DNA of 57,204 bases. Source: an uncultured Clostridia bacterium (GTDB lineage Bacteria > Bacillota > Clostridia > TANB77 > CAG-508). The notes beneath the pieces were generated by a model. That model did not search any database and was not told the origin of the DNA. It worked only from the letters and a program-made list of their open reading frames with translations. A program made the translations under genes and the position numbers. The stretch is taken from assembly GCA_947631495.1 (NCBI GenBank), contig CANRLO010000003.1, positions 1 through 57,204 of the forward strand, in the 5' to 3' direction. Below are positions 1 to 57,204 of this stretch, piece after piece (within the stretch, counting starts at the first letter, position 1; every line of letters starts with the position of its first letter).

Positions 1-613
1 TATTTTATCCATTGGTACCATAGAAACAATTTCTTGTGCATTTTTTGAGTTTTTAAAGGTAATTGGGCCTGCAAATGAAATATAATATCCTAGTTTTAGT
101 GCTTCTTTTACCAACTCTCTATTTAGTGGGCAACAATGAAAGACTCCTCTTTTCTTTACCTCGTGCTCTTTTAACATTTCTAATGTATCTTGAACCGCTT
201 CTCTTGTATGAATGACAATTGGTAATTTATATAAATTTGCAAGTTCAATTTGTTTTTGAAACATTTCCTTTTGAATTTCTTTATTTTCCTTATTCCAATA
301 GTAGTCCAGACCTATTTCTCCTACTGCTACTATTTTTTTATTTTCATTTTGCTGCAACATGCTTTCTATTTCTTGTAACATTGCCTTTATATTTTTATTA
401 TTCTCTGGTACATCATTTGGAGATATTCCACAAATGCTATATATAAATGGATATTTTTTTGAAAGCTCTATACTAAATTTTGAAGATGTAATATCATATC
501 CGAACGCAATTCCATTTACTTATTCCTTCTTCTTTCGTCTGTTTTATAATTTGTTCACGGTCATCATTAAATTTTTCATCATTATAGTGTGAGTGTGAGT
601 CAAAGAATTCCAT
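1..613 (-). CDS. tatD: TatD-family metal-dependent DNase, partial, needs +1 frameshift at CGG
   Basis: The start ATG follows the RBS GGAGG and the 3' end lies outside the window. The product begins MEFFDSHSHYND, with the HxH metal-binding motif of TatD amidohydrolase-fold nucleases; GEIGLDYYW, VIHTRE and FHCC further on are also family motifs. The zero frame stops after 39 codons (...WNCVRI, then TGA). The remaining coding sequence is fully open in the +1 frame from GYDITSSK onward. Reading CGGA at codon 38 as a single Gly step gives WNCVGYDITSS, matching the family's conserved VGYD-type segment with no gap. The ORF track misses the gene because of the frameshift and the edge. It is a predicted cytoplasmic 3'-5' DNase or quality-control nuclease. 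The family call is solid; expression depends on the frameshift interpretation. Confidence 0.85.
499..502 (-). other. +1 frameshift site CGGA in tatD
   Basis: On the minus strand the codons read TGC GTT CGG ATA TGA in frame 0. Skipping one base at CGG gives GTT-(C)GGA-TAT-GAT, that is V-G-Y-D, the expected TatD sequence. The frame-0 stop lies two codons after CGG. Confidence 0.75.
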
Positions 614-640
614 TTTTACCTCCGTTTAACTTTATAATAC

Positions 641-674
641 AACAACTCAAGAAGTAATACCTCCTGAGTTGTTC
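641..674. repeat. Inverted repeat between acpS and tatD
   Basis: AACAACTCA and TGAGTTGTT form a perfect 9-bp stem around a 16-nt loop, downstream of acpS and just upstream of the tatD RBS. There is no clear T-tract, so it may be a weak terminator or a leader structure. Confidence 0.35.
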
Positions 675-729
675 TAAAAGTTAATAGTTACATATTGTAT
701 TATAGCTTTTATAAAATGTCAAACATATA

Positions 730-1107
730 TTATTTTACAGTAACAACGCATGTTGCTATTGCATATTCTTTTAAATGTGAAAGACTAATGTCTATTTGCT
801 CTATGCTAGTACAAAATTTTTTATTTAAAAATTCTACTTGTGGCTTTCCTTGTTCATTATTTACGATTTGTACGTCAGTCCATGTTATTTCATATTTGTT
901 TTCTAGTGTTTCTGAAATTGCTTTAAAAATTGCTTCTTTGGCTGCAAAACGAGCTGCAAAATGTTGATATTTCATTTGTTTTTTGCTATTGCAATATTCT
1001 ATTTCAAAAGGAGTATAAATTTTGTTTAAAAAGTTTTCTCCTAAGGTTTCAATTGATTCTTGAATTCTATTAACTTCAATTATGTCTGTTCCACAAGTGA
1101 TTTTCAT
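730..1107 (-). CDS. acpS: Holo-[acyl-carrier-protein] synthase
   Basis: This is a 125-residue protein of normal AcpS length. It transfers 4'-phosphopantetheine from CoA to the serine of apo-ACP, activating fatty-acid synthesis. The N-terminal GTDIIEVNRI carries the Mg-binding Asp, and ARFAAKEAIFKA carries the catalytic Glu/Lys helix; both are diagnostic. It lies upstream of tatD on the same strand, separated by an inverted repeat. It contains no in-frame CGG and no frameshift. Confidence 0.95.
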   Translation of the reverse strand: MKITCGTDIIEVNRIQESIETLGENFLNKIYTPFEIEYCNSKKQMKYQHFAARFAAKEAIFKAISETLENKYEITWTDVQIVNNEQGKPQVEFLNKKFCTSIEQIDISLSHLKEYAIATCVVTVK

Positions 1108-1192
1108 TGTTTAGTTTTCCTTTCCTGTGTTCTAATTAAATGGCTAAATTTATTTATCAAATTAAGTAAAATATAAAATTTTTCTATATCTT

Positions 1193-2437
1193 TTAGTCTA
1201 AATTTAAAAATAATAATACAAAATTCACAATATTAAAAATTAAGGCTCCTATTAAAACAACTAATAAAATACGATTTATTTTTTGCGTTTTTTCAATATT
1301 CAAATCTTTATATGCTATATCATATTGTTCTCTTATATTTTCAGACAAGTCTTCTAATTCTAATGTTTGTTTCCACTTGTTGCAAAGCATACTTCCTTGT
1401 TCGTTTTGAGTAATTTCTTGCATTTCTATATTTTTCATAAAGTTTAATAATTCTTCTCTTGCTTTTTTTATATTTTTGCCTTTTTTTAATTCTAATTGAA
1501 TTTTTTTTAGGTAAATTTTCTTATATAGTAACAATAAATATGTATATAGATATTCCTGCTCATATGCAAATGGTAATTTCGTATAATTTTCAGTGTTAAT
1601 GCTTGAAGTAAGCATGGCAGTACCTTGTTTAGTGAAACCAATTTTTACATATTTTAGTGGTTCTATTGTTTGTTTTTCATATATTTCTTCCGTATAATTC
1701 ACTTGATGATTGCTTGGCAGAATATTACTAAATTTCATAAATTCTTCTTTTAAATTATTAAAGTCTTCTTCTTTATTCCAATTTTCTTGTTCTAAACATA
1801 CATAAGAATAAGTAAGAAATCTCTCTTTTTCGAGGTTCATTTCTTTTGCATCTTTACTTGGAAATGTAATGTTTTGAATAATATTAGTTAATTCTTTTAT
1901 ATCTTTTAAATCATTAGTTTGAATGCGAATGTTTTCATAGTTTTTCAATGAATTGCTTTTAGAATTAATATCTCGGAATTTATAATTAAAATTTAATACA
2001 TCTTCAAAGTCATTTTCATTTTCAATGATTGTTTTAAATACTAGAAAACATATTCCTGTTTTAAAGCATACTATTTCCATTTTTGAAATGTCAAAAAAGA
2101 TGCCATTTTTTTCTCCTACTTTTCCTTGTACTTCTTTTCCTAATGTATATTCAAACATATTGCAAGAATACTTAGCAAGTAAAGCAGATTTCATACCATT
2201 ATCTAATTTTTCTAACTGCTTTCTTTGTTCTTCATTATAAAGGAAAGATGAAAATAAATAATTTCTTACGCTTGGTAAAAAATAAGTATAAATATTGAAA
2301 TCTTTTTCTTTTTCCCATATTTTTAATGTGCAATGCTTATCTTTTAATAATTTTAATAAATATTGTTCATACTTTTTTTCGTCAATTACATAAGGATAAA
2401 TAAAATAGGAATATTGGTATTTTATCTTTCGTTCCAT
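1193..2437 (-). CDS. Tail-anchored protein of unknown function
   Basis: I do not recognise this 414-residue family. Residues 1 to about 380 are hydrophilic, rich in Lys and Glu, with predicted helices. The last 25 or so residues (ILLVVLIGALIFNIVNFVLL) form one membrane segment with a very short tail, so the body should face the cytoplasm. The preceding helix resembles the membrane-proximal stalk of CorA-like proteins, but there is no GMN motif and I do not make that call. The start follows a GGAGGAAG-type RBS. It is followed by acpS, with an 86-bp gap. Confidence 0.7.
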   Translation of the reverse strand: MERKIKYQYSYFIYPYVIDEKKYEQYLLKLLKDKHCTLKIWEKEKDFNIYTYFLPSVRNYLFSSFLYNEEQRKQLEKLDNGMKSALLAKYSCNMFEYTLGKEVQGKVGEKNGIFFDISKMEIVCFKTGICFLVFKTIIENENDFEDVLNFNYKFRDINSKSNSLKNYENIRIQTNDLKDIKELTNIIQNITFPSKDAKEMNLEKERFLTYSYVCLEQENWNKEEDFNNLKEEFMKFSNILPSNHQVNYTEEIYEKQTIEPLKYVKIGFTKQGTAMLTSSINTENYTKLPFAYEQEYLYTYLLLLYKKIYLKKIQLELKKGKNIKKAREELLNFMKNIEMQEITQNEQGSMLCNKWKQTLELEDLSENIREQYDIAYKDLNIEKTQKINRILLVVLIGALIFNIVNFVLLFLNLD

Positions 2438-2477
2438 CTCTTCCTCCTAAACACAACGTTTAAAATTTATTATCATA

Positions 2478-2506
2478 GGAAATAGGGCTAGTTTATAGCC
2501 CTTTTC
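2478..2506 (-). terminator. Hairpin at the end of the WG-repeat gene
   Basis: GGAAATAGGGCTA and TAGCCCTTTTCC pair around a short loop immediately 3' of the WG-repeat gene stop. The T-tract on the minus strand is weak, so this is a probable but imperfect intrinsic terminator. Confidence 0.5.
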
Positions 2507-2507
2507 C

Positions 2508-4073
2508 TTATTTTGTATAATAATTTGCATTAATATCTGCTGCTAAATGCCATTGATTTATAAAATCGACTACTAATACATTTTCCAATGTATATTTACA
2601 TTCACATACAACTTTTCCTTTGGCATCTAAGCTGCCCCATTTTCCATCTTTTTTAACTGCTACATAACCATATTTATTTTGCTCAGTTGCATCTTCATAA
2701 ATATAATCTACAACGACAACGCCTTTTTCATTTACATAGCCGTATTTACCGTCTTTTTTGCTTAAGAAAATAGTATTTGTTGCTAGCATTTCTGTATTTT
2801 CTTTTTGCTCTAATTTAAAGTTATAATATTTGTATTCTCCATTTTCTCTTACACGAATATAGTTCTTGTCTTGATTTATTTCTGCAATTAAACCTGTTAC
2901 TTTTACATTAAAGTTTTTATCTAATATTTGTGACTCTATGCTATCACTCTTTTCTACTTGGAATACTCCTATATTAGATAAATAGGTAATATTGCTATAG
3001 TCAAATGGAAGTGCTTCTTGTTTATCTATTGTTATAACTCCATATTTTCCATCTTTTTGTGCAATATAATAGTTAGAAAATGCATAAGTTAAATTTTCAT
3101 ATTCTGCTGGGATTTTTTCTTCTCCTTCTTTATTAATAATGCCATATTTTTCATTTATTTTTATAACAAAGTTATCTACATTTATTTCTTTTACTTCATT
3201 AAATTTATTTTCTATGAAGGACTCTCCACTAGCATTTACTACTTTTACTATATTTGCATCTCTTACTACATACATTCCATTTCCATAGATATGGCTTATT
3301 TCATCATATTTTGGTTCTATAGCTACTGTGGTATCATAATTAATAATTCCATATTTACCTTGTTCATTTTTTACAATAAATCCATCTTCATATTTTTCTG
3401 TAAGAGATGTAATTTCTACATACTCATTTAGAATGATTACTTTTCCCATACTGTCTACTAAGCCTTTTTTTCCATTTGTTGTGGTAATAAATACAGATTT
3501 AGTTCCTATAATTGGCTCAATTGCATCTTGCGTGCAACTTAAAAGTTCTTTTCCTTCTAAGTTAATAAGTCCGTATTTTCCATCCTTTTGTACTTTTAAT
3601 ACATTATTTTCATACCATAAATTATTGTTTTTATCGTGATTATCAATTGCTTCTACTTTGTCATATTCTCCAAATATAACTTTGCTTTTTTCATTGATTG
3701 CTTTTGAAGTATAAGTACCATCGTTATAATTTACATTTTCTGTACAAATGAAAATTGGTTTTGTATTATCTGGAATGGTAATCATTTCTTCGTAAGTTGG
3801 TTGTATTACTCTATTTCCTTTGGTATCAATTACTCCCCATTTGCCTTCTTCGTAAACCGTGTAATAAGCTAACGAGAATGCTTTTTCATTAAGGTTCGAA
3901 TCTCCTTTTAATAATTCTCTAATTCCTATAAAAAACATAATAATGACTAAAAATGCCATAATTACTGCAATTACTTTTTTTATATTTAGCTTTCGTTCTC
4001 CATTATACCTTCTGGCTCTAGCTCTTCTCATATTTTCTATCAATCCCTTCTTGCTTATAGCAATATTGTACAT
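2508..4073 (-). CDS. Membrane-anchored WG-repeat protein
   Basis: The 521-residue product has a basic N-terminus (RRARARRYNGERK), one membrane segment at about residues 34-50, and then an extracytoplasmic part built of at least eight WG-type repeats of about 40-60 residues (EEGKWGVIDTKG, KDGKYGLINLEG, EQGKYGIINY, KDGKYGYVNEKG, KDGKWGSLDAKG and others). WG repeats form a beta-propeller-like or solenoid scaffold of poorly known function, common in Clostridia, and may bind proteins or the wall. The first repeats have Trp-Gly; several internal ones have Tyr-Gly. The start may be the internal Met-15 (MRRARARR), because the upstream Met lacks a strong RBS. No substrate can be assigned. Confidence 0.85.
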   Translation of the reverse strand: MYNIAISKKGLIENMRRARARRYNGERKLNIKKVIAVIMAFLVIIMFFIGIRELLKGDSNLNEKAFSLAYYTVYEEGKWGVIDTKGNRVIQPTYEEMITIPDNTKPIFICTENVNYNDGTYTSKAINEKSKVIFGEYDKVEAIDNHDKNNNLWYENNVLKVQKDGKYGLINLEGKELLSCTQDAIEPIIGTKSVFITTTNGKKGLVDSMGKVIILNEYVEITSLTEKYEDGFIVKNEQGKYGIINYDTTVAIEPKYDEISHIYGNGMYVVRDANIVKVVNASGESFIENKFNEVKEINVDNFVIKINEKYGIINKEGEEKIPAEYENLTYAFSNYYIAQKDGKYGVITIDKQEALPFDYSNITYLSNIGVFQVEKSDSIESQILDKNFNVKVTGLIAEINQDKNYIRVRENGEYKYYNFKLEQKENTEMLATNTIFLSKKDGKYGYVNEKGVVVVDYIYEDATEQNKYGYVAVKKDGKWGSLDAKGKVVCECKYTLENVLVVDFINQWHLAADINANYYTK

Positions 4074-4166
4074 TTTATAAATTCATTTTTATTATTCATT
4101 ATGAAAATTGTATAATTTTGCTCAGCAATTTTTCTTTTCTTTACTATACCATATTTCGCCATAAAA

Positions 4167-4189
4167 AAACAAGGTTTTACACCTTGTTT
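4167..4189 (-). terminator. Intrinsic terminator after spoIIE
   Basis: AAACAAGGT-TTTAC-ACCTTGTTT is a 9-bp perfect stem. On the minus strand it is followed by a run of seven T. It lies downstream of the spoIIE stop and upstream of the WG gene. Confidence 0.85.
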
Positions 4190-4216
4190 CTTTTATTTTT
4201 CTTATTTTTTTGTTCC

Positions 4217-4253
4217 AAAAGGGACAGATGACACAAAAGGAAACGTCCCTTTT
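4217..4253. repeat. GGGAC-type short palindromic repeat at the spoIIE 3' end
   Basis: AAAAGGGAC and GTCCCTTTT flank a spacer containing GACACAAAAGGAAAC. The repeat ends four bases from the spoIIE stop codon. Related GGGAC/GTCCC cassettes abut the 3' ends of eight other minus-strand genes here. Confidence 0.7.
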
Positions 4254-4256
4254 GTA

Positions 4257-6743
4257 TCATTTTATTTTTGCTACGATGACTGTCATGTCGTCTTTTGGCT
4301 TGCCATAGTTGTTATCTATAGCTTCTTGCAATATGATGTCTGCTATTTTTTGTACGTCGTCGGTTTCTATTTCTTCTAGTAAGAATTTTAACCATAGTTC
4401 TTTATTCGTGTATTCTTCTGTAGATTCTATGATTCCATCTGTGCACATTACTAATATATCGCCTGTTTGTAAGTCTTTGTCATATACTACTAGGTCTATG
4501 TCATTTAAAATTCCTGTTGGCAAGGATAGTGATTTTAGTACTTGTACATTACGTCCGTTTTTTACATAGGTTGGGCATGCTCCGTTTTTTATGAATTCTA
4601 AGTTTCCTGCATATAAGTCGAAGATTCCCATATCTAGTGTAGCATACATATCTTCTTCGCTAATTGTATTTAATGTAGAGTTAATTAGTTTTAAAGAAGA
4701 ATCTTTATCAAAACCTGAGGATAATAATCTTTCTAGCATTGTTATTGCTGTTTTACTTGCTTTTTGTGCTTCTTTTCCTGAACCTTTTCCATCACTTAGA
4801 GCAAGTAGATATTTTCCGTCTTCTAATTTTGTTTGTAATAAAGTATCTCCTGAAATGTTAGAGCCTAATTTTGTTTGCTTTGCTATTCCAATTTGAAGTG
4901 TTTGTTTATCTTGTGATATGTAGGTATAGGCACATTCTTGCATTTTTGCTCTAAGAGCACATTCTTGTTTTTGCAATATCATATTTTCGCCATATATTTT
5001 ATTTAAAATTCTTCCCATTTTCTTTACATCACATGTTGGCTTTTCTAGTGTATCACAAGGTTTTGTATATAATACTACTTTTATTCTTCCAGATGGCTCT
5101 TTCTTTATAGTAATATTTTGTACTTCTATTTCTTTCTCTTGTAATAATGTTTTTATTTTTTCTTTTTCTTCTGCAAATGGTGTTTCTTCTTCTTTTTCTA
5201 TTTCACTTGCTAAGTTTCCAATTGCTTTTGATACTTCTTCTAATTGGCTAGATACTGATTTTTTATTTTCATCTAATTTTTTCTTCCAAATGAAGTTTAA
5301 TTTGCTTACTTTATAAGAATAGTTAATGGTTTTTACTATTTGTTCTATGTCTTGTTCTACTTGAGCATTAATATATTCTTTTTCATAACCTATAATATAA
5401 TTATTGTGTGAAGCTAGCGTATCTAATAAGTCCCTTCTTGTTATTTTTTCTTTTTCTAACAATAATTCAAAAATATCTTCTAATAAATTTTCTTCTGGCA
5501 TGTATATATCATCAAATAGTATGTTTTCTTCCATGCCCTCCATATCATTTTCTAGTTCTTTTTCAAAAATGGTAAAATTGTCTTCTTCTTGTTTTTTTAG
5601 TTGTTCTTCATCTACAATGGTTGCAGCTGCTTCTTCATAAGTTTTTGCCATTTCAAAAATGGTTTCTGACATGCTATTTAGTCTATAAATTGCTTCTTTA
5701 TTTTCTTCTAAAGTTCTACCTGCCGTATCTGGTAATAGTTTTACTTTTCCATATAAATCTTCAATGTTAATTTTGATACTTTTTGGAACAGCAAGCAAGC
5801 CTAAAGATGCTATTAATATTTCTTGCATTGCAATTAAAGATACGGTATTTCCATTTGTTACATACGAAATCAAAATATTGCCTAAAATAAATCCTAAGAT
5901 AACACCTATTTTTCCTAAATGATTGAAGATTCCAGCAAACATTCCTGATAATGCATAAGTAGCAATAATGCTAGGTTCTGCACCGCCTATTATTCCTACT
6001 ACACTTCCTATTGTAATACCTGAAGTTGCTCCTACTAGAATGCCGTTTTTCCAACCCATTATTAATACTATTAAAATACATAATATATTACGAACGGAGT
6101 AACCATATATACTAATATTTCCTATAGAACATATACTAATTGCTAACATTAAACTAGCACCTAATACTTCTTCAATAGAATAAGCTCTATTTTCGCCAAT
6201 ATTCATAATGATTGTAATACTATTTACAAATATTTTATAAAAGATGTAAGTTGCAATACTATATATCAATCCAAGTAATATGTCATATACCATTATATTT
6301 TTGAAAAACACTGGTACAATTTGTACTATTAAACAACTTATAAATAAACGTAGCCCTAATTTTCTTTTTTCATTATTTTGTGAGTCATATTTTGGTGCTT
6401 TTACTAAAATACTAACAAACACTAATAATAAGCTTAATAGCATTTTTAGCATAGCATTTCCACCAAAGGATACGCCAGTACCTATTAAAACAAAAATGCT
6501 AACTATTCCAATTGGAATATTACTTGCTAAAATTGCTACTAACATTGCCATTCCAAAAGGTGCTAATTCTTCATTTCCTCCAAAACTAACAAAAGAAAGT
6601 AAAAAAGACGTTATATATAATAGCACCATTTTTTTTGTAAAACATGCCTTTAATACTTCTTTTATTTTTTCTTTTCTATTAAATTCAACATCCTTATCAA
6701 GATTTTGATTTTCATTAAAATCTTTTGATATATTTTGAAACAT
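4257..6743 (-). CDS. spoIIE: Stage II sporulation protein E (SpoIIE), membrane PP2C phosphatase
   Basis: The 828-residue length nearly equals that of Bacillus SpoIIE. Residues about 35-330 contain roughly ten hydrophobic segments. A central coiled or regulatory region (about 340-580) follows, and the C-terminal 240 residues form a PP2C phosphatase domain: LALSDGKGSGKEA (metal-binding Asp), LDMGIFDLYAG, MCTDGIIES and KPKDDMTVIV. In the family, SpoIIE dephosphorylates SpoIIAA to activate sigma-F in the forespore and localises to the asymmetric septum with FtsZ. It is a stand-alone gene with its own terminator. The upstream region carries four imperfect repeats. The RBS AAGAGGTGG precedes the start. 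Confidence 0.97.
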   Translation of the reverse strand: MFQNISKDFNENQNLDKDVEFNRKEKIKEVLKACFTKKMVLLYITSFLLSFVSFGGNEELAPFGMAMLVAILASNIPIGIVSIFVLIGTGVSFGGNAMLKMLLSLLLVFVSILVKAPKYDSQNNEKRKLGLRLFISCLIVQIVPVFFKNIMVYDILLGLIYSIATYIFYKIFVNSITIIMNIGENRAYSIEEVLGASLMLAISICSIGNISIYGYSVRNILCILIVLIMGWKNGILVGATSGITIGSVVGIIGGAEPSIIATYALSGMFAGIFNHLGKIGVILGFILGNILISYVTNGNTVSLIAMQEILIASLGLLAVPKSIKINIEDLYGKVKLLPDTAGRTLEENKEAIYRLNSMSETIFEMAKTYEEAAATIVDEEQLKKQEEDNFTIFEKELENDMEGMEENILFDDIYMPEENLLEDIFELLLEKEKITRRDLLDTLASHNNYIIGYEKEYINAQVEQDIEQIVKTINYSYKVSKLNFIWKKKLDENKKSVSSQLEEVSKAIGNLASEIEKEEETPFAEEKEKIKTLLQEKEIEVQNITIKKEPSGRIKVVLYTKPCDTLEKPTCDVKKMGRILNKIYGENMILQKQECALRAKMQECAYTYISQDKQTLQIGIAKQTKLGSNISGDTLLQTKLEDGKYLLALSDGKGSGKEAQKASKTAITMLERLLSSGFDKDSSLKLINSTLNTISEEDMYATLDMGIFDLYAGNLEFIKNGACPTYVKNGRNVQVLKSLSLPTGILNDIDLVVYDKDLQTGDILVMCTDGIIESTEEYTNKELWLKFLLEEIETDDVQKIADIILQEAIDNNYGKPKDDMTVIVAKIK

Positions 6744-6792
6744 CCTTTACCACCTCTTACTTTTTTAATTTCATTTTCTTATTTGTTCTAAT

Positions 6793-6903
6793 GCTTGTCC
6801 TATTGTAAAATTTTTTCACTGCCTGTACTCTTATAATGTAAATTTTTATATTACTTGTACTCTTATAATGTAATTTTTTCATTGCTTGTACTATTGTAGT
6901 ACA
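6793..6903. promoter_or_regulatory. Four imperfect ~30-bp direct repeats upstream of spoIIE
   Basis: Copies start at 6793, 6821, 6853 and 6884 with the core GCTTGTACTCTTATAATGTA and spacings of about 28, 32 and 31 bp, close to three helical turns. They lie 50-160 bp upstream of the spoIIE start. No consensus Spo0A box (TGTCGAA) is evident. The rest of the 6744-7090 gap is AT-rich and holds no convincing gene. Confidence 0.6.
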
Positions 6904-7090
6904 AATAATTCTCATTATTTGTCGTTTTTAAGTATGAAATTAAAAAAGTTTTTTACAACTTGTGATATATTTTTCTCTTTTTTTATTTTTTTATTTCTTA
7001 TCCTTCTTTTGTTTTCTTGTATTTTATCGTAAAATAGGGAAAATTACAAGAGGTTCTAAGAAAAAAGCAACCCTTTTTCCATATTATACA

Positions 7091-7118
7091 AAAAGAGTGG
7101 TCTTCAAACCACTCTTTT
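7091..7118 (-). terminator. Intrinsic terminator
   Basis: AAAAGAGTGGT and ACCACTCTTTT form an 11-bp stem with a 6-nt loop, directly after the stop of the 172-residue minus-strand gene. Confidence 0.85.
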
Positions 7119-7127
7119 CGTGTAACC

Positions 7128-7646
7128 TTAAGCTGTTTGCAAATAGACAGTTGTTTCATATTCAACACCATCTAATGTTAAAGTTAAGGTAACTTCTGTA
7201 GGTATTGTTAACGCTTCTTGTATATCCATACTATAAAAGCATTTTCCTTTTCCTACTGAGCATGCTATGCCAAAACCCATTGCAAGCTTTGCCTCTTTTT
7301 GTTCGTTAAAACATAGAACTAATTTATCTCCTTCTTGAAGTGTATAGTTTTGTCCATCTTCTAACAAACAACCTTCTTTTGTAATACTATTCCAAATGGT
7401 TAAAACAGGTTCTGTTCTTTCTACTGATTCTGCCCATTTCAATGCTGTTTGAAGTTCTTTGGAATAGATTTCATTACTTACTTGCTCTTCCGCTATTTCC
7501 TGTTGGATGAGCGGCCCTGGCAGTTCTACTTTAGGCTTCCTATCCGTTATTCCTATTGCCCGGATAATAAAGATAATAAGAAAACCAATAAGTATCATTT
7601 CTGCCAAAATTGCTATTTTTTCGGTGCATGCTTTGAATGTTGTCAT
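7128..7646 (-). CDS. Small membrane-anchored extracellular protein, unknown
   Basis: The 172-residue product has one hydrophobic segment (about residues 11-28) followed by an exported beta-rich domain (VLTIWNSITKEG, TLQEGDKLVLCF, EVTLTLTLDGVEYETTVYL). The family is not recognised. Codon use differs from the neighbours: it contains CTG, GGG and CCG close together and one CGG at Arg29, read in frame. That CGG is one of only three normally read CGG codons in the window. The gene may therefore be a recent arrival. It stands alone between two terminators and follows the surface-protein operon on the same strand. Confidence 0.75.
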   Translation of the reverse strand: MTTFKACTEKIAILAEMILIGFLIIFIIRAIGITDRKPKVELPGPLIQQEIAEEQVSNEIYSKELQTALKWAESVERTEPVLTIWNSITKEGCLLEDGQNYTLQEGDKLVLCFNEQKEAKLAMGFGIACSVGKGKCFYSMDIQEALTIPTEVTLTLTLDGVEYETTVYLQTA

Positions 7647-7784
7647 TTTTTAAATCCTCCTTATTTAAAGAAAATTTTATATACCTACTATACCTTTTAT
7701 TATACCACTTTTGTAAGAATTTGTCAAAGTTGACTCATTCTAAAATCAGTTCACTCTAAGGATAGCTCAATTTTTCTCAAAAAA

Positions 7785-7837
7785 GCGAGCCTAAGATTTT
7801 CTAGCAAATAGAAATTTTAAGAAAATCTAAGGCTCGC
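7785..7837 (-). terminator. 53-bp hairpin repeat, copy A; terminator of the surface-protein operon
   Basis: GCGAGCCTAAGATTTTCT pairs with AGAAAATCTAAGGCTCGC (one mismatch in 18) around a 17-nt loop containing AGCAAAT. On the minus strand it is followed by TTTTTT. A 53-bp homologue with compensated stem changes lies at 18891-18943, and diverged relatives lie at 54222 and 56489. Confidence 0.85.
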
Positions 7838-7866
7838 CATATTCAGCCGTCTATTTTTTATTTATA

Positions 7867-10800
7867 TTATTGTTTTAAAACCTTCTTTTTAATAAAGATG
7901 ATTCCTCCTACAATAATTCCTGCTGCTACAATTACAACAAATGCAATTATCATGTAAATACCTGCATTACCAAATGGTGGTAAGATTTTTACTACTTCTG
8001 CGCGGTCGGTATCAATTTCTTGTGGTTCTTTTGTTGGGTCTTGATTTCCGACAACTGAGAATTCATTTCTTCTACCTGCTGTATTATTTGTTTTTACAAT
8101 TTCTACGATGTTGCGATAACTTAAGTCATCTGTAGTATTTTCTGGTGTAATAACTTGTGTTAATACTAATGAAATACTATCTGTAGTGTCTTTTGCATTT
8201 TTGTTTACTTTATCTTTATATACAGTTGGTACTAAATATTCATTTAGTTTGTCTGTAATAAGGATTGTATTATAGTTTTCTACTGCACTTTCAAGTCCTT
8301 TATTAATTAAACCACTACTAATTAATGCATCTTTGTTTGTTAGTGACCAATCTAAATTAGCATTATCATTTGCATTAAATTGTAAATTGTTTGCTACATA
8401 GTCTACGACTTGTATTGCTTTTGTTTTTACAACTGTGTTTACGTCTTTAACTTGACCTGTATAGTAGAAACTATTTTCTTGATAATCTACCTCTCCTATA
8501 TTACCTGCTCTAATAGCATAGCTAATTTGAATTGTTGCACCATGCATTAATTCTTCATCCATACTAATTTGAACTAAACCAACTCTTTCTGCATTTTGTT
8601 TTCTAATGTTAGCTAAAGTTCCAAATACAGCTGGGTCCATTAAGGTTTGGTTATTACTATATGGTTTATGTTCTTTCCATAATACATTTGTTGTTGGTCC
8701 TGTTGTATCAAATAGAATTGTTCCATCTGCTAGTGTAAGTTTAACACGTGTTACCTTTTTATCAATTGCAATTTGTGCTTTTGGTCTTTCTTCTAGTCCT
8801 AAGTCTAAGTTATTTAAAGCATAAGTTGTTTTATTATTTACTTCTTGTCCTCCTGTTTGCTCTCTGTTGTATTCTATTTCCATTACCATTACACCAGTTT
8901 CTGCTGTCATTTTTGTGTTATCTATTAATTCCTTAATTAGAGATTCCATTTGAGCTTTGGTATATGCTTTTCCTGCATAAGTTGGTAAGTCACGGAAAGA
9001 AGCAAGTACTTCTGCTTGACGGTTCGTAATGTCACCTTTTGAGTAATTTACTACTTTATCTCTTATACTCTTAATATCTTTTGCATCTGATACATTAGAC
9101 TTTTTATCTGATTCAGTTGTATCATATAAGTAAGTTCCTGTTTCGTTGTTAGATGCATCTGCTTTAAATGTAGGGATTTCTTTTAGAACTCCTCCTAATG
9201 TTTCTTGTCCTAAATTCCATGTAGAATTGTTTCTCCATGTATAGTTTTTATTTTGAGTAATTCCTGCTTGGTAAGTCGTTGATTTATAATCTTGACCATT
9301 ATAAGATTTTTCATTTAATCCTGTTCTTCCTAATGTTTTATTTACATCATTAGCATCTTTAGTTAATACAGTTTTTTCTGTATCACCATAAATGAATCTT
9401 ACAATATATTTACCTGGTATGAAAGATTTGAATGCATATGCTCCATCATGGTTTTCTCCAAAGTTATAGTTTTGTACTAATCCATTATAGTCAATAATTG
9501 GTTTAGTACTACTTGCTGTTCCAGAACCATTTTCAAAAGTTCTCCAAACGAATTCTCTACCATTATCCATTATTTCTACTAATTGTACAGTAACACCATT
9601 GATACGTTTTTCATTATCTTGTTTTATACCGTCACCTGTTGTTGTAGCTCCAATTGTTTTTGTTCTTTCATCTTCCCATACAACACCAGATATAACTCTG
9701 TTTGCACTATCTTCTCTATATAGTTTTAAGCGTAAGTTTGGCGCTTTATCGGTATCGTCTTCAAAGTTTTGATAATTAATTGTTTTGTCCTTTGGTACAT
9801 CATTTGGTTCTAGATTTCCTGGTTTTGAATCTACATCAATAATTCCTGCTGGTGTATTTCCTACATCTCCTGCATTTGGAATTCTAGTTCCTGATGCATA
9901 TCTTGTATAATATCCATTTATTTCAACAATGTTTTCTTTTCCTACACCAATAGCATTTCCATTTTGGAAATCCTCATCTAATTTTAACCATGCTTCGTTA
10001 TCTCTAACATCTTTCTTAACTCTAAATGTTAAATATACATATGCTATTTGACCACCATTTAAGTAAGTACCATCTAATCCTTCAATATACATCTTATTAT
10101 ATCCATTTAGATTAATTTCTGTTGTAGAACCATAACGACTATTGTTTTGTGTTCTAACAGATGATTTAGAACCATTTCTACCAATTTGAATATAAGAACG
10201 AGAATCTATATATTCATAATCTGAATCATAGTAATCTACTAATTCATTTACTCTCATTTGAATACTTAATGATTGGTTAAGTACCATAATTTTATAAGTA
10301 ACATATACTTCTAGCTCATCATTTTTTGTTTTTCCATAGTCTGCAAAGTTTGTACCATAATTAGTTACTTTATATAAGTAATCTGATTTGTAAATTTCTC
10401 TTGAATAGTTAGTATTATAATAACTATCAGATAATCTTACACTAATATCCCATGTTCCATCTGCGCCTGGCTTATTTTCCAATGTGTTATATGTATATTC
10501 TTGTTTTTGTCCATTAATTTCTAAGCTTACTTTTTCAATATCTTTCTTTATTGCTAAGTCTGCTTCTTGTCTTGGATGTAAACCAAGGTTGATACAAGAA
10601 ATATTATTACTATTAAAATATAATGGATAATATGGACCTAGTTCTGGTGATTTACTTGCCAATATTGCATTGTTAATTACAAATTCTGGATTTACTGGAT
10701 ACAAATCATGAGCACCTGTTCCATTTCCTGTACTTGCTGTGATTTGACAATCTTTTACAAATTGAATCATTTTTTGAGTTAATGCATTGCTTGAATTTTG

Positions 10801-12696
10801 TAATATTAAGTTTCCAAATTCATCAATAACTGCATCTCTTGTTTTCTTATATTGTCCATCTGCACCTAAAGTAAGTCCTAATAATTCATTTTTACTAAAA
10901 GTTTCCCTATTTACTCCATTTACAACATAGTTTGCTGGTGATGAACCAATATGTTCAAATTTTGTATTATATGCTCTTCTTTCTGATGCAACATCAGTTG
11001 CATTTGAATTTGTAGACCATTGAGGGCTTCCCCATGTACTAGAAGATGCATAAGTTGTTGGTTCATAATATTGTCCATTATAAGTAAATGTTACATAGTA
11101 TCTATCCATAGCATTTAAGTTATCAAATCTATATTGTCCGTTTTTATCTGTTGTTTGAGTTCCCATATGAGTGCCATCTTGTTTATATAGGTCTACTATT
11201 ACATGTGGTACTCTTTTTTCATTATTATCTAATAGTCCATTTGCTAAACTTTCTTTTCCACCATTAGAATCTTCCCAAACGTAACCACCTAATGACATTC
11301 TTAAATCTATTGAATTTGGGGTTGTTATTGAATCTTCTGACCATGTTCTGCCAATTGTTTTAACTTGTATTAAAATTTGAGATTCATAATTTCCAATCTT
11401 AAATGGTTTAGCATAACCATTTACTTCTGTATATGTACATTCTACCCATTTACCTGCACTATTTTTTATATTATGTTTCATATCATCTCTTTGAGTATAA
11501 TATGCTACATATGTCCAAATTTCTCCACTACCAGTATATTTATCATATTGTGCAGTAGTTTCAGATAGATAAGCAAATTTTACTTGAATTTGAACAGAAG
11601 TAGGATTTCCTAAAGCATCTGCATTAAATTGTAAGAAAAATAACTCTCCTGAATTTGGATATTTGCCACTACTCGTAATAACTGTTGGTTTAACACTTTT
11701 GTTACCATTTAATACATATATTGTTTGAACATAATAGAATCTAGTATCTGATGGATAATTTAATTTGTATGGTCCTATCGTATATGTTCTATTCGTTTGA
11801 TTTACTATTACTTGAGGTTGTATATTTGTATCAAAAGATGCTTTTCCTTTATTTAATAATCCATTGTCAACATATGTTTGGTAGGTTTTTGCTTCGTTTA
11901 ATAATGCAATTGAATCAGCTGTTTTTTTAGTATAATCATTTCCTTGATTCAAGCCAGGGTTATCTGTCCATATTGCATCTTGAATTAATTGTGCATTTGC
12001 ACTATCACTTTTTGTTCCAGGATAATTTCCCTGTTCAAATCCATAATCAGTTGGTTTGGCACCATTCCAAGAACCTGCACTTAGTAAATAAGATACATAG
12101 TCATTTTTATATGATTTATTACTTTCTGCCAGCGTATATTGTTGTTCTTTTGTAAAATCATTACCATAACCAACATAAGTTGCACCAGAAACGGCATTGC
12201 TTAGTAGCTCTTTTATTTTATCTTCACTTGATTTATTAGTCCAAGTTTTACCATTATCGTTTCCATTATACTGATAAAATGCACTTGTTTTGTCTTTTAC
12301 TGCACCTGCTACAGTATGTGTAGATGGTTTAAGACTATTATATAAAAATTGACCCACACCATCTTTCGTCGTTGTAATTTCAGTTTGATTTCCAGGATAA
12401 TAATGTTCGCAGTTTGCATTAAAGTGAACTTCACATCCATTTATTGTTGTTGTTTCAATTTTATCTGGTGTAAATCGTAGTGGCCAACCTCTTGTAATAC
12501 AGAAGGTACCACCTGCAGCAGACGTTTTACTGTAAAAATTCGGATCTCCTTCTTTTTGTGGTACTAATTCTTGTATTCCTGTGTACATATCAGTATGAGC
12601 TTCATTAATTGCTTTAAATGCAAATGATTGTTGTGCTATTGTAAAAAATAAAGTAAATACTATTAAGCTAATTATTAGTTTTATTTTTCTATTCAT
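7867..12696 (-). CDS. Giant secreted SdrD-B surface protein with putative thioester adhesin domain
   Basis: The product has 1609 residues. A signal peptide (about 1-26, cleavage near SFAF) is followed by a region resembling thioester domains (TED/TQXA): Cys66 in GTFCITRG and Gln239 in LIQDAIW. These are 173 residues apart and match the Cys and Q-x-A-[IV]-W elements that form an internal thioester for covalent host-amine capture. Two SdrD-B/Cna-B-type domains follow (LGGYVWEDSNGG...DNNEKR near 470; SGVVWEDERTK...DNEKR near 1015) within DUF11-like regions. The C-terminus is ILPPFG, one membrane helix and KKK, a sorting-signal layout without canonical LPXTG. It is the second gene of a two-gene operon, 14 bp after its larger partner. 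It contains no CGG. The TED assignment is inference from motifs. Confidence 0.85.
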   Translation of the reverse strand: MNRKIKLIISLIVFTLFFTIAQQSFAFKAINEAHTDMYTGIQELVPQKEGDPNFYSKTSAAGGTFCITRGWPLRFTPDKIETTTINGCEVHFNANCEHYYPGNQTEITTTKDGVGQFLYNSLKPSTHTVAGAVKDKTSAFYQYNGNDNGKTWTNKSSEDKIKELLSNAVSGATYVGYGNDFTKEQQYTLAESNKSYKNDYVSYLLSAGSWNGAKPTDYGFEQGNYPGTKSDSANAQLIQDAIWTDNPGLNQGNDYTKKTADSIALLNEAKTYQTYVDNGLLNKGKASFDTNIQPQVIVNQTNRTYTIGPYKLNYPSDTRFYYVQTIYVLNGNKSVKPTVITSSGKYPNSGELFFLQFNADALGNPTSVQIQVKFAYLSETTAQYDKYTGSGEIWTYVAYYTQRDDMKHNIKNSAGKWVECTYTEVNGYAKPFKIGNYESQILIQVKTIGRTWSEDSITTPNSIDLRMSLGGYVWEDSNGGKESLANGLLDNNEKRVPHVIVDLYKQDGTHMGTQTTDKNGQYRFDNLNAMDRYYVTFTYNGQYYEPTTYASSSTWGSPQWSTNSNATDVASERRAYNTKFEHIGSSPANYVVNGVNRETFSKNELLGLTLGADGQYKKTRDAVIDEFGNLILQNSSNALTQKMIQFVKDCQITASTGNGTGAHDLYPVNPEFVINNAILASKSPELGPYYPLYFNSNNISCINLGLHPRQEADLAIKKDIEKVSLEINGQKQEYTYNTLENKPGADGTWDISVRLSDSYYNTNYSREIYKSDYLYKVTNYGTNFADYGKTKNDELEVYVTYKIMVLNQSLSIQMRVNELVDYYDSDYEYIDSRSYIQIGRNGSKSSVRTQNNSRYGSTTEINLNGYNKMYIEGLDGTYLNGGQIAYVYLTFRVKKDVRDNEAWLKLDEDFQNGNAIGVGKENIVEINGYYTRYASGTRIPNAGDVGNTPAGIIDVDSKPGNLEPNDVPKDKTINYQNFEDDTDKAPNLRLKLYREDSANRVISGVVWEDERTKTIGATTTGDGIKQDNEKRINGVTVQLVEIMDNGREFVWRTFENGSGTASSTKPIIDYNGLVQNYNFGENHDGAYAFKSFIPGKYIVRFIYGDTEKTVLTKDANDVNKTLGRTGLNEKSYNGQDYKSTTYQAGITQNKNYTWRNNSTWNLGQETLGGVLKEIPTFKADASNNETGTYLYDTTESDKKSNVSDAKDIKSIRDKVVNYSKGDITNRQAEVLASFRDLPTYAGKAYTKAQMESLIKELIDNTKMTAETGVMVMEIEYNREQTGGQEVNNKTTYALNNLDLGLEERPKAQIAIDKKVTRVKLTLADGTILFDTTGPTTNVLWKEHKPYSNNQTLMDPAVFGTLANIRKQNAERVGLVQISMDEELMHGATIQISYAIRAGNIGEVDYQENSFYYTGQVKDVNTVVKTKAIQVVDYVANNLQFNANDNANLDWSLTNKDALISSGLINKGLESAVENYNTILITDKLNEYLVPTVYKDKVNKNAKDTTDSISLVLTQVITPENTTDDLSYRNIVEIVKTNNTAGRRNEFSVVGNQDPTKEPQEIDTDRAEVVKILPPFGNAGIYMIIAFVVIVAAGIIVGGIIFIKKKVLKQ

Positions 12697-12710
12697 ACTT
12701 TACCTCCTTC

Positions 12711-15700
12711 CTATCTTAATACCTTCTTTTTAATAAAGTAAGCTCCGACGCCTATAATTGTTATTATTGATATGCTTAATCCTATAAATAGGATTGCTTC
12801 ACCTGTTTTTACTGAAACTAATACATCTGCTGAAGAAATATCATCTTCATTTGATGTTTGATTTCCTGGTGTTGAATCTACATCTTTTAAGCCTAAATCA
12901 TTGTATGCTTCATAAATTTCTGCTGTATTTGAATAAATATTTAAGTTATCTTCTGTCATCTTTTTACTTAATAGTAAGGTTACTTCTTTGCTTTCACCTG
13001 GATTTATTAAAGTATTTGCTAAACTTGAATTGTAAATTGCTCCATTTTCGTTAGAATACCAATCTTTGTTTAATTCTGAACTGAATTTCATTTCAGATGG
13101 TAGATAATCTACAATTTTCTTTACATATCCTGAAATTGCACCTTGGTTTGTAACTCTAATTTTATATTCTACTAAAATGGTGGTTTCATTAATTCTTTTT
13201 GCTACTAAGTCTCTTTTAGCAAGTTTTGTATCTTCATAATTGTAAATTGTTGTTCCAGTAGAATCTTGCACTGTTATTTTTGAAACCATTTTATCTAATT
13301 TTAAGTCAAATTTAGGGTTTTCTACTAATCCTAAGTCTATGTTGTATATATTTTTATCGTTAATTGTTATTTGTTCTGTTATAGCTGATATTCTTTTTTC
13401 ATTATCTAATGTAATTTCTGTATCTATAGCATCTGAATTTTTAGTTTCATCAATTCCATCTGCATGATAAGTAGTTGCACTGAAGTTTGCTATATCATAT
13501 AAGAAAATAACTGTATAATTTCCTTGTTTTAGTCCAGAAAATTCATAACTTCCATCTACATTAGTTACTTGTTTTATTCTATTACCTTGCGCATCTGTTA
13601 CTAATTCTCCTGTTGTATTATTAAATAATAGAACTTCTACATTAGCTACTGTTTCTTCTTCTATGTCTTTTACACCATCATTATTTTCATCTTTCCATAC
13701 TTGTCCTGCAATTCTTCTTGTTGTTTCTACAGGATTGTCTGGATTTCCTGGGTTTTCTGGTTGAGCATAAACTGCTTTTTCAATGGTATGTGTTATTTTA
13801 TTTGAAGTTAATGTTCCTATACTACTAGAAGAAATTGTTGCTTCACTTGTTATAGTTTTAGCTTCTTCAAGCTCTTTTGCATAAACTTCAATAGTAATTT
13901 TTGCGGTTTGTCCTTTTAGTAAATTAAAGTTTACTTCTATTTCATTTTCATCTGTAATGTTATAATAACTATTTGTAAATTCTCCTATTTCTACATTCGT
14001 TTGTACATATTGTAATTGTTCTGGTATTTTTGTTTTGAAAACTAAGGAATTTGCTTCATTTCCTCCTGTATTTTTAACTTCAAATTTGTAGCTATAATCT
14101 TCTCCTGCTGATATTTTAGCATTATTTGCAATAGTAGATGTTTGAGAAATAGCTATTTTTTCTTTACCTATCATCATTGTTATTTTATTAGAAGTTTCTT
14201 CTTGTATATCATCAGCTTTAATTTTAATACTAGCTTCTATTTGTTTTTCATAAACATCTTGTGGAAGTTGCTCTACTGTTGTGTTTATTTCGATTGTGTC
14301 ACCATTTATTTTCTCTAGATGAATTATTAGAGTTCTTGTTTTTGCGTTATATTCAATTCCATCTCGATTATATATTACTTTATCTTCTTCTAAAATATAA
14401 GTTCTAATTGCAGCATCTTGATAGCTTAATCCTTCTGGTATTACCATCGTAATAACTGGATTTTGCACTGTTCTGTCATAATCATATAATTTAACATTAT
14501 AATTAAATGTTAATGTTTCTCCTTCTTTTAAAATATAGCTAGAACCTTCTTTATTTGTATAGTATTCTATTTTAAAATATGCTTTGGTTACTGTATTTTT
14601 TACTTCTTTTGTTTGAATTTGTTTTTCTAAGTCTTTTGCATTAATTACTACCTTTATTCCTATTTGGGTTGTATAATCATTGTCTGTATGAGGATAATCG
14701 CCTGAATTATGATATCGATTTCCTTCATGTTCTATATAGTGGTCTTCATTTTTACAAATATCTTCTACTGTTAAATTATTTACAACTACCCAAAAACTTT
14801 GTGTTTTGGTTTGACCTACTTCTATATTTCCTAATTCATAATAAAGTGATTTTTGAGTACTATCTTCTGTATAGTAGCCTATTCCTTCTTCGCCTTCTGC
14901 AAATTCAATATGAGAAATACAATTTGGTAAATCTATAGTTGCTGTTACATCTTCTGCTACTTGTTTTCCAATGTTTTTTACACTTACTGTGTATTTAATA
15001 AATTTACCAGTTGGAACTTCTATTGTTTCTGCTACGTTAGAAGAAATACTTGTTTCTAATACTGGTCCTGCTAGTGTAGCAACTCCTGTTTTAGTTGCTA
15101 TTACTTTATCGTCAATTGCTCCTGTTTCTAAGTTATTTTTAAAGTATACAGCATATGTTTCATAAGCAGCTTCATTATGTTGTAAATTAGCTGGTATTTC
15201 TGCTGTATAACTAAAGTTTATTGCTCCTGATTCCTCTAATGTTGTATTTTCTATTACTATTAAATAAGATTTTACTTCTTCTAAGTTCTCTGGTTCAGAA
15301 ACCCAAGCATTTGAAGCTACACCTAATTCTTTTGTTGCATTAGCATTAGTAGAATAATAAATTTTTACTTTGCTTTCTTCTATATCACTTACTTCAATTT
15401 TGCTTGTTAATTTCATATTAATAGTAGAACCTAAATCTGCTCCAGTATCAATATCTTTGTTTCCTTTAAAAGGTACTCTTCCTAAAATAGAAATATTTTC
15501 TATTGTATTTTTGTAATTGTTTATAACGTTCATAGAAAATTTTGCAGTTCTTGCTTCTGCAATTGTTTCAATAGTTGCTGTTTTTTCTTCTCCACTAATA
15601 GAAGTTAATGCTTCTGCTCCTTCTGCATAATCAGAAATTGTAGTAACAGTTACTACTCCTGTTGGTGCTACGAAGTTTATTGGTGCAGATACTTCGTTGG

Positions 15701-17768
15701 TTTTTGCAATGCTTCTAGTTACAGCACTGTTAGCATATTGCATTATAACTTGAGCTTGTTTATTTGGTGTTAATCTTTTAACAGTAATATCAGTTGTAAT
15801 AACTACATTTACTCCTTTTGATACTGCTGCTAATGTATATTCTGATTGTACCCCTTCTAATTCTACTAAAATTGTTTTTGTTCCATTTGCATTTTGTACT
15901 ACTTCATATGATTTTACTGTTAATTTAGAATTTTCTCCAGTAAATAGTACTTCTATATCTTTTATTTTGATTTCTTCTACGTAGTTTGGAAGTGTAATTC
16001 TTAGGGTAGGATTTTGATATAACATACAATCTAATGTATCTGTTTTTAAAATTGCTGTTATTTTTACATTTTGATTTGTAACTACAGTAGATAGATTGTT
16101 ATTATCTATAGTTAATTCTGCTTGTAATGTTGGTTCTATTAAAGTAATTTCTTTGTTAATTGTTTGTTGTGCAAAGTTTGTTTCTTCATTTACTGCAGTT
16201 CCTACTATGTTTAATTCTAATTTATTCATACTTTGCATTTGTGTTTGTGAATATTGTGTTTCTGCTTTCATTGCTTTTGTAATAGTGAAGTTTATTGTTC
16301 CTTCTACTTGTGGTTTACTTGTTTCTATTTTTAAGGTATTTACGTTATATTCTGTTAAATCAACACTTAGCTTTCCTTGTTGTTCTTCTGTTTGTGCATC
16401 TATTTGAGCTATTTTTTTACCGTTTGCAAAAAAAGCGATACTTCCTTCTTGTCCTAATATTTTTTCAAAGTTCTCTTTTTCTATGCTGATTGTTTTATAA
16501 TATGTTTTTGTTGCTTCTGCTTTTTTATTTGTGTTTTCAATAAAATTATCAATTGATTGTTCTAATATAATTTTATCTGTTAGTTGTGCAAGTCCAATAT
16601 TTGCTGATATTGTTTCTTCATATTCTGTTTCTACTTTATTGCTTGCTTGATAATTTGCATAAATTTGTCCTTTGCTTAATTCTGATGTATTTGTCATTTG
16701 GAAATCAATTAAGCTACCAATTTGGTCTTTTAATGTAATTTCTCCTTCAAATGTTTTTGTAATTTTCTCTTCGCCTTCATTATAAATAGTTAGTGTATTA
16801 ACAGCATTAATAGAAACTTTACTGCCTTCTTCTGGAAGGTTATCTAAAGCTTCTTCTGGGTATAAGTATGTAATAACAAATTCATCTTGTGCTTGTTTTT
16901 TCCATGAAATTTCGTTTTTCGCATTTGGTTCATTTTTTGTAGTAATAACTAATTTATTTGCTTCTAAATCATATGTATAATTATCTTGTGTAAAGTGAAT
17001 TCCACTTTCATCTCCATCTGTTGCGTTTGTATTTTTTGCTACTACTTTTACTTGCTCTGGTTTATAGTTATTAATACTTGGAATTTCAATTTCAATGCTG
17101 TTTTCTTTTACTGGTAAAATATTGTCTTTTAATGAAGATTGTACTATGGTTTGTAGAAGTAAACCTTTGTTATCATTGATGTTGTATGGAATAAATTTAG
17201 CAACTTTCATATTGAATTGTGCTTCTTTTTCAGTTGCCCATTCTAATTCTAATGAAATTTCTTTTTCTATTTGTTTTTCTTTTCCTTTACCATCTACATA
17301 GGTTGCTGTAAATTTAACTTTATTTTCTTTGTTCCATTGTTCTACTGAAATACTTTCATTTGGTACTATTTCAATAGGAAGTGCTACTTCCATGATATTG
17401 CCATGTTTGATTTGACGAAAGAATATTTTATTTTCTTCTATCTTTTCAATTTGTGCGTTATTTTCTGTAGCTTTTACAATAAAGTTAGCATTTTCTAATG
17501 TAATTACTGCATTTTTTAGATAACCTGCTTCTTTTACCTTAATAGCAGAATATAAGTAGTTTTCTTTTCCTATTGTTTTGGTAGAAGTATATCCTTTTTT
17601 GTTGCTATCCATAAAATAAGCATCAAACTCTACATTTTTATTGTTTGTTGGTTGTAGTGTTTGATTCTCCAAATTACTTGCAAATGCTTCTCCTAACATG
17701 CTTACATTTGTCATCATTAGCATAAATACTAAGATACTTGCTACAATTTTTTTGCCTTTTTTATACAT
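12711..17768 (-). CDS. Giant secreted DUF11/SdrD-B repeat surface protein
   Basis: The product has 1685 residues. The signal peptide spans about 1-30 (ends GEAFA). A long stretch of Ig-like DUF11-type beta modules follows, then one SdrD-B calcium-binding-like domain (GQVWKDENNDGVKDIEEE...DNEKR) near residue 1370, another DUF11 module, SVKTGE, a hydrophobic helix and the KKKVLR tail. KTG before a membrane segment and basic tail resembles the (S/P)PxTG-type sortase signals of Clostridia, but it is not canonical LPXTG and no sortase gene lies in the window. The protein is probably an extracellular stalk or adhesin assembled with the next gene. The start is supported by the GGAGGAAATTTCT leader. 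Confidence 0.85.
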   Translation of the reverse strand: MYKKGKKIVASILVFMLMMTNVSMLGEAFASNLENQTLQPTNNKNVEFDAYFMDSNKKGYTSTKTIGKENYLYSAIKVKEAGYLKNAVITLENANFIVKATENNAQIEKIEENKIFFRQIKHGNIMEVALPIEIVPNESISVEQWNKENKVKFTATYVDGKGKEKQIEKEISLELEWATEKEAQFNMKVAKFIPYNINDNKGLLLQTIVQSSLKDNILPVKENSIEIEIPSINNYKPEQVKVVAKNTNATDGDESGIHFTQDNYTYDLEANKLVITTKNEPNAKNEISWKKQAQDEFVITYLYPEEALDNLPEEGSKVSINAVNTLTIYNEGEEKITKTFEGEITLKDQIGSLIDFQMTNTSELSKGQIYANYQASNKVETEYEETISANIGLAQLTDKIILEQSIDNFIENTNKKAEATKTYYKTISIEKENFEKILGQEGSIAFFANGKKIAQIDAQTEEQQGKLSVDLTEYNVNTLKIETSKPQVEGTINFTITKAMKAETQYSQTQMQSMNKLELNIVGTAVNEETNFAQQTINKEITLIEPTLQAELTIDNNNLSTVVTNQNVKITAILKTDTLDCMLYQNPTLRITLPNYVEEIKIKDIEVLFTGENSKLTVKSYEVVQNANGTKTILVELEGVQSEYTLAAVSKGVNVVITTDITVKRLTPNKQAQVIMQYANSAVTRSIAKTNEVSAPINFVAPTGVVTVTTISDYAEGAEALTSISGEEKTATIETIAEARTAKFSMNVINNYKNTIENISILGRVPFKGNKDIDTGADLGSTINMKLTSKIEVSDIEESKVKIYYSTNANATKELGVASNAWVSEPENLEEVKSYLIVIENTTLEESGAINFSYTAEIPANLQHNEAAYETYAVYFKNNLETGAIDDKVIATKTGVATLAGPVLETSISSNVAETIEVPTGKFIKYTVSVKNIGKQVAEDVTATIDLPNCISHIEFAEGEEGIGYYTEDSTQKSLYYELGNIEVGQTKTQSFWVVVNNLTVEDICKNEDHYIEHEGNRYHNSGDYPHTDNDYTTQIGIKVVINAKDLEKQIQTKEVKNTVTKAYFKIEYYTNKEGSSYILKEGETLTFNYNVKLYDYDRTVQNPVITMVIPEGLSYQDAAIRTYILEEDKVIYNRDGIEYNAKTRTLIIHLEKINGDTIEINTTVEQLPQDVYEKQIEASIKIKADDIQEETSNKITMMIGKEKIAISQTSTIANNAKISAGEDYSYKFEVKNTGGNEANSLVFKTKIPEQLQYVQTNVEIGEFTNSYYNITDENEIEVNFNLLKGQTAKITIEVYAKELEEAKTITSEATISSSSIGTLTSNKITHTIEKAVYAQPENPGNPDNPVETTRRIAGQVWKDENNDGVKDIEEETVANVEVLLFNNTTGELVTDAQGNRIKQVTNVDGSYEFSGLKQGNYTVIFLYDIANFSATTYHADGIDETKNSDAIDTEITLDNEKRISAITEQITINDKNIYNIDLGLVENPKFDLKLDKMVSKITVQDSTGTTIYNYEDTKLAKRDLVAKRINETTILVEYKIRVTNQGAISGYVKKIVDYLPSEMKFSSELNKDWYSNENGAIYNSSLANTLINPGESKEVTLLLSKKMTEDNLNIYSNTAEIYEAYNDLGLKDVDSTPGNQTSNEDDISSADVLVSVKTGEAILFIGLSISIITIIGVGAYFIKKKVLR

Positions 17769-18173
17769 AGAAATTTCCTCCTATTTTCTTTTCTATATAA
17801 ATTTTACTTTTCTAAAGTAAAAATAATTATTGACTATCTTTTATTATACCTTATTTTTTAGCATTTTTCAATACTTTTTTGTAGTTTTTAAAACTTTTTA
17901 TGTTGAATTGTCGTATTTTTTATTTTTATGTCGAATTATTGCTTCTTTTGTCTATTTTAGACATAATACCCCTTAATTATTTATTTTTATATATTGTCTT
18001 ATATTTTTTTTTATTTTTCAAGTGGCAAAAGGCTTGTTTAACAAGTTATAATTGTTTTTCCTTTACGGAAGCTCTCTTTGTCCTTTTTATATTAAATTTT
18101 TATTACAATATTACAATATTTGTAACACTATAGTGTTTTATTGCATATGATACTATTAAGAGGTGATTATATA
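17769..18173. promoter_or_regulatory. Divergent intergenic region with a 14-bp palindrome
   Basis: This 405-bp AT-rich gap separates the surface-protein operon from the plus-strand pair. AACACTATAGTGTT (18124-18137) is a perfect palindrome just upstream of CATATGATA and the RBS of the next gene, and is a candidate operator. I see no gene in the gap; the 77-aa ORF at 17900 is T-rich noise. Confidence 0.4.
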
Positions 18174-18503
18174 ATGAAGAATGAGAAAAATGAGAACATT
18201 GAATTCCCTGATTTTGAGCAATTTACGTCTTCTTTTGACTCGAATGACACTACTTTTTCTAATTCTGATACAAATAATCCTTTTTCTAATATTGATATGA
18301 ATACTATTTTAAAAATAAAACAAATTATGGAAAAAATGAAGCAAAAAAAGGACGACCCCAGAGCAAATTTACTTTTGTCTTTGAAGCCTTATTTAAAACC
18401 TAGTAGAAAGCAAAAGGTAGATAAATATATTGAACTCTTTCAAATGGGTAATATGATGGAGAATTTAGGTCCTATGTTTATGGGTGGTGAGAATACAAAA
18501 TGA
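18174..18503 (+). CDS. Small acidic/basic hypothetical protein
   Basis: The ATG at 18174 is chosen over the track's 18141 because AGAGGTGAT sits 7 nt before it. The 109-residue product has an acidic, Asn/Ser/Phe-rich N-terminal half and a basic helical C-terminal half (ILKIKQIMEKMKQKK, LLLSLKPYLKPSRKQKVDKYIE, ending NLGPMFMGG). The family is unnamed to me; it resembles small conserved clostridial proteins of possible sporulation link. Its stop overlaps the next start (ATGA), implying translational coupling. Confidence 0.75.
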   Translation: MKNEKNENIEFPDFEQFTSSFDSNDTTFSNSDTNNPFSNIDMNTILKIKQIMEKMKQKKDDPRANLLLSLKPYLKPSRKQKVDKYIELFQMGNMMENLGPMFMGGENTK

Positions 18504-18880
18504 TAAATCCTTACCCTTTTTTTGGCTTTTCTCCATTTCGAAGACCTTATCCTTATCATTATTATAACTCTTTACATAATATTAATATAGAAAAGCAAAA
18601 TTATGTCTCTAGCCCCAGTAGCCCTAGCGTTTTCTCTAAACATCAAAGTAAAAATTTGCAGAATTCTAATGCACATCAACATGAAAATTTGCAAAATTCT
18701 AATGCTTCTACTGCTAACATTCCAGATTCTGAGTATAAACAAGATGAATGCTTTGAATTTTTTGGCTTAAAACTTCATTTTGATGATTTGCTTTTGATTG
18801 CTTTGCTTTTCTTTCTTTATCAAGAAGATGTGAAAGATTCCTATTTATATGTTGCACTTATTTTATTGCTTTTAAGTTAA
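18500..18880 (+). CDS. Small C-tail hydrophobic protein coupled to the preceding gene
   Basis: The 126-residue product overlaps the upstream stop by 4 bases. The N-terminus is aromatic and Pro-rich (YPFFGFSPFRRPYPYHYY). A Ser/Asn/Gln linker follows, containing two copies of NLQNSNA, and then a hydrophobic C-terminus (DDLLLIALLFFLYQED...VALILLLLS). This layout occurs in small spore-surface or membrane proteins of Clostridia. No function is assigned. The 53-bp hairpin follows immediately. Confidence 0.75.
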   Translation: MINPYPFFGFSPFRRPYPYHYYNSLHNINIEKQNYVSSPSSPSVFSKHQSKNLQNSNAHQHENLQNSNASTANIPDSEYKQDECFEFFGLKLHFDDLLLIALLFFLYQEDVKDSYLYVALILLLLS

Positions 18881-18890
18881 AAAACAAAAA

Positions 18891-18943
18891 GCGAGCCATA
18901 GATTTCATTACAATTTTCATTTGCTAGAAATTCTATGACTCGC
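18891..18943. terminator. 53-bp hairpin repeat, copy B; bidirectional terminator
   Basis: GCGAGCCATAGATTTC pairs with GAAATTCTATGACTCGC. On the minus strand it aligns base for base in length with copy A, sharing TTTCTAGCAAAT and the GCGAG ends. It sits between the convergent 18500 gene and minC, with T-rich flanks on both sides. Confidence 0.85.
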
Positions 18944-18949
18944 TATATT

Positions 18950-19564
18950 TTATTCTAATACTATTTCATTTTTTTCATTAATATATGCATAACTTAATTT
19001 TGTTTCTTCTGTTTCTTGTTTTTCAAATTCTTTAATTATATCTGCAATACGTATTTGTGGACATTCAATACCATTAGTAGCAATCATGGCTTTACGATTT
19101 CCTTTTGCTCCTGCATGTGCTAAACCTCTTAGTTCACCTAGTATAACAATGTTTTCACCTGCTACAATTTCAGCACCAGCATTAACATCTCCAAGTACTA
19201 CTACACTTCCTTCATATTCTATTTTTTGCCCTGAACGTAAAGCACCTTTGTAAAAGGTTGTTTCGGAAGATTTGATTTCTTGCTCAAATCCTTTTTTTAT
19301 ACCATGAAGTCCTAATGTTGTTGGACTTTCAAATTCAATTTCTACGTCGATTTGTTCTTTTATAATACTTTGTATTTCTTCTATTTCTTTATTTTTCAAT
19401 ATTTTTCCTACTATTTTAATAGGGGTAGTGTCTCCTTTGTATAGCTTTTTTAAGTCTACTAATTTTTCTTTCAAACATTCTGTAATTTCGTTTTCTTCTG
19501 CTTTTTCATCTATTTTAATCCATATTTCGTTTTTCTTTAGTTGAATAGTTATACAATTTTTCAT
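18950..19564 (-). CDS. minC: Septum site-determining protein MinC
   Basis: The 204-residue product has an N-terminal FtsZ-inhibiting domain (about 1-95) and a C-terminal right-handed beta-helix (GALRSGQKIEYEGSVVVLGDVNAGAEIVAGENIVILGELRG, RKAMIATNG). MinC blocks FtsZ polymerisation and is normally recruited by MinD. It is the last gene of the mre-mrdA operon, 63 bp after mrdA. minD and minE, which usually follow, are absent here: a terminator hairpin comes directly after minC. Confidence 0.93.
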   Translation of the reverse strand: MKNCITIQLKKNEIWIKIDEKAEENEITECLKEKLVDLKKLYKGDTTPIKIVGKILKNKEIEEIQSIIKEQIDVEIEFESPTTLGLHGIKKGFEQEIKSSETTFYKGALRSGQKIEYEGSVVVLGDVNAGAEIVAGENIVILGELRGLAHAGAKGNRKAMIATNGIECPQIRIADIIKEFEKQETEETKLSYAYINEKNEIVLE

Positions 19565-19627
19565 TTTTGATTCATTCCTTCCTAGAACTATTTTACACTA
19601 TATTTTATTTTTTTGCTATATTTTTAT

Positions 19628-21727
19628 TTAATTTTGTATTTGTGTTGTTGGTTTTGCACTCATATCTTCTGTTACTTTACTAGCATTCATACCAAAGTAC
19701 TCTGCTATCATGTCTCTTGCTGGAATTGCTGCATTACCACCACTTTGTCCATTTTCTATCATTACAACTATAGCAATTTCTGGTTTTTCAAATGGTGCAA
19801 ATCCTACGAACCAAGCATTTGTTATATCTTTTCCATTTTGGTCTTTTCTTTCTGTTTGTGCAGAACCTGTTTTTCCTCCTACCTCTATATTAAAATTTTT
19901 AAAAATTGAATAGGCAGTTCCCCCTGATTCTGTAGTAACTCCTTTCATACCTTCTAATATAGCATTTAAATTTTCTTGTTTAAAGGTAACTTCTTGTTCT
20001 GGCTCTTCCTCTATACCAATACGATTTTTTAAATATTGTTCTAATTCTTGTTTTGGTATTTCGTTACCATTAGAATCAATCACAGACTTAATTATACTTA
20101 CATCAATGTTTTTTCCTCCGTTGGCTAACATACTTGTATATTTTGCCATTTGAATTGGAGTAAAGCTATTATTTCCTTGCCCAATAGCTGCTGGAAGTGT
20201 ATCTCCTCCATTCCATGTTTGTCCAAATTTTTTTGCTGTTTCTGGAGTTGAAATGTAACCTGCTTCTTCCCCTAATAGTTCTACTCCTGTTTTTTTGCCT
20301 AAACCTAATGCTTTTGCATATTTTTCTAAATTTTCAATTCCTACTCTGTAACCTACTTCATAAAAGAAATAGTTGCAAGAATGTACAATAGCTTCTGTTA
20401 CATTTAAAGGACCATGTCCATATCCATATGCATATGTCCAACATTTTGGCTGGTAATCTGCATATCGTCTATAAATTCCTACGTCATTAATTTTTTCGTT
20501 TAGAGTAATTGCTCCTGTTTCTAAACCAGTTATGGCAGTTACCATTTTAAATGTGGAACCTGGTGAAGTTGTAGAGGCAATAGCTCGGTTGAAGAAGGGT
20601 TGTTTTTTTGCATAGGCTGATTCTTCTTGCTTTGTGTAGTAATTCCATTTTTCAGTGCTTATACCATTTGCAAAGTCACTTGGATTAAAATCTGGATAGC
20701 TTGCCATTGCTAAAATTTCCCCTGTTTCTACTTTCATTACAACTGCTGATGCACCTGTTATTTCAACGTTTTTTTCTTGTTCTATTGTTTGAATACTACT
20801 TTTTAGCGTATTTTCCGCTACTTGTTGTAAGTTGGCATCAATAGTTAGAATAACATTACATCCACTAATTGCTTGTTCTGCTACATATTCATCGGTAACT
20901 GTTCCATCTACTGCCATATCAATTTGTCTTTTGCCATTTTTTCCTTTTAAATAATCCTCCATGATATATTCTATACCAGTTCTTCCAATTATGTCATTCA
21001 TGGTGTAACGCTCACTTTTTTCTTTAAATTCCTCTGCATTAATTTTTCCAATATAACCTAATATGTGAGAAGCTAGACTTCCAGAGGGATAACTTCTGAT
21101 TGGTTTTGTGGTAACATTAACCCCTGGAAAATTTGCATTTTGTTCATTTAATTGTGCAATGGAGGTTTCACTTAAACCACTTGCTAATTCTACTGACCTT
21201 GTACTACTATAACCATTTTGTGCAATATAATAGCGAAGTGTCATTATTTTTCTTGCTTCTTGTACGTTTTCATTTGTAATTTTATATTTTTCTTTTAAGA
21301 TGTTAAAACATTCTTCTGCTGTTTTATTTTCTTCTATTTTATTTTCTTTTTTCCATTCTATTTGAGCTTGCTCTTGTAATGTAAATTCATAGGGTTCTAC
21401 TTTGATTGGTAAGGTGTCTACATAGGCATCATTGTTATTTTCTAAAAGATTCACTATTTTTAGTAATGTTTCATTTAATGTTTGTGTATCTATTTTGGTT
21501 TTATATAATTCTAAGGTATATCCTAGCTTCGTAGTTGCTAGTTTGTTACCAGATTGGTCTGAAATATCCCCTCTTGCTGCTTCTAATGTACTTTCTCTTG
21601 TAAGCCTTGTATTTGATTCTTCCCTATATTCTTCACCATGGACAATTTGAAGATTAAATAATTGAACCAAAAGAACAATTCCTATGGCATAGACAAAAAG
21701 TGATGCTATATTATATCTTAATTTCAT
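19628..21727 (-). CDS. mrdA: Penicillin-binding protein 2 (class B transpeptidase of the elongasome)
   Basis: The 699-residue product has one N-terminal membrane helix (about 9-26), a dimerisation domain, and a transpeptidase domain with SxxK (Ser391, STFK), SxN (Ser450, SCN) and KTG (Lys619, KTGSAQ). It cross-links peptidoglycan in side-wall growth with MreC and MreD. It starts 18 bp after mreD. Length and motifs are complete, and there is no in-frame CGG. Confidence 0.96.
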   Translation of the reverse strand: MKLRYNIASLFVYAIGIVLLVQLFNLQIVHGEEYREESNTRLTRESTLEAARGDISDQSGNKLATTKLGYTLELYKTKIDTQTLNETLLKIVNLLENNNDAYVDTLPIKVEPYEFTLQEQAQIEWKKENKIEENKTAEECFNILKEKYKITNENVQEARKIMTLRYYIAQNGYSSTRSVELASGLSETSIAQLNEQNANFPGVNVTTKPIRSYPSGSLASHILGYIGKINAEEFKEKSERYTMNDIIGRTGIEYIMEDYLKGKNGKRQIDMAVDGTVTDEYVAEQAISGCNVILTIDANLQQVAENTLKSSIQTIEQEKNVEITGASAVVMKVETGEILAMASYPDFNPSDFANGISTEKWNYYTKQEESAYAKKQPFFNRAIASTTSPGSTFKMVTAITGLETGAITLNEKINDVGIYRRYADYQPKCWTYAYGYGHGPLNVTEAIVHSCNYFFYEVGYRVGIENLEKYAKALGLGKKTGVELLGEEAGYISTPETAKKFGQTWNGGDTLPAAIGQGNNSFTPIQMAKYTSMLANGGKNIDVSIIKSVIDSNGNEIPKQELEQYLKNRIGIEEEPEQEVTFKQENLNAILEGMKGVTTESGGTAYSIFKNFNIEVGGKTGSAQTERKDQNGKDITNAWFVGFAPFEKPEIAIVVMIENGQSGGNAAIPARDMIAEYFGMNASKVTEDMSAKPTTQIQN

Positions 21728-21745
21728 TTAAGTCTATCCACCTCC

Positions 21746-22279
21746 TTAAAAGTAAGTTGTTAATATTTGTGGTTGCTTAAAGGTATCTTCTAAATAATGT
21801 CCAAATTTTTGCATAATTGGATACAAAATGATTGTTAAAATTGCATTATAAAAAACTTCTACCAATAAAGTTTTAATAAATGGAAGAAATTCTACTACAA
21901 TTGATAATTCTATTATTTGCATTATATATGTTCCTATTTCCAAAATGCAAGTAGAACCCATTACCATAAGCATAATGGTAATTTTACTTTCTTTTGAAAA
22001 ATTTTTGTCTAAATTGTCTGCTAAAAATGCTATAACAGTAAGCATAATAGTATTAATTCCAATTTTCTTTCCAATAAGTATGTCGCAAAATAGTCCTATA
22101 CTAATGGCAAAAGGAATTCCTACTTTTTTTCCGGCAAACAAACCAACAAATAATGTTAGAATTAAAAATAAATTTGGTTTTATTCCTGCAATTGTAAACC
22201 ATGAAAAAAAGTTTACCTGAAGAAGGTATGTTACGAAAAAGCTTATGATTAAAATTAAAATTGTTATGGCTTTTCTCAT
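21746..22279 (-). CDS. mreD: Rod shape-determining membrane protein MreD
   Basis: The 177-residue, highly hydrophobic protein has about five or six membrane helices. It begins FFSWFTIAGIKPNLFLILTLFVGLFAGKKVG, the typical MreD N-terminal pattern with the KPN motif, and ends in a basic tail. It lies 14 bp after mreC and is part of the elongasome with MreB, MreC and PBP2. Confidence 0.95.
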   Translation of the reverse strand: MRKAITILILIISFFVTYLLQVNFFSWFTIAGIKPNLFLILTLFVGLFAGKKVGIPFAISIGLFCDILIGKKIGINTIMLTVIAFLADNLDKNFSKESKITIMLMVMGSTCILEIGTYIMQIIELSIVVEFLPFIKTLLVEVFYNAILTIILYPIMQKFGHYLEDTFKQPQILTTYF

Positions 22280-22293
22280 GTTTTCTTTCCTTC

Positions 22294-23113
22294 CTAATTT
22301 TCATTAATTACTAGTACAGTTTCTAATTTATCGAAATCCACTGCCGTTTGAATTATAGCATAACGATCAGTAATATTTTTGGTATTGATGACTTGTGAAA
22401 TTGTTCCAATATGAATTCCTTTTGGATAAATTCCGCCTATTCCAGAAGTTTCTATACTATCGCCTTCTAATATAGTGGCTTCTGTTGGTATATAAGTTGC
22501 TTTTAAGGTAGAATTTTGTTGAAGAGTTCCTCTTGCAATCATTTTGTCTCTTGAACTACTAATGGTACAACTAATGGTACTTGCTGTGTCAACAATAGTT
22601 TGTACTTTTGCCGTATGGTCTGTAACAGAAATTACATGACCTACAAGGCCTTGTTCTGCAATAACTGGCATGTTAACTTCTATTCCTTCTTTTGAACCAA
22701 GGTTTATTATGATGGTATCACTATAATTGCTAATATCTCGTTGAATAACATATGCTGGTATTGTTTTATATTCGCTATATTTATCTTTTAAGTTTACGTA
22801 TTCTTTTAATGTAGCATTTTCTGATTTCATGATTTCTAGTTCTCTTAAAGATTGCTCTAATTCACTATTTTTCTTTTTTAATTCTTCATTTTCTTCTTGC
22901 AATGTGTTGATGTTAGTAAAAAAACTGTTATTACCGTGAAATCCAATTTTTTAAATACGTAAGTCCATTTTGAATTGGCATTATAACAACACCTAGTGCA
23001 TTTTCTACATAGGTGACATCTTGTATTTTTATGTTAGAAATGATTACAATGATAATTAAAATAACAATAGTAATAATGATGCCTGTCACGCTTGTCTTCT
23101 TGTTTTTATGCAC
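22294..23113 (-). CDS. mreC: Rod shape-determining protein MreC, needs +1 frameshift at CGG
   Basis: The gene is split in the ORF track (60-aa and 202-aa pieces). The first piece holds the GTG start, membrane helix (IIITIVILIIIVIISNI) and linker ending LKNWIS; frame 0 then reads CGG TAA. Reading CGGT as one Gly step continues NNSFFTNINTLQEENEELKKK, the MreC coiled coil, then the two beta-barrel domains (PAYVIQRD, IINLGSKEGI, GLVGHV, IETSGIGGIYPKGI). The restored length is 272 residues, normal for MreC. The total ORF length is 3n+1, so exactly one base is skipped. It links cytoplasmic MreB to PBP2 outside. A purine-rich tandem array precedes it. This is a key housekeeping gene. Confidence 0.92.
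22933..22936 (-). other. +1 frameshift site CGGT before TAA in mreC
   Basis: Minus strand: ATT TCA CGG TAA TAA in frame 0. The shift gives ATT TCA (C)GGT AAT AAC, that is I-S-G-N-N. CGG is followed directly by a stop codon, reminiscent of the prfB shift context. Confidence 0.75.
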
Positions 23114-23139
23114 TATTTTTCACCCTTTCTGCTTTTTAC

Positions 23140-23280
23140 TATTTATTCTTTTAATGTTTTTTATTTTTTTAATGTCTTTTATTCTTTTATGTCTTTTATT
23201 CTTTTATGCCTTTTATTCTTTTATGCCTTTTATTCTTTTATGCCTTTTTTTATAATGTCTTTTTTTATAGTGCCTTTTTC

Positions 23281-23292
<12 letters not shown>
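23140..23292 (-). repeat. Purine-rich tandem array between mreB and mreC
   Basis: On the minus strand, units like AAAAGAATAAAAGGCAT repeat about four times nearly perfectly (17 bp), flanked by shorter degenerate AAAAAGRCAT units. The array begins inside the last codons of mreB (AGAAAAAGGCATTAA) and runs almost to the mreC RBS. Confidence 0.85.
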
Positions 23293-25010
<1,718 letters not shown>

Positions 25011-25093
25011 TTTTTCTCCTTTCTTTAAGCCCCAATTATAATTTTTTGTATATTATAGCTATAAGTACACTATATTTATGCAGTATGCTATAG

Positions 25094-25351
25094 TTATAAT
25101 TTGCGGTAAACTAGAATTGCAATAATCATACCAATAATACTTGCTATGTTGATTTTAAATAATAATCCAAAAGATATTTGTACAATGCTTAAGTCTAATT
25201 GTACTGGATTGGATAAACCAAAGCTTTGTCCATATCCTAACCACCATAAAAAATCTACCCTTCCTGCAAGTTCTCCTAGTAATCCCCCAATTACTAAACC
25301 TGATAAAATAAATATTAATAAAATCCATATATTTTTTTCTCTTGTTGCCAT
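25094..25351 (-). CDS. DUF4321 small membrane protein
   Basis: The 85-residue product has two membrane helices (about 9-27 and 63-81). The intervening region contains GELAGRVDFLWWLGYGQSFGL and a segment ending PVQLDLSIVQISFG, matching the DUF4321 family usually found beside radC and mreB in Clostridia. Function is unknown; it is likely the first gene of the radC-mre cluster. Confidence 0.8.
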   Translation of the reverse strand: MATREKNIWILLIFILSGLVIGGLLGELAGRVDFLWWLGYGQSFGLSNPVQLDLSIVQISFGLLFKINIASIIGMIIAILVYRKL

Positions 25352-25541
25352 ATTTTTTTACTCCTTTTCTATTTCTTTTGTTTTAATGCCTTTATTATAT
25401 ATGCATTTTTGTTTTTTTTCAAGGTATTTGCTTTACTTTTTTGATTTCCTGTGTTATATTCAATAGTACGTTTTCAGGATATATTTCATATTATATATTA
25501 ATTACCAAATATTACTCATTCCTTTTCTTTAAGGATAGTGC

Positions 25542-25547
25542 TATAAT
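25542..25547 (+). promoter_or_regulatory. Likely -10 box of mecA
   Basis: A perfect TATAAT lies 31 bp before the mecA ATG. The -35 region is weak (TTCCTT at about 17 bp). Confidence 0.45.
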
Positions 25548-25578
25548 AAAATTATAAAAGACTAGGAGGATATTATAT

Positions 25579-26202
25579 ATGCGTTTTGAAAAGTTAAATG
25601 AAGATAAAATTAGAATTACTTTAAGCCATGAAGATTTAATACAAAAGGATATTGATTTTCATACTTTTATGTCTAATTCTATGGAATCACAAGATTTATT
25701 TTTTGATATGTTAGAAGAAGCTGAAAAAGAAATTGGTTTTGTTACAAAAGATTATTTGATTCGCATTGAAGCTTTAGCTATGGCTGGTGGTGATTTTATT
25801 TTAACTGTTACGAGAAGTCTTCCTGAAAAAAATAAGATAAATACTAGAAAAAAAGTACATATTAAAAGAAAGAAAATGAATTTATCTGCGACCCAAATTA
25901 TTTGCTCTTTTGCTACTTTTGAGGATTATTGTTCTTTTGTTAGTTTTTTTAAGCAAAATGATTTTTCTTGTGCAAAGTTAGCACAAAGTGTTTTATTATA
26001 TGAATACCAAAACGCTTATTATCTTGTGCTAAATGGCATTAATCCTACATATCCTAATTTAAAGAGGTTATTGTCTTGCACAACGGAGTTTGCTTCTTTT
26101 GTTGAACGCTCTAATGTGTTTTCAAGTAAACTTTTGGAATCCGGTAAGTTAATTATGAAAAATAACGCAATCCGTACTGCAATAAAGCATTTTGCAAGTT
26201 AA
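25579..26202 (+). CDS. mecA: MecA-family ClpC adaptor
   Basis: The 207-residue product has an N-terminal target-binding region typical of clostridial MecA (LSHEDLIQKDIDFHTFM, ...FFDMLEEAEKEIGF, IRIEALAMAGGDFILTVTR). After a basic linker, the C-terminal domain (FATFEDYCSFVSFFKQ, YLVLNG, EFASFVERS) is the part that engages ClpC in the family. MecA delivers substrates to ClpCP proteolysis. The RBS AGGAGGAT is 8 nt upstream. It is monocistronic, ended by a bidirectional terminator. Confidence 0.9.
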   Translation: MRFEKLNEDKIRITLSHEDLIQKDIDFHTFMSNSMESQDLFFDMLEEAEKEIGFVTKDYLIRIEALAMAGGDFILTVTRSLPEKNKINTRKKVHIKRKKMNLSATQIICSFATFEDYCSFVSFFKQNDFSCAKLAQSVLLYEYQNAYYLVLNGINPTYPNLKRLLSCTTEFASFVERSNVFSSKLLESGKLIMKNNAIRTAIKHFAS

Positions 26203-26260
26203 TAAAAAAGTAATTTTTTAATGAATTTTATAATATGTTTTATAATATGTTTTATAATAA

Positions 26261-26306
26261 AATAGAGAATATTTTTCCATGAAATTGGTATAAATATTCT
26301 CTATTT
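26261..26306. terminator. Bidirectional terminator between mecA and the M23 gene
   Basis: AATAGAGAATATTT and AAATATTCTCTATT form a 14-bp stem with T-rich flanks on both strands. Three TTTTATAATATG-like tandem units precede it. Confidence 0.85.
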
Positions 26307-26351
26307 TTATAATTATATGTAATAATTTTACTATATATTTTTATTAGTTTT

Positions 26352-27341
26352 TTAATATAAGTAATTTTGTGGATTTTGTGCTACTCCATTTACCCTAATT
26401 TCTAAATGTAAATGGTTTCCGGTTGAATTTCCTGTACTACCTACTGTAGCAATGATTTGCCCTTGTTCCACATATTGACCTACTGTTACGTTTAATGAAG
26501 TACAATGTCCATATAAAGTTTGAACTCCATTGCTATGAGTAATAATAACATGGTTTCCATATCCTCCACCATAGCCATACTGAGCTAAGGTTACGGTTCC
26601 TGCTGCTGCTGCTTTTATTGGAGTACCTTTTGGAGCACCTATATCTATTCCTTTATGACTTCTTCCCCATCTTGCTCCAAATCTAGATGTTACTGTTCCT
26701 GATATTGGCCTAATTAATGAAATTCCTAAGTCTATTTTTTGAGTAGATGTGTTCATTCCCGTTGCTGCAATTGTATAAGATTTTTGTACTACTACTTTTT
26801 TAACATATAAATCTGCTACACATTTTTCTACTGTTGAAAATTCTTTTAATTCAGTTTCATATTTTTCTACAACAGATAATTGATCTTTATTATTACTATC
26901 TTTTTTCTTTAGTTCATTTACAACTTGTTCTGCTTGTTCAAAAGTAGAAACATATGCTTTTTCTTCATTAGAAATGCAAATAGCATAATATTTGTAATAA
27001 GCTTGCCCTTGTTCTACAATTTTATTGAAAATTTCTTCATCATTTGTAGCTACATTTCTTTTTAGAAAACATAATTTATATTCAGGTAACTCATTAATTT
27101 CCACAAATGCAATGTTTTCTTTGTCACCTTTTTCTATATATTGATTAATTTTTTGTTGTAATTTACTTTTATTTTCACTATATCCAATAAATTCTCCATT
27201 TAGTGTAACTCTGTAGATTGGTTTATAGATATAGGAAATTGCCCCTAATACAAGAAAAGCTGCTAAGAACATGATAATCGTAAATTTTGTCCAAGTACGT
27301 ATATGAACAATTGTATTTTTAATGGTACTTATTTGAAACAA
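26352..27341 (-). CDS. Membrane-anchored M23 metallopeptidase
   Basis: The 329-residue product has one N-terminal membrane helix (about 21-43), a helical extracytoplasmic stalk, and a C-terminal LytM/M23 domain from about residue 210: SRFGARWGRSHKGIDIGAP (HxxxD Zn site), GYGNHVIITHSNG and NHLHLEIRV (HxH). All catalytic residues are present, so it is a probable peptidoglycan endopeptidase rather than a degenerate SpoIIQ-like protein. A role in sporulation or cell separation is inference. Confidence 0.9.
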   Translation of the reverse strand: MFQISTIKNTIVHIRTWTKFTIIMFLAAFLVLGAISYIYKPIYRVTLNGEFIGYSENKSKLQQKINQYIEKGDKENIAFVEINELPEYKLCFLKRNVATNDEEIFNKIVEQGQAYYKYYAICISNEEKAYVSTFEQAEQVVNELKKKDSNNKDQLSVVEKYETELKEFSTVEKCVADLYVKKVVVQKSYTIAATGMNTSTQKIDLGISLIRPISGTVTSRFGARWGRSHKGIDIGAPKGTPIKAAAAGTVTLAQYGYGGGYGNHVIITHSNGVQTLYGHCTSLNVTVGQYVEQGQIIATVGSTGNSTGNHLHLEIRVNGVAQNPQNYLY

Positions 27342-27485
27342 CTCCTATCTCATTTTACTTATTTGATACTGTAATTTTATATAATTTATCTTTTTTTTAC
27401 AAAGTTTATTTTCGTTTATTTTTGCTGTTTTTTTGTATTTCCGTAGGATTATCTCTCTTTTTGTTCCATATACTCTTTTTTTCAA

Positions 27486-27533
27486 GATACATTGGGGACG
27501 TTTTCTTTTGCGTCATCTGTCCCTAATGTATCA
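27486..27533. repeat. GGGAC-type palindromic repeat
   Basis: GATACATTGGGGAC and GTCCCTAATGTATC flank GTTTTCTTTTGCGTCATCT. The repeat ends 6 bp from the stop of the coat-protein gene and is closely similar, inverted, to the element at 4217. Confidence 0.75.
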
Positions 27534-27539
27534 TATATT

Positions 27540-27782
27540 TTATTGAAGTTCATTTTTTACGTTTTGAATTTCTGATTGGCTTGCTGCTTGTGCTGGCTTA
27601 TAATAGCCTTTTGTTTGTGCTACTTTGAATAATTCATATTCAAAGCTTTCGTCATTATTGCGTATTTGTTGAATTGTTTGTCTTAACTGCATATTTTCTG
27701 TTTCTGAAATAACATTTTGATATGTAGTAAGGCTTGCTTTTACATTATTTAAAATATCGTTTACCATCGTTTTTTCATCCAT
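27540..27782 (-). CDS. CotF-like spore coat protein
   Basis: The 80-residue product has LNNVKASLTTYQNVISETENMQLRQTIQQIRNNDESFEYELFKVAQTKGYYKPA, the signature of small clostridial CotF/ferritin-like coat proteins. It forms a pair with the similar 62-residue protein just upstream on the same strand. Confidence 0.85.
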   Translation of the reverse strand: MDEKTMVNDILNNVKASLTTYQNVISETENMQLRQTIQQIRNNDESFEYELFKVAQTKGYYKPAQAASQSEIQNVKNELQ

Positions 27783-27820
27783 TTTTCTTTCTCCTCTCTC
27801 TTTTACCTTTTAGTACTTTG

Positions 27821-27851
27821 GTTACCTTTGGGGACGTTTCCTTTTGGTAAT
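27821..27851. repeat. GGGAC-type repeat at the coat gene 3' end
   Basis: GTTACC and GGTAAT flank TTTGGGGACGTTTCCTTTT. The element touches the stop codon of the 27851 gene. Confidence 0.65.
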
Positions 27852-28039
27852 TAGTTATTTAAAAATGACATTAATTTTTGTTTTGTGTTTAAGGCATCTT
27901 GGGCAGATTTTGTAAACATTTGCTTGATTTGTGGGTCCACTGCTTGTGATGCGTAAGTGTTTAGTTTTTGGTATGAGGTTTCGTGCACTCCTATTAGGTG
28001 TCTTAAATTTTGTAATTCTATTTGTGTTAGATTTGCCAT
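27851..28039 (-). CDS. Small spore coat protein (CotF-like)
   Basis: The start is taken at the internal Met (MANLTQIELQ), because the RBS GAAAGGAAG lies just upstream of it; the track's start is 8 residues longer. The 62-residue helical protein (LRHLIGVHETSYQKLNTYA, MFTKSAQDALNTKQKLMSFL) matches the short clostridial coat proteins that pair with the longer CotF type. It is expected to be a late mother-cell product. Confidence 0.85.
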   Translation of the reverse strand: MANLTQIELQNLRHLIGVHETSYQKLNTYASQAVDPQIKQMFTKSAQDALNTKQKLMSFLNN

Positions 28040-28132
28040 ATTTTTCTTCCTTTCTTCTCGCATTTTGTTATTAGTGTTTCCTTTTTTTGTTGTTTTATAC
28101 TTTATTTTATTTAAATTCTTAATTTATAGTGC

Positions 28133-28161
28133 TTGACATTTTATGTTAAATTTTGTAAAAT
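28133..28161 (+). promoter_or_regulatory. Sigma-A-type promoter
   Basis: TTGACA, 17 nt, TAAAAT. It points to the 28301 gene and implies a leader of about 130 nt. Confidence 0.6.
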
Positions 28162-28167
28162 ATTACT

Positions 28168-28290
28168 GATATAATTATATTTTAGGTTATATCCTAATCC
28201 AAATTTGCTAACTAGTAAGGTGGATGGGATATTCCTCCGTACTATTAGTTTTACTATATATAACATCATATATCACAAGAGGTAATTAAA
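28168..28290 (+). promoter_or_regulatory. Structured 5' leader
   Basis: It contains TTAGG/CCTAA and AACTAGTA/TACTATTAGTT pairings around GGTGGATGGGATATTCCTCC. No known riboswitch class is recognised. There is no internal T-tract terminator. Confidence 0.35.
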
Positions 28291-28300
28291 GGAGGAAAAT

Positions 28301-28729
28301 ATGTTAACTATTATCATTGTTGCGTTAATTATTTTGGCAATTTTTAAAAAAAAGTATAGGAATACAGCTATGAAGAGACTATTGCTTTTTTCTCTATTAT
28401 TTTATTTTTTAACTGCTACAGCATATTGTTCTAATATTTTTGATGCGCCAAGCGAATTAGTGCAAGAGCAACAACGTCTTTCTGTACTAGAAGAGCAATT
28501 AGAAGCTTTAGTATCTAATTTCCAGTATGTCCCTGCAGAAGGTGATACCTTTGAAAAGTTAGAGACATATGAGAATGAATATACTACGCTAACTAGTAGT
28601 ATTGAACAATGCAAGAGTGAAATTGCTAGACACCAAAGAAGGATGAATCCACGTTCTACATCTAATAAGTTTGCAAGATTTTTACTTGACTTTGGAATTA
28701 CAGAAAAAATTTTATCGCTCACGCAATGA
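28301..28729 (+). CDS. Hypothetical membrane/coiled-coil protein
   Basis: The 142-residue product has two N-terminal hydrophobic segments (about 1-14 and 27-43) separated by KKKYRNTAMKR. An exported or cytoplasmic helical part follows (LVQEQQRLSVLEEQLEAL, YEN..TTLTSSIEQCKSEIARHQRR) and looks coiled-coil. The RBS AAAGGAGGAAA gives a strong start, and a leader and promoter precede it. No family is recognised. Confidence 0.7.
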   Translation: MLTIIIVALIILAIFKKKYRNTAMKRLLLFSLLFYFLTATAYCSNIFDAPSELVQEQQRLSVLEEQLEALVSNFQYVPAEGDTFEKLETYENEYTTLTSSIEQCKSEIARHQRRMNPRSTSNKFARFLLDFGITEKILSLTQ

Positions 28730-28733
28730 TGTT

Positions 28734-28777
28734 AAAATAGACCAAGTTTCTTTTATTTAAAAGAACTTGGTCTATTT
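28734..28777. terminator. Bidirectional terminator
   Basis: AAAATAGACCAAGTT and AACTTGGTCTATTTT, extended by CTTTT/AAAAG, form a long stem between convergent genes. Confidence 0.9.
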
Positions 28778-28802
28778 TATTCTATTATATTTTATTCTAT
28801 TT

Positions 28803-29378
28803 TTATGATAAAACTTCTTCCTTACATAACAATGCTTCAATTTCTTTCCAACTATTTACACGGATAACTCCTTGTTTTTCTAGTTCTTCTTGTGTTATTT
28901 CTTTATTGTGATATGCCGTAAATAGTAGTTTTGTTTCTGCTTTTCCTGCTAAGTTTGATAATTTATCATCTATTTTTATGTCGCAATCAATGATTTCTTT
29001 ATTGGTAGTGAATATATAATTATCTGGTGAAATAAATGGTAAATGCTCATATAAATATTCAAATTTATTTTTTAGATTGTTAGCAGAATATTCTTCATTG
29101 TCACGGAATATGTAAGCTGTTGCAATATAGATTTCGTATTTTTTAGATAATTTTTCTAATACTTCATATGTATCTGGAGGCATTTCACAAAAATCATATA
29201 CGTTTTTTGTGTTAAAAAATTCCGTCCATTCTGGATATTTTTCTTTTGGTATTAAGTCTTGAATATAATATGTTTTAATGTCTCCTTTTTGATAATTTGT
29301 TCCTAAGAATTGATTTACTAAACTTAAGAAGCCTCCATCACAAATGACGTCATCCATATCCACCATTATTTTTTTCAT
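28803..29378 (-). CDS. 5'(3')-deoxyribonucleotidase, NT5C-type HAD phosphatase
   Basis: The 191-residue product begins MKKIMVDMDDVICD, with the DxDxV HAD nucleophile motif. It also has FFNTKNVYDF, YIATAYIF (motif II region) and DCDIKIDDKLSNL (acidic motif). This is the 5'-nucleotidase type C family (PF06941), which dephosphorylates deoxynucleoside monophosphates. It lies 9 bp after pcrA on the same strand, so it is probably co-transcribed with it. Confidence 0.88.
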   Translation of the reverse strand: MKKIMVDMDDVICDGGFLSLVNQFLGTNYQKGDIKTYYIQDLIPKEKYPEWTEFFNTKNVYDFCEMPPDTYEVLEKLSKKYEIYIATAYIFRDNEEYSANNLKNKFEYLYEHLPFISPDNYIFTTNKEIIDCDIKIDDKLSNLAGKAETKLLFTAYHNKEITQEELEKQGVIRVNSWKEIEALLCKEEVLS

Positions 29379-29387
29379 ATTTTTCTC

Positions 29388-31716
29388 CTATCCTATAATT
29401 TCCAAACCTGCATATTTTGCCATTAAACGTTTATGACCTGCTTTGTCGAAGTTGATATCTACTTTTGCATCTTCTCCTTCTTGTTCAATGCTGTTTATTG
29501 TACCTTCTCCAAATTTCTTATGATATATTCTCATTCCTGCTTTATATTTTGAAATGTCTACTTCCTGTGATGGCTTATTTAAAGAATTTAAGAAGCTTTC
29601 TGCTGTTCTAAAAGCAAAACCATTGGTATTTCCTGTTGCTTTTGATGTATCTGCATTTATACTTGATGCTGCTGCATAGCCATTTTTGGTTTCTTCAAAT
29701 TTGTAGGTTTTTACTTTTCCTGCATAATTAGTTCCATAAGACCAACCATAATTACTGTCTTCAAACGTTTCTTCTTGCTTACTTTCTAAGTCTTCATAAC
29801 CTTCTAGATTTTCTTCTGGTATTTCTCTTACAAAACGAGAAATGGCATTGTAACTTGTAGAGCCAAAAATTGTTCTATGTTTTGCACAGGTTAAATGTAA
29901 ATATTGCTTTGCTCTAGTAATGCCTACGTAAAATAAACGTCTTTCTTCTTCTAGCTCTTTTGGCTCGCCAATAGATTTATAGCCAGGAAAAATTCCTTCT
30001 TCCATTCCTACTAAGAATACAACTGGGAATTCTAGTCCTTTGGCGCTATGTAATGTCATTAAAGTAACACTATTGTCTGTATCTTCTAAGCTATCAATAT
30101 CACTTGACAAACTAATGCTTTCTAGGAATTCATTTAAAGAATTGTCTGCAAACTCTTCTTCAAATTCCATTGCAACTGTTACTAATTCTTCTATGTTTTG
30201 AAGCCTACTTTCTGCTTCTACTGTGTTTTCTAGTTCTAAGGCTTTGATATATCCACTTTGCTTTAATATCATTTGAAGTAGTTCAGAAATTTCTAATTCT
30301 TCTTGCTTTTGTCTCATTTCTTCAATTAAGTCTATAAATTCTTTTGCATTTACAGCCACACGATTTAAGCCATATTCTTCTGCTTTTTTGATTACTTCAT
30401 ACATTGAAAGTCCCGTTTGATATGAAATTTCTTCGATATTGTCTAAACTTGTTTTTCCAATACCACGCTTTGGCTCGTTAATTACTCTTTTTAAAGAAAT
30501 ATTGTCTGATGGATTGGCAATTAAACGTAAATAACTGATGGCATCTTTTATTTCTTTTCTTTCATAGAATTTCAATCCACCTACAATTTTGTAAGGAATG
30601 TCTTCCCTTCTTAAGATGTCTTCAATTGCTCTTGATTGGGAGTTCATACGATATAAAATAGCAAAATCAGAATATTCAAAATATTCTTCTCTTTTTAAAT
30701 GATTGATTTGCTCTACAATATACCTTGCTTCATCATATTCGTCGTCTCCTTGGTAGATGCATGGAAGATTTCCTTCTTCATTTTCTGTCCATAACTTTTT
30801 GTCGTATTTTACTTCATTGTTTTTGATGACCGCATTTGCTATTTTTAAGATATTTTGCGTGCAACGATAATTTTGCTCTAGTTTGATGATTTTCGTTCCT
30901 GGAAAGTCTTTTTCAAAGTTTAAAATATTTGAAATGTCTGCTCCGTCTAAAGCTATAAATTCCTTGGTCGTTATCTCCTACTACAGTGATGTTTCCGTAT
31001 TTAGAAGCAAGTATGGTTACTAAGGTAAATTGCGCTTTGTTGGTGTCTTGGTATTCATCTACTAAGACATATTTAAATTTGTCGGTATAGTATTCTAAGG
31101 CATCTGGATTTTCGGTTAATATTTTTATTGTATAATTAATGATGTCATCAAAATCTAAGGCATTGTTTTCTTTTAAACGTTTTTGATATAGAGTATAGAT
31201 TTCACCTATTTTTTCTTTTCTAAAGTCTCCTGCATATTTTACGCAGTATGCTTTTGGCTCAAGCATTTCATTTTTGGCATTACTAATTTCGGCTAGAACG
31301 CTTCTATCCGTAAACATTTTATCATCTATGTTAAGAGCTTTTAAACATTCTTTCATTAGTGTTCTTTGGTCTGATGTATCAAATATAAGGAAAGAAGTAT
31401 CAAAGCCAATGCGGTCTATGTATTTCCTTAAAATGCGTACACAAATAGAGTGGAAAGTTCCCATCCATATATTTTTTGCTGCATCTCCTACTAATTTTTC
31501 AATTCTTTCTTTCATTTCATTAGCTGCTTTGTTGGTAAAGGTGATGGCTAATATATTCCATGGTGCAATGTTTTTTTCTGCAATAAGATAGGCAATTTTA
31601 TGAGTTAGCACCTTTGTTTTTCCGCTTCCTGCTCCTGCAATTACAAGACATGGTCCTTCTGTTGCTAGCACTGCTTCTTTTTGTTTATTATTTAGTCCTT
31701 CTATTAACTCTTGCAT
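29388..31716 (-). CDS. pcrA: ATP-dependent DNA helicase PcrA/UvrD, needs +1 frameshift at CGG
   Basis: The first ORF contains LNNKQKEAVLA (Q motif), IAGAGSGKT (Walker A), FTNKAANEMKERI, VDEYQDTN (Walker B) and GDNDQGIYSFR, then runs out of frame within 10 codons. Reading CGGA as Gly continues GADISNILNFEKDFPG, LEQNYRC (motif IV), TLHSAKGLEFPVVFL, FYVGITRAK and a C-terminal Tudor-like tail (IYHKKFGEGTI). The frame from the shift to the track's Met at 30647 is open, so nothing is missing. The restored length is about 775 residues, and the ORF is 3n+1 long. It is a superfamily 1A helicase for repair and replication-fork clearing, normally essential in Gram-positives. Confidence 0.95.
30942..30945 (-). 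other. +1 frameshift site CGGA in pcrA
   Basis: Minus strand: AGC TTT AGA CGG AGC AGA in frame 0. The shift gives TTT AGA (C)GGA GCA GAC ATT, that is F-R-G-A-D-I, helicase motif III. Confidence 0.8.
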
Positions 31717-31851
31717 TTTTATTTCATTCCTTTCTGGATTTTCAAAAAAGTATATCGTAAAATAAAATCATTTTCTATGTTACCTAGTCTATCTTATTTT
31801 TTATTTCTTGTCTAGCGAACATTCAAAATTTTTACAAAAAATTTGTTCTTA

Positions 31852-32310
31852 TTATTTTTTTAGTTTTTCTACTATTTTTTCTAAACATTCCTTTATTTCT
31901 TTTGCACAATGTTTGTACACATTTAAGTCATAACCCCAAGGATCTTTAATATCTAAATCTTGTCCTTCTTTATCTATGCCAGCATATTCCTTCATAGTAT
32001 AAACTTTTCCTTTTAATTCTGGGTATAAATATAGTACATTTTGTTTGTGAGTATTTGTTGCACATAAAATTATATCCATTTCTTTTATTTTGGAATCTCT
32101 AATGTTGGTCGCTTTATGAGATGTAATATCTACATCATAGTCTTTCATAGCGTCGATTGCGTTATAAGTTACTTCATCTCCTGTTTCTGCATAAATTCCA
32201 CAAGAGCAGATTTCTGCTTCTATTTTTTCTTCTTGCAACATTTTTTTAAGCATTCCTTCTGCCATAGCACTTCTGCATATATTTCCTGTACAAATAAACA
32301 TGATTTTCAT
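31852..32310 (-). CDS. Low-molecular-weight protein-tyrosine phosphatase
   Basis: The 152-residue product starts MKIMFICTGNICRSAMAE, the C(X)5R P-loop of LMW-PTPs. The general-acid Asp is in DIKDPWG. The position that is Thr in the protein-arginine phosphatase YwlE (CTGNTCRS) is Ile here, which favours phosphotyrosine over phosphoarginine. No kinase or wzz partner is nearby. The ZIP gene lies upstream, separated by a terminator. Confidence 0.93.
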   Translation of the reverse strand: MKIMFICTGNICRSAMAEGMLKKMLQEEKIEAEICSCGIYAETGDEVTYNAIDAMKDYDVDITSHKATNIRDSKIKEMDIILCATNTHKQNVLYLYPELKGKVYTMKEYAGIDKEGQDLDIKDPWGYDLNVYKHCAKEIKECLEKIVEKLKK

Positions 32311-32435
32311 AATTTGAATATTCCTTTCTTGCTTTTATAATATTTCACTCTTTTTATCATATTAGTAACAAATAAGTTTTATTTTTGTTCTTTTTTATTA
32401 TACCAATTTTTCTATTATTATGCTAATAATTTTCA

Positions 32436-32482
32436 AAAAAAGAGATACATTTTCTGTTATTGGACAAGAAATGTATCTTTTT
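32436..32482. terminator. Terminator between the ZIP and LMW-PTP genes
   Basis: AAAAAGAGATACATTT pairs with AAATGTATCTTTTT around a 15-nt loop; T-runs are present on both strands. Confidence 0.8.
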
Positions 32483-32519
32483 ATAATTATTTTAATATCA
32501 AAATGAGGCAAAATGAACT

Positions 32520-32615
32520 TACCAAAAGTGACAAATTTACCAAAAGGATAAGTTAGACGTTTGAACGAAGTGAATTACGGATAACTTATGCAGAGGCTAA
32601 TGTCTCCAAAGGTAA
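32520..32615. repeat. Long diverged GGGAC/TTACC-type element
   Basis: TTACCAAAAG occurs twice, then GATAAGTTAGACG and ATAACTTAT, and TCTCCAAAGGTAA at the far end abuts the ZIP stop. It has TTACC...GGTAA ends like the 27821 element and looks like an expanded member of the same group. Confidence 0.45.
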
Positions 32616-33368
32616 CTAAATAAACATTGCTAACATGCCTAGTAGGAAGCCGAATATGTTGCCTACTGCTGTCATTCTACCACGGTACAAGCTATTGGAT
32701 TCTGGCATTAATTCGCCTGATACGATGTATAACATGGCTCCTGCTGCAAAGCTTAAACACATGCTGATTACTTCTTTTGAAATTCCGCCTACTAATGCGC
32801 CAAAGAAGGCTCCTATTCCTGTGGTTACTCCAGATAGTATAACATAGATGACTACTTTTATTTTTCCCATTCCTCCATTTTTCATTGGAACTGCCATGGA
32901 TATTCCTTCTGGTATATCATGTAGGCAAATTGCTATGGCAAGAGAATATCCTAGTGTGATAGATGCACCAAATCCTGAACCAATGGCTAGACCTTCTGGA
33001 AAGTTATGTAAGGCTAGACCTATACTAACGATAATTCCTGTTTTTAATAGACTACTTGCGGTATTCTTTCTTACTGGATTTTTATTAAATTTATTTTGTA
33101 CTAGGATATCGCAGATAATCATGGTAAGAACTCCAAACATAATGCCAACTAACACATTTAAGATGCTTGCCATTTCCATTGCTTCTGGTATTAAGTCAAA
33201 ACAGATGATAGCTAGCATCAGTCCAGAAGCAAATGCTAGAACAAAACTCAAAAATTTATTAGAGGTTTTTTTGAAGCATACTCCTATTATGCCTCCAATG
33301 GTCGTACCAAAGGTTCCAAAGAATAAACCAATTAGTGTTGTTTTGATTAAATAATCCAATCGCTCCAC
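32616..33368 (-). CDS. ZIP-family metal transporter
   Basis: The 250-residue product has about eight membrane helices. ALHNFPEGLAIGSGF and CLHDIPEGISMAVP carry the His/Glu binuclear metal-site motifs of transmembrane helices 4 and 5 (HNFPEG and HDIPEG), diagnostic of GufA-type ZIPs for Zn or Fe uptake. The start is GTG at 33368 or the TTG two codons inside, which has better spacing from AGGGAG. A hairpin and a palindrome lie upstream. Confidence 0.93.
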   Translation of the reverse strand: MERLDYLIKTTLIGLFFGTFGTTIGGIIGVCFKKTSNKFLSFVLAFASGLMLAIICFDLIPEAMEMASILNVLVGIMFGVLTMIICDILVQNKFNKNPVRKNTASSLLKTGIIVSIGLALHNFPEGLAIGSGFGASITLGYSLAIAICLHDIPEGISMAVPMKNGGMGKIKVVIYVILSGVTTGIGAFFGALVGGISKEVISMCLSFAAGAMLYIVSGELMPESNSLYRGRMTAVGNIFGFLLGMLAMFI

Positions 33369-33375
33369 TCCCTAC

Positions 33376-33410
33376 ATAAGCTTTTTTATTATTTTATTGT
33401 AAAAGCTTAT
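33376..33410. other. Hairpin in the ZIP leader
   Basis: ATAAGCTTTT and AAAAGCTTAT form a 10-bp stem directly before the ZIP RBS on the minus strand. It could be an attenuator or, on the plus strand, a terminator. Confidence 0.45.
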
Positions 33411-33466
33411 TTTTATGCTTATTTTTTGAAAAATAAGGTATTGGCTTTTATATTTTACTTTTTATT

Positions 33467-33482
33467 TTCCGCTATAGCGGAA
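33467..33482. promoter_or_regulatory. 16-bp perfect palindrome
   Basis: TTCCGCTATAGCGGAA lies between the divergent ZIP and 33600 genes and is a candidate operator for a dimeric, possibly metal-responsive repressor. A related CCGCTACAGCGG forms the terminator stem at 39163. Confidence 0.4.
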
Positions 33483-33599
33483 TTATGGTTGATTTTAGTT
33501 TTTATTTGAAATTATTGAAAATAACATAATTTTATGTTATACTGCTTATATATTTTTGAGAGTTACTCGTAAACATATTTGTTAAGGAGGAAAAATTAT

Positions 33600-33947
33600 A
33601 TGGAACTTATTAATATTCAATCAGAAAAGGACATTAAGACTTTACTTTTGGAGGAAATGGAGCTTGCAGAGACAGAACGCGTTTTAATTATTCTCAGTAA
33701 GAATCGGTTCGATGAGTTTAGAAAAAGAGAGGATGTAAGAGAAAATTTTTATTCTAACGTAGATAGGGTATCCTCGGGTAACGATATAAATTATTCTATT
33801 TACGAAAATAAGAATATTGTAACTTGTCGTCACTATATTACTTTTGCATTTTCAATTATATCTGGGCTTTACATTGTAAAAGATTTTTCTACTATGAAAA
33901 GTCCTGCCTATGAAGCAGAAGTTTCCAAGATTCATTTTATTGAATAA
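33600..33947 (+). CDS. Hypothetical 115-residue protein
   Basis: The start is at MELINIQ because AAGGAGG lies 10 nt upstream; the track's start is upstream of the RBS. The product is a soluble alpha/beta-looking protein (SEKDIKTLLLEEMELAETERVLIIL, ITFAFSIISGLYIV). It contains CGG at Arg36 read in frame 0, plus CGC and TCG codons that are rare elsewhere, suggesting a different origin. It is monocistronic with its own terminator. No family is recognised. Confidence 0.7.
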   Translation: MELINIQSEKDIKTLLLEEMELAETERVLIILSKNRFDEFRKREDVRENFYSNVDRVSSGNDINYSIYENKNIVTCRHYITFAFSIISGLYIVKDFSTMKSPAYEAEVSKIHFIE

Positions 33948-33967
33948 TGTTTGTTAATCTTTTTACT

Positions 33968-34004
33968 AAAAAAAACACTTAAACAATGTTTAGGTGCTTT
34001 TTTT
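33968..34004 (+). terminator. Intrinsic terminator
   Basis: CACTTAAAC and GTTTAGGTG are followed by CTTTTTTT. Confidence 0.85.
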
Positions 34005-34123
34005 ATTGATTCTTATCTTTTTAACTGCTTAAAAGTTTTATAATTTTTGTTATTTTATGAATTTTTAATAGTTACATATATTTTTTAAATTTAAAAAGTT
34101 ATCCACAATTTGGAAATTTTAAC

Positions 34124-34168
34124 CCCCGTCCCTAAAATTTCTTATTTTTAAATTTTGAGACCCGTCCC
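34124..34168. repeat. CCCGTCCC direct repeat at the prfA 3' end
   Basis: Two copies of CCCGTCCCTAAAATTT flank a TTTAAATTTTGAGA spacer, ending just before the prfA stop. The element is related to the GGGAC group. Confidence 0.6.
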
Positions 34169-34174
34169 TAAAAT

Positions 34175-35233
34175 TTAATCTTCTCCTTTTAGGCGTTCGG
34201 CTCTGTCTGCTGCTATTAGGTTATCTATCATTTCGTCTAAGTCTCCGTTTAGGAAGTCTTCAAATTGGTATACGTTAAAGCCGATTCTATGGTCAGTTAT
34301 ACGACCTTGTGGGTAGTTATAAGTACGAATTTTTTCGCTTCTATCGCCTGAACCTACTTGACTTTTTCTTTCATTTGCGATTTCACTATCTCTTTTTTGT
34401 TTTTCTATTTCGTATAGCCTTGAACGAAGTAGTCTCATGGCATATTCTCTGTTTTGTACTTGTGAACGTTCAGTTTGACATTCTGCTACTATTCCTGTTG
34501 GAACGTGGATTAGTCTTACTGCAGATGATGTTTTGTTTACGTGTTGTCCTCCTGCTCCTGATGCTCTATATACTTCCATTTTAATATCTGCTGGGTTGAT
34601 GTCTATTTCTACATCTTCTACTTCTGGAAGTACAGCAACTGTTGCTGTTGATGTATGTATTCTTCCACTACTTTCGGTGTCTGGTACACGTTGTACACGA
34701 TGCACTCCACTTTCAAATTTTAGTCTACTGAAAGCTCCTTTTCCTGTTATCATGAATGAGATTTCTTTGTAACCACCTAGCCCTGTTTCATTTTCATTTA
34801 CTACTTCTAGTTTCCAATGTTTCTTTTCTGCATACATACTATACATTCTAAATAGTGTTCCTGCAAATAATGCTGCTTCTTCTCCTCCTGCTCCGCCACG
34901 GATTTCGCATATAACGTTTTTATCGTCATCTGGGTCTTTTGGAATTAATAGAATTTTTAATTCTTCTTCAATTTTTGGCATTAATTCTTTGTTTGCTAGC
35001 ATTTCTTCTTCTGCTAAGTCTTTCATCTCTGGGTCATTCATCATTTCTTTTGCTTCTTCATAAGCTTGTTTTGCTTTTTTATATTCTCTATATTTTTGTA
35101 CAACTGGTTCTATTTCTGCATGTTCTTTCATATATTCACGCCATTCATTGGTTCTTGCAATAACTTCTGGATCGCTAATTTTGGCTGTTAATTCTTCATA
35201 ACGCTTTTCTACTGTTTCTAATTTGTCAAACAT
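34175..35233 (-). CDS. prfA: Peptide chain release factor 1
   Basis: The 352-residue product has the catalytic GGQ motif ([19 protein letters not shown]), the N-terminal coiled-coil domain ([15 protein letters not shown]) and the RF1 anticodon-recognition region. It releases peptides at UAA and UAG. In many Firmicutes prmC is adjacent; it is not seen here. The gene itself has no frameshift; it is not the autoregulated prfB. Confidence 0.97.
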
Positions 35234-35295
35234 AAATATTCTCCTTTATTTTTACTTTACTTGCTTATTATACTATATTTTTTTGATTTATTCAA

Positions 35296-35332
35296 TAGAA
35301 AAACCACCTTTTAATAAAAAGGTGGTTTTCTA
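35296..35332 (-). terminator. Intrinsic terminator
   Basis: GAAAACCACCTTTT and AAAAAGGTGGTTTTC, with T-rich flanks, lie downstream of the 35373 gene and upstream of prfA. Confidence 0.85.
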
Positions 35333-35372
35333 TTTGCTAAGTAATTGCATTTTTTCTAATTTGTGTTTTTCT

Positions 35373-35732
35373 TTAAATGTATCCTTTTAATATTTTAGCT
35401 ATTTTTTTCTCATGCTTGCTAATGATTGTACTAAAAGGATTCTGGAAACTTTCAAATTGTTTGATGAACATATTTCTTATTTTTGTATAATATGTTCCTA
35501 CAGCCATTAATAAATCTTGTGAATTGTTGATTCTTATTGGTTCTTTTCTTCTCTGGTCTTCCATTTGCATTTTTTCTAAGTTTAGGCTTTTGCATTCCAC
35601 AATTAAATTGTTATATAATTGCTCTTTTACTTGTAATTCTAATTGTGATTTAAATAATGCTTTTTTCATTTCTGCTAAAAACCGTTGTATTTCTGTCTTA
35701 AATGCATCTACCCTTTCTTTTTCTATCTCCAT
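35373..35732 (-). CDS. Helical hypothetical protein
   Basis: The 119-residue product is mostly helical and charged (EIQRFLAEMKKALFKSQLELQVKEQL, LNLEKMQMEDQRRKEPI, HEKKIAKILKGYI). Arg17 is encoded by CGG and read in frame 0, because the +1 frame stops at once. The RBS GGAGGAAAAT precedes it. The family is not recognised; it could be a sporulation or secretion accessory. It has its own terminator. Confidence 0.65.
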   Translation of the reverse strand: MEIEKERVDAFKTEIQRFLAEMKKALFKSQLELQVKEQLYNNLIVECKSLNLEKMQMEDQRRKEPIRINNSQDLLMAVGTYYTKIRNMFIKQFESFQNPFSTIISKHEKKIAKILKGYI

Positions 35733-35847
35733 ATTTTCCTCCTTCTAATTAGAATTTGAGTTATTTAAACAGTAGCTTTTATATTATAGTATTGTTTTTT
35801 TGCATTGTCAATTACTATTTTGTATAAATTTTATATATGAATATATT

Positions 35848-37785
35848 TTATAATTCTATTACATTATGCTGTATGTTATTTTTATTTAATATTTCTTTTT
35901 CTCTATTTGTACAAGTTAATATTATAATTTGATTATTTGGAATTTCTTTGCTTAAATATTGTAAAATATTTTCTAGTCTTTGTTCATCATAATAAGCAAA
36001 AGCTTCATCTAATATAATTGGCATGGATTCTTCTGTTAATTCTTTTGCCATAGCTAAACGTAAAGATAAGTATAATTGGTCTATTGTTCCAACACTTAAC
36101 TTTTCTGCTTCTATATATTCACCATTCTCTTTCTCTATTATTAACCCATTTTCCTCACTTAAATTTACTTTTGTATATTTTCCGTTTGAAATTTTTTCTA
36201 CATTTTCTGAAAGTTGCTTTGTTAATTTTGGTGTAATATTTTGCTTCATTTTTTTATAGGCAATTTCTAATATTTCTTTTGAAAGCTCCATTACTTCATT
36301 TTCTTTTTCTAATTCTTTTTCTCTTTGCTTTAATTCTTCCAATTGTTCTTCAAAAATAGCTATTTTTTCTAATTTTGGTGAAATTGTATTTTCCTCTAAT
36401 TCTAACGAATGGTATTCTAATTTTTTACGATTTCTTTCTTCTTCCTTGCTTTCTAATTGCCACGCTATATTTTGAATTTTAAAAAGCTCATCTATTTCTT
36501 CTAGCCTATTACTGTTTTCTTTTAATTTTTCTTTTTCTATGTCTTCATTTGCTTGCAATTTTTCTTTTTGAATTTCTATTTCTTTTTCTTGTTGTTCTAT
36601 ATTATTTTGTAAGATTTTAATTTCCGCTTCAATTGCATCTATATTTTCTTTGATTTCTATATTCTGTTTTTGCTCTTTTTTTATTCTTTGTTCATACTGT
36701 TGCTTTACTATTTTTTGCTTTTTTATTTCTAATAAGAACAAAATTAAAGAAACTATTGCTACGAACCCAAAAAGAATCATAAATATTTTATTTTTTAAGA
36801 ATAAAATAGTGATACTTTCTAAGAAAAGGCTTATTATTAATAAAATTGTACTTACTAGAATTTTTTTGTTTTTTGCCAAAGGTTGTGTTGTACTTTTTTC
36901 TATTATTTTTTCTTTAAGTTCTTTTTGTTGTGCTTCTTTTTGTTCCTCCAATTGCCTTTTTCTTTGTTCTTGACTTTCTTTTAAATTTTCAGTTAATTTA
37001 ATTTTTTCTTCTTCTAGTTTTTCCTTTTCTTTGATGTTTTTTACTTTTTTCATAACTTCTAATAGTTTTTCTATTTGCTCTATTTCTTTTTGTTTTTCTT
37101 CTTTTTCTTGTAAGATTTCTTTTTTTCTTTCTTTGTATTCTTCTAATTCACCTATTTCATCTTGTAATTTAAACTTTTCTTCTTTTACAATATTTATTGG
37201 CCTTCCTTGTGAACGCATTGTTCCTATTTCTTCTAGTTGTTTTTTATTGATTTTGTCTAAGGCTTTTTTGTAAGAGATACTATCATCCCCTGTTCCTGCT
37301 AAGTTTGCTACTTTTTGTACCATAGCATTTTGTACATTTTGCTCTAATTTTACTTCTTGTTGCATGGAAACTAAAGTAGAATAAAACATGTTTTCTTCTA
37401 CTTTGGTTTGTTCTACAAAAAATTGATTTCCATAGGTTTTGTCAATAGTAAATTGTTTTGAAATGTCTTCTAATTGTTCATTATAGATAATTGGATTTTT
37501 TTTGTTGAAATCACGAAATACTTCATATTTCTTTCCATTATCTAAAGTATAGGTTAATTTTCCTGAAAATTCTTCTTGTCCCCATGGTTTATATCTATCA
37601 TAATCTGAAAATTCTTTTCCTTTTTTCGTTTTAGAAGCACCATAAAAAATATTAGCAATGAATTTTAGCAAAGTTGATTTTCCACTTTCATTATTTCCTT
37701 GTATAATATTTATATGGTCTGCAAAATGAATTTCTTTTTCTTTTAAATTACCATAGTTATTGATTTTTAAACTTTCTATTTTCAA
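35848..37785 (-). CDS. YhaN/SbcC-like SMC-type ATPase
   Basis: The 645-residue product has Walker A near the N-terminus (QGNNESGKSTLLKFI), a long coiled coil with internal hydrophobic segments around residues 305-352, and C-terminal KLSVGTIDQLYLSLRLAMAKEL (ABC signature) and PIILDEAFAYYD (Walker B). It follows the YhaO-like nuclease by 83 bp. Together they form an MR-like (SbcCD-type) DNA-end processing complex. The two hydrophobic helices in the middle suggest membrane association, as in YhaN. Confidence 0.88.
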   Translation of the reverse strand: MKIESLKINNYGNLKEKEIHFADHINIIQGNNESGKSTLLKFIANIFYGASKTKKGKEFSDYDRYKPWGQEEFSGKLTYTLDNGKKYEVFRDFNKKNPIIYNEQLEDISKQFTIDKTYGNQFFVEQTKVEENMFYSTLVSMQQEVKLEQNVQNAMVQKVANLAGTGDDSISYKKALDKINKKQLEEIGTMRSQGRPINIVKEEKFKLQDEIGELEEYKERKKEILQEKEEKQKEIEQIEKLLEVMKKVKNIKEKEKLEEEKIKLTENLKESQEQRKRQLEEQKEAQQKELKEKIIEKSTTQPLAKNKKILVSTILLIISLFLESITILFLKNKIFMILFGFVAIVSLILFLLEIKKQKIVKQQYEQRIKKEQKQNIEIKENIDAIEAEIKILQNNIEQQEKEIEIQKEKLQANEDIEKEKLKENSNRLEEIDELFKIQNIAWQLESKEEERNRKKLEYHSLELEENTISPKLEKIAIFEEQLEELKQREKELEKENEVMELSKEILEIAYKKMKQNITPKLTKQLSENVEKISNGKYTKVNLSEENGLIIEKENGEYIEAEKLSVGTIDQLYLSLRLAMAKELTEESMPIILDEAFAYYDEQRLENILQYLSKEIPNNQIIILTCTNREKEILNKNNIQHNVIEL

Positions 37786-37868
37786 TTGTTTACTCCTTAT
37801 TTCATTTTTTGGTTTAGTGAATTTACCCTTCTATTTTTTATTTAATTTTTTCATAAATATATTTTTGT

Positions 37869-38942
37869 TTAAGATAATACTTCTAAACCGATTTCGAGTG
37901 CTTTTTCTAACATTTCTTTGTTTTCTGGTTCTTGCTTTATTTTTTCTAAAATTTCTTTTACATAGATTCCTCTTAATGTAGTAACTTCTTGTGCTACTTT
38001 TTCTACTTCGTAGCCTAGTTTTGTTTTATCCTTGACTTTTATAATTTCTTTTTTATTCATTTGTTTTTGCAATTTATATACATTAATTTCAAAGTTTCTA
38101 TTTCCTACTAAAGTAATTTTATATAATACGTTTTCTGATAATTCTAGTTCTTCTGCTTTTTCTAGTAGTTCCTCGATTGACTTTATTTCTGTTACATCTA
38201 TTTCTACTTCTTTTAATTCTTTTTCATCTAACGGAATAAAATCTAATTTAAGAAATTCTTTTGTAAGCTCCCCTACTACCATTCCATGCTTTCCTAATTC
38301 ATCAAAACCCTGCGAAATAGTTGAACCCGGATAAATAATATTGGTTTGCTCTTGTAAATTGTTTTTGTGAATATGCCCAAGCGCAATGTAGTCAAATCCA
38401 ATTTCTTTTAATTTTTTTGAAGATAAGTTATTATATTCTCGCTCTGTTTTATCACTTCCATCTAAATTTGCGTGAGTTAATAAAATATTGATTTTTTCTT
38501 TGTTTTCAATCTGAATTTCTTCTATTTTGGAATTTTTTACATAGAATTCTTCAAATCCATAACCATATATTATAGCGTCTTCATTTTCGATTTTTTGTAC
38601 TTCTCCCTTGAAAATTGTGACATTGCTATTCCATGGGAAAGTGGCATAATAAGAATTTTTCACATAAGGGTCATGATTTCCTGGGGTAATATAAATTTTT
38701 GTGTTTGGAATTTCACAAAATAGTTGATTTATATATTCAATTGTACTTTCACGTATATATTCTGCATCGTAAAAATCTCCTGCTATAAATAGATAAGGAA
38801 TTTCATTTTGTTTTATATATTCAATCATTTTTTTGAAAGCTTTTCTTTGGTCTAATCTTCGAATTTCACCTAAGTCTGCTCTATCACTTAGCAAGCGAAA
38901 AGGCATATCAAAATGCATATCAGCTATATGTACAAATTTCAT
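37869..38942 (-). CDS. YhaO/SbcD-like metallophosphoesterase nuclease
   Basis: The 357-residue product has the calcineurin-like metal motifs in order: HIADMHFD, AGDFYD, TPGNHD, LLTHANLDG and ALGHIHKN. This is the DNA-repair exonuclease family that pairs with the SMC-like ATPase encoded directly downstream. Confidence 0.92.
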   Translation of the reverse strand: MKFVHIADMHFDMPFRLLSDRADLGEIRRLDQRKAFKKMIEYIKQNEIPYLFIAGDFYDAEYIRESTIEYINQLFCEIPNTKIYITPGNHDPYVKNSYYATFPWNSNVTIFKGEVQKIENEDAIIYGYGFEEFYVKNSKIEEIQIENKEKINILLTHANLDGSDKTEREYNNLSSKKLKEIGFDYIALGHIHKNNLQEQTNIIYPGSTISQGFDELGKHGMVVGELTKEFLKLDFIPLDEKELKEVEIDVTEIKSIEELLEKAEELELSENVLYKITLVGNRNFEINVYKLQKQMNKKEIIKVKDKTKLGYEVEKVAQEVTTLRGIYVKEILEKIKQEPENKEMLEKALEIGLEVLS

Positions 38943-39162
38943 TTTTATTTCATTCCTTTCATTGTACAGATTTATTTAACATTTACTTTGATAATTATTT
39001 CTAATTTTTCATTTAAATTCTTTTTTGATTATACTGAGTTTAATAACAAAAGTCAATAGTTTTTGGAACATTTGTTTTGCTATTAATAAAAATAATACTA
39101 TTTTATTTTTATTAAATAATCCTATTTTATTGATTTCAATAAAATAGTAATAATTTGCAAAT

Positions 39163-39188
39163 AAAAAATCCGCTACAGCGGATTTTTT
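39163..39188. terminator. Intrinsic terminator
   Basis: AAAAAATCCGC-TACA-GCGGATTTTTT is a strong stem with flanking T-runs, downstream of the virD4-like gene. Other ATAAAATAG hairpins (39122-39147) lie in the same 334-bp gap, which holds no gene. Confidence 0.85.
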
Positions 39189-39254
39189 ATTTATTCTTAT
39201 TTACATATTCTTATTTACATTTATTTTTTTATATTATAATGTTTCCTGTTTTTT

Positions 39255-39275
39255 TCCTCCGTCCCCAAATGCAGT
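39255..39275. repeat. Short GTCCCC element at the virD4 3' end
   Basis: TTCCTCCGTCCCCAAATGCAG abuts the stop of the virD4-like gene. It is a minimal member of the GGGAC group. Confidence 0.5.
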
Positions 39276-39276
39276 T

Positions 39277-41398
39277 TTATTCCATTGGACCAAATAATTC
39301 GTCGAATTTAGCTTCTAGTTCTTTTTGTATGTCTTCTGTAAATAATTGTGGTTTTTCGTCTTCTTGTTCTTGTGGAAGTGTTGGACTATCAAAGTCGTCA
39401 AAGTCTAGTAAATCAATTACTGGCTCTTTGTTTTCTTGTGGTTTTACTTCTTCTTGCTTTGTTTCTTCTATTCCTTCAATTATGACTGGCTCATTTGTTT
39501 CTTTTTCTTCTATATCAAAGTTTGCTGTTTCATTTACTTTTATATCTGGTTGTTTTTGTTCGAAATCTTTTTGTTCTTTTTCGTCTATATTATCTTCAAA
39601 TAAGTCATCTAATGATTCTACTTTTAAGTTTTCTGCTGCTTTTTTATTTGTTTCTGGTACATATGGATTGTATGGATTATATTTTCTCCATTCTCCTCTT
39701 ACTCCTGCATCAAATTCGTTATGGTTTAAACGATGTGCTTGTAATTCTTTATACATTTTTTGATGTGTGAAATAATAATATTTCTTTGCTTTTACTGGCT
39801 TGATTCCTTTTTCGTAGATAATACATAAATCGTTATCCATTCTTCTAAGTTCATCTGGCGTCATTAGTGCTCTTCCCATTAATTGTTCTGAGTCGCTGAA
39901 GCCTTGTTTATGTGCATGCTTATCACGATTAACTGATTTACTTTGTCTAAAGATTGTTTTTTCTCCTAATGCTTTTGAGAAATATTCTACTGTTTTATAT
40001 GAGTTACTTCCTAAGAATACGTGTGTATCACAGTTACCCATAATTGTTTCATACGATTTTTCATAAATTGCTTCTAATTGGTCTAAGTTTTGTAATATAA
40101 CACTAAATTGAATTCCTCTACTTCTTGATGTTGATATTTTTTTATCGAAGTCTGGTATTCTACCAATGTTAGCAAATTCGTCTAGTATGAAGAATACTGG
40201 TATTTTTAATTTTCCTCCATTTAAGTCTGCGTAATTATATAATTGTTGTATCATTTGTGAGAAGAAAATTGTTAATAAAAAGTCATATGCTGTATGGGTA
40301 TCTGATGAAATAACATATACTGCTGTTTTTTTGTTTCCTATATCTTCAAAGTTTATGGTATCGGTTGAAGTTACTTCTGCAATGTCTTTTGAATCGAATT
40401 TTCCAAGTTTTGATTGCAAAGAACTTAAGATTGAACCATAAGTCTTTTCTGGTGCTATTTCAATAGATTTATAATACATTCTTGCTGGATGGTCATATGG
40501 TAATTGATTGATTAATTCTGTAAGTAAGTTGCTTCCTCCATTACTGTTAGCAGCCCTTACTAATTCAGAACAGCTTGCTAAGTTTTGTTCTTCTTCTGGT
40601 CTTGTTGCAATTAAATAATAAATTAATGCTTTTAATAGCATTTCTGCCATATCGTCCCAGTATGGGTCTGACTTAGTTTCTGATGCTTGACCTTTTACAA
40701 CGGTATTAGCAATAACATCTACATCTAACTCACTTGCTACGTGCATTAGTGGGTTATATCCATCACTATTAGCAGGATTTACTAAGTTTAATACTTTTAT
40801 TTCATAGCCATGGTCTTTTAGGTAACCTGCTGTGTCATCATATAGTTCCCCTTTTGGGTCTGTAAATACATAAGAACCTAGCATTTGGTATGCATTTGGT
40901 TTTGAATATGATGCAGATTTACCAGAACCTGAACCGTCCTACAATTAGAGTGTTAATATTACCACGTTTATCTACTGGTAAGTAATTGTCTTCTGCTAAA
41001 ATGATTCCTTTATTTTTATTTAAAATACGATATTGCTCTCCATTTTCGCTCCAATCACTAGAGCCATGCTCCATATCGTGAAATTCTCCCTTTGGTTTTG
41101 ATTTGATAAATCCAATAATAGAGCATACAACAAATAAAATAGTGTAATTGATTAAACAGCTTATAAATGTTCCAATGTATTCTGCACTGAACATTTTTGT
41201 TATTGTACTAAAGCTTGTTATTGCTGGCACTATTTTTTCAATAAAAATATTTAGATTAAAATTTCCTGCAGCATTTGTTGAATTTTTAATTGTATAGGCT
41301 ATAGGCGAAACAAGTACTATGGCTAAAAATACCCATAGTACTCCAATGACAATTAAAAATTTTTTACTTTGTTTTAAGGTTCTTTTAAATTTATCCAT
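39277..41398 (-). CDS. VirD4/TraG-like coupling ATPase, needs +1 frameshift at CGG
   Basis: The N-terminal track ORF has two membrane segments (about 14-36 and 85-105) and ends NINTLIVG followed by frame-0 nonsense. Reading CGGT as Gly gives VGGSGSGKSASYSKPN, a perfect P-loop, and continues in frame to VFTDPKGELYDDTAGYLKDHGY, VFFILDEFANIGRI (Walker B), SVILQNLDQLEAIYEKSY and ANCDTHVFLGSN-like sensor motifs. The restored length is 706 residues, and the ORF is 3n+1. The frame-0 product would lack all ATPase motifs. It resembles the CD1115-type clostridial coupling proteins of conjugative elements, yet no relaxase, VirB4 or VirB6 is nearby. The C-terminal about 130 residues are acidic. Confidence 0.92.
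40933..40936 (-). other. +1 frameshift site CGGT in the virD4 P-loop
   Basis: Minus strand: ATT GTA GGA CGG TTC AGG in frame 0. The shift gives GTA GGA (C)GGT TCA GGT TCT GGT AAA, that is V-G-G-S-G-S-G-K. The frame-0 stop is five codons after CGG. Confidence 0.8.
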
Positions 41399-41424
41399 GG
41401 CTTTCCACCTTTTCTTTTGTTAAA

Positions 41425-41811
41425 CTATGCTAATTCTTGCGCATCTTCTTTTTGTTTTCTTGTTTTTGCTTTATTTAAATCTACCATTTTTCTTTCTCGT
41501 TCTGCTTTTGACTTCATGAAGTTCTTTATTTTTCCTTCTTTTCTTGCTACTTCTAATGAGTGTTCTGTAGGTCTATTTTCATTGTTTTCTTTTACTTGTG
41601 CATAGTTTGCTTTTTGTGCAATAATTTGTCCTAGTTCTGTTTTTATTGTTCCATTTTTTAAAATTTCTGCATTTCCTACAGAAAAGACCATGTTTTCTCC
41701 TAATATGTTGTCTTTTTTTCCTGCTGATCTTACTTTAATTCCTGGTTCTTTTTCTTTTCTAGATGACATAAATACAATGTCAACTTTTGAATCTCCATTT
41801 GTTTGATTCAT
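41425..41811 (-). CDS. Basic hypothetical protein next to virD4
   Basis: The 128-residue, Lys/Glu-rich, probably cytosolic protein (VDIVFMSSRKEKEPGIKVRSAGKK, FMKSKAERERKMVDLNKAKTRKQ) starts after AAGGGGAC and ends 27 bp before the virD4-like start. Its position suggests an accessory to the coupling protein. No family is recognised. Confidence 0.65.
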   Translation of the reverse strand: MNQTNGDSKVDIVFMSSRKEKEPGIKVRSAGKKDNILGENMVFSVGNAEILKNGTIKTELGQIIAQKANYAQVKENNENRPTEHSLEVARKEGKIKNFMKSKAERERKMVDLNKAKTRKQKEDAQELA

Positions 41812-41828
41812 TTTTTTACGTCCCCTTT

Positions 41829-42344
41829 CTAGTCTTTCTTATCTCGCACTTCAAAAGCAAAATAAGATTTGTATGGTTTTAATTTGCATTTTCCTTTTAC
41901 TTCATTGGTTTTTTCATCCATATATAAAGTTGGTTTTACTTCTTCTGTGGTTTCTGGGTCTATGATTGATATTGGTCTCTTAAAATTTGGTGTATATTGA
42001 AATTCTTTATATTCTTCTTGTTCAAAATATAAAGTATCAAACTTAATTGGCACTGGACTTTTAGAAATTCTTATTTTATCATCTTCTAAAACACCTGTAT
42101 TTACTACTACTTTTTCTTTTCCAAATGATAAAAATAGCAATTGTTCTTCGTAGTCTGGTTCATCAATAAAGAAGGTTTTTCTTTTTAAATTGCCTTTTAA
42201 TTCTTCTGTGGAGATGAGTCTTTCCACTGTATATTTAGGATACTCTGCTAAATATTCTTTTGCAGTTTTGTTAATACGATAGATAACTGTATTAACTCCT
42301 TCTGGATCGGTTATACTAAAGTGTTTACCTTGTATACTCTCCAT
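41829..42344 (-). CDS. Hypothetical protein in the virD4 operon
   Basis: The start is moved to the internal Met (MESIQGKHFS), which has AAAGGGGTG 6 nt upstream; the track's start is 18 residues longer. The product has about 171 residues, is soluble, and has beta-rich segments (TVIYRINKTAKEYLAEYPKY, KRKTFFIDEPDYEEQ, YKSYFAFEVRDKK). It lies 17 bp before the next gene and is likely the first gene of the three-gene virD4 operon. No family is recognised. Confidence 0.65.
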   Translation of the reverse strand: MESIQGKHFSITDPEGVNTVIYRINKTAKEYLAEYPKYTVERLISTEELKGNLKRKTFFIDEPDYEEQLLFLSFGKEKVVVNTGVLEDDKIRISKSPVPIKFDTLYFEQEEYKEFQYTPNFKRPISIIDPETTEEVKPTLYMDEKTNEVKGKCKLKPYKSYFAFEVRDKKD

Positions 42345-42453
42345 GTTTGCACCCCTTTCTATGAACCAAATTTCATAGTTTTTCTTTTGTACTGTCACTA
42401 AACATAATTATACAACGAATAGATATGCTTGTCAACGTTTTTTCTAATTTATG

Positions 42454-43323
42454 TTAATTTCTTGGTTCAAATTTTGATATTTCTTTTAATTTTTTATATA
42501 TTTCTATTTCTTCTTCTGATAAATTTTTTGGTACGACAATTTTAATTTCTGCAAATAAATCTCCTCTACCACCTTTTCCATCTTTATACCCTTTTTGTGG
42601 AATTCTAATTTTTTCTCCACTTTGAATTCCTTGTGGAATATAGATGTTACTACTACTATCAATGCCGTCTATGGATACTTTTGCCCCTAATGCAGCTTCC
42701 CATGGAGTTATGTATAAGTCTGTATAAATGTCATATCCATGTAAACGATATTTTTTTGTATTTTCAATGTTAACTTTTACAAATAAATCTCCGCTGTTTC
42801 CACCGTTGATGCCTGGCTTTCCTTGCCCAATTAAACGCATTTTTTCTCCATTTCGAATTCCTGCTGGAATTTGAATTGAGAAGGTTTTCATTTTGCCATC
42901 TGTTGCTCTTAATGATATTTTTTTATTGCTTCCATAAAAGGCTTGTTCTAAATTTAGTGTAATTTCGGTTTCTACATTTTCGCCTTTTTCTGGTATTTTT
43001 TGCTTTTTTCCTTTTTGGAAGGATTTGAAACTACCAAATAATAAGGTAAAGAAATCTGGTTTTGCTTCTCTTTCTTCTTTTTGCTTTTCAATTCTTTTTC
43101 CTACATGAGAATACCATATTCTATCGTATTTTCTTTTGGAATTTGGTGTAGATAATATACGATATGCTTCATTAATATCTTTGAATCTTTCTTCTGCTAT
43201 ACTTCCGCTGTTGACATCTGGATGATATTTTTTTGCTTGTTCACGAAAAGCATTTTTTATTTCATTTATTGTTACTCTGTTGGTTTCTAAACCTAATATT
43301 TTATAATAATCTTTGAATATCAT
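42454..43323 (-). CDS. DnaJ/CbpA-like co-chaperone without zinc finger
   Basis: The 289-residue product has an N-terminal J-domain with the HPD motif (REQAKKYHPDVNSG). There is no CxxCxGxG zinc-finger region. It is followed by two C-terminal substrate-binding beta domains (FSIQIPAGIRNGEKMRLIGQGKPG, DLFVKVNI, YTDLYITPWEAALGAKV). It stimulates DnaK ATPase in the family. It is a monocistronic type II J-protein. Confidence 0.93.
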   Translation of the reverse strand: MIFKDYYKILGLETNRVTINEIKNAFREQAKKYHPDVNSGSIAEERFKDINEAYRILSTPNSKRKYDRIWYSHVGKRIEKQKEEREAKPDFFTLLFGSFKSFQKGKKQKIPEKGENVETEITLNLEQAFYGSNKKISLRATDGKMKTFSIQIPAGIRNGEKMRLIGQGKPGINGGNSGDLFVKVNIENTKKYRLHGYDIYTDLYITPWEAALGAKVSIDGIDSSSNIYIPQGIQSGEKIRIPQKGYKDGKGGRGDLFAEIKIVVPKNLSEEEIEIYKKLKEISKFEPRN

Positions 43324-43395
43324 TTAACATCCTCCCATTTTTTCATGGTGTGTTTATTATATCAAGATTATATTTATTTTTCAATAGTTTCTTTT

Positions 43396-44592
43396 TTATT
43401 TTTTTGTGCCTATTTTGCTTCCTGATAATGCTAATATGTTTTGGTCATAAGAAAAAACTAATTTTTCTCTTTCTCTTTGCCTTTTTAATGCTATTTCTAC
43501 TAATTCGTCTATTTCTTTTTCAAATGTTTTATCAGTTGCTTCCCATAAATAGTATGATAATGCTCCTGGTATTGTATTGATTTCATTTATGAAAATTTCA
43601 TTGGTATCTTTATCTACTAAAAAGTCAATTCTAGAAACTCCACTGCAACCTAATACTTTAAATGTTTTTACTGCTAAGTCTTGAATTTCTTGTTTCATTT
43701 CTTTTGAAATTTCTGCTGGAAGTTTTCTTTTTAAACTTGCCATTCCTTTTGCTCCACTTTCCATCTCTCCTGTTTTGGTTTTTCCTCCTGAAACATATTT
43801 ATCTTGATAACTTAAGATTTCATCTGAGCCAATTGGTTCTTCACATTCTGATGGTTGTGCGTTTGAAATATCTCCCATGACTGAACAATTTACTTCTTTT
43901 AAGTTGATAATTGCATTTTCTACCATAATTCTATCTGAAAATTGCATTGCATATTCGATTGCATCTTTTAAACTTTCATTATCTTTGGCTTTCTTAATTC
44001 CTACACTAGAGCCTAAATTTCCTGCCTTTACAATGACTGGATATCTTAATTTTTCTTCTATTTGATTAATGTATGTTTGTTCTTCTTTTATATAATCTGT
44101 TGCATAAAATGCTACATAGTCAAGACATGGTAGGTTTACTTCTTTTAAAATTCTTCTCATCATAATTTTGTCCATTCCTATACTTGCTGATAAGATATCA
44201 CAGCCTATATATGGAATGTTTAACATTTCTAAAAATCCTGATACTGTACCATCTTCTCCGTTAGTTCCATGCATAGTTGGAAATGCTATATCAATGCTAT
44301 TTATAATATTATTTTTCATTTTTTTCATTGGAAATCTTACAACATTAATTTTCTTTCCATCATTTACAAGTGTAATTTGTTGCAATTTTTTTAATAATAC
44401 ATCTAAATTTTTGAACGATTCTAATGTTAAAAGTTCTTCTCCTGTGTACATTAAACCTTGTTTACTAATGTATATTGGAACTATTTCATATTTTTCTTTA
44501 TTAATATTGCTCATAGCCTGATTAGCTGTGATTATAGATATTTCGTGTTCTACTGACCTTCCCCCAAAAATAACTCCTAATTTTATTTTCAT
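43396..44592 (-). CDS. ddl: D-alanine--D-alanine ligase
   Basis: The 398-residue ATP-grasp enzyme starts IKLGVIFGGRSVEHEISIITA. It includes MHGTNGEDGTVSGFLEMLNIPYIGC, VIVKAGNLGSSVGI and EIFINEINTIPGALSYYLWEA (metal-binding Asn/Glu). It makes D-Ala-D-Ala for peptidoglycan precursors. It directly follows the Mur ligase, whose substrate it supplies. It is slightly longer than typical Ddl because of inserts near residue 260. Confidence 0.95.
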   Translation of the reverse strand: MKIKLGVIFGGRSVEHEISIITANQAMSNINKEKYEIVPIYISKQGLMYTGEELLTLESFKNLDVLLKKLQQITLVNDGKKINVVRFPMKKMKNNIINSIDIAFPTMHGTNGEDGTVSGFLEMLNIPYIGCDILSASIGMDKIMMRRILKEVNLPCLDYVAFYATDYIKEEQTYINQIEEKLRYPVIVKAGNLGSSVGIKKAKDNESLKDAIEYAMQFSDRIMVENAIINLKEVNCSVMGDISNAQPSECEEPIGSDEILSYQDKYVSGGKTKTGEMESGAKGMASLKRKLPAEISKEMKQEIQDLAVKTFKVLGCSGVSRIDFLVDKDTNEIFINEINTIPGALSYYLWEATDKTFEKEIDELVEIALKRQREREKLVFSYDQNILALSGSKIGTKK

Positions 44593-44653
44593 ATAAATCC
44601 TTCTTTCTTATTTTTACTTTTTACTATTTGTATATCTTGTGTTTATTTTACTT

Positions 44654-46228
44654 TTATAAATAATTGTCTGGTAAATCATTTTCTAGTAATATGACTGTAT
44701 CTTTTGCAGAAAACTCATTCCATTTTTTGATAGCTTCTTGTAAATCTTTTGCAATAAATATTTGCTCTTTTGGATAGTTTTCTTCTATTATTCCTTCGTA
44801 AATTGGTTTTGCTTGCTTTTCACCTACCAATATGATGTAATCTGCACAATTTGCTGCTTTTTTTCCTAGTTCTTTATTATATTTTTCTGTATATTCACCT
44901 AAATCTACAATTCCTGGTGTTACTATAATTCTTGTTTTTGGATAAAATAATTTAAGTGTTTCTAATGCTTTGGTTGCTCCTTGTATATTAGAATTATACG
45001 CATCATCAATGATTGTAAAACCATTTTCTTTTCGAATTAGTTCTAGTCTATGAGGAACTGGTTTTAACCCTCTTATTCCAGCTTTTATTTGTTCATCTGA
45101 TAAATTTAATTCTTTTGCTACGGATATAGCTGCTACAATGTTTACAATATTGTGCTCTCCTAATAATTTTGTTTTTATATTTGTAATTTCTCCTTGTTTT
45201 GTATGAACATTAAATACAGACCCGGAATCTGTTATTTTAATATCATATGCATATGTATCGCAATTTTCTGTCATTCCATATTTTACATTTTCTTTTTCTA
45301 TTTTCGTTTGTCTTATATTTTCATCTTCATAATTGATAAAGGCTTTTTGCGTTACTGCATCTACTAGTTCCATTTTTGTTTTTCTAACATTTTCCAAGGT
45401 TTTAAATGTTTCTAAATGTTGTGGTCCAATAGCTGTTAGAATACCATATTTAGGTTTTACTAAATCACATATTTCTTTAATATCTCCTATATTTTTAGCT
45501 CCCATTTCACATACAAAAATTTGATGCATTGGATTTAGTTTTTCATTGATTGTTCTTACTACTCCTAGTGTTGTATTGAAACTTTCTGGTGTCATTAAAA
45601 CATGATATTTTTGTTCTAATATGGTAGATAATATATACTTTGTACTTGTTTTTCCATAGCTTCCTGTTATTCCTATTACTGTTAAATCAGGCATTTCTTC
45701 TAACTTCTTTTGAGCACTTTGACAAAACTTTTTATTAATATGACTTTCTATTGGTTTATTTATTTTATTAATTAATATAACTAGATAGTTGTTAAATAAA
45801 ATCATGATATTAATAATACTTAAAGTAACTGCCTGTACTATGCTAGTTATAATGTTGTTGCCTTGTAATAATAAGTTAGCTATGATAACTAAAAGAATAA
45901 ATAAAATACTTGCTGTTGCATACATTCTTTTAATTCTTTTTGTTACTACAAATGGCTTTTTTTCATGATAAATATCTCTAGAAAAATATAATAAAATAGC
46001 GATAATTATGCCTATACTAAAGGCAATTGTTGGATTAATAAATATTAATATAATAGGTAAAAATAAAAGAATTTCTCTTGCTTTTAATTCTTTATTTTTT
46101 TTCATCCAATTTTGATATCTTTCATTTTTATATGATTCCAATTGTAGTATATGAAATCCATGTCTTAGCTTTTTTAAATAATAAACAAATAGTGTTATTA
46201 AAAATAGGTTAATTAATATGTAATTCAT
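44654..46228 (-). CDS. Membrane-fused MurF-type Mur ligase
   Basis: The 524-residue product has five or so N-terminal membrane helices (residues 1 to about 150) replacing the usual MurF domain 1. They are followed by an ATP-binding domain (VIGITGSYGKTSTKYIL) and the C-terminal ligase domain (IIDDAYNSNIQGATKALETL, VTPGIVDLGE). The catalytic core (GSYGKTS P-loop, AYNSN) is intact. It lies between the hydrolase (4-nt overlap) and ddl, so a D-Ala-D-Ala adding role at the membrane is the best guess; whether it is the only MurF is unknown. Confidence 0.85.
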   Translation of the reverse strand: MNYILINLFLITLFVYYLKKLRHGFHILQLESYKNERYQNWMKKNKELKAREILLFLPIILIFINPTIAFSIGIIIAILLYFSRDIYHEKKPFVVTKRIKRMYATASILFILLVIIANLLLQGNNIITSIVQAVTLSIINIMILFNNYLVILINKINKPIESHINKKFCQSAQKKLEEMPDLTVIGITGSYGKTSTKYILSTILEQKYHVLMTPESFNTTLGVVRTINEKLNPMHQIFVCEMGAKNIGDIKEICDLVKPKYGILTAIGPQHLETFKTLENVRKTKMELVDAVTQKAFINYEDENIRQTKIEKENVKYGMTENCDTYAYDIKITDSGSVFNVHTKQGEITNIKTKLLGEHNIVNIVAAISVAKELNLSDEQIKAGIRGLKPVPHRLELIRKENGFTIIDDAYNSNIQGATKALETLKLFYPKTRIIVTPGIVDLGEYTEKYNKELGKKAANCADYIILVGEKQAKPIYEGIIEENYPKEQIFIAKDLQEAIKKWNEFSAKDTVILLENDLPDNYL

Positions 46229-47046
46229 TGAATATCCTTCCTATCGTTCTTTAAAAATTCATCTAATACTAATAAGCAATTAGATAATCTTTCTAAATAT
46301 GAAAAATGACCTGCTCCTTCGTAAGTAACTAATCCGCTACCTGGAATTAATTTTTCCATTGTTTTTCCATCTTCTACTGGTGTTGCCGTATCTTGTTCTC
46401 CCCATATTAAAAGAGTTGGGGCTTTAATATTTGGCATCAAATGTTTTTGATCTTCGTTTATAATAATTGACATCGTCTTTTTTAATACGTCTGGTGAATT
46501 TTTATAATCACTTGAACCAAATTTAGCAAAAACTCTCTCTTTCATATTATTAAACATTTCTGTTTTTGGTAAAATTTTGAAAAGATTTTTTAAAATTTTA
46601 AAAGTGTATACTCTTATATAATATTTTAGTTTTCTTTTTGGCACAATTCCAGCGCTATCGATTAATACAATTTTGTTTATTTTTCCAAGATTTCTTCCTG
46701 CATAATTTAAAATAATTCTGCCTCCATTTGAATGCCCAATTAAGATTGGATTTTTTATTTCTAGTTTATCTAATAATGCTTTTAGAAAATCTCCAAAATC
46801 ATTTGTATTTAATGGTTGATCTGGAAGTTCACTTTTTCCAAAACCAATAATATCAATAGAATAAACTTTGAAATTTTTTTCTAAATGCCTAGCAAGTGGA
46901 GCCATTGTTTCTAAAGATGCTAACCATCCATGAAGTAATACAATAGGATTTCCTTCTCCTGTAACTTCATAATTTATTTTTTTTCCATTTATTTCTACTT
47001 CCAATTTTTCTCCTTCTCTATTTAAAAGAATTTTAGATGTTTTCAT
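46225..47046 (-). CDS. Alpha/beta hydrolase
   Basis: The 273-residue product has an alpha/beta-hydrolase fold with the nucleophile elbow GHSNGG (Ser in LIGHSNGGRIIL), the oxyanion HGW motif (VLLHGWLASLE), the catalytic Asp near LLIWGEQDTATP and His in YEGAGHFSYLE. Its stop overlaps the Mur-ligase start by 4 nt (ATGA-type coupling), suggesting a wall-precursor-linked esterase or amidase. The substrate is unknown. Confidence 0.9.
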   Translation of the reverse strand: MKTSKILLNREGEKLEVEINGKKINYEVTGEGNPIVLLHGWLASLETMAPLARHLEKNFKVYSIDIIGFGKSELPDQPLNTNDFGDFLKALLDKLEIKNPILIGHSNGGRIILNYAGRNLGKINKIVLIDSAGIVPKRKLKYYIRVYTFKILKNLFKILPKTEMFNNMKERVFAKFGSSDYKNSPDVLKKTMSIIINEDQKHLMPNIKAPTLLIWGEQDTATPVEDGKTMEKLIPGSGLVTYEGAGHFSYLERLSNCLLVLDEFLKNDRKDIQ

Positions 47047-47157
47047 TTTATACTATATGTGCTTATAAATCAATATATATCTTGAATTTTTATTTTATTC
47101 AATTTCATTGTTTATATTATTATCATAAATCTCTTTAATTGATTTTTCTATTCAAGC

Positions 47158-47196
47158 ACAAAAGAAACAGGGCTTTATTGCTCCTGTTTCTTTTGT
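47158..47196 (-). terminator. SASP terminator
   Basis: ACAAAAGAAACAGG and CCTGTTTCTTTTGT form a 14-bp perfect stem just after the SASP stop. Confidence 0.85.
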
Positions 47197-47202
47197 TATT
47201 TG

Positions 47203-47376
47203 TTATTGTTCTACACTTCTATTGGCAATTTCAATTGCTTTTGAAACAATATTTCCACAAGTTTTAGAAGATACATTTTGCCATCCACCATCTTGTTTTA
47301 CTTGTTCATACACACCTAATTCTTTTGCAATTTCTTCTTTTAAATTTTCAGACATCATACTACTTTTTCTTCCCAT
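47203..47376 (-). CDS. Small acid-soluble spore protein, alpha/beta type
   Basis: The start is at MGRKSS, 8 nt after GAGGAGG; the track's start is 7 residues longer. The 57-residue product has EEIAKELGVYEQVKQDGGWQNVSSKTCGNIVSKAIEIA. This contains the SASP helices and the GPR-cleavage-like segment (the family has E-[IFY]-A-E/-like sites), with DGGW and CGNIV being diagnostic of clostridial forms. SASPs coat spore DNA and give UV resistance. It is monocistronic with a terminator, and expected to be sigma-G dependent. Confidence 0.9.
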   Translation of the reverse strand: MGRKSSMMSENLKEEIAKELGVYEQVKQDGGWQNVSSKTCGNIVSKAIEIANRSVEQ

Positions 47377-47610
47377 TTTAGTTTCCTCCTCATTCATTTT
47401 GATGATTTACGGATACTTTTTGAAAAATAAATTACTTTTCTTTTTTATTTATATTTGTTTTTAGAATAGCTTTTCTTTGGAGTACTCCATTTTTATATAA
47501 AATTTTTATATAAAGTTCTATTCTTTTTACAACTTAAATATAAGATAATTCATTTTTCTATTTATAGTATGTGTGTTTTTATTTTTCTTATACTTTTATA
47601 AATTTTCCAA

Positions 47611-47650
47611 TGACACAAATGAAAACGTCCCTATTGTATCACTGATGTAC
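47611..47650. repeat. GGGAC-type repeat at the ypeB 3' end
   Basis: GACACAAATGAAAACGTCCCTATTGTATCAC closely matches the core of the 4217 element in the same orientation and lies just before the ypeB stop. Confidence 0.7.
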
Positions 47651-47655
47651 CACAC

Positions 47656-49065
47656 TTACATTGTTAATGTGCCATTTGGTGTGTCTCTTATTACTAAAAT
47701 GTCTTCTTCCTTTCCTGTTTGTGCGTTGATATATACTAAAAATTCCGTTCCTTCTATTGTTCCTTTGAATTCCCAACAGAAGATTTCTGTTTGAAATTCA
47801 GTTGGTATAACTGCTAAACTTTCACTTTTAATATCTAATGTTTTATTTAAGTTTTGTTTTGCTTCTTCTTTTGTTATTTTTACTTCTGGCAATTTTCTTT
47901 CTTGATGTGAGTTTAGATATCCTGTTGTTTCTATTCCTAGTATTTCTCCATTATCTAATGCTACTTTTAATTTGATTAAGTCTGGATACATGGTTACTTC
48001 ACCATTTTCTGTTTGTTGATGATAAGCATAATTGATGGTTAATACTCCGCTTTGTTTTAAATAGTAAGTTTCTTTCATGTTTGGAAATCCTTTAGCATTT
48101 AGGAAGTTTATTCCAATTTCATTTGCTCTTTCTTGTGATATGGTTTCTGCTTGCACTTCTCTATTATAGTTCATGAATACAACATGTCCGCCTTTTTGTG
48201 TTATTGAAATAATAAGTGAGTTGTTTTTGTCTTTTTCACTATTTAAAGTAATATAGAAGTCATAAGATGGCATATCTGTATTGTTTGTTAATCCTTGTGA
48301 TGTGATTTCTTTTATTTTGTCTTGCCCTACAAATTCTATGGCAACTTGCTTTGCTTGTTCTTCGCTTATGTCTTCTCCGGTTAATCCTTTTTTTTGCGTT
48401 GATGTCATATGTTCTGAGAAGGCACCATCGTAAATTAAGCCTGCATATTCGTGAAAGTTTTCTTCCAAATTACTAAAGCTATCTTTTGAAATGTTGCTTA
48501 CTTGTGTTGCAAATACACTACTTCCTTTGCTTGTTAATTCTCCCCATTTAATTCTTCCGTCATTCATATCGGCAGATAGTTGATTTAATGTATTTTCTAA
48601 TTCTACACTATAGTTGTGCAATTCTTTTAGATTATCAAAATCTTCTTGGGTTAATTCTTCATTATATATATTTTTTCTTGAAAGACTAAAACTATAATCA
48701 CTTACTTGATTTAAAAATTTGGAAGTGTTGGCTAATTCTTGCGAACCCATTGGAAGTCTTCCTAAATAGCTTTGTGCAAGATTTGCTTCTCTCCATAAGT
48801 GTGTTAATGTTTCTGCTCCGTGCTCTGGTGTGCTAGATATTAGTGATTTTGCTAAATATACTTCTACATTTTGTACATAATCTACTAGTTCGAAAAATGC
48901 CATGTTATATTCATTTTCTGTCATTTGACGATAGTCTCTTTCTCTTTTATATGTGTAAATTCCAAGTAATGCAATTACTGCTACTAGTGTTACTACTAGT
49001 GAAAGCATATGTCTATCTTGTAAACGATTTTTCCAATCGTATAGTTTCTCTTTGATTTTTCCCAT
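47656..49065 (-). CDS. ypeB: Germination protein YpeB
   Basis: The start is at MGKIKEKLYDW because GAAAGGAAAG sits 6 nt upstream. The product has about 469 residues: one N-terminal membrane helix (about 25-42), a helical YpeB domain, and C-terminal PepSY-like domains (EDISEEQAKQVAIEFVGQDKI, SQERANEIGINFLNAKGF, KITKEEAKQNLNKTLDI). YpeB is needed for SleB stability and localisation in spores. Order here: sleB upstream, ypeB 114 bp downstream, same strand, as in other spore formers. Confidence 0.93.
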   Translation of the reverse strand: MGKIKEKLYDWKNRLQDRHMLSLVVTLVAVIALLGIYTYKRERDYRQMTENEYNMAFFELVDYVQNVEVYLAKSLISSTPEHGAETLTHLWREANLAQSYLGRLPMGSQELANTSKFLNQVSDYSFSLSRKNIYNEELTQEDFDNLKELHNYSVELENTLNQLSADMNDGRIKWGELTSKGSSVFATQVSNISKDSFSNLEENFHEYAGLIYDGAFSEHMTSTQKKGLTGEDISEEQAKQVAIEFVGQDKIKEITSQGLTNNTDMPSYDFYITLNSEKDKNNSLIISITQKGGHVVFMNYNREVQAETISQERANEIGINFLNAKGFPNMKETYYLKQSGVLTINYAYHQQTENGEVTMYPDLIKLKVALDNGEILGIETTGYLNSHQERKLPEVKITKEEAKQNLNKTLDIKSESLAVIPTEFQTEIFCWEFKGTIEGTEFLVYINAQTGKEEDILVIRDTPNGTLTM

Positions 49066-49121
49066 GTAATTTCTTTCCTTTCTCATTTTCTATTTTTTAT
49101 CTTTTGTTTTTAACTTTTGTT

Positions 49122-49178
49122 AAGGGGTGTCCCAAATTGTCCCATTTGTCGCAATTGGGGACTGTCCCAAATTGTCCC
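49122..49178. repeat. GTCCC repeat between sleB and ypeB
   Basis: GTCCCAAATTGTCCCATT occurs twice around a GGGGAC in TTGTCGCAATTGGGGAC. It abuts the sleB stop. Confidence 0.75.
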
Positions 49179-49179
49179 A

Positions 49180-49656
49180 TTATTTGCAAAAACGGTGCTT
49201 GCCTATGGTTTTTATTAGTGGTCTTGACCATATCCATTTATTTGTTGCTGTGTTTGGATTAAAGTAGTAAATGGCTCCTCCTGTTGGGTCCCAACCGTTC
49301 ATAGCATCTCGTGCTGCTTTTAGTACTGTTGAACCTTCTGCAATAGGTACGTTGATTTGTCCATCTGCTACCGCAGTAAATGCACCGCTTTGATATATTA
49401 CTCCTGCTATTGTGTTTGGAAATTTTGAGTCTTTGACACGATTTAATATAACAGCTCCAACTGCTACTTGTCCTTCATAAGGCTCTCCTCTTGCTTCTCC
49501 ATTGATTGCCCTTGCCATAAGTTGTAAATCTGATGTAGAATTTCCACTTGCTGCATAAACTTGGTTTTGTTTTTGCTGTCCAAATAATTCTTTTATTACT
49601 AGAAAACTAATTGCAATTATACTAACGATGATGATAATTTTTGTTATTTTTTTCAC
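49180..49656 (-). CDS. sleB: Spore cortex-lytic enzyme SleB
   Basis: The 158-residue product has an N-terminal hydrophobic anchor (about 5-23) and a single catalytic SleB domain (LMARAINGEARGEPYEGQVAVGAVILNRV, with the essential Glu in NGEARGE; ...GAIYYFNPNTATNKWIWSRP). There is no N-terminal peptidoglycan-binding domain, unlike Bacillus SleB. It is a lytic transglycosylase of cortex peptidoglycan in germination. It is paired with ypeB downstream. Confidence 0.93.
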   Translation of the reverse strand: MKKITKIIIIVSIIAISFLVIKELFGQQKQNQVYAASGNSTSDLQLMARAINGEARGEPYEGQVAVGAVILNRVKDSKFPNTIAGVIYQSGAFTAVADGQINVPIAEGSTVLKAARDAMNGWDPTGGAIYYFNPNTATNKWIWSRPLIKTIGKHRFCK

Positions 49657-49964
49657 TTTTTTATTTGTCTTCCTTTCTAAAAAATCTTAAAAAATTTTAA
49701 TAATTTTTCCATTTTGTTTTTATTTTGCTTCTGTTTTGTGTTTTTTATTCTTTTTTTGTAATTTTTTTCTTGTTTTTTATTAAAAAATTTAACTTTTGTT
49801 TATTTTTTGTTGCTTGCTTTTTTAGTTTTGTTTTTATATTTTTGTTTTTGTATTTTTGTTTCTGTTTGTACCTCTATTTTTTATTTTATAATTTATAATT
49901 TTTAATATTTTTTGATTTTTTTTCATTTGTATGATAAAATCAGAAAAAATAATTGGAGATGTTT
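49657..49964. other. Low-complexity T-rich gap
   Basis: This 308-bp gap between the divergent sleB and glycosyltransferase genes is almost a pure T stretch on the plus strand, with TTTTGTTT and TTTTTATATTTTTGTTTT-like words. No gene is seen. The RBS TTGGAGATGTTT is at its right end. Confidence 0.6.
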
Positions 49965-51089
49965 ATGAAAAAAGTTTTAATTTTTTATGCTTCTTATGGC
50001 GGAGGCCATTTGTCGGCTGCTAAGTCAATTAAACAATATATTGATGAAAATTATTCTGATGTTCAAACAGAAATGATTGATTGTGTAAAATATGTTAATA
50101 AGGCTTTAGATAAAATTACTACAGTTGCTTATCGTGAAATGGCAAAGAAGGCACCTTGGGCTTGGGAAAAGGTGTATTATAAATCACAGGGTGGTTTGCT
50201 TGGTAAGGTAAGTACTACTTCTAATAAAGTTATGGCAGTTAAAATGGCTAAGTTATTTCGTGAATTTAAGCCAGATGTAGTTATTTCTACTCATCCTTTT
50301 GGTTCTCAAATGACGAGTTATTTGAAACAAAAGGGCAAGACTAATTGCAAGCTTGCTACTATTATGACGGATTTTAAAACTCATGACCAGTGGCTTATTG
50401 GTAATAAATTTGTTGATTTTTATTTTGTTTCTAATTCTTCTATGAAGGAAGATATGTGCCAAAATGAAATTCCTGAAGATAAAATTTTTGTAACTGGTAT
50501 TCCTATTTCTAACCGCTTCTTGCAAAGTTATGATAAAACTTCTATTTTTTCTTCTTTTGGTTTAGAACAAGGTATTAGAACTATTTTATTTTTTGGCGGT
50601 GGTGAGTATGGTCTTGGAAAGGATAAAACAGTAGCTATTTTAGATGCTCTTTCTGATTTCTCAGATATTCAAGTAGTTGCTATTGCTGGTAAAAATGAGA
50701 AGATGAAGCAGGATTTTGAGAAAATTGTAGCTGAAAAGGGTAAACAACAGACAATTAAAGTTCTTCCTTTTACTGACAAGGTTCCAGAGTTAATGGCAAT
50801 TTCTGATATAGTTATTACAAAGCCTGGCGGTTTAACGGTTAGTGAATCTTTAGCTTCTCATCTTCCTTTAATGGTAATTAATCCTATTCCTGGGCAAGAA
50901 GAAGAAAATGCAGAATTTTTAGAAAAGATGGGTTGTGCAGTTTGGCTTAAAAAGAATGAAAATCCAAAAGAAGTGCTTTCTACTATTTTAAATGATTCTA
51001 TTAAATTAGGAGAAATGAAAATGTCGGCTGAACATTTTGCAAGACCAAATTCTACAAAGGATATTTGCTCTACTATTTTTTCTAAATAG
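49965..51089 (+). CDS. MGDG-synthase-type glycosyltransferase (glycolipid synthesis)
   Basis: The start is the ATG at 49965 (MKKVLIFYASYGGGH), preceded by GGAG 6 nt upstream; the track uses a TTG four residues earlier. The 374-residue product has an N-terminal MGDG_synth domain (YGGGHLSAAKSIKQYI) and a C-terminal GT-B domain (FFGGGEYGLGKDK, VITKPGGLTVSESLASHLP, PIPGQEEENAEFL). It is related to UgtP-type processive diacylglycerol glucosyltransferases for membrane glycolipids. It is followed by yhbY. Confidence 0.93.
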   Translation: MKKVLIFYASYGGGHLSAAKSIKQYIDENYSDVQTEMIDCVKYVNKALDKITTVAYREMAKKAPWAWEKVYYKSQGGLLGKVSTTSNKVMAVKMAKLFREFKPDVVISTHPFGSQMTSYLKQKGKTNCKLATIMTDFKTHDQWLIGNKFVDFYFVSNSSMKEDMCQNEIPEDKIFVTGIPISNRFLQSYDKTSIFSSFGLEQGIRTILFFGGGEYGLGKDKTVAILDALSDFSDIQVVAIAGKNEKMKQDFEKIVAEKGKQQTIKVLPFTDKVPELMAISDIVITKPGGLTVSESLASHLPLMVINPIPGQEEENAEFLEKMGCAVWLKKNENPKEVLSTILNDSIKLGEMKMSAEHFARPNSTKDICSTIFSK

Positions 51090-51139
51090 GAATAATATTT
51101 TTTGAAAAAGGAAACAATCAAAAAGAAAGGATGAATATA

Positions 51140-51430
51140 ATGACAAGTAAACAACGTGCTTATTTAAGAGGACTTGCTAATACTTTAGATGCTATTTTTC
51201 AAGTAGGTAAGTCAGGTGTTTCTCAAGTTTTATTAGAACAATTAGATAATGCTTTAGAAGCAAGAGAGTTGATAAAAATTACTGTGCTTGAAACAGCTCC
51301 AGGTAATGTGAAGGAATTAGCAGAGGAAATTGCAATTGGTACTCATTCCGTTGTGGTTCAAACAGTTGGAAATAAAATTACTTTATTTAGACCAAGGAAA
51401 AAGGATTCTAAAATTGAGTTACCTAAGTAA
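51140..51430 (+). CDS. yhbY: YhbY/CRM-domain RNA-binding protein
   Basis: The start is at MTSKQRAYLRG, with GAAAGG about 11 nt upstream; an ATG 3 codons earlier is too close to the RBS. The 96-residue product has the CRM signature KSGVSQVLLEQLDNALEARELIKI and the IGTHSVVVQTVGNKITLFRP end. It binds the pre-50S ribosome in the family. It lies 50 bp after the glycosyltransferase gene, same strand. Confidence 0.95.
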   Translation: MTSKQRAYLRGLANTLDAIFQVGKSGVSQVLLEQLDNALEARELIKITVLETAPGNVKELAEEIAIGTHSVVVQTVGNKITLFRPRKKDSKIELPK

Positions 51431-51450
51431 TAGTATTAAATACATGTAGG

Positions 51451-51518
51451 GCGGATTTAAAGTTATATAGAAATATTATAATGTAGAGATATAGTAGTAT
51501 TTTAATATTTTAATCCGC
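51451..51518 (+). terminator. GCGGATTTAA hairpin after yhbY
   Basis: GCGGATTTAA and TTTAATCCGC are separated by an AT-rich 48-nt stretch. No clean T-tract follows, so this is a weak terminator call. Confidence 0.4.
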
Positions 51519-51651
51519 TTCCTGCAATTTTACTTTTTATATTATATCTTATTATATTATTTGTATTTAACCCTATCATCACAAAAAATAACATAATTCG
51601 CAAAAATAGTCGTAATTTTATAAAATTTATCTGTTTTTTCTTTTCTAATTA

Positions 51652-51680
51652 TTGACAACTATAGAAAAAAATGCTATTAT
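51652..51680 (+). promoter_or_regulatory. tRNA-Arg promoter
   Basis: TTGACA, 17 nt, TATTAT; the tRNA starts 22 nt after the -10. An excellent sigma-A promoter. Confidence 0.85.
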
Positions 51681-51701
51681 AGATAACGTACTTAAAGTTA
51701 T

Positions 51702-51778
51702 GAGTCAGTAGCTCAGCTGGATAGAGCATTTGCCTTCTAAGCAAAGGGTCGGGGGTTCGAATCCCTTCTGGCTCACCA
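51702..51778 (+). tRNA. tRNA-Arg (anticodon UCU, reads AGA)
   Basis: Acceptor GAGTCAG pairs with CTGGCTC, and a 3' CCA is encoded. The anticodon stem TTTGC/GCAAA holds the loop CTTCTAA, anticodon TCT. The T-arm is GGGGGTTCGAATCCCTT. This isoacceptor matches the dominant AGA Arg usage. It has its own promoter and terminator. Confidence 0.95.
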
Positions 51779-51780
51779 AT

Positions 51781-51813
51781 AAAACGCTATACAAACCTGT
51801 ATAGCGTTTTTTT
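51781..51813 (+). terminator. tRNA-Arg terminator
   Basis: AAAACGCTATACA and TGTATAGCGTTTT form a 13-bp stem followed by TTTTTTT. Confidence 0.95.
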
Positions 51814-51827
51814 GTAGGAGGAATTAA

Positions 51828-51920
51828 ATGAATAAGCAACGCTACGAAAAAATTTTTATATTATTAGCCATATTAATTGCAATACTTAATATAGGACTTA
51901 TCGTTAAATTGTTTTTATGA
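51828..51920 (+). CDS. 30-residue single-helix membrane peptide
   Basis: The ORF is too short for the track. GTAGGAGGAATTAA is a strong RBS before ATG. The peptide is MNKQRYEKIF, a hydrophobic helix (ILLAILIAILNIGLIV) and KLFL. It lies directly after the tRNA terminator, upstream of the RelB/YoeB module. It could be a type-I-toxin-like or regulatory small membrane protein; no homologue is known to me. Confidence 0.55.
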   Translation: MNKQRYEKIFILLAILIAILNIGLIVKLFL

Positions 51921-51971
51921 ATAATATCACTAATTTTTTGATAAAATAATATTATATATAAATACATTGTA

Positions 51972-52000
51972 TTGACATTATCTTTATATTATGTTAAAAT
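51972..52000 (+). promoter_or_regulatory. Promoter of the toxin-antitoxin module
   Basis: TTGACA, 17 nt, TAAAAT, 23 bp before the relB ATG. Confidence 0.75.
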
Positions 52001-52023
52001 ATTATTTGAAAGAGGTGATAGTT

Positions 52024-52296
52024 ATGTCACAAACATTAATTAATTTTAGAATAGATGAAACAACCAAAAAGCAAATGGAACAAATCTGCAATGAGCTTGG
52101 AATAACAATGTCTACAGCTTTTAATATATTTGCTAAAAAAATGATTCGTGAAAAAAGAATTCCTTTTGATGTATCTATTGATCCATTTTATTCTGAAAGC
52201 AATATGAAAGCTATAGATGAATCAATTAAACAATTAGAAGAAGGAAAAGTTGTTAGAAAAACTATGAAAGAATTAGAGGCGATGGAAAATGAATAA
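52024..52296 (+). CDS. relB: RelB/DinJ-family antitoxin
   Basis: The start is at MSQTLINFRID, with AGAGGTGAT 6 nt upstream; the track begins 11 residues earlier. The 90-residue product has an N-terminal ribbon-helix-helix (LINFRIDETTKKQMEQICNELGITMSTAFNIFAKKMI) for operator binding and an acidic C-terminus that would wrap the toxin. It overlaps the YoeB-like toxin by 8 nt. It is intact, while the toxin carries two lesions. Confidence 0.9.
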   Translation: MSQTLINFRIDETTKKQMEQICNELGITMSTAFNIFAKKMIREKRIPFDVSIDPFYSESNMKAIDESIKQLEEGKVVRKTMKELEAMENE

Positions 52297-52550
52297 TATT
52301 TCTTTTACCTCTAAAGCATGGGAAGAATATTGCTATTGGCAAACTCAAGATAAAAAAACTTTAAAAAGAATAAATTTATTACTATCAGATATTCGGGAGA
52401 AATAAATATGAAGGAATTGGAAAACCTGAACCATTAAAAGAAAATTTAAGTGGTTATTGGAGCAGATGAATAGACGATGTTAATAGATTAGTTTATAGAA
52501 TAAATAATGAGGAAATAGAAGTTGTCCAATGCAAAGGACATTATGAATAA
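52289..52550 (+). pseudogene. yoeB: YoeB/Txe-type toxin with a CGG frameshift and an in-frame TGA
   Basis: The ATG overlaps relB. The product begins FTSKAWEEYCYWQTQDKKTLKRINLLLSDI, then frame 0 gives R-E-K-stop. Reading CGGG as one step continues RNKYEGIGKPEPLKENLSGYWSR, a TGA, then IDDVNRLVYRINNEEIEVVQCKGHYE. This covers the complete YoeB family sequence except that TGA replaces the second Arg of WSRR (CGA to TGA). TGA is a normal stop in this window (spoIIE ends with it), so the toxin is probably inactive. The frameshift part follows the genome-wide CGG pattern seen here; the TGA is a true lesion or unusual readthrough. Confidence 0.85.
52394..52397 (+). other. +1 frameshift site CGGG in the yoeB-like gene
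   Basis: Plus strand: GAT ATT CGG GAG AAA TAA in frame 0. The shift gives GAT ATT (C)GGG AGA AAT AAA TAT. The frame-0 stop is three codons after CGG. Confidence 0.65.
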
Positions 52551-52611
52551 TAAAAATATATTATTATTCTATTTTCTAAATAGGTTTCAAATTTAGAAAG
52601 TTTCGGTTCAT

Positions 52612-52646
52612 AAAAAATCACTATACATATTATATAGTGATTTTTT
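52612..52646. terminator. Intrinsic terminator
   Basis: AAAAAATCACTATA and TATAGTGATTTTTT, between the toxin and the convergent M18 gene. Confidence 0.85.
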
Positions 52647-52670
52647 ATTGTTTATTGCTAATATTTTTGT

Positions 52671-52728
52671 AAGGGGTGTCCCCACCGTTCCATTTTGGAA
52701 CGAAAAGGGGCGTCCCTCTTGTTCGGTT
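52671..52728. repeat. GTCCCC-type repeat at the M18 gene 3' end
   Basis: AAGGGGTGTCCCC, GTTCCATTTTGGAAC and AAGGGGCGTCCC follow one another and end 3 bp before the M18 stop. The flanking AAGGGGTGTCCC is also present at 49122. Confidence 0.75.
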
Positions 52729-52731
52729 ATT

Positions 52732-54135
52732 TTAATTTTTCCAAAAAGCAGAGTATGCTCTATAGGCTTCGTAAACATCAAATTTACTTGTTACTTCATA
52801 AGGTGCATGCATTGATAAAACTGGAACACCACAATCGATTACGTCGATTCCTTTATCTGCTAAGATGTATGCGATGGTTCCTCCTCCACCTAAGTCTACT
52901 CTTCCTAATTCTGCAAATTCATAGTGTACGTTTTCTTTTTCAAAAATATTTCTTATCATGGCTACAAATTCTGCGTTTGCATCTGAAGCTCCTGATTTTC
53001 CTCTTGCTCCTGTATATTTGTTTAGTCCTATTCCTTTTCCTAAAAATCCTGCGTTGTTTTTTTCATAAGCGCTTGCGTAAATTGGGTCATATGCTGCATC
53101 AACATCAGCAGATAACATTTTTGAATTACAAAATACTTGGTCTAATAGATTTGGTCTATTTACTCCTAGTTTGTTTAGAATTTCTGAAATGAATGTATCA
53201 AATACGTGTGATTCCATTCCTGTATTTCCCATGCTTCCTATTTCTTCTTTGTCTGCAATAATACATACTGCTGTGGTTTTTGGATTTTGCAAACCAAGTA
53301 ATGCGGTTAGTGATGTATATACACATACTTTGTCGTCTTGTCCATAGGCTGCTACCATGCTACTGTCTAATCCCATACTTCTTGCACGAAAAGCTGGTAC
53401 TAACTCTATTTCAGAACTTACAAAATCAATTTCTGTAATTCCATATCTTTCATTTAGAATGTTCATTATGTTTAATTTTACACTGTCTGCACCTTTTTCT
53501 CCCTCATAAGGAATACTTCCAATTAGAAGATTTAACTCTTCTCCTTTTATTCCTTCTTTTAGTTTTCTTTCCATTTGCTCTGTTGCTAAATGTGGTAATA
53601 GGTCTGTAATGGTGAAAATTGGGTCTGTTTCTTCTTCTCCAATTACTATTTCTATTTTTTCTCCACTTGGTTTTACAATAATACCGTGAATGGCAAGTGG
53701 TATTGTGGTCCATTGATATTTTTTTATTCCTCCATAGTAATGTGTTTTAAAGTAAGCAAAACCACTGTCTTCATATAAAGGATTTGGTTTTAAGTCTAAT
53801 CTTGGTGAGTCTGCATGTGAACCTATAATATTGATTCCTTTTTCAATAGGATCTTCCCCTATTACTGCTAAATACATGCTTTTGTCACGATTATTGTAAT
53901 ATACTTTGTCTCCTGCTTTTAATGTTTCATATGATTGTATACTTTTAAATCCATTTTTTTCTGCTAATTCTTTTGAACTTTTAATAATTTCTCTTTCTGT
54001 TTTTGAACGATTTAAAAAATTCATGTATTCTGTACAATATGAATATACTTCGTCTTTCGTTTGTTTTTGCATTCCTTCCCAACCCGTTGTTGTTTTACGG
54101 AATAATTTTTCTTTTAAGTTTTCTGCCTCTGTCAT
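52732..54135 (-). CDS. M18-family aminopeptidase
   Basis: The start is at MTEAENLKEKL (RBS GAGAGGATG upstream), not the track's longer start. The roughly 467-residue product has the M18 metal ligands: GSHADSPRLDLKPNPL (His/Asp), ADKEEIGSMGNTGM (catalytic Glu) and PVLSMHAPYEVTS near the C-terminus. It is a dinuclear Zn aminopeptidase of the cytosol. A structured region lies just upstream. Confidence 0.94.
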   Translation of the reverse strand: MTEAENLKEKLFRKTTTGWEGMQKQTKDEVYSYCTEYMNFLNRSKTEREIIKSSKELAEKNGFKSIQSYETLKAGDKVYYNNRDKSMYLAVIGEDPIEKGINIIGSHADSPRLDLKPNPLYEDSGFAYFKTHYYGGIKKYQWTTIPLAIHGIIVKPSGEKIEIVIGEEETDPIFTITDLLPHLATEQMERKLKEGIKGEELNLLIGSIPYEGEKGADSVKLNIMNILNERYGITEIDFVSSEIELVPAFRARSMGLDSSMVAAYGQDDKVCVYTSLTALLGLQNPKTTAVCIIADKEEIGSMGNTGMESHVFDTFISEILNKLGVNRPNLLDQVFCNSKMLSADVDAAYDPIYASAYEKNNAGFLGKGIGLNKYTGARGKSGASDANAEFVAMIRNIFEKENVHYEFAELGRVDLGGGGTIAYILADKGIDVIDCGVPVLSMHAPYEVTSKFDVYEAYRAYSAFWKN

Positions 54136-54177
54136 TTTTATCATCCTCTCTTTCTTTGGTTTTTTATATTCTAGGAA

Positions 54178-54278
54178 AGTCATCGTTGAAAACGATGGAC
54201 TTGACATAGAAGATAAATATGCGGAGTTTAGATTTTCTTAGCAATTTATTGCTTAGAAAATCTTAATTCCGTTTTTTT
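54178..54278. ncRNA. Candidate structured RNA or leader between M18 and vanW genes
   Basis: Two hairpins occur in tandem: AAGTCATCGTT-GAA-AACGATGGACTT (54178-54202), and a 23-bp imperfect stem from CGGAGTTTAGATTTTC to GAAAATCTTAATTCCG (54222-54271) followed on the plus strand by TTTTTTT. The second stem resembles the 53-bp hairpin family. It could be a plus-strand small RNA with terminator, or on the minus strand the M18 5' leader. Confidence 0.45.
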
Positions 54279-54467
54279 ACATTATAACATTGCTATTTAT
54301 TTTTTTCTACCTTTTTTTAATATCTCCTTTTTTTTGAAAAATATATCTCATATCTTTTAATTTTTTTCATATAATGTACAAATTTTCTTTACAAACAAGA
54401 TTTTTTGGTGTTTAATAATGAAAAGTATGTATTGTTTTGTAGAAATTTAGAACTGGTGGCGAAAAAA

Positions 54468-56393
54468 ATGAGTAAGAAGAAAAAAAATATAAGTAACCAA
54501 AATATTAATGAAATAGAGCAAAATAATGTTAATAGCATTCTTGTAACCGAGCATAATGAATTAGTTACAAACCAAGAAAATAAATTACAGGAAGATGTAA
54601 AACAACAGGATTTGAATACAGATGATAGTTTAGAAGAAAAAATTCAAGAGCAAGAAAATAATAAAGAACAAGAAAACACAAAAGATAAAATAAAAGAAAA
54701 GAAATCTCATAAAACTTTAATTATTGTTTCTATTGTTATTTCTATTACTGTTCTTTTATGCTTATTATTTTCGATGATATTTGCTATTTTGAATAGCTAT
54801 TCATCTACTATGATTCATGGTATTCATATTAATAATATTGATGTTTCTGGCTTAACTAAACAAGAGGCTGTGGAGAAAATTTCTACTATTTTTAAAGAGA
54901 AGTTAGAAAAAGCAATTACTTTAACTCACAATGAATATGAAATTTCTGTATTCCCTTCTCAGTTTGACTTTGCTTGTTCTATTGAGGAAGCTGTTGATAT
55001 GGCTTATGAAAAAGGACGAATTGGTAATATTTTTCAAAATAATTATGAAATTCTTTCTTGTCTATTTTTCGAGGATAATATAACACCTAATTTTTCTTAT
55101 TCAGAAGAAACATTAGATTCTTTAATAACGGAAATGGAAACGAATTTTTCTGACAGATTGATTGAATCTTCTTATTATATTGAAAATAATGCACTTATTC
55201 TTTCTAAAGGTAAAGGCGGAATGGTAATTGAGAAAGATAAGTTAAAAAATAATATGCTTTCGGCTATTGAAAATTTTGAGATTTCTATTGATACTATGGA
55301 AATTCCTACTAAGTATCAAGAAGTTAGTATTTTAGATATAGATAAAATTTATAAAGAGGTTTGCCGTGCTCCACAAGATGCGTATTATACTAAAGAGCCT
55401 TTTGTGATACATCCTCATGTAGATGGTATTGAGTTTGATATTTCACAAGAAGATGCTCAAAAGCTTTTAGACGAAGCACAAGAAGAATGTCGAATTCCTC
55501 TAAAAATACTTTCTCCTAATATTACAACAAACCAAATAGGAACAGAGGCTTTTCCTGATTTGCTTGGTACTTATTATACTAATTTTAGCACTGCAAATGT
55601 TAATAGAACAACAAATATCAAACTTGCCGCTAGCAAAATTAATGGAATGGTAATGATGCCTGGTGAAGTTTTTTCTTATAATCAAACAGTAGGAAAGAGA
55701 ACCGCTGCTGCTGGTTTTAAATCTGCTGCTGTATATGCTGGTGGTGAGGTAACTACTGGAATAGGTGGTGGTATTTGCCAAGTTTCTTCTACTTTATATA
55801 ATTCGGTTTTACTTGCTAATTTAGAAATTTTGGAAAGACAAAATCATGGTTTTAACACAGGCTATGTTCCTGTTGGAAGAGATGCCACTGTTTCTTGGGG
55901 CGGTCCTGATTTCAAGTTTAAAAATACAAGAGATTATCCTATTAAAATAATAGTTACTGTTTCTGGTGGAAGAATTACAACCCAGATTTTTGGATTAAAG
56001 TCTGATAATGAATATGAAGTTGAAATTCAATCTTACGTTACACAATATATTAAGTATAAGACTATTGAGCAACAAGATGCTAATTTACCAAAAGGTCAAA
56101 CAAAAATAATTCAAAGTGGGTCAAATGGATGTAAGTCTGTTGCTTATCGTATTTTAAAGAAAAATGGTGAAGTAGTATCTAAAACACTTCTTTCTCAAGA
56201 TACGTATAATCCACATAATAAGATTGTAGCAATTGGAACAAAAGAGGAACCAGTAAGTGCTCCTTCAAATCCTGACACTCAAACTTCTCCAACACCTACA
56301 GCACCTTCAACTCCTTCGGTTCCTTCTACTTCTGAGGATACAACACCTACTACGTCTGAGGATTCAACATCTACTACACCTTCGGATACTTAG
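54468..56393 (+). CDS. VanW/G5 cell-wall-associated membrane protein
   Basis: The start is at MSKKKKN, with GGTGG 9 nt upstream; the track's GTG is 21 residues earlier. The 641-residue product has a Lys/Gln/Glu-rich cytoplasmic N-terminus, a membrane helix (TLIIVSIVISITVLLCLLFS), a peptidoglycan-binding_4-like region, a VanW domain (MVMMPGEVFSYNQTVGKRTAAAGFKSAAVY, GGGICQVSSTLYNSVLLA), a C-terminal G5-like domain (KYKTIEQQDANLPKGQTKII) and a Pro/Ser/Thr-rich tail. The family is wall-associated with unclear activity. The gene is complete, with no CGG. Confidence 0.9.
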   Translation: MSKKKKNISNQNINEIEQNNVNSILVTEHNELVTNQENKLQEDVKQQDLNTDDSLEEKIQEQENNKEQENTKDKIKEKKSHKTLIIVSIVISITVLLCLLFSMIFAILNSYSSTMIHGIHINNIDVSGLTKQEAVEKISTIFKEKLEKAITLTHNEYEISVFPSQFDFACSIEEAVDMAYEKGRIGNIFQNNYEILSCLFFEDNITPNFSYSEETLDSLITEMETNFSDRLIESSYYIENNALILSKGKGGMVIEKDKLKNNMLSAIENFEISIDTMEIPTKYQEVSILDIDKIYKEVCRAPQDAYYTKEPFVIHPHVDGIEFDISQEDAQKLLDEAQEECRIPLKILSPNITTNQIGTEAFPDLLGTYYTNFSTANVNRTTNIKLAASKINGMVMMPGEVFSYNQTVGKRTAAAGFKSAAVYAGGEVTTGIGGGICQVSSTLYNSVLLANLEILERQNHGFNTGYVPVGRDATVSWGGPDFKFKNTRDYPIKIIVTVSGGRITTQIFGLKSDNEYEVEIQSYVTQYIKYKTIEQQDANLPKGQTKIIQSGSNGCKSVAYRILKKNGEVVSKTLLSQDTYNPHNKIVAIGTKEEPVSAPSNPDTQTSPTPTAPSTPSVPSTSEDTTPTTSEDSTSTTPSDT

Positions 56394-56488
56394 TCTTAAC
56401 ATCTACTACATTTTCGACTTTTACAATGGCTTGGACCAATTAAGTAGTAAATGAAATTTAAATTTTAATTTAATTTTGTTATAACAAA

Positions 56489-56518
56489 GCAAGCCTTAGA
56501 TTTTCTAGCAAATAGATT
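56489..56518 (+). repeat. Decayed copy of the 53-bp hairpin repeat
   Basis: GCAAGCCTTAGATTTTCTAGCAAATAG matches the left arm and loop of copy A (GCGAGCCTAAGATTTTCTAGCAAATAG). The right arm is missing, replaced by AT-rich sequence. Confidence 0.7.
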
Positions 56519-56560
56519 TTTTTAAAAAATAAATTAAACATTCTATTGCATTAATTTAAA

Positions 56561-56616
56561 ATAGCAAAACCATGTAAAAAGTTGATATTACAACACTTAC
56601 ATGGTTTTTGTTATTT
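56561..56616 (-). terminator. Terminator after tRNA-like fragment 1
   Basis: ATAGCAAAACCATGTAA pairs with TTACATGGTTTTTGTTAT. On the minus strand it directly follows the CCA end of the 56616 fragment. Confidence 0.75.
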
Positions 56617-56700
56617 GGTGTACCCGGAGGGATTCGGCAAGCCGCGTCGGGAAAATGGTTCACCGAACCATTTTCTAATCCTCCTTTTCGAATCCCATTT
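56616..56700 (-). pseudogene. tRNA 3'-end fragment with a palindromic insertion in the T-loop
   Basis: TGGTGTACCCGGAGGGATTCG is the complement of a tRNA 3' end (acceptor CGGGTAC, discriminator A, CCA). The T-loop TTCGAA is interrupted by about 50 bp holding GAAAATGGTTC-ACC-GAACCATTTTC. CGAATCCC then resumes. The rest of the tRNA is absent. Confidence 0.6.
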
Positions 56701-56719
56701 TATTTTCTATATAAATTAA

Positions 56720-56748
56720 AATAGAATCACTTTAAATATGATTCTATC
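56720..56748 (-). terminator. Terminator after tRNA-like fragment 2
   Basis: AATAGAATCA and TGATTCTAT, followed by TTTTAATTT on the minus strand. Confidence 0.75.
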
Positions 56749-56749
56749 T

Positions 56750-56806
56750 TGGTGTACCCGGAGGGATTCGAACCCCCAATCTCAAAGTTCGTAGCCGAAC
56801 ACTCGC
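56750..56806 (-). pseudogene. Truncated tRNA 3' half, att-site-like
   Basis: On the minus strand: CTACGAA loop, variable region, T-arm GGGGGTTCGAATCCCTC, acceptor CGGGTAC, ACCA. The matching 5' acceptor GTACCCG is absent and the anticodon stem is broken, so only the 3' half from the loop onward is present. The loop suggests tRNA-Arg(ACG), but the isotype is uncertain. Such 3' halves are typical footprints of integrase sites. Confidence 0.6.
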
Positions 56807-56925
56807 TTCAAAAATAACAACTTTTGAAACACTTAATTTTCTAAGATTATATTTTATAAGTATTGATATTACCAAATCAGATAAATTTTTTTAAAATTTA
56901 ATATAGTTTAAGTAAGTTTAAGAAA

Positions 56926-57180
56926 ATGAGAAATTATATTTTAGTAGAAGGGTTTTATTGGTTAATATATGTATATTTTCAAACAGAAAAAAATATTGTA
57001 GATGCTGATATTGATTTCTTTAATATAAGAATTGAACAATATGAGGAGTTACTAAAGGTTTCTCGTAAAGTTTTTTGGAATGATGATATTTATGTATATG
57101 AATTACCAAATTATTTTAATAGGTACCTGGAACTAACAGAAATGTACATAGAAAAAGGTTATCCTTATGATGTTTTTTGA
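56926..57180 (+). CDS. Hypothetical 84-residue protein
   Basis: The product is aromatic- and acid-rich (FYWLIYVYFQTEKN, EQYEELLKVSRKVFWNDD, YFNRYLELTEMYIEKGYPYDVF). There is no clear RBS before ATG and no family is recognised. It follows the tRNA 3' remnants and may be part of an integrated or decayed element. Its 3' end is complete. Confidence 0.5.
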   Translation: MRNYILVEGFYWLIYVYFQTEKNIVDADIDFFNIRIEQYEELLKVSRKVFWNDDIYVYELPNYFNRYLELTEMYIEKGYPYDVF

Positions 57181-57204
57181 TAAATATTTCTTAACTAAAG
57201 CAGC

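Follow-up and report, generated by a model that had tools for sequence, protein, structure and literature searches.

The 53-bp hairpin that recurs in the window, a stretch of 57,204 nucleotides from an uncultured Clostridia bacterium, is the right half (hairpin 1) of a mobile DNA element without genes, about 112 nt long and carried by gut Clostridia, that contains two hairpins. We consider it probable that this element is non-autonomous and that it inserts behind a T-run, bringing its own T6, with terminators as its main target. Judged against the open-access literature, it represents a new family of mobile elements that are small and palindromic.

Architecture of the element and its copies in the window

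A preliminary description of the window had recognized two related sequences at 7785-7837 and 18891-18943, and our analyses agree that both are 53 nt in length, form long hairpins, have TTTCTAGCAAAT in common and differ by paired changes in the stem. Compared with shuffled sequence, their folding z-scores are about −6 to −7 and −5, respectively. The terminator sense of both copies is the minus strand; the shared 12-mer nevertheless lies on opposite strands at the two loci, as the 18891 hairpin has an interior that is inverted with respect to its flanks. By contrast, the 53-bp hairpin had been taken for the whole unit, and this did not hold. When copies were aligned together with their flanks, conservation extended into CATATTTATCTAGTAC, across a second hairpin and as far as CTACTATAT and then an A-run, and the real unit is about 112 nt with two hairpins. 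In the terminator sense, a T-run is followed by ATATTSTAGGAAA, hairpin 2, a GATAAWTATG linker, hairpin 1, TTTTTT and then A. The 5′ end of the element reads ATATTSTWGG, with GTAG present in some subfamilies only. In G236, the genome with the freshest copies, the element is exactly 112 nt long, and these 112 nt contain no ORF.

Because a plain MAFFT alignment analyzed with RNAalifold lost hairpin 1 to misaligned loops, covariation was scored on 29 diverse sequences aligned to a covariance model. In this alignment, 95% of cells pair, and both partners have changed in 27 of 39 pairs. Cells changed on both sides numbered 175; the shuffled controls gave 53, and sliding the structure never gave more than 24. 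Fitting to a covariance model favors pairing, but the gap to the controls is still large. Wobble pairs were equally common on the two strands (22 versus 22 in one set of sequences and 18 versus 16 in another) and therefore, in what is a weak test, nothing suggests selection for an RNA from one strand. Searched against the Rfam families, the element gave no score above a curated cutoff.

The window holds one complete copy, at 54166-54278 with the plus strand as its terminator sense (covariance model score of 96 bits, E-value of 1e-16). It consists of hairpin 2 and the linker (AAGATAAATAT) at 54166-54219 and of hairpin 1 with the right T-run at 54221-54278, and both hairpins contain compensatory changes. 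Ahead of it lies the target T-run, a T6 at 54160-54165 (plus strand), and its neighbors are divergent genes for an M18 aminopeptidase (minus strand) and a VanW/G5 protein (plus strand). Forms at 54222 and 56489 had been listed as decayed or related. This describes the second well, which is a half-hairpin relic at 56489-56513 (plus strand) that retains the loop of hairpin 1 and one of its arms, whereas the first belongs to the complete copy. The copy at 7785-7837 (minus strand) is truncated, comprising hairpin 1 without hairpin 2. It is located 30 bp behind the stop codon of an SdrD_B-domain gene (7867-12696) and has the T6 of its right end at 7779-7784 (AAAAAA on the plus strand). The copy at 18891-18943 (minus strand), of which G010 has a better preserved ortholog, also lacks hairpin 2; it begins 6 bp behind the stop codon of a minC-like gene (18950-19564) and is followed by a T5 at 18886-18890 (AAAAA on the plus strand). 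Near the window end, at 56617-56870, we noted two tRNA-like stretches (GGTGTACCCGGAGGGATTCG..), one of them apparently broken, for which ARAGORN made no tRNA call.

Dispersal, empty sites and distribution

The window belongs to a draft genome of 1.63 Mb in 148 contigs that is 89% complete. Further copies exist genome-wide: a pattern of arm plus loop matched 11 times in the whole genome and its reversed control 0 times; the count within the window alone would not be significant. The covariance model identified about 13 complete and 7 partial copies (opposite-strand duplicates removed by hand count). The same model detected the element, in a patchy distribution, in 27 of 145 genomes of the family and, at the level of the order, in 58 of 290, of which three lie outside the family. 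Among 84,980 species genomes, exact matches were confined to MAGs of uncultured gut-type Clostridia, many of which are named from rabbit ("Lapin") samples. Plasmid records, phage records and viral contigs gave no match, the viral scan being for one exact pattern.

The proposal that the hairpin belongs to a mobile palindromic unit was borne out by dispersed copies, by empty sites in relatives and by identical copies at unrelated sites. The joined flanks of copies in the genome holding the window match contiguously in relatives. Alignments identified empty sites with a single T6 for the copy at 54166 in four relatives (G002, G014, G015 and G022) and empty sites for the copies at L036 and L044 in G022, while an apparent empty site for L043 in G010 turned out to be a deletion, as a scrap of the left end remains. 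G236 has 12 copies in unrelated surroundings; 8 are identical, and the 12 differ from one another by no more than 2 bases. G013 and G010 each have high-copy subfamilies of their own. Individual genomes thus contain many intergenic hairpin copies, as do genomes with REP/REPIN-type repeats.

Target site and relation to terminators

The left T-run varies in length (variance, 1.41), whereas the right T-run hardly departs from 6 (variance, 0.32), and the two lengths are uncorrelated (rho, 0.03). Therefore, the left run is that of the target, the right run is that of the element, and the target is not duplicated. The base after the right T-run is A in 61 of 69 copies compared with 42% of T-runs in general. 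The insertion point is T(5-9)|A and insertion is directional, with hairpin 2 always toward the target T-run. Since the element starts with A, as does the target sequence after its T-run, the breakpoint can be placed only to within one base.

The target run is preceded immediately by a terminator-type hairpin in 44 of 74 copies, which is a lower bound because the script misses short hairpins of <14 nt, compared with 99 of 800 (12%) comparable intergenic T-run|A controls. By eye, all 12 sites in G236 look like terminators. T-runs without a hairpin are used also, as at 54160 and by about a third of the copies. Mapping relative to gene ends placed 0 of 54 copies inside an ORF, and in 38 of 54 cases the upstream gene is directed at the element. 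The target rule is thus a safe one: behind a gene and behind its terminator. Some copies are inserted precisely where another copy has its right end, as expected if the right end is itself a target. At one terminator shared by L042 (C103 of the genome holding the window) and L097 (in G010), the element lies behind the terminator in the former and an IS200-like insertion encoding a 165-aa TnpA lies just behind it in the latter.

The right end of the element (hairpin 1 plus T6|A) has the form of an intrinsic terminator, and the hairpin at 7785 is the sole visible terminator of the SdrD_B-domain gene. At this locus, G004 and G022 have ordinary terminators, G010 has another terminator followed by a scrap of the left end, and the genome holding the window has hairpin 1 only. 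Behind the minC-like gene, an ordinary terminator is present in G022, and a better-kept hairpin 1, the inside of which is likewise inverted, in G010; in the genome holding the window, the element hairpin is again the sole visible terminator. Since the position occupied here by the element hairpin holds an ordinary terminator in relatives, exaptation of the hairpin as a predicted terminator is likely at both 7785 and 18891. Domestication as a terminator, which the preliminary description had suggested for the family, thus probably applies to these two copies; most complete copies sit behind a terminator rather than replacing it, because a hairpin followed by a T-run is both the right end of the element and its preferred target.

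On the simplest mechanism, an enzyme acting in trans would recognize a hairpin followed by TTTTTA as a folded single strand and would cut there at element ends and at targets alike, so that it would take terminators for element ends. The upstream gene would retain its terminator and gain a second one, which would make insertion nearly harmless. If the old terminator then decayed, hairpin 1 would be left as the terminator of the gene, as may have happened at 7785 and 18891. A selfish element that supplies ready-made terminators would in this way have a concrete route to becoming the only one of a gene, and terminator predictions in these gut bacteria would partly count mobile DNA.

Candidate mobilizers and known systems

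We tentatively suggest that the mobilizer is neither a Y1 transposase nor a reverse transcriptase, and that it recognizes a hairpin plus T-run|A and treats intrinsic terminators of the host as element ends, i.e., that insertion occurs by terminator mimicry; this is a possibility to which we give rather less than even weight. A search for a partner transposase did not find one, as the Y1/RAYT loci examined bear other palindromes. Among the left ends examined, there was neither an autonomous or long copy with a gene inside nor a TnpA-bearing copy with the ends of the element. These negatives, like the carriers described below in which Y1_Tnp or reverse transcriptase was undetected, are limited by incomplete assemblies and by possible loss of the enzyme after the element had spread. 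The very fresh copies make G236 one place in which the enzyme may be found.

Among the alternatives, the one that survives best, although we regard it as unlikely, is a REP/REPIN-type element mobilized by a RAYT (TnpA-REP, Y1 HUH) gene of these genomes. Such repeats resemble the element in being hairpins that are spread in genomes and form genome-specific subfamilies and for which single-strand transposition is plausible (PMC3116915, PMC8266576). Folded ends, a single direction and the lack of a duplication fit this explanation, and G236 carries one RAYT. A Y1_Tnp gene is present in 14 of 14 genomes of the genus with matches to the model versus 6 of 13 without, but this correlation is confounded by descent, as is the RAYT tree, in which some clades are common in carriers. 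Moreover, Y1_Tnp was undetected in the carriers G141, G179 and G315, and G318 has a broken version. The element differs from REP/REPINs in that it has no conserved GTAG (or CGTC) tag 5′ of the hairpin and in its T-run|A target (PMC8266576); GTAG is not conserved at its end. Nor did we meet a cognate RAYT flanked by copies of the element: the RAYT genes examined have other, cognate palindromes at their flanks (GGGACGT.., GGGGTGTCCCC.. and GTAGGGGC..). A RAYT partner is thus unsupported by adjacency. One copy in G016 (L122:3677-3795) lies ~20 bp upstream of the start codon of a RAYT gene, inside the flanking palindrome pair of that gene.

Several further observations concern the RAYT genes themselves. 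At L034, L035, L123, L122, L229, L312 and other Y1 loci, RAYT-like genes each have their own flanking palindromes (GGGACGT.., GGGGTGTCCCC.., TACCCCAAAAGGACC.. or GTAGGGGC..) and, therefore, a single genome contains several RAYT-repeat pairs. One RAYT clade adjoins radA in several genomes, including one of another genus. At 4233-4255, the window contains a palindrome, ACAAAAGGAAACGTCCCTTTTGT, that resembles those beside the RAYT of L034.

IS200/IS605 elements and their gene-less derivatives have folded ends, a fixed direction and insertion behind a fixed target without duplication (PMC6006769), and the element likewise has hairpins at both ends, no inverted repeats and no target duplication. 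In IS200/IS605 the hairpins are subterminal, whereas those of the element reach its very ends, and the element has no guide tetranucleotide complementary to the target 5′ of each hairpin (PMC6006769). By inspection, the sequence 5′ of hairpin 1 lacks an A-rich stretch, and hairpin 2 leaves no space for a guide on its 5′ side. We also considered an IS200 TnpA as the partner and rejected it, the IS200 of G010 having unlike ends.

If the element were a MITE mobilized by a DDE transposase with duplication of a T-run target, its size of <200 bp, AT richness, T-runs on both sides and patchy distribution would be accounted for. Terminal inverted repeats are absent, however, and the length of the right T-run does not follow that of the left, and we disfavor this explanation as very improbable. 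A SINE-like, retro-inserted terminator transcript, in which a reverse transcriptase copies an RNA ending in U6 from an A-run primer, would combine a U-run 3′ end with a T-run target in a manner that fits target-primed reverse transcription. It is equally hard to credit, since reverse transcriptase (PF00078, RVT_1) was undetected in the carriers G000, G010, G017, G035, G090 and G149, and since the wobble pairs show no strand bias. That the hairpins are not mobile at all, and are ordinary conserved terminators or structured RNAs kept by descent, would agree with the terminator-like hairpin 1 plus T6 and with copies that are orthologous across species (the C16 copy of the genome holding the window has orthologs in G001, G017 and G026), but the empty sites and the copies in G236 refute it, unless these are assembly artifacts, and it also conflicts with the patchy presence, the copies inserted behind one another and the lack of an Rfam family.

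The stem-loops targeted by group IIC introns are often intrinsic terminators. These introns are like the element in inserting behind a DNA stem-loop, whereas the element is 112 nt without an ORF, an intron RNA or a maturase (PMC10190682), and the six carriers listed above are without detected RVT_1. Compared by description, the nearest repeat in looks is SPRITE of Streptococcus pneumoniae, a small interspersed repeat that resembles a Rho-independent terminator, has AAAA/TTTT ends, has no known partner IS and is enriched behind and between convergent genes (PMC3049150). SPRITE has one 18-bp duplex with a long T-rich tract and no established target rule, in contrast to the two conserved hairpins, T-run|A target, direction and empty sites of the element (PMC3049150), although some solo copies of hairpin 1 would look SPRITE-like.

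At five loci in G013 (L173, L174, L177, L179 and L180), both hairpins have a shared inserted module (about TAGCTGTTYGANCGTWRKGARTTACAGATA) in their loops, such that hairpins grow inside hairpins. At L148, L164 (G016) and L188 (G013), a second, different repeat opens, behind a T-run, with that same left-end-like sequence (T6-7|ATATACTAGGAAAGTAYGCTATTTTAAG..), and this repeat may be a sister element.
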